IMG/VR virus record: IMGVR_UViG_3300017963_000395
Span: 1 to 43,373 of that record
DNA: 43,373 nt
Reading direction: 5' to 3' (one strand)
From: a virus
Shown piece by piece: positions 1 through 43,373 of the stretch (positions within the stretch are counted from its first letter, which is position 1; each line of letters starts with the position of its first letter). The notes below the pieces were generated by a model. It was not told the DNA's origin. It made no database searches and was given only the letters and a program-made list of their open reading frames with translations. The position numbers and the translations under genes are program-made.

Positions 1-3571
<3,571 letters not shown>

Positions 3572-3718
3572 TTGTTTAAAAGGGGGTAAGTATGAGTTCG
3601 GGGGAACGAACTTGGTATAGTATATTCCACGACACCCTCCATCGTGGATATGAGGGATGCTTTACTTCTCTTGATCCCGGTTTGAGAAGACACGGTTTTT
3701 AACCCCGTGTATGTATAT

Positions 3719-3747
3719 ATGATACCATTGTTAGGAAATCCTGTCAA
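3719..3747 (-). promoter_or_regulatory. psbA early promoter, sigma-70 type
   Basis: TTGACA, a 17-nt spacer and TATCAT on the minus strand, about 150 nt upstream of the psbA start. The host RNA polymerase could read it early. The leader that follows contains ACACGG...CCGTGT, a possible stem-loop near the 5' end. Confidence 0.8.
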
Positions 3748-3773
3748 TAGGTCCAATTACCTAAGTGGCACAT

Positions 3774-3781
3774 TATAAATA
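3774..3781 (+). promoter_or_regulatory. Late promoter for the rightward gene island
   Basis: TATAAATA on the plus strand, 44 nt before the first rightward start codon (GTG at 3825) and divergent from the psbA promoter. Confidence 0.55.
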
Positions 3782-3824
3782 AAGGGTTTTTAATAAATAT
3801 AAATGTAATCAACATTTCATCTCC

Positions 3825-3938
3825 GTGCCAAAATCACCGAACAAAGGTAAGAAAGATTGTACTGGAGGAAAGCATCCCAAACAAAATCAGGGAAATGCCA
3901 CCGCTAAAAAAGGTAAAAACGGTGGCAAGAAGAGGTGA
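3825..3938 (+). CDS. Small lysine-rich peptide, 37 aa
   Basis: GTG start, then KSPNKGKKDCTGGKHPKQ and a KKGKNGGKKR tail. Very basic, one Cys, no membrane segment. First gene of the rightward island, seven bases before the next ATG. Function unknown; nucleic-acid binding is possible from charge alone. The short length and GTG start limit confidence. Confidence 0.5.
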   Translation: MPKSPNKGKKDCTGGKHPKQNQGNATAKKGKNGGKKR

Positions 3939-3944
3939 AAATGT

Positions 3945-4133
3945 ATGCGCGAATTCAATACTCCTCATCGTGAGAAGTGGAACGCATCGATACATAACAT
4001 TCTCAAAGCAATAGATAATCATACTCAAGAATACTTCAAAAGTGGTGATATTTGGCATTTGAAAAAAGCACAAGAACTCCGTGAGTATGTTGCGGAACTA
4101 AAAACTTGGATACATAGATGTGAGGGTAGATAA
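3945..4133 (+). CDS. Hypothetical protein, 62 aa
   Basis: Soluble, predicted helical protein (KWNASIHNILKAIDNH, then LKKAQELREYVAELKTW) with no recognised domain. Second gene of the rightward island; another ATG at 3941 is out of frame and closes quickly. Product unknown. Confidence 0.65.
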   Translation: MREFNTPHREKWNASIHNILKAIDNHTQEYFKSGDIWHLKKAQELREYVAELKTWIHRCEGR

Positions 4134-4141
4134 AATACAAA

Positions 4142-4342
4142 ATGGAACTTAATATGGGAACCATAGCAACATCTTTAATTGGAGCGACAATCATTGGTGG
4201 AGTCACAAGTTTTTGGGGACTTCAACAAAAAACTACCATACAAGAACAAAAAATTATTCAAATAGAAAAAACTCTTCAAGATCTTAAAGAAGAACAAGAA
4301 AGAAAATTAGATAAAATTCTTGACGCAGTAGAAAAGAAATAA
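4142..4342 (+). CDS. Small membrane protein with coiled-coil tail, 66 aa or 62 aa
   Basis: One N-terminal hydrophobic helix (ATSLIGATIIGGVTSFWG), then a charged heptad-like helix (IQIEKTLQDLKEEQERKLDKIL). The start is either the first ATG or the Met five residues on. The shape resembles small phage membrane proteins; a holin or spanin role is possible but unsupported. Confidence 0.6.
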   Translation: MELNMGTIATSLIGATIIGGVTSFWGLQQKTTIQEQKIIQIEKTLQDLKEEQERKLDKILDAVEKK

Positions 4343-4346
4343 AATT

Positions 4347-4487
4347 ATGACTGACCCAGTATGGAGTGTAAATATATTACTTGCCCTTGGATTACTTGGT
4401 ACTGCCTGGGTAATTTACTATATACTCACATTAGACACTAGAGAAAATGTATCAATACAAGATCAAAAAGATACACAAGATCATTGA
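4347..4487 (+). CDS. Small single-span membrane protein, 46 aa
   Basis: MTDPVWSVN leads into a hydrophobic helix (ILLALGLLGTAWVIYYIL) and a polar tail. Its 3' end overlaps the next gene by 41 nt. It starts four bases after the previous stop, consistent with one rightward operon. Function unknown. Confidence 0.6.
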   Translation: MTDPVWSVNILLALGLLGTAWVIYYILTLDTRENVSIQDQKDTQDH

Positions 4488-4788
4488 TGGTGATACTGTT
4501 GATGTAGAAATCTCTTTAGGTTTTCATATTACAATCAATCAAAGAGTTCGTCTCAAAGGTATTGATGCTGCTGAAACAAAAACCAAAGACCTCAAAGAAA
4601 AGGAAGAGGGTCTAGCAGCAAAGGAATGGTTGGAGAAAGAACTTTCCAAACCCGGTGAATGGATTATTGAAACCACAAAGGATGATAAGTATGGAAGAAT
4701 ACTTGGAACTTTATACTTAGTTGGTGAACCAGTCACCGTGAATGAGAGAATGTTGAATGATGGAATTGCTAAACCTTATATGGTATGA
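4447..4788 (+). CDS. Thermonuclease-like (SNase fold) nuclease, 113 aa
   Basis: Matches the staphylococcal nuclease family. IDGDTVDVEI gives the Ca-binding Asp and DT pair, RVRLKGIDAAET holds the catalytic Arg, Asp and Glu region, and DDKYGRILG holds the second catalytic Arg. The family cuts DNA and RNA near Ca2+. There is no signal peptide, so it should act in the cytoplasm; host DNA breakdown is plausible. Near full length for a minimal SNase domain. Confidence 0.85.
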   Translation: MYQYKIKKIHKIIDGDTVDVEISLGFHITINQRVRLKGIDAAETKTKDLKEKEEGLAAKEWLEKELSKPGEWIIETTKDDKYGRILGTLYLVGEPVTVNERMLNDGIAKPYMV

Positions 4789-4940
4789 GAAAAAAACTTC
4801 TTCCAATTCTCATTCTATTAAGATTACTGACAAATGATTGGATGATGTTAGAGAACCGTAGCCCAAAAGCAAGAACTCAACCACCAGAAGTCTTGAGATT
4901 TATAAAGAAACCTGCGAAGAAAGGAAGAAAAATCAAATAA
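4785..4940 (+). CDS. Small basic protein, 51 aa
   Basis: ATG overlaps the SNase stop codon (ATGA), implying translational coupling. The N-terminus is basic then hydrophobic (KKLLPILILLRLL), and the tail is strongly basic (FIKKPAKKGRKIK). It ends two bases before the convergent structural gene. Function unknown. Confidence 0.6.
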   Translation: MRKKLLPILILLRLLTNDWMMLENRSPKARTQPPEVLRFIKKPAKKGRKIK

Positions 4941-4941
4941 C

Positions 4942-6039
4942 TTATGCGGCGGTGAAGGTAGTTGTTAATGGAATATTACCTGCCCCAATTCCACTAGAAA
5001 TCTTATTAGTTGTTCCTGGAACAAACAGATTATTTCCATGAACAACTACAGAACCAGCAGATCCTTTAACAGCAAATCCAGTCCCAGCAGCAATATTAAA
5101 TGCTACTTGAGCAATATTTACAGTAGAACCTGAAAGAACAAGAATTCCATCAGAGTTTGCAATTGGATTTACAATGGTCGCATTACCAAGAATTAAAGAA
5201 GGTTTACCTACAGTAAATGAACTTTTTGCAACTATTGCTGTACCAATTCCAGTCTTTTCAATTCTGGTATTATAAACTACAGCATTTGTAGTTGTAATAT
5301 TCATTGAGGTTCCTGTTCCACTAAAAAGTGTTACTAAATCAAGATTAGCATAATAAGTATTAGAAAGATTTAAAGTAATTCCAGAACTTGATAGGTTTTG
5401 AAGTTGAACATTCTTCATATGAATACCAACTCCACTTGCCGCAGTGTTTATTACATCAACACATTTAGCAGTTGATGAAGCAGTAAACACATAAGCATCC
5501 TTAAACATTACAGAGCAACCAATAGTTCCACCAATAGTTACTACACTATCCCCAGATCCAGCAATAAGCATATTCTCAAATGAAATCATATCACTTGCAA
5601 CACCACCAACAGATGAAGCAATACTTACCGTAACAATACCAGAAATTCTTGTTGATTTTGATACTCCTTGAGTTGGACCAACAAAGTGAATATTTGGTCT
5701 AGTTACCAAAAGATTTCCAGAGTGATCTCCAGTATTTAACTTAACAACAACTTGATTTGCTACAGGGATATTTGCATCAGCATAATCGTGCGCTTTTTGT
5801 AAAGTTTGGAAGGGAGAATTAGGACCTCCATTTCCAGTAACATCATCACCATCAGGATCAACAATTAAAGTCTGAGCATAAGATACAGAAACTCCTCCAG
5901 GAGTTGTTCCATTAGACAATTTCAAGATTGGACTATTGGGATCATAAAATATTTCACCCTCATTTCCAACAAACTCGGAGGCATCAGTATTACCCAGTTT
6001 TTCTACAAGGACCCTATAAGTTGTATTTGGAACAGTCAT
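4942..6039 (-). CDS. Virion structural protein with beta-helix, probable tail-fibre-type, 365 aa
   Basis: The N-terminus (YRVLVEKLGNTDASEFVGNEG, then FYDPNSPILKLSNGTTPGG) is typical of cyanophage virion proteins. From about residue 60 the protein is Ser/Thr/Gly/Val rich with repeating short strands (QTLQKAHDYADANIP, then HFVGPTQGV), as in right-handed beta-helix proteins that bind or degrade surface polysaccharide. No catalytic residues are assigned. A GATAAATA late-like octamer lies just upstream near 6058. Confidence 0.7.
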   Translation of the reverse strand: MTVPNTTYRVLVEKLGNTDASEFVGNEGEIFYDPNSPILKLSNGTTPGGVSVSYAQTLIVDPDGDDVTGNGGPNSPFQTLQKAHDYADANIPVANQVVVKLNTGDHSGNLLVTRPNIHFVGPTQGVSKSTRISGIVTVSIASSVGGVASDMISFENMLIAGSGDSVVTIGGTIGCSVMFKDAYVFTASSTAKCVDVINTAASGVGIHMKNVQLQNLSSSGITLNLSNTYYANLDLVTLFSGTGTSMNITTTNAVVYNTRIEKTGIGTAIVAKSSFTVGKPSLILGNATIVNPIANSDGILVLSGSTVNIAQVAFNIAAGTGFAVKGSAGSVVVHGNNLFVPGTTNKISSGIGAGNIPLTTTFTAA

Positions 6040-6064
6040 TATTTTTTATGTTTTTAAGTATTTA

Positions 6065-6733
6065 TCAAATAACACTAAGACATCTATTGTAATACTTCTT
6101 ACGATCTTCTAATCCGCGATAACCACCATTCACTTTTCTGGTTACTTCTTCTACGGTGGGATTTTTATCACATAAGGCATTCATATTATTATTATGCCAC
6201 CAAAAACCGGCGGAAGTAGCAGGATACTTGGAAGAAACATAATCTACTCCATTCATAATCTTTGGGTCATTCATATACTTGGAGAATGATGCGTAGTTTG
6301 CTCGCCCTGTAAGTTGAATAAATCCGGCGCCTTTGTACTTTTTCCCATCACCCGGTTGAGTATTTCCTATATCTCTTCTTCCTTCATAAGCATCACCAGA
6401 AGCAAGTTCTTTCATCCATTTCCCAGCACCAGATTCGTGTGAGATTTGAGAGATAAAATGTCTCATTCGGGACTTGGTATTAATCTTAAAAAGATTGAGA
6501 CAACTATTCAAATCATTAATTACAGCATCCGTGATTGAGTTTTCGTTTGATCCCCAAATAGAAGCAAGTTGTTTCTTGGTAATGAGTAATTTAACTTCTG
6601 GTTGTTTGCGATATAATTTTTCAAACTCTTCTAAAACATGTGGTGAAGTATTTTCTTGTAGATACTCAAATGCTTCTATTTGTTCTTTAGTTCCCTTAAA
6701 ATATTCAGCAGCGTCTGTGAATTTGATAGTCAT
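6065..6733 (-). CDS. GH19 chitinase-like peptidoglycan hydrolase, 222 aa
   Basis: The C-terminal 150 residues match lysozyme-like GH19 lysins: [16 protein letters not shown] with the catalytic Glu in HES, and [15 protein letters not shown] as substrate-binding motif. No signal peptide. The start is placed at [12 protein letters not shown] because the longer frame runs into the end of the upstream HNH gene. Between structural and wall-active genes, it may be a virion lysin or the endolysin. Confidence 0.8.
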
Positions 6734-6741
6734 AATTTTTT

Positions 6742-7296
6742 TTAAGAACAGTGTTTCCAAGATTTACCAGATACAATATTTAGAATTGATCTTCTAGACA
6801 CATTAAAAGTTTCCATCAATTCTTTAACATTACTATTATGATACGAAGTTCTTTTATATAATTTTTTAATCTTAATAATTTCGTTTTCCGTAAGTTTAGA
6901 AAATCCATTACGAGATCCAATTGGGTCTGTCTTGTGTATTTTTTTATCTGCTAAATTATCAATATGATAAGTCCACCTAAGATTATCAAGACAATTATTT
7001 GTTGGATCTCCATCACAATGAGTAGATTCTTGCTCAGGTAAAGGTTTTCCAATAAATGCTTCTAAAACAATTCTAGAAACATAATCATATTTTACCTTAC
7101 CATTTTTCCACAAACAAACCGTATAACGATTTTGTCTATATTTATTAACTCTTGGTAATAATATTTTTCCTCGTATAAATTGATTACTTCTTTTATTACT
7201 AAAAGATATTCTATCCAAACTTCTTATGCGACCAAAATTACTTACTTCATAAAATTCTTCATACCCAATAACCGAAACCCACCTTTCAATATCCAT
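6742..7296 (-). CDS. HNH homing endonuclease with NUMOD4 domain, 184 aa
   Basis: The N-terminus is a NUMOD4 DNA-binding motif ([19 protein letters not shown], then RIRSLDR). The HNH core is [18 protein letters not shown], and a helix-turn-helix-like tail ([17 protein letters not shown]) follows. It is free-standing, squeezed between two cell-wall genes without an intron around it. It is a different subfamily from the psbA intron enzymes. Confidence 0.88.
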
Positions 7297-7301
7297 AATA
7301 T

Positions 7302-7811
7302 TTAACCTTCTTGATATACGGAAACATATACAGTTCCAGTTTTAGTTAAAGGAAGAATATAATCTCTTAGGTCAACATTTCTACAACGCACACATCCGTG
7401 AGTAGAGAATAGTTTCTGTTTTGGCAACCAGGCACCAGGCCAACCACAGGCACTACCACCTCCGTGTATCATAATGCCAGCACGACCATACTTATTTTCC
7501 TGATTCTCAAGTTCTACCAAATCAAAACTATACCATCCAAATGACATTAAAGTTCTATCATAGGATGGAGTTGGATCTTTTTCATAGTCCTTATGAATTG
7601 TTCCAATTTTATAAAGACCGGGTGGTGTATCAGTATTTCTTAATTTAAACTCAAAATCACTTCCTTGACCTCTCGCTAGTGCAGGAAGTTCCCATAGTAC
7701 TTTTCCATCAAAATTAAATGCTTTCATTCTTTCGGTAATGTCATTCATCACCAAATGACTATCACCTTTCTTAAATCCAAAATCTTGTGGTTTTTTCTTG
7801 GGACCTACCAT
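7302..7811 (-). CDS. L,D-transpeptidase (YkuD)-like protein, 169 aa
   Basis: IMIHGGGSACG followed 24-30 residues later by STHGCVRCRNVDL fits the HxnSHGC(h)R signature of YkuD enzymes, with the Cys as nucleophile. The family forms or exchanges 3-3 peptidoglycan cross-links. No secretion signal is seen, so it may be carried in the virion. Adjacent to other wall-active genes. Confidence 0.75.
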   Translation of the reverse strand: MVGPKKKPQDFGFKKGDSHLVMNDITERMKAFNFDGKVLWELPALARGQGSDFEFKLRNTDTPPGLYKIGTIHKDYEKDPTPSYDRTLMSFGWYSFDLVELENQENKYGRAGIMIHGGGSACGWPGAWLPKQKLFSTHGCVRCRNVDLRDYILPLTKTGTVYVSVYQEG

Positions 7812-7858
7812 TTTAATACCTAAATTCTTCTAATGTATTTGGGAATTTCTTGGTACAT

Positions 7859-7888
7859 AAAAAACTCCCCCTATATTTAGGAGGAGTA
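7859..7888 (-). terminator. Rho-independent terminator after the hli cluster
   Basis: Minus-strand ACTCCTCC and GGGGGAGT form an 8-bp stem (one G-T) around an AT loop, followed by a T run. It ends the leftward hli transcript. Confidence 0.8.
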
Positions 7889-7951
7889 CATTGATGCTTT
7901 AATTATAATCGCAGATACGCATAATACGATGAAAATATCCGCAATTAACAT
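7877..7951 (-). CDS. Possible 24-aa membrane peptide
   Basis: ATG frame giving MLIADIFIVLCVSAIIIKAS, almost wholly hydrophobic. Its stop lies in the loop of the terminator. No Shine-Dalgarno sequence, so it may be chance; listed because the neighbouring hli genes flank another tiny membrane ORF. Confidence 0.25.
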   Translation of the reverse strand: MLIADIFIVLCVSAIIIKASMYSS

Positions 7952-7991
7952 TTTAGTAAGTGTGTAAGATTTTTAAGAGTATAATAATATG

Positions 7992-8111
7992 TTAAAACAC
8001 TCCTGGAAGTATTTGCCCGGTAGTTAGATAAGTACCAACGGCAATTACAAAGCCTAGCATAGCTAATCTTCCGTTTAAAATTTCAGCCTCGGGGGTAAAT
8101 CCAAATTTCAT
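7992..8111 (-). CDS. hli: High-light-inducible protein (HLIP), 39 aa
   Basis: FGFTPEAEILNGRLAMLGF is the chlorophyll-binding Lhc motif (ExxNGRxAMxGF) of high-light-inducible proteins, followed by one membrane helix. HLIPs bind chlorophyll and protect photosystem II assembly under stress. AAGGAG lies 8 nt before the ATG. It is a short form, typical for cyanophage. Confidence 0.9.
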   Translation of the reverse strand: MKFGFTPEAEILNGRLAMLGFVIAVGTYLTTGQILPGVF

Positions 8112-8122
8112 AATTTTTCTCC

Positions 8123-8209
8123 TTAATAAGTGTTGGAAAGTTGATTGATAGAATGTGCCAGAAGCACAAGGAAAGCAATAATCGTTACGGTAAAAACAAG
8201 TTCACTCAT
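8123..8209 (-). CDS. Small single-span membrane protein, 28 aa
   Basis: MSELVFTVTIIAFLVLLAHS: one membrane helix and a short polar tail. Its ATG overlaps the stop of the upstream hli gene (TGATG), and it ends 11 nt before the next hli start. The coupling suggests it is translated and works with HLIPs in the membrane. No family recognised. Confidence 0.5.
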   Translation of the reverse strand: MSELVFTVTIIAFLVLLAHSINQLSNTY

Positions 8210-8418
8210 CAAAATACACCAAAGAAAAGGTGTCCTGTGAGAGCATAAGAGACAATTGCAGAAACAAATCCCAACATTGCCCATCTTGAATTTGCCTTTT
8301 CTGCTTTTTCTGCATAAGTCTCAAGTGCATAACGCTCTGCGTCATCTGGAGACACATACATCTCAGGTTCTTTAGCGAACATATTCATTTGCCCGCGTTC
8401 ATCAGTCGTAACCGTCAT
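8209..8418 (-). CDS. hli: High-light-inducible protein (HLIP), 69 aa
   Basis: The C-terminal helix ANSRWAMLGFVSAIVSYALTG is a variant Lhc motif (Ser for Gly). An N-terminal hydrophilic stretch (YVSPDDAERYALETYAEKAEK) precedes it. First gene of the hli transcript, about 25 nt after a perfect promoter -10. Likely thylakoid-located and photoprotective. Confidence 0.9.
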   Translation of the reverse strand: MTVTTDERGQMNMFAKEPEMYVSPDDAERYALETYAEKAEKANSRWAMLGFVSAIVSYALTGHLFFGVF

Positions 8419-8442
8419 CGTTGTTTTATTAAGAACTGTATC

Positions 8443-8471
8443 ATTATATAGGAGAAGGCGGGTCTTGTCAA
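8443..8471 (-). promoter_or_regulatory. Consensus sigma-70 early promoter of the hli genes
   Basis: TTGACA, a 17-nt spacer and TATAAT: a perfect match, read leftward into the hli genes. Confidence 0.88.
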
Positions 8472-8488
8472 GGGTCTTAAGTCAGGTT

Positions 8489-9463
8489 TTACTGACCAAT
8501 TTGTTTCACAGCGATTCTTGCTTTATTGAGAATGCTTCCCGAAAGAGGAACATAACCCAAATCATCAGCAAGTAATTGTGCCTTACCACTTAAGGCATAG
8601 TTAAGTGCTTTTTGAATGTCTCCAGTCTTGGCACCATTACCACTCTTATAGGCAAGAATCCAAGTCAAAGTAGAAATGGGATAAGCACCAGAGGTAGAAG
8701 GATTAGGATTTTCTCCAGCAAGATTCACATCCAATTTAATGGAGTTGAGAGCAAGAGCACCAGATTTTGCTGTGGGAAGAACAAACTGTCCTGACTTATT
8801 TTGAAGAGCAGCGACTTGAAGTTTATTTGTTTTTACAAATCCAGTATTCACATAACCAATTGTTCCAGGAGCAGTTTTAATAGTTCCAGCAACACCTTCA
8901 TTTCCTTTTCCGCCAACACCCACAGGCCACTTGACGGATTTACCAACTCCAGGTTTCCAACCACCGAAAGCATCCAGAGAATTAGTGAATGCAAAGGTAG
9001 TTCCAGAACCATCAGAACGATGAACTACTTTAATAGGACCAGCAGAACATCCAAGTTCTTTCCAGTCTTTAATAGTTCCGGAGAATATATTTACCGTTTG
9101 TTTTTGAGTGAGTTTTAGATTACATCCGGGTTTGTTATAGGCAATCGCAATCGTTCCACCCACCATAGGAATTTGAACGACACCACGTTTTACTTTAGAC
9201 GCCTCTTTTGAGGAAATAGGTTCATCAGAGGCGCCGAAATCGACAGTACCGGCGATATATTGGCGCACACCGGATCCTGATCCGGTTGATTGATAGTTTA
9301 CACGATTACCAGAAGACTGTGCGTAATCATTAAAAACTCTACTATAAAAAATCGCCGGAAATGTCGCACCAGCACCATTTAGAGTTGTTGCCGCATAAGA
9401 AAGAAAGGGAATAGAAATGAGAGTAATTCCACCCATTCCCGCAAAAATTTTTTTGAGTTTCAT
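8489..9463 (-). CDS. pstS: PstS, periplasmic phosphate-binding protein, 324 aa
   Basis: Signal peptide at residues 1-24 (MKLKKIFAG...PFLSYA). The mature part starts TTLNGAGATFPAIFY and keeps the phosphate-binding motifs (YQSTGSGSGV, DFGASDEPIS, HRSDGSGTTFAFT). PstS captures phosphate for the host PstCAB importer. Phage copies raise uptake during infection of P-starved cells. A PHO box lies directly upstream. Full length for the cyanobacterial and cyanophage family. Confidence 0.95.
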   Translation of the reverse strand: MKLKKIFAGMGGITLISIPFLSYAATTLNGAGATFPAIFYSRVFNDYAQSSGNRVNYQSTGSGSGVRQYIAGTVDFGASDEPISSKEASKVKRGVVQIPMVGGTIAIAYNKPGCNLKLTQKQTVNIFSGTIKDWKELGCSAGPIKVVHRSDGSGTTFAFTNSLDAFGGWKPGVGKSVKWPVGVGGKGNEGVAGTIKTAPGTIGYVNTGFVKTNKLQVAALQNKSGQFVLPTAKSGALALNSIKLDVNLAGENPNPSTSGAYPISTLTWILAYKSGNGAKTGDIQKALNYALSGKAQLLADDLGYVPLSGSILNKARIAVKQIGQ

Positions 9464-9494
9464 AAAAATTGAATAACTACAAAGTGATTTTAAT

Positions 9495-9531
9495 ATAATA
9501 AAATGTAAAAGTCCACTAAGATTTGGTTAAG
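9495..9531 (-). promoter_or_regulatory. PHO box and -10 of pstS
   Basis: Minus strand reads CTTAACCA-AAT-CTTAGTGG, two 8-bp repeats 3 nt apart, the first nearly identical to the cyanobacterial PhoB site CTTAACCT. A TATTAT -10 follows 12 nt after the second repeat, the usual PhoB-dependent geometry. The host PhoR-PhoB system could switch on phage pstS. Confidence 0.75.
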
Positions 9532-9561
9532 AAAAAAGACCACCCAAAAAATGGGTGGTCT
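9532..9561 (-). terminator. Rho-independent terminator of the porin gene
   Basis: GACCACCCA and TGGGTGGTC form a 9-bp stem with a T loop, followed by TTTTTT on the minus strand. It separates the porin unit from the PHO box of pstS, which begins right after the T run. Confidence 0.88.
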
Positions 9562-9582
9562 CACTCATTTTATGAGTAGTTT

Positions 9583-11067
9583 TTAGAATGTGAACTTAGT
9601 CTGGATTACTCCACCAAATCTACTAGAGTTTTGATAACGTTGGTTGTTATCAACATAAAATAGTGCGGGAGTAATACTGATGTTGTCAGAAATTTGATAC
9701 TTATAGAAGATCTCAATCATCGTAGCATCAGATACACCACGGGTTTCTGCCGAAGGTGCTTGACCCACAGCAACGCCAGCAGAGTTACCCTTAGCAAATA
9801 CATCAGACCACTGAAGACCAACGAACCACGAATCTGAGTTCGTAGCATCAGTCTTACCAGTAGTACCATTTACGGAGTTATATCCATAACCAGCACTGAC
9901 TGAAGGAACCCAACCAGATTGGACGGGTTGCCAGTAAGCATTCAGAGCAACCGAGTTTGATTCCTGACCGTTTACAAGGGCACCATTGGCACCCAGAAGA
10001 CCGTTGTAGGTGCGAGGACGAGTGTTCTCACCACCATAGCGGTAACCAACAGCAACACCCCACTGAGGAGCACGATACCCGATTTGAGCGAGTACGTTCA
10101 GACCACCATCAGAATCAAATACACCAGTTTCCGAAAACTCACCATCTTGTGCGACATAATTCACACCAGCGACGAAACCACCTTGACCTTTTTGAGTAGG
10201 TTGTTTCCACTGAGCACCGAAACCAGCACCAGTTGCCTTGTTATAGACACCTGACGTACCAGCAAGTTGGAAGAAGTCAAGGATTTCAGACTTATAAGCA
10301 GAAGGAATCCAAGTCATCTCGGTGTTACGAACCAAGGGACCAGCAGTTAGAGTTACACTCTTACCGACTGGGAATTGGTAGTACAAACGATCAAGGATTA
10401 CTTGATCTACAAAAGATTCTGCTTTATCAAGTTTGAAGAGTGAAGAACTGGTTCCAAAAGGATCAGAACTAAAGTTTCCAGAACGCAGACGAGTACGAAG
10501 CAAATCTTTACCCGTGAATGAAGTATCAAAGTTCAGACGGAGATCATAGTTGAATGTGGTGTTGCCGACGTTTCCACCTTTATTCGTTTCTAGACTAGGA
10601 ACTCCACCAAGAACGAAGTTTACTTCACCCTTGAGTTTGGTTGTGGTAGAAAATTGAGTTGCCTCAAGTTCTCCTACCTTTGCTTCAAGACCATCTACAC
10701 GACCTTTAAGAACAGCAAGTTCTACTTTGAACTCATTCAGCAGACGCTGAAGTTCATCAGTAACTTCTGTAACACGATCCAGACAAGCATTAAGAAGAGC
10801 AGCAGCTTCAAAGCGAGTCATTGACTGACCCCCCTTATAGGTAAGATTAGGGTATCCTGCAACACATCCATATTTTTCAACAAGATTGCTGAGTGCCTGA
10901 TATGCCCAATCCGTAGGACGAACATCTGAAAATTGATTAATACTTGTAACTTGTTCTGCCGAGGCATATTTGTTAACTCCTTCCATATTAACATCTGCGG
11001 CGGTAGCAGCAGGAGCAATAAGTCCCAGAGCAACAGGAACGAGCATTAGTTTTTTAAGAAAATTCAT
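9583..11067 (-). CDS. Cyanobacterial-type outer-membrane porin with SLH domain, 494 aa
   Basis: Signal peptide at 1-23, then an SLH domain (residues 45-95: FSDVRPTDWAYQALSNLVEK, YGCVAGYPN, MTRFEAAALLNACLDR). A coiled coil follows (LNEFKVELAVLKGRVDGLEAK), then a beta-barrel of the OprB/Som-like porin family ending FGGVIQTKFTF with terminal Phe. It resembles marine Synechococcus porins linked to ion or iron uptake. The SLH part should anchor it to peptidoglycan. It has its own early promoter and terminator. A host-derived auxiliary gene; the solute is not visible from sequence. Confidence 0.9.
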   Translation of the reverse strand: MNFLKKLMLVPVALGLIAPAATAADVNMEGVNKYASAEQVTSINQFSDVRPTDWAYQALSNLVEKYGCVAGYPNLTYKGGQSMTRFEAAALLNACLDRVTEVTDELQRLLNEFKVELAVLKGRVDGLEAKVGELEATQFSTTTKLKGEVNFVLGGVPSLETNKGGNVGNTTFNYDLRLNFDTSFTGKDLLRTRLRSGNFSSDPFGTSSSLFKLDKAESFVDQVILDRLYYQFPVGKSVTLTAGPLVRNTEMTWIPSAYKSEILDFFQLAGTSGVYNKATGAGFGAQWKQPTQKGQGGFVAGVNYVAQDGEFSETGVFDSDGGLNVLAQIGYRAPQWGVAVGYRYGGENTRPRTYNGLLGANGALVNGQESNSVALNAYWQPVQSGWVPSVSAGYGYNSVNGTTGKTDATNSDSWFVGLQWSDVFAKGNSAGVAVGQAPSAETRGVSDATMIEIFYKYQISDNISITPALFYVDNNQRYQNSSRFGGVIQTKFTF

Positions 11068-11130
11068 AGATTTTTGTTTTGCATATAGAACAACGTTAAG
11101 AATTTAGTTATAATTCTCAACTCAATATTT

Positions 11131-11159
11131 AGAATAGCACATTAAATTTACCGTGTCAA
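11131..11159 (-). promoter_or_regulatory. Early promoter of the porin gene
   Basis: TTGACA, 17-nt spacer, TATTCT on the minus strand, about 65 nt before the porin ATG. Confidence 0.78.
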
Positions 11160-11185
11160 GTGCCCTCACAACTTTTTTTATTAGT

Positions 11186-11899
11186 TTAATACGCCAGAAC
11201 TCTATTTTGTTTACTATGAGGAAATCCTCTTCTTTTTTGCATACATACCAAAGTTCCAACTGGTTGTTCTCCTAGTTCAGGATGTTCTGGATCCATCCAA
11301 CGTTGCGAATTCAATTTTTTAACATTATCACTAGAAATTTTAGATTTTTCTTCCATAGACAAAGAAAACATTCCCAAATTTTCATCTTTACATTTTATAC
11401 CACCTTTTCTTTTTTTCTCATTACATCCAGATTTACCTCCTATTTTTCCTGCTTCAGATTGATGATTGGGATTTCTTTCTAATAGAAATGATAGAGTATT
11501 TCTACCATTTTCTTTCATTTTTTCTGGGTATTTTTCGTGAATCATTTTACCAACTTTAGGACCAGAAACTTTACCGCCCTGCTTTTTCCCATATTCTGTT
11601 CTCAACAACGCCGCATTTTTAGCAGTTTCTGAATTAAATCCTCCAGCAGAAGAACTGAGATTATAACAATATTCACTACCAAACCAAACATCAAGTATTA
11701 ATTGTTCCGTTTCTCTATTCTTTCTATCGTCTTCCTCTATAATTTCCCAAACAAATAGTTCTGAATTTTTCTTCAAAGCATTGTGAAATGGCGTTTTTTG
11801 TTTTGAGTTTAAGTGTTCCCGTTTTCTACGCTCAAAATCTACTGCACTTCCAACGTACCATTTGCCATTTTTAGTATTTGTTGCTCTATAGGTAATCAT
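11186..11899 (-). CDS. GIY-YIG homing endonuclease, 237 aa
   Basis: The N-terminus fits a GIY-YIG module (ITYRATNTKNGKWYVGSAVDF with Tyr, YVG and Arg ERRKREH; Glu in ETEQLILD). The middle has GGKVSGPKVGKM and GKIGGKSG modules, and the tail WMDPEHPELGEQ...KRRGFPHSKQ is typical of phage homing nucleases. The start is put at MITYRATNT since the longer frame overlaps the glycosyltransferase end. It sits between that cassette and the porin promoter. Confidence 0.82.
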   Translation of the reverse strand: MITYRATNTKNGKWYVGSAVDFERRKREHLNSKQKTPFHNALKKNSELFVWEIIEEDDRKNRETEQLILDVWFGSEYCYNLSSSAGGFNSETAKNAALLRTEYGKKQGGKVSGPKVGKMIHEKYPEKMKENGRNTLSFLLERNPNHQSEAGKIGGKSGCNEKKRKGGIKCKDENLGMFSLSMEEKSKISSDNVKKLNSQRWMDPEHPELGEQPVGTLVCMQKRRGFPHSKQNRVLAY

Positions 11900-11918
11900 A
11901 CAAGAACTCAACACTAAA

Positions 11919-12707
11919 CTATTTATTTGAGGAAGGTTCAGTAATCCTACCCAGATAAGGGTTATAGTCTGTGATTTGGTCAATTGTCAACTGACTTCCC
12001 TGCGTTTCCCAGAAATTTAATATCGCAGTATAACTATTTTTATGAAAAATATCTACATGCTCTGGGTGTATACTTGACCCCAACTCAATCTTATATAAGA
12101 GCAATGGAGATGCATAAGTACATCCAGAATTATAGATTAAATCATCAGCAACTGCTCTTGGTTTAACTCCATTATCAAGTTTATACTTATCGCCACGAAT
12201 ATGATTATTAATTAATTTCTGAGCATGATGTCTTGTAATCACATAACAAGCAGTAGAAAAGTCATTTACAAACCGATTATGAATGGGAACTACAATATCA
12301 CCAGTACAAATAATTGCGAGTTGAATTACATCCCAAGCATAAGGAGCACGAGCAATAAAATCTTGCCAAGTAAAGTTCCAGTACTTTGCAACACTTAAAT
12401 TACAATCATCCTCCATAATAATTGCATAAGGTTTATCAGAAGTTTCTATCCAGTGTTTAATTGCCTTTAGATGAGAAGTGGTGCATCCAATTTCACCTGA
12501 AGACATTCCATCAGGATATTTACCTTTAATAATATCACTGAGATCATCTTCACGACCATCATATGCAGAGATGCGAGTATAATTATCAAGTTCCCAATAT
12601 TCAAATTGTTTCTCCATATATTCTCTTCTTTCTGGTTGATCGTCCAGATTAAGATAATAGATGGGCCCAAAATTTTTGAGTTTATATGTAGATTTATTTT
12701 TATCCAT
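11919..12707 (-). CDS. Glycosyltransferase family 25 protein, 262 aa
   Basis: GT25 (LPS beta-galactosyltransferase type) motifs: IYYLNLDDQPERREYM at the N-terminus, SSGEIGCTTSHLKAIKHW, and YAIIMEDDCNLS, the metal-binding acidic motif. It transfers a sugar from a nucleotide donor, usually onto LPS. It overlaps the preceding gene by 8 nt. Last enzyme of the glycan cassette. Confidence 0.85.
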   Translation of the reverse strand: MDKNKSTYKLKNFGPIYYLNLDDQPERREYMEKQFEYWELDNYTRISAYDGREDDLSDIIKGKYPDGMSSGEIGCTTSHLKAIKHWIETSDKPYAIIMEDDCNLSVAKYWNFTWQDFIARAPYAWDVIQLAIICTGDIVVPIHNRFVNDFSTACYVITRHHAQKLINNHIRGDKYKLDNGVKPRAVADDLIYNSGCTYASPLLLYKIELGSSIHPEHVDIFHKNSYTAILNFWETQGSQLTIDQITDYNPYLGRITEPSSNK

Positions 12708-13512
12708 TATACTTTTTAAGATATTCTTGATTTGAATAATAATCTCTTAATTCATTTTGATTCATTTTTTGAATTTTTTCCCAAACATCATTATTTTTTT
12801 GCATGTGAGGATTATTTAACCAGGAGTTAGGTCCTCGTGCGTGTTCGAGATGATAAACATAATTATCAATTCTTCCCATATTATATCCTAGTGTAGTAAA
12901 TCTGTAAAATCTTTCTTTGTCTTCTGGCGCATATGCTATGAAGTTTTCATTCTCCATTCCACCTTCAATATAAACTTGCTTATTAAAAAATTGAACCCAT
13001 CCAAAATCTGAGGTATACTTATTTGAATGATTTTTAAGAATATCAAAATCATAAGTCTGTAGAAATTTAGAAACAATTTCATCAGTTGCTTTTACTTGAT
13101 ATTGATACATTCCTTGGGCATACGGGTATATTACATCATAGGTACAATTAAGAATATATTGGTATGCTTTACAATAAGAGTCTATAGGGAGCAAAACATC
13201 ACAATCATAATTCACAACAATATCAGTATTTGATTCAACAATCATTTCATTCAATACTCTTTGACGATGAAATGAGGAATCATCAGATTGCTCAAAAATA
13301 TGATTGATATTTACATCAACATCAAGAATATCTTTTAAGATAGGTAGAGCATCTTTTTTAAATATAGATTCCCTATCAACTTCTTTAATGATGATATTAG
13401 TATCAAAGTTTTCAAGTAAAAATGAAACAGTTGTAATTACATTACGAAGACGATCTGCAGTTTCAATACGAATTGGAATAATAAATGTCGCTCTAGTTAA
13501 ATCAATTTTCAT
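12700..13512 (-). CDS. Glycosyltransferase, GT-A fold (galactosyltransferase-like), 270 aa
   Basis: ATFIIPIRIETADRLRNV is a GT2-like start. VVNYDCDVLLP is the DxD motif, and GGMENENFIAYAPEDKERF matches the C-terminal GGxxxE...ED acceptor motif of GT7/GT27-type enzymes. It overlaps neighbours by 8-11 nt on both sides, so it is part of one operon. Donor and acceptor unknown. Confidence 0.78.
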   Translation of the reverse strand: MKIDLTRATFIIPIRIETADRLRNVITTVSFLLENFDTNIIIKEVDRESIFKKDALPILKDILDVDVNINHIFEQSDDSSFHRQRVLNEMIVESNTDIVVNYDCDVLLPIDSYCKAYQYILNCTYDVIYPYAQGMYQYQVKATDEIVSKFLQTYDFDILKNHSNKYTSDFGWVQFFNKQVYIEGGMENENFIAYAPEDKERFYRFTTLGYNMGRIDNYVYHLEHARGPNSWLNNPHMQKNNDVWEKIQKMNQNELRDYYSNQEYLKKYNG

Positions 13513-14257
13513 CAGGATAATTTCTTGTATTTTTATGTTTTTCAGTTATGTAATTTAGTTCTTCTTCATTAACCCCCCAAGAACCTTCTGGGTGATTAAT
13601 TACTTTATTATAATTTACTTTAGATGAACTAATTCTACTACTATGTTCTCTATTTGAAGTTAGATAGTCTTCAATAATATACGGAATACCATGATTATAT
13701 CTCATTCTATGATAGAAATCAGTATCCATTAATAACTGAAGATTTTCATCAAATTGTTCAAACTTTTCAGTTAAAAAAGAAACACAAGAAGGACTTCCTA
13801 AAAGATTTCTTCCCTCTAACATCATATCAGTCCATTTAGGAATCATTGGTCGGAAATGTTCAATTCCATTTTTAGTATGAGCAAATCCGTTAAAGCACCA
13901 ATTATAAGATGTTTCATCAAACACAGATTTGATTTTTAATAAAGCAGATTTATTGATGAATAAATCATCCTGAAAAATAAGTTTTGTTATTCTCCCACTA
14001 CACATTTCAATCGCAGAGTTTGTATTTGCAGGACTATTTCCTCGTTTTACTTCATTTTTATAATATTTAATCTCAAAATAGTTTGCATACTCTTCACAAA
14101 CTCGAAAAATCTTATTGTCTTGGGAATGATCTGAAATACAAACTTCAAATTTTTTAAAATCTTGTACCTTAATAGTATCAAACAACTCGGAAAGATATTG
14201 ATCTCCAATACCTTTCATTTCATAAGTTGGAATAGCAATAGAAATATCAGTCATCAA
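13502..14257 (-). CDS. Glycosyltransferase family 2 protein, 251 aa
   Basis: Classic GT2 N-terminus (DISIAIPTYEMKGIGDQYL, EVCISDHSQDNK) and LIFQDDLFINKSAL as the DxD region. Cytoplasmic, no membrane segment. Its start overlaps the fucosyltransferase stop by four bases, indicating coupling. Likely builds surface glycan. Confidence 0.85.
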   Translation of the reverse strand: MMTDISIAIPTYEMKGIGDQYLSELFDTIKVQDFKKFEVCISDHSQDNKIFRVCEEYANYFEIKYYKNEVKRGNSPANTNSAIEMCSGRITKLIFQDDLFINKSALLKIKSVFDETSYNWCFNGFAHTKNGIEHFRPMIPKWTDMMLEGRNLLGSPSCVSFLTEKFEQFDENLQLLMDTDFYHRMRYNHGIPYIIEDYLTSNREHSSRISSSKVNYNKVINHPEGSWGVNEEELNYITEKHKNTRNYPDEN

Positions 14258-15036
14258 ATTTTAATCCAACGATCAGGAATAATATCAGAAGTATTATGTT
14301 GTGCAGTATATCCACTATCACCAAACCAACGAGATGGTGCAATTACGTTACCAGAACCAGATAACCATGCACCCCACCAAGAAAAAGATGAATTTGCAAT
14401 AATATGATGAGAACACATAGTCATTAAGCACATATCTACTAGATTCCATTCAGATTCTGAAACCATAAAACGATCTGATTTAAACAAATCCTGTTCTTTG
14501 CACCATTTAGTATCATCAGAAAAAATAAGAACTGGAAGATCAGAATCAAACTTACTTAGTGCTTCTTCATAATATTCCATAGGACAAAGTGGATGATCAT
14601 CAGATTTTTCAACATAATCAGTCCTTCTTACATGCAAAGAAATTACTTGATCAAACTCAAATGCTTCTTTACATGGAGTTAAAACCTCAGATTTAAAAGT
14701 AAAGTCTTCGCGAATACTATCTCCAATATGCGAAAAATACTTTTCTGTCTGAAAATATCCAAACAAATTTACATTATCAGGACACTTATCAACATATTCT
14801 TGGGAATAATTATATTGCTTTTCTTGATAATAATTTCCAGATAAAAACTTTTTATTTTTTAGATTTGGGAGAGTAAATGCTTCAAATAGTTGATGATCTT
14901 CCCATTCATTCTTAAAGTCCGATTCAGGAATACAAAAATCATATCCTTTAGTTTCTACAATACCCCGTAGTGCTGCATATTGGAACATTTGATTTCCAAG
15001 TCTTCCTTGACGACCCATGTGATTAAATCCAATCAT
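14254..15036 (-). CDS. Alpha-1,2-fucosyltransferase-like GT11 enzyme, 260 aa
   Basis: All GT11 motifs are present: GRLGNQMFQYAALRG (motif II), SLHVRRTDYV (HxRRxDY, donor binding, motif I) and IIANSSFSWWGAWLSG (motif III). The family moves fucose from GDP-fucose to O-2 of galactose. The epimerase homologue in the same operon also works on GDP sugars. Start overlaps the upstream stop by four bases. Confidence 0.9.
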   Translation of the reverse strand: MIGFNHMGRQGRLGNQMFQYAALRGIVETKGYDFCIPESDFKNEWEDHQLFEAFTLPNLKNKKFLSGNYYQEKQYNYSQEYVDKCPDNVNLFGYFQTEKYFSHIGDSIREDFTFKSEVLTPCKEAFEFDQVISLHVRRTDYVEKSDDHPLCPMEYYEEALSKFDSDLPVLIFSDDTKWCKEQDLFKSDRFMVSESEWNLVDMCLMTMCSHHIIANSSFSWWGAWLSGSGNVIAPSRWFGDSGYTAQHNTSDIIPDRWIKI

Positions 15037-15707
15037 AATTTCGTATTCTTTGGTAAATGATAATGAAATCCAAAAGGTACTATTCCTTCAGTTTCTTTAA
15101 TTGGTTTTTCGTGAGCAAATTTTGCCGCGACTTCTATTGGTGCAAACTTGCATCCACATCTTTCGTATATATGCCTATTATGAACACATATATTTCCGTC
15201 TTCAGCAAAGTTATTTGCATTCATATGCTTATAAAAATTTCCTCGATTTACATCCCATTCTATATGTTCATGTTTAGGAACATCAAGTAATTTTTTACTT
15301 CTTAAACTAAATCCACCATTTCCAACTCTTTGATGATTTCCAAATGGATCAATATAAGCATTTTCATTATATTCCCAAAGAGCACCAATATAGTCATATT
15401 CTAACCAAGAATTTTCCCATTTATCCGGATTAATAACAAATCCATCTGCCTGTATTAACAAACAATGAGATGTATTCACATGATTAGTTAAATTATAGAT
15501 ACAGTAATAACTATAGTCATTAATATTATTGATTTTATAACATTCGGAATATTCAATAAAATCCGGAAGATCTTTAGGTCTTTCGTGAGTAACTAATCTT
15601 ACTGCACCAAAATTAATACCTTCAACACTCTTTTTAAAAGCAAAATATGTTTGGGAAAGATTTACTGAAGATATGCAGATAAGTGTTACATCAGGTAGAT
15701 TAATCAT
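15033..15707 (-). CDS. DUF5672 putative glycosyltransferase, 224 aa
   Basis: DUF5672 pattern: VTLICISSVNLSQTYFAF, CLLIQADGFVINPDKWEN, YDYIGALW and RVGNGGFSLRSKKLL. The family is found in glycan clusters and has a GT-A-like pattern. ATG at 15707 overlaps the previous stop by eight bases; an alternative start lies 18 nt further upstream. Specific reaction unknown. Confidence 0.75.
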   Translation of the reverse strand: MINLPDVTLICISSVNLSQTYFAFKKSVEGINFGAVRLVTHERPKDLPDFIEYSECYKINNINDYSYYCIYNLTNHVNTSHCLLIQADGFVINPDKWENSWLEYDYIGALWEYNENAYIDPFGNHQRVGNGGFSLRSKKLLDVPKHEHIEWDVNRGNFYKHMNANNFAEDGNICVHNRHIYERCGCKFAPIEVAAKFAHEKPIKETEGIVPFGFHYHLPKNTKL

Positions 15708-16638
15708 CTGTTTTAATTGAGTCATTAACTATTTTAACATAAAAATTTCGAATGTCCAAGCAATCAAGATCAATTTCTCGCATCTGATCAAAGAGATGCC
15801 CATTAGAGAGTAGGTATTCTTCATTCACTTCCGTATAATCATTTACAAAAAGAACTGGATAATCTCTAAAAAGATATTCGAGATATTTATTTTTCTTCAT
15901 AACTGGTACTCTTCTCATATAAAGAACCTCCCAATTACGATGACAATCAACAGCATTTCCTTCTGGACATATCATAAATTTTGATTTCTTTAAAGAAGAC
16001 AAATAACTATTATAATCTACAGTTTCAATTTCAACTTTTGCCCAAGATTTATCTAAAAATAATTGTTTTATTCCAGATCTTTCTTTCGAATTCGTACTAG
16101 TACTATGATTAATATAAAGAAGTTGTTCAATATCCTCTTCGGTGGAATATATAAAATCTAAAAGAATTTGTTGTCTATTATCCCCTAGGTGTAGTTTTCT
16201 TTGAATTCCATAAGGAATTGGATTAACTTTACCACCAAAACTCAATGCATTTGCTGCATTTACACTTAAAACATTATCTGGAATCTTATCGAAAATAAAA
16301 TTATCAATGGGTGTATCTTCGAGATTTGTGAAGATTATAAACTTTTTATTTGGAAATTGAGAGCACAAATTTAAAAGATCACTCTCTTTCATCAAAGAGT
16401 TCACATATGATTTGTCTTGAGGTTTTACACTTTCAATTTCTCTGTTGTAAAGTCTTATATTATCGATAAACAAAGTTATATATTTTTTCTTTGATGATAA
16501 TATTGTTTCCACAAATTCCAAATTTAAAAGGTTTGCCGGTTTCATAAAATGCCCAGGAACATTTCCAAAACTTCCCGATTGATCCCCAAATGAATAGTCG
16601 CATAAATTCGAAAGACTTACGCCATCAATTGGTTTCAT
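15700..16638 (-). CDS. Exostosin-like (GT47-type) glycosyltransferase, 312 aa
   Basis: The C-terminal part matches the exostosin domain: SKFMICPEGNAVDCHRNWE, YMRRVPVMKK, FRDYPVLFVNDYTEV. No membrane anchor, unlike eukaryotic members. It overlaps the methyltransferase upstream by 14 nt. Substrate unknown; a glycan role follows from context. Confidence 0.7.
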   Translation of the reverse strand: MKPIDGVSLSNLCDYSFGDQSGSFGNVPGHFMKPANLLNLEFVETILSSKKKYITLFIDNIRLYNREIESVKPQDKSYVNSLMKESDLLNLCSQFPNKKFIIFTNLEDTPIDNFIFDKIPDNVLSVNAANALSFGGKVNPIPYGIQRKLHLGDNRQQILLDFIYSTEEDIEQLLYINHSTSTNSKERSGIKQLFLDKSWAKVEIETVDYNSYLSSLKKSKFMICPEGNAVDCHRNWEVLYMRRVPVMKKNKYLEYLFRDYPVLFVNDYTEVNEEYLLSNGHLFDQMREIDLDCLDIRNFYVKIVNDSIKTDD

Positions 16639-17302
16639 TTTTTCTTAAAACTGAAATAAAATATCCATTATGCCAATCACTATTTTGTTTAGTATTTTCC
16701 TCCGAAGGATAAGAATTATCATCAGTAGTCCTAATATCAGTTGAAAATATTACATCAAGTTTCAGTTTTTCAATTGCGTTCATTGTGCCATTTCTAACTC
16801 TTTCCCAATTCCAGTCATCACAGATAAAAATAAACTCATCATCTAAAGCAGGTTGAGCAACCATTAATCCATCATATTGATCCCTCTCTTCATGTGGTCC
16901 ATCAAAAAGATATACATTATACTTTCCAATCTCACCGTAATTAATTTTCCTAAAATCTACTTCCTCAAAAACTATTTCAATATCATCACATTCATCCACG
17001 CATTTTCGGACATTTTCACAAAAAACATTTTTAGGTCCACCAAATTCGGACCAATTATCAATACAATAAGTCTTTACTCCATTTCCGAAAATTGCAGAAC
17101 AAGAAGTAGAACCTTTCCAACATCCAATTTCAAGATATCTGGGATCTTCTAAAGATCCTATAAGGTTATTAATAAAATGTCTGTACTTTCTGCCAGACAT
17201 TCCATCCATTTCTAATATCCAATCAGGTAGTTTACTTTTTTTGGTTTCTACATCCTTTAAAATATTTTCAATTAAAGAAATATATTTACTATTTTTTATC
17301 AT
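16625..17302 (-). CDS. Class I SAM-dependent methyltransferase, 225 aa
   Basis: RYLEIGCWKGSTSCS is motif I binding S-adenosylmethionine, TYCIDNWSEFG follows as motif II, and YNVYLFDGPHEE and FIFICDDWNWE carry the acidic metal or acceptor sites. It resembles Methyltransf_24-type enzymes found in sugar clusters. Its ends overlap both neighbours. Confidence 0.78.
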   Translation of the reverse strand: MIKNSKYISLIENILKDVETKKSKLPDWILEMDGMSGRKYRHFINNLIGSLEDPRYLEIGCWKGSTSCSAIFGNGVKTYCIDNWSEFGGPKNVFCENVRKCVDECDDIEIVFEEVDFRKINYGEIGKYNVYLFDGPHEERDQYDGLMVAQPALDDEFIFICDDWNWERVRNGTMNAIEKLKLDVIFSTDIRTTDDNSYPSEENTKQNSDWHNGYFISVLRKNETN

Positions 17303-17892
17303 TTTTTAATTCCCCAAAAATAAAGATCTTCACATGGATTGATATACGTTCTCATATGTTTAATAAACTCAGTAGGATTATCATAATCTACAGTACTATG
17401 AAACTCATAATCGTAAAATATATCGTCAAAAGATTCTTCAAATGATTCTCGAAAATCTTGCTCATCTAAATTTCTATAATATTCCCAACCAATGTTTACA
17501 GTAAGTGGAGATGATTCAGAGTCTGATCTACTTGTTCCATGCTCCTTTCTCCCAGTCGTTGCGCAGGTAAATATAACTAATCCCTCACTTTTACACATTC
17601 TTACCATATTAGAAAATGTTTCTGCCCAATATGGATTGTGTTCAAAACACTCTCCAGAGGCACATACATCATACGATTCATCTGGAGCATCATATTCTTG
17701 CCCTTGAATCACTAAATCTACACCTTGACCTTCCCCAACATCAATTCCCAAATAGTCGCAGTCAGTAAATAAAGATCGCATTGATCCATTAATATTTAAA
17801 CTACCCACTTCAAGAACTTTAGTTTTTTCAAAATATTTTGGGAACTTATCTTTTACATATAAAATAAAATCTTTTTGAGTGCTATGTGCCAT
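17299..17892 (-). CDS. SAM-dependent methyltransferase (type 11-like), 197 aa
   Basis: VLEVGSLNINGSMRS is a divergent motif I, followed by DYLGIDVGEGQGVDLV and YDVCASGECFEHNPYW. This layout is typical of phage and bacterial methyltransferases of glycan operons. The start MAHSTQKDF is chosen because it follows the previous stop by two bases; the longer frame overlaps that gene. Confidence 0.78.
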   Translation of the reverse strand: MAHSTQKDFILYVKDKFPKYFEKTKVLEVGSLNINGSMRSLFTDCDYLGIDVGEGQGVDLVIQGQEYDAPDESYDVCASGECFEHNPYWAETFSNMVRMCKSEGLVIFTCATTGRKEHGTSRSDSESSPLTVNIGWEYYRNLDEQDFRESFEESFDDIFYDYEFHSTVDYDNPTEFIKHMRTYINPCEDLYFWGIKK

Positions 17893-17894
17893 TT

Positions 17895-18470
17895 TTATTT
17901 TGTGAATTTTAAAATGTATAATCCGTTTTTCCATTGCTCTAATAGGTCTTGATATTTCTGTTTTCCAGACATATCAAATGCTTCACACTTACTATAACCA
18001 GATATTTTTGCAAGATCAAGCAGAGGTTCTACCCATTCTGATTTAATGACATCTTCAATAATCAACATTCCGTCATTTTTTAATTTTGAAAAGTAAATTT
18101 GAATGACTTTTTCGAAAGATTCGTATGTATGAACACCATCATCAACAATAATATCAAAATACAAATCTTCAAATAAATTGAGTGCTTCAATAGAATACAT
18201 ATCTATCCGATGACATATTGTACCTTCTATTTGCTCGAATTGTTCAATATCACCACCATAAACATTAGAATCTGGATGAAAATATTCTTTCCATATTCGA
18301 ATTGAACCACCACCCCTAATTCCAATTTCTAAAATATTAATTGGAGATTTTACATAAGATTTAAATTGGTTTTCGTAAAAATGATCATAGTATCCCAACT
18401 GATATTTGTCAGTACAATATCCTCCTTGCAAATATCTTTCAGATAAGGTCATTCTTTTTTTTCTTGCCAT
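17895..18470 (-). CDS. Class I methyltransferase, sugar O-methyltransferase-like, 191 aa
   Basis: INILEIGIRGGGSIRIWKEY is SAM motif I. VYGGDIE, FDIIVDDGVHTYESF and DGMLIIEDV follow in the order seen in TylF/macrocin-type sugar O-methyltransferases. First methyltransferase after the epimerase. O-methyl sugars could cap or disguise a glycan. Confidence 0.8.
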   Translation of the reverse strand: MARKKRMTLSERYLQGGYCTDKYQLGYYDHFYENQFKSYVKSPINILEIGIRGGGSIRIWKEYFHPDSNVYGGDIEQFEQIEGTICHRIDMYSIEALNLFEDLYFDIIVDDGVHTYESFEKVIQIYFSKLKNDGMLIIEDVIKSEWVEPLLDLAKISGYSKCEAFDMSGKQKYQDLLEQWKNGLYILKFTK

Positions 18471-18474
18471 GTAA

Positions 18475-19524
18475 TTACTCCTTATTTTTTATTTGTTTAC
18501 AAATCCAATTATACGTATTACAAATACCTTCTTCAAGTGTCTGAGAATAATCCCAACCCAATTCTTTACGAATCAACTCATTATTTGAATTACGACCACG
18601 AACTCCAAGAGGTCCATCAATATGATTCTTTTCAACTTTCTTACCAGAGACTTTAGCGGCAGTATCAACAAGTTGATTGATGGTCACCATTTCTTCAGAA
18701 CCAATATTAACGGGCCCAATAAAATTTGATTCCATCATTCTACGAGTTGCTTCAATACACTCATCAATATAAAGGAATGAGCGAGTTTGGAGACCATCAC
18801 CCCATACCTCTATCGCACCACCCGTTTCAGGAAGATATGCAACCTTTCTACAAATTGCTGCGGGTGCCTTTTCTCTTCCACCTTCCCAGGTGCCTTCAGG
18901 ACCAAAGATATTATGATACCTAGCAACCCGAACAGGGATCCTGTAATTACGATGATAAGCGAAAAACAGTCGTTCGGAGAAAAGTTTTTCCCATCCGTAT
19001 TCTGAGTCTGGTGCTGCTGGGTATGCTGATTCTTCACGGCAGTCAGGTTTATCAGGATCTAGTTGATTATGTTCTGGATACATACAAGCAGATCCAGAGT
19101 AGAAAATTTTAGTTTTATTTACCCCCTTGAAATTATTAAACTGATGAACTGCTTCCAGAACATTGAGGTTAATAGTTGCAGAGTTATGCATAATGTCCGC
19201 ATCATTTTCACCAGTAAAGACAAACCCTGCCCCACCCATATCAGCAGCAAACTGATAGATTTCATCAAATGTATCCAGATATTGTGATGCAACAAAGTGG
19301 TAAAAGTTTCCACAATGTCCTTTAAACTGAATTACTCTCTCAACAAAACTCATATCTCTCAGATCTCCACGAACGAATTCGTTTGCCCCAGAAAGAGAAA
19401 ACTCTGGATATTTAAGATCCACACCACGAACCCAATAACCTTCAGAACGAAGTCTTTTGACCATGTGACTCCCAATGAAACCACCAGCACCTAGAACCAG
19501 TGCTGTTTTTATATATCCACTCAT
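18475..19524 (-). CDS. GDP-mannose 3,5-epimerase-like short-chain dehydrogenase, 349 aa
   Basis: Extended SDR enzyme. ALVLGAGGFIGSHMVKRL is the NAD(P) Rossmann motif, YSGSACMYPEHNQ and YGWEKL give the Ser and YxxxK catalytic set, and FGPEGTWEGGREKAPAA is the hallmark of GDP-mannose 3,5-epimerase. It also has DMGGAGF. The family converts GDP-mannose to GDP-L-galactose or GDP-gulose. First gene of the cassette. Exact product is uncertain. Confidence 0.85.
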   Translation of the reverse strand: MSGYIKTALVLGAGGFIGSHMVKRLRSEGYWVRGVDLKYPEFSLSGANEFVRGDLRDMSFVERVIQFKGHCGNFYHFVASQYLDTFDEIYQFAADMGGAGFVFTGENDADIMHNSATINLNVLEAVHQFNNFKGVNKTKIFYSGSACMYPEHNQLDPDKPDCREESAYPAAPDSEYGWEKLFSERLFFAYHRNYRIPVRVARYHNIFGPEGTWEGGREKAPAAICRKVAYLPETGGAIEVWGDGLQTRSFLYIDECIEATRRMMESNFIGPVNIGSEEMVTINQLVDTAAKVSGKKVEKNHIDGPLGVRGRNSNNELIRKELGWDYSQTLEEGICNTYNWICKQIKNKE

Positions 19525-19555
19525 AAATTAATTAATATCTATAATATATATACCA

Positions 19556-19582
19556 TAAAAGAAGAGTTTAGTAAACTCTTCC
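19556..19582 (-). terminator. Rho-independent terminator upstream of the glycan cassette
   Basis: Minus-strand GAAGAGTTTA and TAAACTCTTC make a long stem with a tiny loop, then TTTTA. It ends the small-gene transcript, so the cassette needs its own promoter. Confidence 0.78.
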
Positions 19583-19627
19583 TTCTTTTATGCTCATGTG
19601 AGAGCGTCTTTTGTTTTGCCAGTTCCT

Positions 19628-19885
19628 TTAAAGACTCTCTATGTCTTCGTCGTCATTTTTTATATAACAAGGAACTCTATCAGGATCTAGCCATTTAGTA
19701 TAATTAAAATCCTCCATCGCAGTCAAACACTGCATTTGATTATCAAACAGATAGATATCATTCCATCGTTTTGTATAGTAGTCTTTTTTTTGAAGACGAT
19801 AATCAGGTTTACCATTGATTTCGATAATACCTTTTTCTACAAACCTATATTCTTCTTTTTCAAGAATAACTTTAGATTGTATCAT
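19628..19885 (-). CDS. Hypothetical protein, 85 aa
   Basis: Charged soluble protein (LEKEEYRFVEKGIIEINGK, then TAMEDFNYTKWLDPDRVPC). Its start overlaps the upstream stop (ATGA), so both are co-translated. No family recognised. Confidence 0.7.
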   Translation of the reverse strand: MIQSKVILEKEEYRFVEKGIIEINGKPDYRLQKKDYYTKRWNDIYLFDNQMQCLTAMEDFNYTKWLDPDRVPCYIKNDDEDIESL

Positions 19886-20097
19886 CGTACTTCTGCGATT
19901 TCAAGATCTTGGACAAGATAATCAATTAGGATTTCGTAATTATCAAGAGGATCATCAGAAAAGATAACTCCCTCATTTTGATAAAACTTACGAACTTTTT
20001 TGTAAAGTTTGGGATTCTTTACATCAAGATAAAAATCACCATTCGCTGCAGCACGAAGTGTTTGAAGATCTTTTTTAAATTTAGAAGTAAGAGTCAT
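19882..20097 (-). CDS. Conserved cyanophage small protein, 71 aa
   Basis: TLTSKFKKDLQTLRAAANG and FYLDVKNPKLYKKVRKFYQ follow a pattern I recognise from T4-like cyanophage small early proteins of unknown function. The first gene behind a strong early promoter 24 nt upstream. Confidence 0.78.
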   Translation of the reverse strand: MTLTSKFKKDLQTLRAAANGDFYLDVKNPKLYKKVRKFYQNEGVIFSDDPLDNYEILIDYLVQDLEIAEVR

Positions 20098-20120
20098 TTG
20101 ACTTGTTTGTTGACTTTTTT

Positions 20121-20149
20121 ATTATAAGGTATTGGTAGTTGAAAGTCAA
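20121..20149 (-). promoter_or_regulatory. Early promoter, sigma-70 type
   Basis: TTGACT, 17-nt spacer, TATAAT on the minus strand, driving the two small genes at 19628-20097. It lies just after the tRNA pair. Confidence 0.85.
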
Positions 20150-20174
20150 GAGAGACACTTTCCAAAGTGTCTAA

Positions 20175-20247
20175 TGCTCGTTGTCGGTTACGATCCGACC
20201 TGTGCCGATTTATGAGATCGGTGCTTTCACCAGATAGCTAAACGAGC
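20175..20247 (-). tRNA. tRNA with CAT anticodon (Met, or Ile after lysidine modification)
   Basis: Seven-bp acceptor GCTCGTT/AACGAGC, D arm with the GG pair, anticodon loop CTCATAA, 5-nt variable loop, T stem GTCGG/CCGAC and discriminator A. The T loop is ATCGTAA: A54 and T58 replace the usual T54 and A58. No encoded CCA. Confidence 0.88.
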
Positions 20248-20250
20248 AAA

Positions 20251-20338
20251 TACGAGTGGGCGGTTACGATCCGCCTCAAAGCCGCTAATCTGGCGGAAAG
20301 AGTTTATAAGACTCCTCTGACTACCAAGTCTCACTCGC
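20251..20338 (-). tRNA. Class II tRNA with apparent TAT anticodon
   Basis: Acceptor GCGAGTG/CACTCGT, 3-bp D stem, anticodon arm GGAGT-CTTATAA-ACTCT, a 23-nt variable region with stem CCGC/GCGG, and T stem GGCGG/CCGCC with loop ATCGTAA. The long variable arm and discriminator A fit tRNA-Leu, but the loop reads TAT (Ile AUA), an odd combination. Three nt from the next tRNA. Amino acid unassigned. Confidence 0.72.
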
Positions 20339-20339
20339 A

Positions 20340-20362
20340 TAAAAGTTGCCTTGAAGCAACTT
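20340..20362 (-). terminator. Rho-independent terminator before the tRNA pair
   Basis: AAGTTGC/GCAACTT stem with TTCAAG loop and TTTTA tail on the minus strand, after the antitoxin-like gene. The tRNA pair starts directly after it and may be transcribed by read-through. Confidence 0.6.
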
Positions 20363-20386
20363 ATAAGTCTCATAGGTTGCCTTGAC

Positions 20387-20560
20387 TTAACAACCTTCTT
20401 CGTGATCCGTGTGTATTCGTATCAGGTCGTCTTCTTCCTCATAAGGAACTAACATAGCATCTCCGTGATCGCTGTGTATAAGAAAAGATTCACCACTTTC
20501 GACCTTATCCAAATAAGAATCAAAGTTTTCTTGAAGGTCCTCAATCGTAATAGTTTTCAT
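20387..20560 (-). CDS. Phd/YefM antitoxin-like small protein, 57 aa
   Basis: KTITIEDLQENFDSYLDKVE and SGESFLI, then DAMLVPYEEED, follow the Phd/YefM fold, whose N-terminus binds DNA. No toxin gene is next to it. Similar solitary proteins occur in T4-like cyanophages; they may act as regulators or as antitoxins against host toxins. ATG at 20560 is preferred over the upstream TTG. Confidence 0.7.
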   Translation of the reverse strand: MKTITIEDLQENFDSYLDKVESGESFLIHSDHGDAMLVPYEEEDDLIRIHTDHEEGC

Positions 20561-20565
20561 AGTTC

Positions 20566-20751
20566 TCAAAAAGGATTAGCATAAACCAGAGTATCATCGT
20601 TCAGTTTAGAACGGACAACCTCCAGTACATTTATAAACTGTTCCACGCTCTTACACTCAACAACACGCTCTCCACCTTCATTAGAATAGAGATAGAACTT
20701 ACGAGCGAGAGTATCAACAACACAGCGGGTCAGGGTCTCTTCAGCGGGCAT
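20566..20751 (-). CDS. Hypothetical protein, 61 aa
   Basis: Small soluble protein (DTLARKFYLYSNEGGERVVEC, then FINVLEVVRSKL). It is the first gene after a perfect early promoter and lies five bases from the antitoxin-like gene. Function unknown. Confidence 0.7.
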   Translation of the reverse strand: MPAEETLTRCVVDTLARKFYLYSNEGGERVVECKSVEQFINVLEVVRSKLNDDTLVYANPF

Positions 20752-20779
20752 TAGGAGCGGTTCGTTTGATTACCTTCGT

Positions 20780-20808
20780 ATTATAGGGCATTCTGGGGCA
20801 GGTGTCAA
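20780..20808 (-). promoter_or_regulatory. Consensus sigma-70 early promoter
   Basis: TTGACA, 17-nt spacer, TATAAT: a perfect match, between tRNA-Pro and the gene at 20566-20751. Confidence 0.9.
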
Positions 20809-20832
20809 GTGTGCCAGTCGAAAAACTGGTAA

Positions 20833-20904
20833 TCCAGAAGGTTGGGATCGAACCAACGTCCTCACCGCCCCAAACGGTGCCGTCTACCGCTGACTTACTC
20901 CTGG
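20833..20904 (-). tRNA. tRNA-Pro (TGG)
   Basis: Acceptor CCAGGAG/CTTCTGG, D arm with GCGG, anticodon arm CACCG-TTTGGGG-CGGTG, canonical T loop TTCGATC and discriminator A. Its 5' end overlaps the 3' end of the gene at 20895-21194 by about ten bases. No encoded CCA. Confidence 0.93.
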
Positions 20905-21194
20905 TTATACAATTCCTCATCGTCCTCATATTTAGATGGTTCCTCAAAAAGTTCTTCCATCTTGAGTTTTTGAATGCGACCATAAAGTTCATTATAGTCG
21001 TCAGCTGGCATTTTGTCAAAACTTACAACCATTAGTCCATCTCCTCTTTTAACTCCTTTCATTTCTGGGTGCCCCTTAATTTTAGGGTTTTCTCGGTATC
21101 CATGACTTTCGTTCATTATCATCCAACCTTGTATCACCATAGACATCGCAATCGCAAATAAAATTATAAAAGGTATAAAATAAAGAACTTGCAT
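20895..21194 (-). CDS. Conserved small membrane protein, 99 aa
   Basis: An N-terminal membrane helix (VLYFIPFIILFAIAMSMVIQG), then RENPKIKGHPEMKGVKRGD, a motif I recognise in T4-like cyanophage proteins of unknown function, and an acidic tail. It overlaps tRNA-Pro slightly. Confidence 0.78.
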   Translation of the reverse strand: MQVLYFIPFIILFAIAMSMVIQGWMIMNESHGYRENPKIKGHPEMKGVKRGDGLMVVSFDKMPADDYNELYGRIQKLKMEELFEEPSKYEDDEELYNQE

Positions 21195-21195
21195 T

Positions 21196-21342
21196 TCATA
21201 AAACCCAATGTTTTATCAACCATATCGAATGTATAATACCAAAAACAAATAAAGAACCAATAACTCCACTAATTAATCCAACACGAACTTCATGATTTTT
21301 TATGGATTCATTTATCATAGATTGAACTTCTTCTTTATTCAT
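21196..21342 (-). CDS. Small membrane protein, 48 aa
   Basis: Charged N-terminus (NKEEVQSMINESIKNHE), then one membrane helix (VGLISGVIGSLFVFGIIH). It overlaps the upstream gene by 8 nt and ends a base before the next ATG. Function unknown. Confidence 0.6.
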   Translation of the reverse strand: MNKEEVQSMINESIKNHEVRVGLISGVIGSLFVFGIIHSIWLIKHWVL

Positions 21343-21535
21343 TTAAAAAATCCTCATAGATTTTTTTAATTTCTTCATCAACATCATTTAAATCCTGATG
21401 AGAAGATTTCCAATTCGAAGATAATAATTTATCTATACATCGATACACTTGATTTTTAAGAGGGATTTTCATACGAATAAAAGAACTCAAAAGAAATTGT
21501 CTTCTTTGCCATTTTTCATCTTTCATTTTTTCCAT
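21335..21535 (-). CDS. Hypothetical protein, 66 aa
   Basis: Basic then acidic soluble protein (DEKWQRRQFLLSSFIRMK, then DVDEEIKKIYEDFLNE). Overlapping ends with both neighbours suggest a coupled run of tiny genes. Function unknown. Confidence 0.62.
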   Translation of the reverse strand: MEKMKDEKWQRRQFLLSSFIRMKIPLKNQVYRCIDKLLSSNWKSSHQDLNDVDEEIKKIYEDFLNE

Positions 21536-21671
21536 TTAGATATTTTTCTAAAGGATCTCTTTTGGTCTTTATGATTTCACATGCTCTTTTATAAAACATA
21601 TTATCTAGATTGCCGGATTCTTCAAATGTTTTTTTGATCTTTACCCAATTATCATAGGTATGTTGATCCAT
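21516..21671 (-). CDS. Hypothetical protein, 51 aa
   Basis: ATG frame encoding DQHTYDNWVKIKKTFEES and KRACEIIKTKRDPLEKYL, with balanced charge and a helical look. It overlaps the next start by about 20 nt. Supported by its place in a tightly packed gene run. Confidence 0.55.
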   Translation of the reverse strand: MDQHTYDNWVKIKKTFEESGNLDNMFYKRACEIIKTKRDPLEKYLNGKNER

Positions 21672-21757
21672 GAAGTTTTTAACTGTAATATTAATAATTT
21701 ATCTTAAAGACAATATTGACTTTAATTTTTATGTGTGGATTTTATAACACAAAACAT

Positions 21758-22018
21758 TCAACGAATCTCAAAGTCTAAACGGCGAACTTTACGTTGTCTT
21801 CTGGATTCTTGCCAGGCAATATCGTCATTTGTGAGAATATTATTATTTTTTTTCGAATTTGGTGTATTTAACATTACTATATTATTTAAATCAAGTGCAG
21901 TGATTTTAGTGTTGTTTACTATAGTTGCCATATTAAAACATCCACAAGAAACTGTTTTTGATGAGCGACCCTCTAGTTCTCTATTACAAGATTTACACCT
22001 AATTCGTAAGTTTTCCAT
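21758..22018 (-). CDS. Conserved cyanophage protein with CxxC motifs, 86 aa
   Basis: RIRCKSCNRELEG and VSCGCFN give four Cys that could bind zinc. The tail (ILTNDDIAWQESRRQRKVRR, LDFEIR) is a pattern I recognise from T4-like cyanophages. Function unknown. A TATAAATA lies 23 nt upstream. Confidence 0.75.
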   Translation of the reverse strand: MENLRIRCKSCNRELEGRSSKTVSCGCFNMATIVNNTKITALDLNNIVMLNTPNSKKNNNILTNDDIAWQESRRQRKVRRLDFEIR

Positions 22019-22040
22019 GATATTTTCATATTTCTTTGGG

Positions 22041-22048
22041 TATTTATA
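22041..22048 (-). promoter_or_regulatory. T4-type late promoter
   Basis: TATAAATA on the minus strand, between tRNA-Gly and the CxxC-protein gene. Confidence 0.55.
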
Positions 22049-22057
22049 TGTTAAAAA

Positions 22058-22129
22058 AGCGGATGAAGAGTGCCGCCCTCTCTACCTGAGGTTTGGAAAA
22101 CCCCCGCTCTGCTGTTGAGCTACATCCGC
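22058..22129 (-). tRNA. tRNA-Gly (TCC) with non-canonical D and T loops
   Basis: Acceptor GCGGATG/CATCCGC, D stem GCTC/GAGC, anticodon arm GGGGT-TTTCCAA-ACCTC, T stem GAGAG/CTCTT. The D loop is AACAGCA (no G18-G19) and the T loop is GGCGGCA (no TTC), so the standard elbow contacts are absent. The four stems are nonetheless complete. Confidence 0.8.
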
Positions 22130-22139
22130 ATATGAGACA

Positions 22140-22168
22140 ATTATAAACTATTTAAGTTTGATTGTCAA
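22140..22168 (-). promoter_or_regulatory. Consensus sigma-70 early promoter of tRNA-Gly
   Basis: TTGACA, 17-nt spacer, TATAAT: perfect. The -10 lies about 10 nt before the tRNA. A second weaker one (TTGACA, 18-nt spacer, TAATAT) lies near 22236-22265. Confidence 0.9.
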
Positions 22169-22260
22169 GTGTGATGGAGTAAGTGTGATATACCTCATAA
22201 GGATATAACAGGGACTTACTCTCTATCAGTTTATATATTACACCATTTCTGGGATGGTTG

Positions 22261-23010
22261 TCAAGTAATTATGTGTTCTCTATAAACTTTGTATCCCTTA
22301 TGATGACTCCTTTTACCCTTTACGACCTGATACATATTGGTTTGTTGTAAATTATTTCTATCACAATAATCAAGAAGATATTTTGTCCTTACTATTTCTC
22401 CTTCTGGAGTAGTTATAATATAGTAATAACTTATACTATCATCATTTTTTGATATCCTACCTTTTCTAAATCCTTCCGGTATTAATTCCGCTTTGTTTAT
22501 CCTGCAGGTTCCTTCCTTAGTTCCATTAGTAATCCACATTTTACCATACTGTGAATTACTTTCTCCTTGCTGGTGATTTATTTCTTTCAGTTTTTCCTTT
22601 TGTTTTCTCCTTGCTTCTGGTGTTCTTGCTGCTTCTACTGCCAAAGGTTGATAAATCTTTATTTTTTCAATATGCTTTTCTTTATTTTTATTCCAACTTT
22701 TAATTTGTTTTTGTCTAATTTCTTTTTCTAATTGCGGATTATTTTTTAACTTTTCTTGTAGTCTATCATTTCCAATTTTACCAAATATTTTTTGCTTTTC
22801 AACAATAAACTCTGCTTCACTTATTTGTCCCGATAATCCTCTCCACGCTACATAATCTTCCATATTATTCCACAACTGATAGTTACAATAATGAAACATA
22901 GCGTGTTGTGCTATTGTAACTTCTACAAGATTTTCCTCACCATCAGCACCTCCCATATATCTTGGGATAATATGATGCTTATGTATTAAGGGACTTTTGG
23001 AGCAGTCCAT
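22261..23010 (-). CDS. Free-standing HNH homing endonuclease, 249 aa
   Basis: HNH motif at residues 10-45 (HKHHIIPRYMGGADGEEN, then QHAMFHYCNY). The rest is a long basic helical region, then SQYGKMWITNGTKEG and INKAELIPEGFRKGR, a repeat seen in phage HNH enzymes. It is a close relative of the psbA intron 2 enzyme. It lies between tRNA-Arg and tRNA-Gly with no intron core around it. GGAG lies 9 nt before the ATG, with a late promoter behind. Confidence 0.9.
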   Translation of the reverse strand: MDCSKSPLIHKHHIIPRYMGGADGEENLVEVTIAQHAMFHYCNYQLWNNMEDYVAWRGLSGQISEAEFIVEKQKIFGKIGNDRLQEKLKNNPQLEKEIRQKQIKSWNKNKEKHIEKIKIYQPLAVEAARTPEARRKQKEKLKEINHQQGESNSQYGKMWITNGTKEGTCRINKAELIPEGFRKGRISKNDDSISYYYIITTPEGEIVRTKYLLDYCDRNNLQQTNMYQVVKGKRSHHKGYKVYREHIIT

Positions 23011-23023
23011 ATCTTATTCTCCG

Positions 23024-23101
23024 TAGTTGATTGGCATTATTATTTATACAAGAAAAGGAGCATTTCTGCTCCTCTCCTACCTTAAAGACGCCAATCAACT
23101 A
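23024..23101 (-). promoter_or_regulatory. Inverted repeat holding a terminator and late promoter before the HNH gene
   Basis: TAGTTGATTGGC and GCCAATCAACTA are perfect 12-bp inverted arms at 23090-23101 and 23024-23035. Between them lie a terminator hairpin and TATAAATA at 23041-23048. Transcripts from upstream would fold the arms next to the GGAG ribosome site; late transcripts starting inside would lack the first arm. Confidence 0.6.
23053..23072 (-). terminator. Rho-independent terminator after tRNA-Arg
   Basis: GGAGCA/TGCTCC stem, GAAA loop and TTTT tail on the minus strand. Confidence 0.75.
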
Positions 23102-23124
23102 AGGCACCATTATTTAGTTGTTAA

Positions 23125-23200
23125 CGAGGACGGAAAGATTCGAACTTTCGGCCGACGGGGTAGAAACCCGCTGCTCTTAATTCCACTGAGCTACGTCCCC
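23125..23200 (-). tRNA. tRNA-Arg (TCT)
   Basis: Acceptor GGGGACG/CGTCCTC, D arm with GTGG, anticodon arm GCGGG-TTTCTAC-CCCGT, T arm GAAAG-TTCGAAT-CTTTC, discriminator G. Reads AGA codons, which are common in this AT-rich phage. No encoded CCA. Confidence 0.93.
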
Positions 23201-23229
23201 AAGAGACCCTCAGGTTTGTGCGTCACTTC

Positions 23230-23258
23230 ATAATACTCAACGCATCTAGAATTGCCAA
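23230..23258 (-). promoter_or_regulatory. Early promoter of tRNA-Arg
   Basis: TTGGCA, 17-nt spacer, TATTAT on the minus strand, about 30 nt before the tRNA. Confidence 0.65.
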
Positions 23259-23261
23259 GTA

Positions 23262-23381
23262 TTATTTTGTTGAAGGATAGGCATAGAGGGTCGTAATAGA
23301 TAATGCAGGTGAGGTATCATCCCGCAGGCGTTCCCATTCTCCTTTTGCTTTCCTTACCTTATCTACAACAGGGGCGATCAA
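23262..23381 (-). CDS. Possible small protein, 39 aa (TTG start)
   Basis: A frame reading IAPVVDKVRKAKGEWERLRD, then TSPALSITTLYAYPSTK, with protein-like composition. An AGGGAG abuts the TTG, so initiation is uncertain. It lies behind an early promoter in a stretch otherwise without genes. It may also be the end of a decayed gene. Confidence 0.35.
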   Translation of the reverse strand: MIAPVVDKVRKAKGEWERLRDDTSPALSITTLYAYPSTK

Positions 23382-23463
23382 CTCCCTGACCTAAGAAACT
23401 TAGGATTTAGAAGAAGACCCGGACATTTCCAGACCTTCTCTGCGGTCTCTCAACCACCCTCAT

Positions 23464-23492
23464 AGAATAGCACCCAGAACCCGTGCTGTCAA
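23464..23492 (-). promoter_or_regulatory. Early promoter, sigma-70 type
   Basis: TTGACA, 17-nt spacer, TATTCT on the minus strand, at the end of the histone-like gene, reading toward the possible 39-aa gene and tRNA-Arg. Confidence 0.75.
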
Positions 23493-23677
23493 TCCTTTGC
23501 TTCCTTGCGAGCGTTTTTCTCTTCGGTAATCTCGCCTCTGCGGGTCTTTACGAGTTTTGACATTTCCTGAAGTGCCTTGCGAGCACGAGTTCCGGCGGCA
23601 TTATTACCAGCGGAGAACTTTTCGTCTTCTACTTTCCATGCTTCAACAGCGTTCAGTAGTTCTTGTGATGTAGTCAT
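23489..23677 (-). CDS. Histone H1-like (Hc1-type) small protein, 62 aa
   Basis: NNAAGTRARKALQEMSKLVK with the tail TRRGEITEEKNARKE follows the Hc1/H1-like pattern (AGxRARKALxE...). Such proteins bind DNA or RNA without sequence preference. The start is put at MTTSQELLNAVEAW; an in-frame ATG lies 12 nt upstream. Confidence 0.65.
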   Translation of the reverse strand: MTTSQELLNAVEAWKVEDEKFSAGNNAAGTRARKALQEMSKLVKTRRGEITEEKNARKEAKD

Positions 23678-23722
23678 AATGATTTCCAAAATAAAATAGG
23701 ATATGTTTATATAGGTTAAAAA

Positions 23723-24217
23723 TTACTCAAAGGGTATTTCACGAGGGTCTGGAGCAACCCACGCACCACGAATACCCATGGTTCCGTCAGCAAACTCATA
23801 ATAAATTGCGTTTTGTACGATAAGTTTTTGTAGAGTATCATACTTTGGTTTATTGATTTCTTCCAAAATATTTTTATTTTTCATATTAATTACACGATTT
23901 TTTTGTTCTTCTATTTCGTAAGATATAATCGCATAATCAACTTCGTTTTCTATTTTTTGTTGTAGAAGTTTTGGATCCCGATTAATAAGATTGTTGAGTT
24001 GATTATCAACCTCATCAATTATATTATCAGGCAAATCCCACTTTATAAGTTTTCGGAGTTCGTTATAATACTTTAGAATATCTTTTTCTGAAATATCACA
24101 TTTTACCGTTAGAAAAGCGAGAAATGATGCTATCGCCACAGCAACTATAGACGCCTTTCTAGATATTTTTAGATTAAATAAAACTAAAAAATTAGGTCTT
24201 TTTTTCATAATCTTCAA
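23723..24217 (-). CDS. Membrane-anchored protein with coiled coil, 164 aa
   Basis: A basic N-terminus, then one membrane helix (ASIVAVAIASFLAFLTV). A long charged helical part (LKYYNELRKLIKW, NQLNNLINRDPKLLQQKIEN) and a C-terminal GIRGAWVAPDPREIPFE follow. The topology fits an inner-membrane spanin (Rz-like), and wall-lysis genes lie upstream, but no outer partner is seen. Function unproven. Confidence 0.6.
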   Translation of the reverse strand: MKIMKKRPNFLVLFNLKISRKASIVAVAIASFLAFLTVKCDISEKDILKYYNELRKLIKWDLPDNIIDEVDNQLNNLINRDPKLLQQKIENEVDYAIISYEIEEQKNRVINMKNKNILEEINKPKYDTLQKLIVQNAIYYEFADGTMGIRGAWVAPDPREIPFE

Positions 24218-24470
24218 TTAATTGGTTGACTATTCTTTTAATTCTATAATCTAATAATTCACCATCTTTAATAATGTAATCATTTAGGACATCAATTCCA
24301 AGTTTTAATTGAAGAACATCAACGAAATTAAAGAGTTTTTCTTTTTTTACTCCCGGAACAAGAGAAATCAAATCAATTGAACCTTTAAGTAAAAGACTCA
24401 CTTTTACATAGTGAAAAATATCATATCTTTTTTTACCGTAGTGAAACTTATGCTCTTTCCCAAAAATCAT
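24192..24470 (-). CDS. Hypothetical protein, 92 aa
   Basis: Soluble protein (YDIFHYVKVSLLLKGSIDL, then LLDYRIKRIVNQLIEDYEK). It overlaps both neighbours by about 25 nt. Start chosen at the last of several Met codons. Unknown function. Confidence 0.6.
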   Translation of the reverse strand: MIFGKEHKFHYGKKRYDIFHYVKVSLLLKGSIDLISLVPGVKKEKLFNFVDVLQLKLGIDVLNDYIIKDGELLDYRIKRIVNQLIEDYEKKT

Positions 24471-24744
24471 CAATAGCATCATCTACTAGTTTATTAATAT
24501 GTATATTATCTATGTTATTTTTTGGTTCTTCTAATTTTTTTGTATCAAATGTGAGAGTGGGTGTGATGTTTCCATTCTCTTCTACTTTGATTTTTGTACC
24601 GAATATTGTTCCATCTGGTTGAAATTCTACCGAGTTATGGGAATTAAGTTTTATCTCTCCCAAGTTAGTGTCAACTTTAAGATATTCTACTTTTGATGCA
24701 ATATCTATAATTTTTTCTGGTTCTTGTGGAAGATTTTTTGACAT
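24448..24744 (-). CDS. Hypothetical protein, 98 aa
   Basis: Acidic protein with strand-like repeats (KVEYLKVDTNLGEIKLNSHN, TIFGTKIKVEENGNITPTL). The longer frame upstream runs through a terminator hairpin, so ATG at 24744 is used; it follows the T run directly. Function unknown. Confidence 0.65.
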   Translation of the reverse strand: MSKNLPQEPEKIIDIASKVEYLKVDTNLGEIKLNSHNSVEFQPDGTIFGTKIKVEENGNITPTLTFDTKKLEEPKNNIDNIHINKLVDDAIDDFWERA

Positions 24745-24769
24745 AAAAAAGAGGAGTATAGAACTCCTC
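24745..24769 (-). terminator. Rho-independent terminator after the tail-lysin-like gene
   Basis: GAGGAGT/ACTCCTC stem with TCTAT loop and a T run on the minus strand. The next start codon follows the T run without a gap. Confidence 0.82.
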
Positions 24770-24794
24770 AATATTTATTTAATTATATCTATTA

Positions 24795-25436
24795 TCAAAC
24801 TGAAGTAGTAATCAGTCTCTTTGAGTAATCATAAGCATAGTCAGTTCTTGCTCCATGATCGCCCCAACGTATCCACTTTCTAGCAAGTTTCATATATTGA
24901 TGAATGGTCTTACCAGGTGTTTTCATATAAGGTTCAATCATCTTCCAATCACCCTCATACAACATATAATCAAGTTGTGTATCAAGTGAGGAAGGATTGG
25001 CACCAATACGAGCAGCATGTTTTCCTAATCCATAAAAACGAGGAGCATTAGTCCATTGGATTAAACCATACCCTCCACCGCAATTAAGATAAGATACTCT
25101 AGCACCACCCTCACATACGTTAGGTGTGAAGGTAGATTCTTGGCGAATATTACCCATAATGGTCGCTAGGGCATTTTTGTCAGTAACTCCACGATCCTGA
25201 AGAAAGTCCAGAGTTCGTGATTCATTATGATTACATCCTTTACAAATTAATCGTTTTACTTTAGGTTTCTCGGGAACAACCTCTTTGGTCTCTGTCTCTT
25301 GAGTAGGCGCTTCTGGAACAATCGCAAATGGTGGTTGTACTGAAGATGTTGCCATACTCGGTGCTGGCAGTGTTGCCGCTGATGTTGCAACCGCACCTAA
25401 AAGAGCTACGGTCACATTTGTTAGGTTTTTAAGCAT
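24795..25436 (-). CDS. Secreted peptidoglycan hydrolase, phage-tail-lysin domain, 213 aa
   Basis: Signal peptide at 1-29 (LTNVTVALLGAVATSAATLP), then a Pro/Glu/Thr-rich linker. A lysozyme-like domain of the phage tail lysin family follows (NALATIMGNIRQESTFTPNV with the likely catalytic Glu, CGGGYGLIQWTNAPRFYGLG). The signal peptide is unusual for a virion enzyme and suggests export through the host Sec system for lysis. Confidence 0.8.
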   Translation of the reverse strand: MLKNLTNVTVALLGAVATSAATLPAPSMATSSVQPPFAIVPEAPTQETETKEVVPEKPKVKRLICKGCNHNESRTLDFLQDRGVTDKNALATIMGNIRQESTFTPNVCEGGARVSYLNCGGGYGLIQWTNAPRFYGLGKHAARIGANPSSLDTQLDYMLYEGDWKMIEPYMKTPGKTIHQYMKLARKWIRWGDHGARTDYAYDYSKRLITTSV

Positions 25437-25535
25437 TTAGTTTAATTGAATTCGGCATCCGTATAAAAGGGGGGTATACCAACCCTCTCGGGAGGCACCT
25501 TCCACGGCTCTAGTTTTCAAGTCAAAGACTCATTA

Positions 25536-25566
25536 CGAAAAAACCCACTTTTAGAAGTGGGTTTGA
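25536..25566 (-). terminator. Rho-independent terminator
   Basis: AACCCACTT/AAGTGGGTT stem and TTTTTT tail on the minus strand, after the gene at 25595. The next 100 nt down to the lysin gene hold a CCTCCCGAGAGG stem but no ORF. Confidence 0.85.
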
Positions 25567-25594
25567 GACATTATATGCGATTATTTAGGTTTTG

Positions 25595-25951
25595 TCAAGA
25601 GGTTGGAGTTTTTACGTCCATCTCTTCTTCATCAGTCCACCCCTTTTCTTCCAAACAAAGATATTCGAGTTCTTCTACTCCTTCCGGTATATTAATCCAC
25701 TCATCAAACTCAGCAGCAAGTGCCTTTGCATTTCTATGGCGATCTGCATCATGAAGTAACTCGATTTTTCCAATTACCCAGTCTCGAACTTGCACTACTG
25801 ATTCACTCTCAATCTGCGTTCCCACAATAATCTCCTCATGGATTGTTTCATTTTCTATCCTTTCCGGAATTAAAGGATACTCATATTTTACTGCATTCTT
25901 TTCTTTTGTCAAGTAGGTAATGAGTTTTTTGATTGCCTTAAAGAGTTCCAT
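25595..25951 (-). CDS. Hypothetical acidic protein, 118 aa
   Basis: Starts MELFKAIKKLITYLTKEKN; the middle has VQVRDWVIGKIELLHDADR and the end is very acidic (EGVEELEYLCLEEKGWTDEE). No recognised domain. Divergent from the GIY-YIG gene. Confidence 0.65.
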   Translation of the reverse strand: MELFKAIKKLITYLTKEKNAVKYEYPLIPERIENETIHEEIIVGTQIESESVVQVRDWVIGKIELLHDADRHRNAKALAAEFDEWINIPEGVEELEYLCLEEKGWTDEEEMDVKTPTS

Positions 25952-26025
25952 AAAAATTTTAACCGGTATAACCATAATACCATATATATCAAGGCATACA
26001 TAGTCATATCAGAATTATTAATGAA

Positions 26026-26448
26026 ATGACTTGGAAATATAATCAAAAAGATTTTACGGAAACTCCAAAGGATATGGAGGGGTTTGTTTATCTTATTATT
26101 AATTTGACAAACGATAAAAAATATATCGGAAAAAAGAATTTTTGGACCAGACAAAAAGATAAAAAAACTGGAAGAAGAAGAAAAAAAGAAGGTGATTGGG
26201 TAAAATACTTTGGATCATGTGATGAACTTGTTAAAGATGTTAAAATACTAGGCGAAGATAAGTTTTCAAGAGAAATCTTGCATTTATGTCCTCATAAAAA
26301 ATCTATGAGTTTTTATGAAACTATGGAGCAGTTTAAACGGGACGTAATTTTTAATAACAATTATTACAATACAAATATAGAAGGTAAATTTTTTAGTAGT
26401 GAAGTAGAAAGAATTTATAATCTAGTAGAACACTCTTTATATAATTAA
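26026..26448 (+). CDS. GIY-YIG family endonuclease (Seg-like), 140 aa
   Basis: Starts TWKYNQKDFTETPKDMEGF, followed by VYLIINLTNDKKYIGKKNFW, a GIY-YIG-like core with VYLI and YIGKK; Arg and Glu follow (TGRRRKKEGDW, FYETMEQF). It resembles small T4-like phage endonucleases. It is a plus-strand gene inside minus-strand replication genes, as expected of a mobile gene. No cassette partner. Confidence 0.72.
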   Translation: MTWKYNQKDFTETPKDMEGFVYLIINLTNDKKYIGKKNFWTRQKDKKTGRRRKKEGDWVKYFGSCDELVKDVKILGEDKFSREILHLCPHKKSMSFYETMEQFKRDVIFNNNYYNTNIEGKFFSSEVERIYNLVEHSLYN

Positions 26449-26467
26449 AAAATAGTAATTAAACTTA

Positions 26468-26638
26468 TTATCCCAGTTTACTAGGGATTATGCTTTTACC
26501 ATTCAACCAAATATAAGAATAGTCGTGATCTCCAAAAAGAAAATCATCATATTCGGCAGCATCTTTATAGGCATTCAATATTTCTTCTTCGCACCATTCA
26601 TCATAATTTGAATCTTGTAGAATGATTTTGGGATTCAC
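26468..26638 (-). CDS. Small protein after nrdB, 56 aa
   Basis: GTG start overlapping the nrdB stop (GTGA). The sequence runs NPKIILQDSNYDEWCEEE to SYIWLNGKSIIPSKLG, acidic and soluble. The coupling to nrdB suggests a real gene, possibly tied to nucleotide metabolism. No family recognised. Confidence 0.6.
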   Translation of the reverse strand: MNPKIILQDSNYDEWCEEEILNAYKDAAEYDDFLFGDHDYSYIWLNGKSIIPSKLG

Positions 26639-27816
26639 AATTTAAATCCCGAAAAACTATCAGGTTTTACATCAGATTTAATACCACCAACCAAATAACT
26701 AGTAATTTCCGATTCTTGTGGAGCTATTTGTACTTCTTTAGAGTTCAACCAGTGTGAGGTCCAGGGAAGTGGATTATTCTTCGCAGGAATATCGTAAATC
26801 GGACGAAGACCTATTGATTTCATTCTACGATTAGCGGTCCATTCTACGTATTGCTGAAGTAGTTTATCATTCAATCCAATCATACTTCCGTCCTTAAACA
26901 AATATTCAGCCCAGTGCTTCTCCTGATTTACAGCATTCTCAAAGGTCTTATAAGTCCATTGTTCTTCTTCTTTAGCGATCTTCTGCATATCAGGATCATC
27001 ACCTTCCTTCCATTTGTTAAGAATGTTTTGAGTAATGACTAAATGTTGATTCTCATCCCTGGCGATTAATGAGATGATTTTTGCACTTCCTTCCATAAGT
27101 TTGAGTTCACCAAAGGCGAAACTGCAAGCAAAACTAACGTAGAAGCGAATACCTTCAAGAATATTAACATTTGCAACTGCTCTGTAGAGTTTTCTTTTGA
27201 GTTCATATCTTTCTACCTGTGCGTAAGGAACTTGTTCTTGAGCGTGTTTCCAAAGTTCAGATGTTCCATAATATTGAGCACCATTAATAAAGTCATTATA
27301 CGCTTCAGTTACACTTACTGCTCTTTCCAGAATGCGATCATCACGAAGAATAGTATCAAATACTTCAGAGGGATCTGAATAAACATTTTTGATAATATAT
27401 GTGTATGAACGAGAATGAATCATTTCCATAAACTCCCAAACTTTCATACATGCCTCAAGTTCAGGAAGAGAGCAGTATGGAGCAAATGCCATACCGGGAC
27501 CTCTTCCCTGAACCGAATCAAGCATAATCTGATACTTTAGATTGGAAGTAAAAATATGCTTTTGTTCTGGGCGAAGAGTTTGATAATCTCCTCTATCTTT
27601 TTGTAGAGAGATTTCTTCGGGTCTCCAGAAATAACTTAACTGCTGTTGAGTTAGTTTATCAAATACTGGATACTTATAGGAATCATATCTTTGTATTCCC
27701 AGAGGTTGACCAAAAAACATGGGTTGCTTTTTGGTATCTACTTCTTGAGAATTGAAAACAGTCATTGACTGAATCATCTTTTTTTCCTCTAAACCTGTTT
27801 TGAAACTAAAAGTCAT
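26635..27816 (-). CDS. nrdB: NrdB, class Ia ribonucleotide reductase beta subunit, 393 aa
   Basis: Houses the diiron centre and Tyr radical. Ligand motifs are intact: LDSVQGRG (Asp), MEMIHSRSY (Glu, His, radical Tyr), LEGIRFYVSF (Glu) and RDENQHL (Glu, His). The C-terminus SFSGFKL is the short tail that docks in NrdA. It supplies dNTPs for phage replication together with nrdA, 46 nt upstream. Downstream ATG codons could be the true start. Confidence 0.96.
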   Translation of the reverse strand: MTFSFKTGLEEKKMIQSMTVFNSQEVDTKKQPMFFGQPLGIQRYDSYKYPVFDKLTQQQLSYFWRPEEISLQKDRGDYQTLRPEQKHIFTSNLKYQIMLDSVQGRGPGMAFAPYCSLPELEACMKVWEFMEMIHSRSYTYIIKNVYSDPSEVFDTILRDDRILERAVSVTEAYNDFINGAQYYGTSELWKHAQEQVPYAQVERYELKRKLYRAVANVNILEGIRFYVSFACSFAFGELKLMEGSAKIISLIARDENQHLVITQNILNKWKEGDDPDMQKIAKEEEQWTYKTFENAVNQEKHWAEYLFKDGSMIGLNDKLLQQYVEWTANRRMKSIGLRPIYDIPAKNNPLPWTSHWLNSKEVQIAPQESEITSYLVGGIKSDVKPDSFSGFKL

Positions 27817-27862
27817 AATTTTTTCTCTGATAATCTACTCAACACTCTTATATTTAATAAAC

Positions 27863-30163
27863 TTAAATACTACAACTTTCGCAACTTTCCTCATCGGTTT
27901 TCATAATATCATCCAGAAGCATTTGAAGATCTGGTTTAGTTTCCTCTTCTTCATCGGTCTTAATATCATAAGTATTTTGATAATATGCAGTCTTGTGTCC
28001 TACAGAATAGGAATAAAGCATATCTCGTGCCATTACGCTAACAGGAACTTCATTATCGGGATAATTTTGCGGATTATAGGACCAGTTTCCAGAAATCGCT
28101 TGATCGAAGAACTTTTGCATAACTGCAACAATATTAATATAGCCACGATTGCCAGGCATATCCCAAAGAAGCGTATAATTGTTCTTAAGAGATTGATACT
28201 GGGGGACAATCTGTTTAAGAGGGCCCTTCTTTGATTTTTTAATCGATAAGTATCCACGAGGTGGTTCAATTCCATTAGTTGCATTTGAAGTAACTGAACT
28301 ACTTTCTGAAGGCATTTGGGCGGACAAAGTTGAGTGTCTTAATCCATCTTTTAATATAGATGCCCTAAGTGATTCCCAATCATGCTGTAATGGTGTAGAA
28401 GAGATTTGATCTACATCTTTTTTATATGTATCAATCGGTAAAATACCATCTGAATATTTGGTGCGACCAAAGTATTCACAATGCCCCTTTTCTTTAGCGA
28501 GTTGATTTGATGTCTTTAGAAGATAATACTGGAAAGATTCAGAAAGTCCATGAACGGCATCCCATGCCTCCTGTGAGTCGTAGTTGAACCCAAGTTTAGC
28601 AAGATAGTGTGCCAGACCGATGTATCCAATACCGAGTGCTCTACGGCGCTTTGTAAAGTTCTCTGCCGCTTTCACCGGATATTGCTGATAGTCAATTAAT
28701 TCTTCTAATGCACGGACCGAAAGATTACAAAGTTCCTCAAGTTCTTCGTCAGATTTTACCTTACCAATATTAATTGCAGAAAGAATACAAGTTGCTATTT
28801 CTTGAGGACCGTCATCATCAATATGTTGAATTGGTGTCGTCGGCAAAGAAATTTCGACGCAGAGGTTTGACATTACAATTTGGTCTTTAAATGAACCATG
28901 AGAATTGGCATGATCTATATTCATAATATAGATACGACCTGTTTCAGCTCTTTCTTTAAGAAGTTTAAGAATAAGTTCTTGTGCCTTAATAGCTTTCTTT
29001 TGAATGGAAGAATCGTTCTCGTACTGGACGTACAGATCGTCAAATTTGTCTGTTCCAAAAGAATCATAAAGTCCAGGTACATCATGGGGAGAGAATAATG
29101 TGATTTCCCCATCTTGAATGAATCTTTCATAAAATATTTTAGATAATTGTATTCCATAATCCAATTTACGAACTCGGTTATCTTCGGTTCCTTTATTATT
29201 TTTAAGAACAAGAATGTCTTCTATTTCTTGATGCCAGATAGGAAAAAAGCAAGTTGCAGAACCACCTCTTATGCCGTTTTGCGTACAGCATCGTACAGTT
29301 GATTCAAACTTTTTAAGGAAAGGAACAACGCCAGTGTGCTGAACTTCTCCACCTCTAATTTTACTGTTGATACCACGTATTCTGCCTGCGTTAATGCCAA
29401 TACCAGCCCTTTGTGAGACATACCTGCCAATAGCCATATCGCTACTAAAGATGCTATCGAGGGTGTCATCAACATCAACCAAAACACAAGATGCAAATTG
29501 ACGAAGTGGTGTCCGGACCCCTGCCATGATCGGTGTTGGGATGTTGATTTTGTGCTTTGAGATTGCGTCATAGTACCTCTTTACATAAGAAAGGCGAGTT
29601 TCTTTTGGATACTCTGAAAAGATTGTCAGAGCAATCATCATATACATGAACTGCGGTGTTTCATATACTCCACCACCACTACGGTCCTGAACCAAATACT
29701 TATCAACTACCTGACGAAGACCGGCATAAGTAAAAAGATAATCCCTATCATGATTAATAAAAGAATCTACTTTTTCAATTTCTTCTTCAGTATAAAGTTT
29801 TAGAATCTCTTCATCATACACCCCACATTTAACACATTTTTGAATGTGCTGAAATATTGTAGGACATTCGTGCATACGACCAAACAACTGCTTGCGGAGA
29901 GCGAACAGAAGCAGGCGAGCGGCAACAAACTGATAGTTAGGGTGGTCTAGGTCAATAAGGTCGCTTGCAGAGCGAATTAGGATCTCCTGAACCTCCGCTG
30001 TCGTAATACCATCATAGAACTGAATACCTGACTGCATCTCAACTTGACTTGCAGAAACTCCGGCAAGGTCTTTACATGCCTCCTCAACCATAAGATGAAG
30101 TTTATTAAGATCTAAACTTTCTAATGACCCATTTCTTTTAATAACTTTTGTTCCGTTACTCAT
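27863..30163 (-). CDS. nrdA: NrdA, class Ia ribonucleotide reductase alpha subunit, 766 aa
   Basis: Reduces NDPs to dNDPs. An N-terminal ATP-cone-like region (VIKRNGSLESLDLNKLH) is followed by the barrel with Cys in FASCVLVD, catalytic MSNLCVEISLP, Cys in CILSAINIG, radical-transfer pair KTAYYQNT and the C-terminal CESC redox pair. All key residues are present and no intein interrupts it, though nrdA is a common intein site. ATG at 30163 overlaps the primase stop (ATGA), so that start is preferred over a GTG 12 nt upstream. Confidence 0.97.
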   Translation of the reverse strand: MSNGTKVIKRNGSLESLDLNKLHLMVEEACKDLAGVSASQVEMQSGIQFYDGITTAEVQEILIRSASDLIDLDHPNYQFVAARLLLFALRKQLFGRMHECPTIFQHIQKCVKCGVYDEEILKLYTEEEIEKVDSFINHDRDYLFTYAGLRQVVDKYLVQDRSGGGVYETPQFMYMMIALTIFSEYPKETRLSYVKRYYDAISKHKINIPTPIMAGVRTPLRQFASCVLVDVDDTLDSIFSSDMAIGRYVSQRAGIGINAGRIRGINSKIRGGEVQHTGVVPFLKKFESTVRCCTQNGIRGGSATCFFPIWHQEIEDILVLKNNKGTEDNRVRKLDYGIQLSKIFYERFIQDGEITLFSPHDVPGLYDSFGTDKFDDLYVQYENDSSIQKKAIKAQELILKLLKERAETGRIYIMNIDHANSHGSFKDQIVMSNLCVEISLPTTPIQHIDDDGPQEIATCILSAINIGKVKSDEELEELCNLSVRALEELIDYQQYPVKAAENFTKRRRALGIGYIGLAHYLAKLGFNYDSQEAWDAVHGLSESFQYYLLKTSNQLAKEKGHCEYFGRTKYSDGILPIDTYKKDVDQISSTPLQHDWESLRASILKDGLRHSTLSAQMPSESSSVTSNATNGIEPPRGYLSIKKSKKGPLKQIVPQYQSLKNNYTLLWDMPGNRGYINIVAVMQKFFDQAISGNWSYNPQNYPDNEVPVSVMARDMLYSYSVGHKTAYYQNTYDIKTDEEEETKPDLQMLLDDIMKTDEESCESCSI

Positions 30164-31131
30164 ACTTTTTTCCACTCGTTAAACTTTACTGTTGCGGTTA
30201 AACCTTCGTATGTATTTGATTCTATCACATCTTGAACGTTAAGTCCAGATAAAATCATATCATTAATATCCTTATGTTTTATATTTTGAGGCCAAATAAT
30301 TACCTTTTCTCCTCTATTGATTGTTTTTGATATTCGATTGACGATTTCTCTGTTGCGTGGTTCATTATCAAAAACCCAAATATAATCGCTCCAACCAAAC
30401 GACCTAATATCAATATCGGACCCGCACATAGCAACAGAGTTTTTAATAAATGTGGAGTCGAATGGTCCTTCAACGATGTAAATCGGTTTTTTGGAATCAA
30501 TTTTTTCAAGTCCATAAATCTTTGGAGCATCATCATTAAGCATTACGGTGATATATTTATTGGTAGAAGATTCTATTGCTCTTCCCTGAAATCCAATCAA
30601 ATTATTATCAACATCATACATGGGTATAATGATACGAGATTCATCTTTATCAATATTCTTAAATGTATGTTTTTGTTGATTCACCCAATACTTAAATCTT
30701 TCGGCAAAATAAAACTTTTCTGGTTTTAATTTTCTCTTCTCAAGATATTCTTTACTGATAGGAACTTCTGATGCCTTTGGTAAATCTAATTTTTTTGTGA
30801 ACTTTGGAGATTGGAAATTAAATTCAGGTTCTTTTGCTATAAAATTTCTTCCAGTATTTCCTTCTTTAAACTTTTCAAAAATATATTGTTTATAACTCGT
30901 AGTATCTATTTGCTTAAGAAAATTATTGAAAGAAATATTTGTTCCACAGTTATGACACTTAAAATTTGTATTATTTTTAACTTGATATAAATATCCTCTC
31001 GCCTTATTTTTATTTTTTTGAGAGTCGCCACAAATAGGGCAACGAAAATTATAAAGATTATTCTTTACCTTCTTAAACTTTTGAAGTCTTGAAGATATTA
31101 AATTGATGTACTTAACATCAACAAAGTCCAT
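30160..31131 (-). CDS. gp61: Gp61 DNA primase, 323 aa
   Basis: T4 gp61 homologue, which makes RNA primers with the gp41 helicase. Zinc-binding CPICGDSQKNKNKARG and CHNCG are followed by a TOPRIM domain (PIYIVEGPFDSTFIKN with catalytic Glu; YIWVFDNEPRNRE with the Asp). Length fits T4 gp61 (about 340 aa). First gene of the gp61-nrdA-nrdB run. Start at MDFVDVKYI or two codons earlier. Confidence 0.92.
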   Translation of the reverse strand: MDFVDVKYINLISSRLQKFKKVKNNLYNFRCPICGDSQKNKNKARGYLYQVKNNTNFKCHNCGTNISFNNFLKQIDTTSYKQYIFEKFKEGNTGRNFIAKEPEFNFQSPKFTKKLDLPKASEVPISKEYLEKRKLKPEKFYFAERFKYWVNQQKHTFKNIDKDESRIIIPMYDVDNNLIGFQGRAIESSTNKYITVMLNDDAPKIYGLEKIDSKKPIYIVEGPFDSTFIKNSVAMCGSDIDIRSFGWSDYIWVFDNEPRNREIVNRISKTINRGEKVIIWPQNIKHKDINDMILSGLNVQDVIESNTYEGLTATVKFNEWKKV

Positions 31132-31155
31132 AAACACACATTAATTGGTTTTATT

Positions 31156-31183
31156 ATTCTAGCAGATTATCTCCCTTTGTCAA
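31156..31183 (-). promoter_or_regulatory. Early promoter of the gp61-nrdA-nrdB operon
   Basis: TTGACA, 16-nt spacer, TAGAAT on the minus strand, about 20 nt before the gp61 start. Confidence 0.7.
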
Positions 31184-31301
31184 TACAGAGAGATGTAAGT
31201 ATTGCCGTCCATTTAATGACAGAATTTGTTATTTTTTGTAGCGAATATGTAGTAATTTGCCTTTTAGTTTTCACTACATTTGGTTTCGAGTACTTAAATA
31301 T

Positions 31302-31715
31302 TTATTTTTTTTCTATCTGTCCTTGTGGAGAATTTGGAGTCAATATATCAACTACTGTTGTCGATTGGGAAAGTACAAAAGAAAGAATAATTATAGATCC
31401 AACTATTATCCAACGAAACTTTACAATTTCTTCTACTTTAATCTCTAAAGATTTAATTTTATCTGCCACTAATTCGTGTTGTTCTCGGTTTTCATCCTTT
31501 AATTCGTGTATCATATTAGAAATCATATTATCAGTTTTTCCACATTGGTCTATTTTTTCTTCATGGACAGCGAGCATTTTACTGATGTTTTGACCAGTTT
31601 TACCCATGATTTGAATTGCTTCGTCTATTTTTTTCATCATAAGTTCGTAAGAGGAAATCCTTTCTTCTAAAACAGCAATTTTTGTATCGGAGGCGGCGTT
31701 TCGTTGATTAAACAT
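31302..31715 (-). CDS. Coiled-coil protein with C-terminal membrane helix, 137 aa
   Basis: A long heptad region (KIAVLEERISSYELMMKKID to ADKIKSLEIKVEEIV), then one membrane helix (FRWIIVGSIIILSFVLSQ) and a short tail. A tail-anchored layout. Conserved-looking in cyanophages, function unknown; spanin or holin-control roles are speculative. Confidence 0.65.
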   Translation of the reverse strand: MFNQRNAASDTKIAVLEERISSYELMMKKIDEAIQIMGKTGQNISKMLAVHEEKIDQCGKTDNMISNMIHELKDENREQHELVADKIKSLEIKVEEIVKFRWIIVGSIIILSFVLSQSTTVVDILTPNSPQGQIEKK

Positions 31716-31784
31716 TTTACTTTTAGTTCTTGAAGATACTGCTCTTAACTACAAAACGAATACTTCAAGTAGTATTAAAAATAT

Positions 31785-32012
31785 TTATTTGTCTATTGAT
31801 TTTACCCACTTTTTATATGGTGGCAAAATTCTCCTAAAATCTACCGTTCCATTTTTCTTTTTTTTTCCCATTAAAGGATCAAATCCTGCAACAGGTCCTT
31901 TAGGATCAGCAGCACTAGTAAATCCCCCACTACCGACAATCATTCCCTCTTCTTTTAGATTTCTATAGTGGCGAAATGCCTCAATAATTTTATCAATCTT
32001 CTTCTTTTCCAT
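31785..32012 (-). CDS. Conserved cyanophage small protein, 75 aa
   Basis: KIIEAFRHYRNLKEEG, then SGGFTSAADPKGPVAGFDPL and a basic tail (FRRILPPYKKWVKSID). The pattern recurs in cyanophage structural regions. It overlaps the upstream gene by 20 nt. Likely virion-associated; function unknown. Confidence 0.72.
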   Translation of the reverse strand: MEKKKIDKIIEAFRHYRNLKEEGMIVGSGGFTSAADPKGPVAGFDPLMGKKKKNGTVDFRRILPPYKKWVKSIDK

Positions 32013-32385
32013 TGTAGATTTTGTAAAGTTCCTTTAGACAAATCAAATCAACTTGGATGTCATGAATACTAGATTTTGGATATTCTGGTAATCTATTAAG
32101 AAATATAATAAATGATTTAACAGCAGACCACATATCATTTTCTATTTTAAAAAAGAGCATGGGGGTTGTTGCTTCACCAAAAATATTGTAAAGAATAATA
32201 AAATGATTTAAAATTAAGTGAGTTTTAAGGTCCCCAGATTTCCTATATCTTTTCAACAATCGTTTAATATACTTAAAATGATTTAAATCCTTTTCAAAAT
32301 CTTCTTTAGTGACAGATTGAGGATTTTCATAATTTTTTATAGCAAATAAGAGGAAATTATCCTCATTCAGTTCATTAAAAATCAT
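31993..32385 (-). CDS. Conserved phage hypothetical protein, 130 aa
   Basis: All-helical look (DFEKDLNHFKYIKRLLKRY, ILNHFIILYNIFGEATTPML, VDLICLKELYKIYNG). I recognise it as a small protein family common in T4-like cyanophages, without known function. Confidence 0.72.
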   Translation of the reverse strand: MIFNELNEDNFLLFAIKNYENPQSVTKEDFEKDLNHFKYIKRLLKRYRKSGDLKTHLILNHFIILYNIFGEATTPMLFFKIENDMWSAVKSFIIFLNRLPEYPKSSIHDIQVDLICLKELYKIYNGKEED

Positions 32386-32391
32386 AATTTA

Positions 32392-33225
32392 TCATGAAAC
32401 GGTCATTGTTGCAATTCCAGAAGTTACCGAAACGTCTCCGGAAGTAATTACGACACGATACTTATAATTGTTCTTACTTGCATTAGTGTTTGTAATGTTT
32501 ACGCTAGTTGCTGTTTGTCCCGAAAGGTTAGCAAATGTTCCAGTATTAGGATCTTGCTGCCACTGATAAGACGGAGATGCATAAGAAGGTGCTACGGAAG
32601 CAGTTACACTAAATGTTGCAGTTGCCGTAGTTCCTACACCAATAGAAGAAGGTTGAGATGTAATTGTAATAATTGCATCAGGGAAAACTACATCATCAGT
32701 AGCATCACCCGGAGTTCCAAATGTTGCATTAGATCCACTAGTAATTTCGGACATTGCAACAAGTGTTTCTGTCTTAACTCTCATCTCACCTTCAGAACCA
32801 ATATAAGTTTTAATACCTACCCAACCAGCATGAGTGACTGCATAATTTGTTGTTGCTGTTGCGCCAGTTTCGTAAATATCAACACCATAGATTAATGCGA
32901 TTGTTGCTCCGGCACCTGCTCCACCATTTCCATAATTTGAATCTTCCAAAGTATAAATTGGTCTTTGTGATAATGCGTAAGAAACTCCCGAAATAACAGC
33001 ACCACTCAAATATTGAGTTGTTGCAATGGAAATTAATTCATCGGAAGTAACTCCAGAAATAACTGCAGATCCAAAAGTTGAACCAGTACCTATTGAAATT
33101 ACAGTTCCCTCATCAATGCCTGCTGCAGTAAAAGAAGTTCCACTGCCAGTAATAGTTTTTGCAATGTAATCAACACTCACCGTTCCTGGTGAGAATAGAT
33201 CGTCTGCAGTTCCCCAGAGTGCCAT
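32392..33225 (-). CDS. Virion structural protein with C-terminal Ig-like domain, 277 aa
   Basis: The N-terminus MALWGTADDLFSPGTVSVDY is typical of a cyanophage virion protein. Beta-rich repeats follow (GTSFTAAGIDEGTVISI). The last 85 residues are Ig-like (ITSQPSSIGVGTTATATFSV, SYQWQQDPNTGTFANLSG), a fold phages use to decorate capsids and bind carbohydrate. A late promoter lies upstream. Confidence 0.75.
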   Translation of the reverse strand: MALWGTADDLFSPGTVSVDYIAKTITGSGTSFTAAGIDEGTVISIGTGSTFGSAVISGVTSDELISIATTQYLSGAVISGVSYALSQRPIYTLEDSNYGNGGAGAGATIALIYGVDIYETGATATTNYAVTHAGWVGIKTYIGSEGEMRVKTETLVAMSEITSGSNATFGTPGDATDDVVFPDAIITITSQPSSIGVGTTATATFSVTASVAPSYASPSYQWQQDPNTGTFANLSGQTATSVNITNTNASKNNYKYRVVITSGDVSVTSGIATMTVS

Positions 33226-33258
33226 TTTTTTCTTCCGTAATTAGTTTATTCGTAAAAG

Positions 33259-33266
33259 TATTTATA
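33259..33266 (-). promoter_or_regulatory. T4-type late promoter
   Basis: TATAAATA on the minus strand, 34 nt before the Ig-domain structural gene and right after the preceding terminator. Confidence 0.65.
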
Positions 33267-33295
33267 AAAAATAGAGACCCAGTATTTGGGTCTCT
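33266..33295 (-). terminator. Rho-independent terminator
   Basis: AGAGACCC/GGGTCTCT perfect 8-bp stem and an ATTTTTT tail on the minus strand, after the 61-aa membrane gene. Confidence 0.88.
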
Positions 33296-33317
33296 AAAGT
33301 AAAATTATGTATTAATA

Positions 33318-33503
33318 TCAGGGAGTTGGATCTTTGGCACCCTTATCTTTTAGAAGTTTTTGAGTTTGAATAATAACGAAAGAGACAAGACCGTTAGATT
33401 TAACTGCGGGAACTGCTCCAAGAAGCTCAGAAAGAATAAGAAGAATGGTTGCGAGTGCAGCTTCATTTGCGAGCACCCAAGCCCAGATTACGGCTAAAGA
33501 CAT
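33318..33503 (-). CDS. Small membrane protein, 61 aa, holin-like
   Basis: SLAVIWAWVLANEAALATIL then LILSELLGAVPAVKSNG and a basic tail (QTQKLLKDKGAKDPTP). One or two hydrophobic segments with a charged end, a layout consistent with a holin, but no family assignment is certain. Confidence 0.6.
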   Translation of the reverse strand: MSLAVIWAWVLANEAALATILLILSELLGAVPAVKSNGLVSFVIIQTQKLLKDKGAKDPTP

Positions 33504-33543
33504 AATGTACCTCGGTGTAAATGTATCCTATCTTATTTAGGAA

Positions 33544-35604
33544 CTAGGTTCCTTTAGTATCCATCTTAAAGTTTACTGCTTTTTCTCTAGCAGCACGACG
33601 AATACCCACTATATGCTTTGGGGATTGTCTTCCAGAACCAGGTTCTCCGGCAGCAACGGGTATAACTTTTCCAATACGATCTTTAGATTTTTCTCTGGAA
33701 CCACCATATTTTAGCCACGGTTCTTTTTCTACCCTTTTTTTAATTTGGTTATTTCCTCCCTCTACAGATGAACGACCAGTTGTAAATTTCTTTCCAGTTT
33801 CTTTAGCATATCTGGTCCTCTCATCCACTAATTCACCTTCTGGTTCATATCCAGCAGTAATAGAAGGATCAGTTCCTTTAGGTGCTGATCTCATTGCTTG
33901 AAGTTTTCTTTGCATAATTTGAATTTCCTGCTGTTTCATCCTATCCTGTTGTTGAGACTTTTTTTTCTGTTGGTCTTGATCTGGTTCTTGTTGAGTTTTT
34001 GATTGCATTTCCAGTGCTTGTTCTGCTATCTTTTTAGCTATTTTAGTAGCCGTTGCCATTTTAACTTCCATTCCACGACCAGGATATCTTTTTTCAAAAT
34101 CCTTAAGATTCATTTTTTGTGCAATTTCTTCTCTCTTCTTTAATTCAGCAGGTGTTAAAGTTTTTTCATCGAGTTCAACTTCTTCCTTTTTAATTATAAC
34201 GGAATCCTTTGCTACATCAGAATATGGTGCTTTTTCATAAGGATCAATAAGTCTCATCCCAATCGCAGTTGTTTCTTTCGCTTCACTACGAATAGATGAA
34301 AGTAAATCGTCAAGTTTGCTAGTTTTCTTTACTCTTGTCGTTTTTGTTTTTACTGCTGCTTTTGGTTTTGCTGGAGTTGTTGCTTTTGGTTTTGCCTTTG
34401 GCGCAACCTTTACTTTTGGTGGAGCAGTTTCACTACCTTCCCAAGGGTCGGCGGGTTTTTCTGCAGTTTTCTTTTCTGGTCCTTTATAAGAACCACTACT
34501 TACCTTTTCCTTCTGACCTACACCGGCACCACGATATGTTGATGATTTTCTTGTTCCGGTAGGTGAGACACTTGGAGTTTTATCACCACCCTCAATTTTA
34601 CGAGCAACACCTAATGCACTTTTCGCAACCTTTCTTGCCCCAGTTGCTACTGCCTGTTTTGCTGCCTTTTTAACACCAGAAAGTTTTTTTCTTGCAATAC
34701 TCAAGAGACCTTCTTTTTTCTTTTCAGAACCACCACCAGAAGAAGTATCGTGTCCAAAAGTTACTTTTGCTTCAACTAGGGCATACTCAATCGCTTCCTC
34801 AATATCATCTTCTCCATAACCTTCATTCAGAAGTTCATCATAAACACTTTCAACAATATAATCAACTTCATCAATCTCTACCATTTCAAGAAGAGATCCA
34901 CCAAGTTCTTCTACTACTTCAGCAATATTTGGATTAATAATAATTTTATTTTTTACTGACTTTTCAGAGATTTTTTTTTTATCTTCGTTTTTACTGATTA
35001 CATCCATAATTTCCGAAAGATCTTGTCTCCAATTTGAGAAACCTTCTTTGACTTCTTTTTTCTTTTTCTTAAACTTACCAGAAACTTCACCCTCTTCGTA
35101 ACCAATACCATCCCCATCATCATCCCACCATTTCTTAACTTTCTTTGCTTCACTCATTGCTTTCTTTACTTTTAATGCAAGCGTATCTTTCTTTTGTCCG
35201 GGTTTTAACTTACGAACTTCTGCTGCAGGAGTATCATAAGTGGGTTGTTGTGGAGTAGAATTTTTAGGTTCTTTTAGTGCTTTTTCGGTTGCCTGAATAT
35301 CAGCAAGTATTGCTCTCCCTTTTCTTGTCCTTTCTTGTTCTTTTTTCTTTGCGGGAGTAACCATTCTCGCCATCCTTTCTTCACGCGAACGAAGTGCTTC
35401 ATCTACATATTCTTCATTCTTAATATTTTTCCTTTCTCTCATTGCCTTTGCTTTTGCAAGTGTTCTTTCTCTTGCTGCTTCTTGCTCTTCTTTTGAGATT
35501 GCAGTCACAGCACCAAGTCTTTCTGCAGGTTTGCCAGGAACTGCAGACTCAAAAATCTGCTCATAATAAATGGAAGAAATATCATTTACAATATTTTTAG
35601 ACAT
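33544..35604 (-). CDS. Lysine-rich virion structural protein, 686 aa
   Basis: The N-terminus (YYEQIFESAVPGKPAERLGA) is a cyanophage structural-protein signature as I recall it. The body is charged and low-complexity, with Pro/Lys/Ala repeats (VAPKAKPKATTPAKPKAAVK). WWDDDGDGIGYEEGE resembles an EF-hand calcium loop. The C-terminus is basic (SPKHIVGIRRAAREKA). Probably packaged in the virion; exact role unknown. Confidence 0.7.
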   Translation of the reverse strand: MSKNIVNDISSIYYEQIFESAVPGKPAERLGAVTAISKEEQEAARERTLAKAKAMRERKNIKNEEYVDEALRSREERMARMVTPAKKKEQERTRKGRAILADIQATEKALKEPKNSTPQQPTYDTPAAEVRKLKPGQKKDTLALKVKKAMSEAKKVKKWWDDDGDGIGYEEGEVSGKFKKKKKEVKEGFSNWRQDLSEIMDVISKNEDKKKISEKSVKNKIIINPNIAEVVEELGGSLLEMVEIDEVDYIVESVYDELLNEGYGEDDIEEAIEYALVEAKVTFGHDTSSGGGSEKKKEGLLSIARKKLSGVKKAAKQAVATGARKVAKSALGVARKIEGGDKTPSVSPTGTRKSSTYRGAGVGQKEKVSSGSYKGPEKKTAEKPADPWEGSETAPPKVKVAPKAKPKATTPAKPKAAVKTKTTRVKKTSKLDDLLSSIRSEAKETTAIGMRLIDPYEKAPYSDVAKDSVIIKKEEVELDEKTLTPAELKKREEIAQKMNLKDFEKRYPGRGMEVKMATATKIAKKIAEQALEMQSKTQQEPDQDQQKKKSQQQDRMKQQEIQIMQRKLQAMRSAPKGTDPSITAGYEPEGELVDERTRYAKETGKKFTTGRSSVEGGNNQIKKRVEKEPWLKYGGSREKSKDRIGKVIPVAAGEPGSGRQSPKHIVGIRRAAREKAVNFKMDTKGT

Positions 35605-35605
35605 C

Positions 35606-36904
35606 TTAATAAGTGCTTTGTTTTATTTTTCTATACCTATTTATAAAATCTGTTCCGTAAGTTTTTCCACCTTTTTGAAGATTTTCTTTTCCTGTTCCAA
35701 CTGCCCCTGGCGTCATACTTGCATAATGCTTAAATGCACCTAAAGTTCCCACAAGAGTATTGGGATGTACCTTATCTCTCATAGGACTATCCATTTTCAC
35801 TTCAGTGTATTCCATCAAATCTTTAATCCAGGACTTAAACATATAACCTTCTTCTGTTACGCAAATAAGATAATTAGTTCCTCTACGCACTACTTCACCA
35901 ATCAGTCCAGTATTTAAGTTTTGAACATTATCGCCCATTCTAAAAATCTTACCTCTTACATAATTCTCACGAAGATTTTCCATATCATACTTTGGAGCAA
36001 TATCCCAAAGATCATAACTTTCTTTCTTAACTTTAGATTTCTTGGCCCCCATTCCTTGACGAACTGAATTAAATAGTGCTTGAGTTTCTGCATCATCTAA
36101 TGACTTTGGTGTTCCTCTGCGGAATGATGCAAAGTCATCGTCCATTACTGCTTTTCTCATCTTGGATGCAGACATTCCACTTACACCTTCTGCATCAGCA
36201 TCACGAACACCAGCAGAAACAACACGAATTAAATCAAAGTTGTAAAGATCTCCATTATATTTCTGTGCAAGGTTCTCAAACTCTGCTTGACGATCTGAAC
36301 CAACAACAATATTCACACTTGAGTATCCTTCCTCGTTTGCAGTTACAAGAACATCAAAGATTGTTTTCATCTTATAATCATTGATAATGTTCTCCTCAAA
36401 TTCAGGGAACATCTTTTTCATATACGAAACTTTAAGATCAGGATCTAGTGGATTTTTCTTTGGATCTTGAGATCTTGATGGGTAGATTTTAACATCACCA
36501 CCAGCAGAAATTCTCTTTGCAGACTTCAGAAGTTTTTCGTGCCCTACTGTTGGTGGATTGAAGCGGCCAAATACGACAGTCAGTGGTGGAAGTTCTTGCT
36601 CTGCTTCTTGGTCCTCCGGTGCTGCTGCAGGTGCTTGTGGTGCTTGAGGGGCGGGTGCTTGTTGAGTTGTGGGTTGATCGGTCGAAGAGGGCGCCGGTCC
36701 TCTCACCTTTCCTGCAGGTTCTTCTGGCCCTTTTGCCTGACGACCATCAATATACTTAAGTTTTCCTTTTTCAGTTCTTGCAACAACCTTACCAGATCGA
36801 TCTAACCAACCACCATGGCCGTCTCCAGTATATCCAAGTTTTTTCGCTTGCATTGCTGCTTGCGACTCTTTTGCTTCTGTTAAAAATTTAAAGAAACTTT
36901 TCAT
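35606..36904 (-). CDS. Nucleotidyltransferase-domain virion protein, 432 aa
   Basis: Residues 1-95 are a charged lead with Pro/Ala/Gln repeats. LTVVFGRFNPPTVGHEKLL is the (H/N)xGH nucleotidyltransferase motif, and VSGMSASKMRKAVMDDDFAS matches the C-terminal ISxTxhR-like motif of NMN/cytidylyl transferases. A C-terminal region (KESYDLWDIAPKYDMENL) resembles other virion proteins. Similar fusions are annotated cytidylyltransferase in cyanophages. Substrate (NMN or CTP) unknown. Confidence 0.78.
   Translation of the reverse strand: MKSFFKFLTEAKESQAAMQAKKLGYTGDGHGGWLDRSGKVVARTEKGKLKYIDGRQAKGPEEPAGKVRGPAPSSTDQPTTQQAPAPQAPQAPAAAPEDQEAEQELPPLTVVFGRFNPPTVGHEKLLKSAKRISAGGDVKIYPSRSQDPKKNPLDPDLKVSYMKKMFPEFEENIINDYKMKTIFDVLVTANEEGYSSVNIVVGSDRQAEFENLAQKYNGDLYNFDLIRVVSAGVRDADAEGVSGMSASKMRKAVMDDDFASFRRGTPKSLDDAETQALFNSVRQGMGAKKSKVKKESYDLWDIAPKYDMENLRENYVRGKIFRMGDNVQNLNTGLIGEVVRRGTNYLICVTEEGYMFKSWIKDLMEYTEVKMDSPMRDKVHPNTLVGTLGAFKHYASMTPGAVGTGKENLQKGGKTYGTDFINRYRKIKQSTY
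35638..35645 (-). promoter_or_regulatory. T4-type late promoter
   Basis: TATAAATA on the minus strand, 34 nt before the large structural gene and overlapping the end of the nucleotidyltransferase gene. Confidence 0.62.
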
Positions 36905-36935
36905 ATTGTTTGTTATTATACCTTTATTTATTTGT

Positions 36936-38111
36936 TTAATATATCTTTAAAAATGGTCCATTTGCAGATCCAAACTCTTTCTTTGCTCCATAATACAAAA
37001 CTCTACACCAGTTCTTCATTTCACCTCTATTAGAAATTTGTACCCAAGTATTGGTCCATTCCATAGCAATAAGTTTTGAAGAGAATCTTCCAGCAGAACT
37101 TCTGTCACTTATGTTCGTTTCATATATGATTGCATTTTCCAAAACCTCTTCAAAAGTATCTCCAATTTTTTTACCATCTTGATATACCGCAACTTCACCA
37201 AAATCTACCATAGAATTATTTTTCAATTTATCATACAATCCTATCCAATATTTTTTATCAACATCCTTCCAATTTCCTACAGCAGGAATATGTGGATGTT
37301 TAGTTGCTGATGATGGTCTAGTCATTCCAAGATCTGAAAAAAACTTATCCATCGCAACGCTAGAAACCTTTCCAAGTTTTGCACCAGCATCTTTCCCCTT
37401 TGGCGTTAGATCAGTTTGAACTACGTTCCTTGCTTGAGAATATTGAAAATTTCTAGATTGCCCGTGTATTTGGCCCCCAGATTCTGTTTTTAAATCAAAT
37501 CCAAGTTCTCCAGTATCAAATAAAAAATTTGCTTTTTTTCCTAAAGTAAGAGTGCATTTTAGGGAACCAGGAATAAGATCTATATTAACTCTCGCAGTTT
37601 TATCTCCACCCATATTTGCTAATTCTGCACTTGCAACTTTCTTGTTCTTTGATATTGCCTTTAAAGAAACGCCAATTAATATTTTATCTTGTAACGCTTC
37701 TTTCATATAAGTATTCAAAAGAGAGAGATTTGCCTGCTGACTTATTCCATCAATATTAGTAAGTTCTTTTATTGTTCCCTCAACCGTATTCTTCATATTT
37801 TTTTTAACCATAACAATATCCATAGGATTCCATCTATCTTTAACAGAAACTCCACATTCCTTTTTAGCAATACCTTCAATATAAGGCATTATTCCAGAAT
37901 CTCTAGAATACTCATATCCTTTATTTGAACCAAGAAATTTTTTCAGTGCTTCCGATTGTTTTTTATAAGTTTCTTTCCATTCTGCATTATATCCACCATA
38001 GACTTTTAACATTACTGCGTCCGATGGTTCTTTCCCAGTTTCAATTACATATTCAAAAAAAACTCTTGAACCATTTTCTTGTTTAGCAGTTTCCGTAGCA
38101 CTGGTAGCCAT
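36936..38111 (-). CDS. Hypothetical protein, possibly virion-associated, 391 aa
   Basis: No domain recognised. Mixed alpha-beta composition with motifs SRVFFEYVIETGKEPSDAV, RWNPMDIVMVKK, GQIHGQSRNFQYSQARN and LIAMEWTNTWVQISNRGEM. Located between structural genes and conserved-looking; possibly an enzyme or virion protein. A weak AATAAATA octamer is upstream. Confidence 0.65.
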   Translation of the reverse strand: MATSATETAKQENGSRVFFEYVIETGKEPSDAVMLKVYGGYNAEWKETYKKQSEALKKFLGSNKGYEYSRDSGIMPYIEGIAKKECGVSVKDRWNPMDIVMVKKNMKNTVEGTIKELTNIDGISQQANLSLLNTYMKEALQDKILIGVSLKAISKNKKVASAELANMGGDKTARVNIDLIPGSLKCTLTLGKKANFLFDTGELGFDLKTESGGQIHGQSRNFQYSQARNVVQTDLTPKGKDAGAKLGKVSSVAMDKFFSDLGMTRPSSATKHPHIPAVGNWKDVDKKYWIGLYDKLKNNSMVDFGEVAVYQDGKKIGDTFEEVLENAIIYETNISDRSSAGRFSSKLIAMEWTNTWVQISNRGEMKNWCRVLYYGAKKEFGSANGPFLKIY

Positions 38112-38156
38112 CTGTTATTGATTGATACTCTTTTAAGTATTTATTAAATAACCATT

Positions 38157-38187
38157 AAAAAACCTCCCAACTAAAAATTGAGAGGGT
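38157..38187 (-). terminator. Rho-independent terminator
   Basis: CCTCTCAA/TTGGGAGG stem (one G-T) with AT loop and TTTTTT tail on the minus strand, after the gene at 38206. Confidence 0.82.
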
Positions 38188-38205
38188 CAAAGAAACTTTC
38201 GCGTT

Positions 38206-39282
38206 TTATCTATTCATCTGCCTCTCTTTATAAGCATCAAGTTCTGCTTTTCTTTGCTCTGGGGTTTTCTTTGCATCCGCATCTCTAACAGATTTTAATG
38301 CTGCTTGAAATGAAGGATCATTATTTGGTTTAGATTGCTTATAAACATTCATAGAACCAGAAGCAGGACGACCTCTTGGATCCATTTTTACCTCAACAAT
38401 ACTCTGTCTCCACTCTTCACTCATATTTGCCATAATCACTAATGCACTCTCATTAGTATCGGCATAACCTTCAGCAATCAGGTGCTCTAGGATTGCGTCA
38501 AAGATATCAAATTCTTCATTTGCTCTCATCCTGACCTCTCTAGGTTTGTTTATATTGAGTTGCCTTTTAGATCTAGCCAACTTCTTCATACCTGTATTGC
38601 CTTCTACATCTCCTTGAGGAGTATCTTTCGCATAAGCAGCATCTACTCTTTTTTGCCTTTCTTTTGCAGCACTTCTGATGGTGTCTTGGGATAATCCAGA
38701 CTCCTCAAGTTGCTCATTTGCTTTGTTAAGTTGTCTTATGATTTTCTTCTGACGACTATATTTCTTCTGACGATCTTCGTCTCCGGTTGCGGGAGAAACA
38801 ATATCCCTACCAAGATTTCCTGCCTTACGAAACATCTTGTTTTTAGGAAGAGGTTTCATTTCTTCACCGACTTCTTCTACTTCTTCACCCATTCTCTTAC
38901 GTTTTGCATACGACATTTGAGAAAGTTTATATGAAGCATATCCCTCACCTTCTTTTTTGGAAAGAGGTCTATGTCCTTCTCTCCTTTCAGCAGCAAGGTC
39001 CTTTCTTCTTTCTGATGTTTCACCTTTTACTGCTTCATCAATCTCAACATCTTCAGCACGAAGTTTTGCTAATACTGCACCAGCAACTTTCTTACCGCGC
39101 TCTTCAGAACCATAACGCTTACCTGCTTCCTTTGCAATCTTTGCAAATTGCTTACCAGGCTTACCGATGTCCTTACCTGCTCTTGCTGCCTTTGCGGAGT
39201 ATGATGCTTCTTCAATATTTTCTTGAGCAGCATAAACTTCATTATATGCTTCGTATAAACCGCGCAGTTCTTTAGGGTCCAT
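38206..39282 (-). CDS. Virion structural protein, 358 aa
   Basis: Starts MDPKELRGLYEAYNEVYAAQ and includes repeated Lys/Glu-rich segments. The conserved FDAILEHLIAEGYADTNESA, then MANMSEEWRQSIVE is a module I know from several cyanophage structural proteins, probably for virion assembly. Strongly charged throughout. The start is at the second Met after the late promoter. Confidence 0.72.
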   Translation of the reverse strand: MDPKELRGLYEAYNEVYAAQENIEEASYSAKAARAGKDIGKPGKQFAKIAKEAGKRYGSEERGKKVAGAVLAKLRAEDVEIDEAVKGETSERRKDLAAERREGHRPLSKKEGEGYASYKLSQMSYAKRKRMGEEVEEVGEEMKPLPKNKMFRKAGNLGRDIVSPATGDEDRQKKYSRQKKIIRQLNKANEQLEESGLSQDTIRSAAKERQKRVDAAYAKDTPQGDVEGNTGMKKLARSKRQLNINKPREVRMRANEEFDIFDAILEHLIAEGYADTNESALVIMANMSEEWRQSIVEVKMDPRGRPASGSMNVYKQSKPNNDPSFQAALKSVRDADAKKTPEQRKAELDAYKERQMNR

Positions 39283-39302
39283 TTTTAACAATACTTTCTA
39301 GT

Positions 39303-39310
39303 TATTTATA
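39303..39310 (-). promoter_or_regulatory. T4-type late promoter
   Basis: TATAAATA on the minus strand, 21 nt before the structural gene start and directly after the mazG-region terminator. Confidence 0.65.
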
Positions 39311-39337
39311 AAAAAAAATCCCCCGAAGGAGATTTTT
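39311..39337 (-). terminator. Rho-independent terminator with TTCG loop
   Basis: ATCTCC-TTCG-GGGGAT stem-loop extended by A/T pairs and a T run on the minus strand. It ends the early replication operon. Confidence 0.88.
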
Positions 39338-39348
39338 GAGTTCTTTAG

Positions 39349-39504
39349 TTATTCTACAAACCTCTCAATAAATTCTTTCCAATTTTGCTCTAGACAATTT
39401 TTAGGCGAATGAATATATTCGGTAGTATCATCTTTAGGAATAAGAGCATAGTCAATCTCATTTCGAATGAGAAGACGGAGATTGTTAATTTGTGTTTCAG
39501 TCAT
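39349..39504 (-). CDS. Small protein, 51 aa
   Basis: ATG overlaps the mazG stop (ATGA). TETQINNLRLLIRNEIDYAL and KNCLEQNWKEFIERFVE are helical-looking. Ends just before the terminator; last gene of the uvsX-gp41-mazG operon. Function unknown. Confidence 0.62.
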   Translation of the reverse strand: MTETQINNLRLLIRNEIDYALIPKDDTTEYIHSPKNCLEQNWKEFIERFVE

Positions 39505-39914
39505 AGATCTCCCTCCACACGATTTTCGGATTTATAAACATCAAATTCACCCTCCGGATACCGCGCACTCAATTTCTCATAGTTCATTTGCAGAACTTCT
39601 TCAAATGTAGTATCAAGAGCCATACAAGCTTGAGCAAGATACCAACAAATATCTCCTAGTTCACGCTTTAAATGAAATTGATTTTGCAAATCGTAGGGTT
39701 TACCTTGCAATAAAATTTTTTTTACAACTTCAGTAAACTCACCTGCTTCAGCACTCATACCAAGAGCAGCAGTAATAAGGCGAGGAACATCAGTATCATT
39801 ATTTACTTCAAGTTCAGTCATACGTGCAAGAAGTGCTGTAAAATCACTACTTGCAGGACTTGTAGTTTGTCTTACAAACTCAATATATTTAATTGTATCA
39901 ATAACTTGGGTCAT
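39501..39914 (-). CDS. mazG: MazG-type nucleotide pyrophosphohydrolase, 137 aa
   Basis: Single MazG domain: AGEFTEVVKKILLQG (ExxE) and LKRELGDICWYLAQACMAL (ExxD) are the Mg-binding sets. The family hydrolyses NTPs or alarmones; cyanophage MazG is thought to act in host nucleotide metabolism. The start follows the gp41 stop by one base; the longer upstream frame overlaps gp41 and is rejected. Confidence 0.92.
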   Translation of the reverse strand: MTQVIDTIKYIEFVRQTTSPASSDFTALLARMTELEVNNDTDVPRLITAALGMSAEAGEFTEVVKKILLQGKPYDLQNQFHLKRELGDICWYLAQACMALDTTFEEVLQMNYEKLSARYPEGEFDVYKSENRVEGDL

Positions 39915-39915
39915 A

Positions 39916-41292
39916 TTAGAATTTAAATCCCTCAAATGATTTTTTAGGTTTTCTTTCATCATCATTATACTCTTCTTCTTTACCAGAGTCAAGTATATCA
40001 TTTTGTGCGGATTGTTCACAGTCATACAATCTCATTTTTGCACGATCAATACCAACTACAAAACGTTTGTAAATCGATTTATCCCCATATCGATTTTTCA
40101 ATTGCTTAACTAAAATCTGTCCAAGTCCTTCTAATTCTTCGGTGCTGATGAGGGCAACAAGAAAGTCGGCAGTCGCAGGAAGTCCAAAAGATTCTGAAGT
40201 ATCCGTGATTTCAACGTCAGAAGAACTAAAACCGCTACGGGTCGTCTGTGTGGCGCTGAAAATTGGAACATCGTGCTCCACAGCGAGACCACGAAGTTCT
40301 TCGGCAATTGATTTAATTATGCTATAAGAATTGATATTACTTCCGGCACGAAATCTAGATGACGCACAGATATTAATATAATCAATAAAAATAACATCAG
40401 GTCTAAATGATTTCTTGAGAGCGAGCTCATTTAGAAGTGCCTTAAAGTGCCCGGAGTGTGCCGATGCAGTTGGATACTCCTTGATAATTAAAGTTCCTTT
40501 TGTTTTTTCTGCGAGTTTAGATGCCTTATTAGTGAACATAGATTTTGGTAAATCTTCTAATTGATTAATGGCAACATTCAACATATTAGCATCCATTCTT
40601 TTGGCAATTTCTTCTTCTGCCATTTCCATAGTAATGTATAAAACATTTTTTGATTGTAGTAAGAATGAAGAAGCCAGATGACACATCGCCAGAGTTTTGC
40701 CAACATTTGTTCCAGCAAGAAAAATATTGAGTGTCTTACTAGGTACACCACCATTTGTAATTTTATTGAAGAAATCTAAATCAAATTCAAGACGATTTTC
40801 TTTCTTATGATAATACTCATAACGTTCTTCATAATCCTGGAGATAATCATGTCCAATGTGATTATCAAAACTTACTGCAAGGGCGTCAGAAAGAATAGAA
40901 GGAATACTATCACGATTCTTTTTTTCATCCCCACCATCGGCAATATGAATCGATTCCATTAAAGCCAGATAAATGGCACGGTCGCGACACCATTTTTCAG
41001 TGGTATTCACCAACCAATCAAATTCAACCGGGACATCATCTAAACAAGAAACCAGTTGAATAATTTCTTTAAAAGAGGTATCATTAATATCCTTACGCTT
41101 TTCTATTTCAATACAAAGAACCTCTTTTGTTGCTGGTTGATTATATTCCTGAACAAATGAAAGTATTACTTCAAATACAATTTTTTGATTTGGGTCTTCG
41201 AAATATTCGGATTTTAGGAATGGTATAATTTTTCTAATATATTCTTCATTATATAATAGATTTCTAAGAATAAGAAATTCAACTTTATCCAT
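39916..41292 (-). CDS. gp41: Gp41 replicative DNA helicase (DnaB-like), 458 aa
   Basis: T4 gp41 homologue; unwinds the fork and partners gp61. The N-terminal domain is followed by the RecA-like core. IFLAGTNVGKTLAMCHLAS is Walker A, DVIFIDYIN is Walker B, and SATQTTRSGF is the sensor motif. No intein is present, though gp41 is a known split-intein site. Start overlaps the uvsX stop by 8 nt. Confidence 0.95.
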   Translation of the reverse strand: MDKVEFLILRNLLYNEEYIRKIIPFLKSEYFEDPNQKIVFEVILSFVQEYNQPATKEVLCIEIEKRKDINDTSFKEIIQLVSCLDDVPVEFDWLVNTTEKWCRDRAIYLALMESIHIADGGDEKKNRDSIPSILSDALAVSFDNHIGHDYLQDYEERYEYYHKKENRLEFDLDFFNKITNGGVPSKTLNIFLAGTNVGKTLAMCHLASSFLLQSKNVLYITMEMAEEEIAKRMDANMLNVAINQLEDLPKSMFTNKASKLAEKTKGTLIIKEYPTASAHSGHFKALLNELALKKSFRPDVIFIDYINICASSRFRAGSNINSYSIIKSIAEELRGLAVEHDVPIFSATQTTRSGFSSSDVEITDTSESFGLPATADFLVALISTEELEGLGQILVKQLKNRYGDKSIYKRFVVGIDRAKMRLYDCEQSAQNDILDSGKEEEYNDDERKPKKSFEGFKF

Positions 41293-41755
41293 AACTGAAT
41301 TGACTCTTGGCGATTACATCAAGTTTTTCCATTACTTCTGGTGGGAAGTATTTTTCGGTATTTTTTAGGATTTCTTTGGCATAAAGTTTCTTACCATCAA
41401 TCTCGTATCTTCCAGCAACATTCTTCCACATTTCACCAATCTCCCCAAGTTCTAGAAGACCATAATACCTATCAAGACCTCGTTCATCATAGAACAACCG
41501 AATTTGAACTTCTTGATTTTCTTTACTTAAACGGGACTTTTGAGTCTTCGCTCGAATAATATTTCCAATTATTTCTGTTCCGTCTTTTTCTTTTGATTTG
41601 GAAAGATAGATGATTGTAGAAGCGGCATATTGTAATCCACTATTATGAGTTACTACACCATTTTCTAAAATATAATTTTCATATTTTTCCACGGAGATAT
41701 CATAAACATCTCCAACGCCAACACTTGTGATGGATTTTATTTTTTTAGTTTTCAT
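41285..41755 (-). CDS. uvsX: UvsX C-terminal half with N-terminal C-intein, 156 aa
   Basis: Residues 1-38 are a C-intein (MKTKKIKSITSV, then VGDVYDISVEKYENYILENG, VVTHN) ending in the catalytic His-Asn, followed by extein Ser39. Residues 39-156 are the rest of the recombinase (SGLQYAASTIIYLSKSKE to DVIAKSQFSYG), corresponding to RecA after GGNALKFYAS. Its ATG overlaps the HNH stop (ATGA). It is inactive alone; it needs splicing to the N-half to give full UvsX. Confidence 0.93.
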   Translation of the reverse strand: MKTKKIKSITSVGVGDVYDISVEKYENYILENGVVTHNSGLQYAASTIIYLSKSKEKDGTEIIGNIIRAKTQKSRLSKENQEVQIRLFYDERGLDRYYGLLELGEIGEMWKNVAGRYEIDGKKLYAKEILKNTEKYFPPEVMEKLDVIAKSQFSYG

Positions 41756-42414
41756 AATCTTTCTATCCTTATAATATTGTAGTTTTTTAATAAATGCTGA
41801 AATTGAGATTTAACTAACTTACACCCAAGATGTCCGGATTTCCCCAAATATATTCCCAAATACTTATACTGACTAAAAATAATAAATGTACCATCATCGA
41901 AATAAACTTTTATGGGATTACTTTTCTTTATTGATAGTATTTTTTTAGTTTCTTCTGTGTGTTTTTTTCCGTAAAATGAATTATTATTTAATAAGTTATA
42001 TTCCTTATTTTTTATACTAATTAATTTTCTAGTTTCTTCAGTATGAGTTTTTCCATAAAATGAATTATTTTTTCCCATACTATGAAGTCTATTATTTTCT
42101 ATAATAGATTGATATATTTTTGAGTTTATTTTGATACAACTTCTACCAGAGTTTTTTCCCATAAATCTAACTAAAGCGCAATACATTTTTTTCACATATT
42201 GAGACTCTACAGATTTAGAAAGTAACAGATGCGCTATAAAATGTTCTCTGGGGGTTAATAAGACTTTATTAGATGGGTTATTACTACCACCCATACATTT
42301 TGGAACTATATGGTGAGAGTCATATATTCCACCATCTCCTTTACTCCTATTCATTTGTTTTCTTGTATTTACAAGATTCATATAAGTTTTAGTGTATTTG
42401 TTACAATTAAACAC
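41752..42414 (-). CDS. HNH homing endonuclease between the uvsX halves, 220 aa
   Basis: HNH motif at residues 30-60 (YDSHHIVPKCMGGSNNPSN, then EHFIAHLLLS), followed by two NUMOD3-like repeats (SFYGKTHTEETRKLIS, SFYGKKHTEETKKILS). GTG start, or ATG 33 nt downstream. It is encoded separately from both intein halves, so it is not an intein domain. Its presumed target is intact uvsX at the intein site. A late promoter sits just upstream. Confidence 0.9.
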   Translation of the reverse strand: MFNCNKYTKTYMNLVNTRKQMNRSKGDGGIYDSHHIVPKCMGGSNNPSNKVLLTPREHFIAHLLLSKSVESQYVKKMYCALVRFMGKNSGRSCIKINSKIYQSIIENNRLHSMGKNNSFYGKTHTEETRKLISIKNKEYNLLNNNSFYGKKHTEETKKILSIKKSNPIKVYFDDGTFIIFSQYKYLGIYLGKSGHLGCKLVKSQFQHLLKNYNIIRIERL

Positions 42415-42419
42415 AACAT

Positions 42420-42458
42420 AAAATACGAACCTAATACTATTTATAATATTCGTATTTT
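42420..42458 (-). promoter_or_regulatory. Late promoter in the loop of an inverted repeat before the HNH gene
   Basis: AAAATACGAA and TTCGTATTTT are perfect 10-bp arms around a 19-nt loop holding TATAAATA (42438-42445). The hairpin may also act as a weak terminator or shield for the uvsX-N transcript. Same logic as at 23024-23101. Confidence 0.62.
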
Positions 42459-42478
42459 ACACCGATACCGATTATAAG

Positions 42479-43373
42479 TCAAATACAACAAACTTCATTA
42501 TCAACAACTAAATCTTTTGCCTCAATCCACATACCATCAATAAAAAATTTATGTTCTGGCGTACAGGTAACTTTATATCCATCATCAAATTCTATCTGTA
42601 AAAGTTCTTTATCCTTAAAATTGTGAGTTTCTAAAACTTTCATAAACTCACCTTCTTTTGTATATACAAAATCATTTTCAGTTATATCTTCGATATTTTT
42701 ATACCCACCACGAGTAAAAATTTTAGTTCCAGGTGATAAGCACCCCCCGCTCATTTGTTTTCCACCATAAAGAGACATACTATCATAGGTGTGATTTGTC
42801 ACCAGCATAGGAATTTTTGCCTGCCCCAATTTGAGAGTCAGCATACGGAAGGCACCTTTAATCAGTTGTGCCTTTGTCATATCACGAGTATCCTTTTCGG
42901 CAAGAGCATCATTAATCTCTTTATTTGTAGAAAGCATTCCCAAGGAGTCCAATACAAAGATACAAGGTTTTCTTTCTTCCTCTTTTTTCTTCAGGTAAAT
43001 ATCAACTGCCTTGAGTGTCTTGGTACGAAACTCTTCAACCGTGACTACATTAACAACCACCAAACGATTTGTATCAATCCCACGAGACTCCAATAGTGAT
43101 TTGGTAATTGCGGATTCAGTATCAAAATACAGACAGTACCCATCAGGATGAGTATCAAGAAAGTTCTTAACAACAGCGAGACTGAAGAAAGTTTTTCCTG
43201 TAGAAGTTTCACCCGCGATAGCAGTAATTTTATTACCAGATACACCACCATATATACTGCCGGATACAAGAGCATTAAAAATGTACGAGCCCGTATCCAC
43301 ATAAGTTTCAGTTTCATCAATCTCTGATGCGAGTTGAGTATATTCTCCTCCAATCTCCTTTACAATATCTTTA
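42479..43373 (-). CDS. uvsX: UvsX N-terminal half fused to N-intein (5' end outside window)
   Basis: RecA-like recombinase part: IAGETSTGKTFFSLAVVK is Walker A, CIFVLDSLGML is Walker B, and MLVTNHTYDSMSLYGGKQ leads to SGG. An N-intein of 87 residues begins at Cys187, counted from the GTG at 43300 (CLSPGTKIFTRGGYKNIED, block B VTCTPEHKFF), and ends at a stop. The frame stays open to the right edge, so the true start lies beyond the window. UvsX coats ssDNA and pairs homologous strands; homing itself relies on this activity. Confidence 0.95.
   Translation of the reverse strand, partial: KDIVKEIGGEYTQLASEIDETETYVDTGSYIFNALVSGSIYGGVSGNKITAIAGETSTGKTFFSLAVVKNFLDTHPDGYCLYFDTESAITKSLLESRGIDTNRLVVVNVVTVEEFRTKTLKAVDIYLKKKEEERKPCIFVLDSLGMLSTNKEINDALAEKDTRDMTKAQLIKGAFRMLTLKLGQAKIPMLVTNHTYDSMSLYGGKQMSGGCLSPGTKIFTRGGYKNIEDITENDFVYTKEGEFMKVLETHNFKDKELLQIEFDDGYKVTCTPEHKFFIDGMWIEAKDLVVDNEVCCI

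What the first reader, a model, noticed from the sequence alone, without database searches (positions are those of the whole stretch)
41285..43373. Fractured uvsX: split intein with a separate HNH gene between the halves
The recombinase is encoded by two genes. The first ends in an N-intein (Cys1, block B TPEH), the second starts with a C-intein ending His-Asn before Ser. The extein parts join at SGG/SGLQ with no loss. The arrangement matches the fractured-gene class found in metagenomes for gp41, NrdJ and IMPDH; I do not recall uvsX as a host gene. It makes phage recombination depend on trans-splicing, and recombination is what homing uses.
Basis: partly seen in the sequence, partly recalled or inferred. 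Interest (0 to 1): 0.92.

Follow-up and report, generated by a model that had tools for sequence, protein, structure and literature searches.

The report
Phage recombinase gene split by intein
A cyanobacterial virus encodes its DNA-recombination enzyme UvsX as two separate proteins that carry the matching halves of a self-splicing protein element, with a DNA-cutting "homing" gene between them; the same broken gene turns up, not labelled as such, in cultured T4-like phages of common bacteria.

Summary
Confirmed. On the minus strand of a T4-like cyanophage contig, uvsX is broken at MSGG|SGLQ by a canonically split mini-intein (intN 87 aa, intC 38 aa; both above curated intein cut-offs), with a free-standing HNH/NUMOD3 homing-endonuclease gene (HEG) between the halves. 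The joined exteins align without gap to intact cyanophage UvsX (83% identity). This is a fractured gene in the sense of Dassa 2009, and it is not alone. The same site is fractured in other viral contigs and in cultured Straboviridae (HY03, TG1, PM2, Thanatos-1 and others), there with other, often GIY-YIG, endonucleases; eight such isolate genomes hold no other uvsX. Snapshots of a homing cycle exist: intact uvsX with the HEG next door, contiguous intein, fractured with HEG, fractured with the HEG deleted, and one doubly fractured (three-piece) uvsX. The element is recently mobile: 6 differences in about 1,100 nt between two phages whose uvsX flanks differ at 7.5% of positions. A late-promoter motif sits inside an RNA hairpin before the HEG, resembling I-TevI. 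Splicing and cleavage are inferred. It is a known kind of arrangement; whether uvsX was already on the published host-gene list could not be checked.

The parts
42743..43373 (-). UvsX N-extein (210 residues present; 5' end lost at the contig end), intact P-loop GETSTGKT
   Evidence: PF00154 36.3 bits; phrog_97 UvsX-like recombinase E 2e-71; 80-84% identical to Synechococcus phage UvsX
42482..42742 (-). N-intein, 87 aa, Cys1, block B CTPEH; stop codon 42481-42479
   Evidence: TIGR01445 39.2 bits, cut-off 24.5; Cys1 and block B His invariant in 18 aligned same-site inteins
42418..42460 (-). Predicted 13-bp RNA hairpin just before the HEG start, ending 3 nt before GTG
   Evidence: RNA fold z -2.9 to -3.2; second most structured of 41 gene starts in the window
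42438..42445 (-). TATAAATA, T4-type late promoter motif, in the hairpin loop
   Evidence: Conserved in L002-L006, L094, L095, L092; 8 on the coding strand of the window, about 3.3 expected by chance
41752..42414 (-). Free-standing HNH/NUMOD3 homing endonuclease gene, 220 aa, GTG start; stop overlaps the next ATG (ATGA)
   Evidence: NUMOD3 48.1 bits, cut-off 20.4; HNH_4 17.0 bits, below cut-off 22; phrog_655 homing endonuclease E 5e-37
41642..41755 (-). C-intein, 38 aa, starting with its own ATG, ending ENGVVTHN before Ser+1
   Evidence: TIGR01443 37.1 bits, cut-off 15.6; His-Asn end and block F Asp invariant in 18
41288..41641 (-). UvsX C-extein, 118 aa, SGLQYAAS...; stop 41287-41285
   Evidence: 80% identical to intact S-PRM1 UvsX directly after the N-part; phrog_18112 and phrog_97
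39916..41292 (-). gp41-type replicative helicase, uninterrupted; context gene overlapping the end of uvsX-C
   Evidence: DnaB_C 60.5 bits

Best explanation
uvsX of this T4-like cyanophage is a fractured gene. A mini-intein is inserted right after the loop-L2 region of the recombinase, and a free-standing HNH homing endonuclease gene occupies the position where inteins usually carry their endonuclease, so the gene is expressed as two polypeptides. The intein halves associate and splice in trans (Cys1, Ser+1, Asn cyclisation), restoring a scarless UvsX. The endonuclease is proposed to cut intein-less uvsX of co-infecting phages near the insertion site; repair, which itself uses UvsX, then copies the intN-HEG-intC block across. 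Shown: anatomy, seamless exteins, intein signatures, purifying selection, recent horizontal transfer of the block, no second uvsX where genomes are complete. Inferred: splicing, cleavage site, and late-biased HEG expression from a promoter inside an inhibitory hairpin while the C half is also made from its own start.
For: Curated intein N and C models above cut-off. Exteins abut exactly in intact homologues and match a solved phage UvsX across the junction. Invariant catalytic residues in 18 same-site inteins. dN/dS mostly 0.02-0.34 in exteins, intein and HEG. Same arrangement in many viral contigs and in Straboviridae isolates; two halves are the only uvsX in eight complete genomes. Mobility: 6 differences in about 1,100 nt of element against 74 in 987 nt of flanking uvsX between phages mostly 66-91% identical, p 3e-18; intein and extein trees disagree on L084 with support. 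Homing in T4 needs UvsX (PMC2988022). Late promoter and hairpin as described for I-TevI, SegB, MobE (PMC2988022).
Against: No biochemical test of splicing or cutting. The window and its nearest relatives are fragments, so a second uvsX elsewhere in this phage is not strictly excluded. The HNH domain hit is below Pfam's cut-off. The HEG has no clear ribosome-binding site in the window, and the hairpin is weak in L005 and L094.
Confidence: 0.88

Rival explanations
1. The two UvsX pieces work as a non-covalent two-subunit enzyme, as reported for the phage Aeh1 NrdA split by MobE, and the intein halves are inactive relics.
For: A split essential enzyme that works without ligation is known in T4-like phages (cited in PMC10448857).
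Against: All splice-junction residues are kept and the intein is under purifying selection; relic inteins would decay. The break lies next to a DNA-binding loop, where dangling 87- and 38-residue tails should interfere.
Confidence: 0.05
2. The locus is a dead uvsX: the endonuclease has broken the gene and recombination is done by the host RecA or another phage enzyme.
For: UvsX is not absolutely essential in T4 (own knowledge); the window record is incomplete.
Against: Both extein parts evolve under strong constraint (dN/dS 0.02-0.12) in the fractured group, and fractured genes persist in many lineages and viable isolates without another uvsX.
Confidence: 0.03
3. Splicing is real but the HNH gene no longer homes; the block is kept because the start of the C half lies in the HEG end, and transfers reflect ordinary recombination of uvsX.
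For: ATGA overlap and a C-half start within the HEG end make clean loss hard; L094 lacks a clear ribosome-binding site for the C half and may rely on coupling.
Against: The near-identity is centred on the element and falls off within tens of bases on either side, and the HEG is constrained. L084 shows that a HEG can be lost while the C-half start is kept.
Confidence: 0.15

Closest known systems
Fractured genes with split inteins (Dassa et al. 2009; gp41, NrdA, NrdJ, IMPDH)
   Same: Conserved DNA-metabolism gene broken by a canonically split intein with a free-standing endonuclease gene between the halves, in phage; gp41-1 intein is the best PDB match to intN
   Different: Host gene is uvsX (I could not check whether the 2009 paper lists it); endonuclease is HNH/NUMOD3, not the Vsr-like type highlighted there (own knowledge)
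Fractured uvsX of cultured Straboviridae (HY03, TG1, PM2, UFV01, Thanatos-1 and others)
   Same: Same gene, same insertion site, homologous intein halves, endonuclease gene between
   Different: Different endonuclease, GIY-YIG where typed (TG1, Thanatos-1); annotated only as two recombination proteins
RecA/RadA inteins (Mycobacterium RecA, Pyrococcus RadA)
   Same: Inteins in RecA-family recombinases; Pho RadA intein is among the PDB matches
   Different: Those are single-chain genes; here the gene is fractured
T4 homing endonucleases with hairpin and late promoter (I-TevI, SegB, Aeh1 MobE)
   Same: Late promoter placed in or beside an RNA hairpin upstream of the HEG (PMC2988022); SegA of T4 also targets uvsX
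   Different: Those lie in introns or between genes; here the control sits between two halves of one protein. Not shown experimentally here

Membership tests
Fractured gene (split intein plus free-standing HEG) | One conserved enzyme gene broken in two with no loss of extein sequence | tested here: met
   Abutting hits in intact uvsX; joined product 83% identical to S-PRM1 UvsX end to end
Fractured gene (split intein plus free-standing HEG) | Halves end and begin in complementary intein fragments | tested here: met
   TIGR01445 and TIGR01443 above cut-off; joined intein on PF14890 54.8 bits, cut-off 35.8
Fractured gene (split intein plus free-standing HEG) | Separate endonuclease gene between the halves | tested here: met
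   42414-41752, NUMOD3 above cut-off, phrog_655 homing endonuclease
Split intein | Protein trans-splicing activity | not testable with these tools
   Needs expression; catalytic residues Cys1, block B His, His-Asn, Ser/Thr+1 all present
Homing endonuclease, HNH type | HNH nuclease domain | tested here: inconclusive
   HNH_4 17.0 bits, below cut-off 22; strong family match to phrog_655
Homing endonuclease, HNH type | Mobility of the element into intein-less alleles | tested here: met
   Indirect: near-identical element in divergent phages with fall-off into flanks; tree conflict. Cleavage not tested
I-TevI-type late/hairpin control | Late promoter placed so that late RNA lacks a hairpin that blocks HEG translation | tested here: inconclusive
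   TATAAATA in the loop of a 13-bp hairpin, but no clear RBS to sequester, and hairpin weak in L005 and L094

The most novel reading that the evidence does not exclude
Trans-splicing of UvsX is a regulated step rather than a mere repair of parasite damage: the intein lies beside the ssDNA-binding loop of the recombinase and, like the archaeal RadA intein (reported to respond to ssDNA; title cited in PMC7765530), may splice in response to ssDNA, while the HEG's late promoter and the ATGA overlap tune supply of the C half. The element would then control the enzyme that performs its own homing. In related contig L006/L100 the enzyme would be built from three polypeptides by two different split inteins.
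Probability: 0.15. Interest if true: 0.9.

Novelty: new member of a known kind. Interest (0 to 1): 0.6.

Why it matters
One locus shows nearly every stage of an intein-homing cycle: intact uvsX with the endonuclease gene next door, contiguous intein, fractured gene with one of at least two endonuclease types, fractured gene whose endonuclease has been deleted, and a doubly fractured gene. That makes the question of how split inteins arise and persist directly testable. Because the same fractured uvsX sits in easily grown phages such as Escherichia phage HY03, splicing, homing and any ssDNA control can be tested at the bench. It also supplies new natural split inteins as possible protein-ligation tools, and shows that annotation and PHROGs treat the two halves as unrelated proteins.

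Tried and rejected
Group I intron instead of intein: Rfam finds introns in psbA but none at uvsX. Second intact uvsX: not found. Dead gene: rejected by dN/dS. Literature: Dassa 2009 not held; no held paper has both uvsX and split intein, and the papers looked into do not settle whether uvsX is on the published list. The one junction-pattern hit in bacterial genomes (L248) falls inside a TonB-type outer-membrane protein gene and looks like a chance match. The codon analysis and the Fisher test placed the intN boundary one codon short; no mismatch lies in that codon, so the results stand. No structure was predicted, because the two halves joined would not be a sequence of the window itself.

Full report
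What is there. The right end of the window, read on the minus strand, holds uvsX in two genes followed by the gp41 helicase gene. The first gene gives 210 residues of UvsX and then an 87-residue N-intein; the second gives a 38-residue C-intein and 118 residues of UvsX. Between them lies a gene for a 220-residue HNH/NUMOD3 protein with a GTG start. Its stop overlaps the ATG of the C half (ATGA), and the C half has AAGGA ten bases upstream. The window is a whole IMG/VR record of 43,373 bases and breaks off inside uvsX; a 99.9%-identical contig continues to the start codon. The phage is a T4-like cyanophage by its nearest matches.

The parts are real. Curated models for the intein N and C splicing regions score well above their cut-offs, and the joined intein exceeds the Pfam cut-off. 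The UvsX parts abut exactly in intact homologues, and the joined sequence matches S-PRM1 UvsX at 83% over its whole length and a solved phage UvsX (9gbg, E 1e-116) across the junction. The break corresponds to the position after the GG that follows loop L2 in RecA proteins (own knowledge of RecA numbering).

It is widespread. Pattern scans and relatives of the endonuclease give the same layout in many viral contigs. tblastn with the intein halves against phage genomes gives hits at the same site in Straboviridae isolates: Yersinia phage TG1, Escherichia phage HY03, Enterobacter phage UFV01, Proteus phages PM2 and Pm5461, Pseudomonas phage PspYZU05, Shewanella phage Thanatos-1, Vibrio phages EniLVp02 and VmeM-32. 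There the halves are annotated as separate recombination proteins, mostly with a homing endonuclease between; where a type is named it is GIY-YIG (TG1, Thanatos-1). In eight of these complete genomes the two halves are the only uvsX. PHROGs keeps the halves as different families (phrog_8337 and phrog_18112). In cyanophage-like contigs the intact junction is far commoner than the intein junction (at least 120 against 9 stretches with matching patterns).

Stages of the cycle. L010: uninterrupted uvsX with a same-family HNH gene 36 bases downstream. L088 and Salicola phage SCTP-2: contiguous intein at the site. Window group and isolates: fractured. L084, L085, L086: fractured, but only 54 bases lie between the halves in L084, and these read as the last codons of the endonuclease (FYKNYNITEIKYL, then the same ATGA); the endonuclease appears deleted and the split kept. 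A second site, the P-loop (GK|T), carries another intein: contiguous in L123 and L126, fractured with a very short N-intein (about 28-38 residues) and another endonuclease-like gene in L121, L122, L124, L125. L006/L100 has both sites fractured, so UvsX there would come from three polypeptides, with the first endonuclease gene internally deleted. This rests on one contig.

It moves. The longer relative G001 is mostly 66-91% identical to the window's phage, yet across the element there are 6 differences in about 1,100 bases, 3 of them in the 660 of the endonuclease and none in the 64-base spacer, against 74 in 987 of the flanking uvsX (p 3e-18). Synonymous divergence is also lower in the element than in the exteins in most other close pairs. 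L084 groups with the window inside L006 and L094 in the intein tree but outside all of them in the extein tree, both with support. Selection keeps intein, endonuclease and exteins (dN/dS 0.00-0.34).

Control. Before the endonuclease start there is a 13-bp hairpin with TATAAATA in its loop. Among 41 gene starts of the window it is the second most structured. RNA started at that promoter would lack the 5' arm. T4 I-TevI, SegB and Aeh1 MobE are described with this layout (PMC2988022). Hairpins at the endonuclease start are also predicted in enteric loci with other endonucleases, with TATAAATA in L105 and L106. No good ribosome-binding site was found for the window's endonuclease, so this part is tentative.

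Judgement. As an arrangement it belongs to the published fractured genes; uvsX as host gene could not be checked against that paper. The added value is the breadth of the locus, the culturable examples, different endonuclease types at one intein site, the deleted-endonuclease state and the possible three-piece enzyme.

Noticed in passing
window 1-3701, minus strand: psbA region with five Rfam group I intron matches (356-581, 671-882, 1670-1988, 2194-2492, 3175-3402), an HNH ORF at 823-1512 and a HEG-like ORF at 2267-2965 (phrog_655) with its own TATAAATA hairpin; PhotoRC-II element at 3612-3701.
   Followed up: partly
L006/L100:1845-4648: Doubly fractured uvsX: P-loop site and L2 site both split, so three polypeptides; first endonuclease gene internally deleted. 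One contig only.
   Followed up: partly
L121, L122, L124, L125 (P-loop site): uvsX fractured at GK|T by a different intein with an unusually short N part (28-38 aa) and another endonuclease-like ORF with no clear family match; contiguous form in L123 and L126.
   Followed up: partly
L084:1219-2019: Split intein without endonuclease; the 54-nt gap reads as the end of the endonuclease gene.
   Followed up: yes
L010:1277-3034: Uninterrupted uvsX with a free-standing HNH gene of the same family just downstream: a possible pre-insertion state.
   Followed up: partly
L082:5180-7890: uvsX with two inteins: a fractured one at HTYKQVG|S with a reverse-strand endonuclease-like ORF between, and a contiguous one at the L2 site.
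   Followed up: partly
L123 and L126, gp41 gene downstream of uvsX: The neighbouring gp41 helicase reading frame runs into a gp41-1-like N-intein start (TATQTNR|CL).
   Followed up: no
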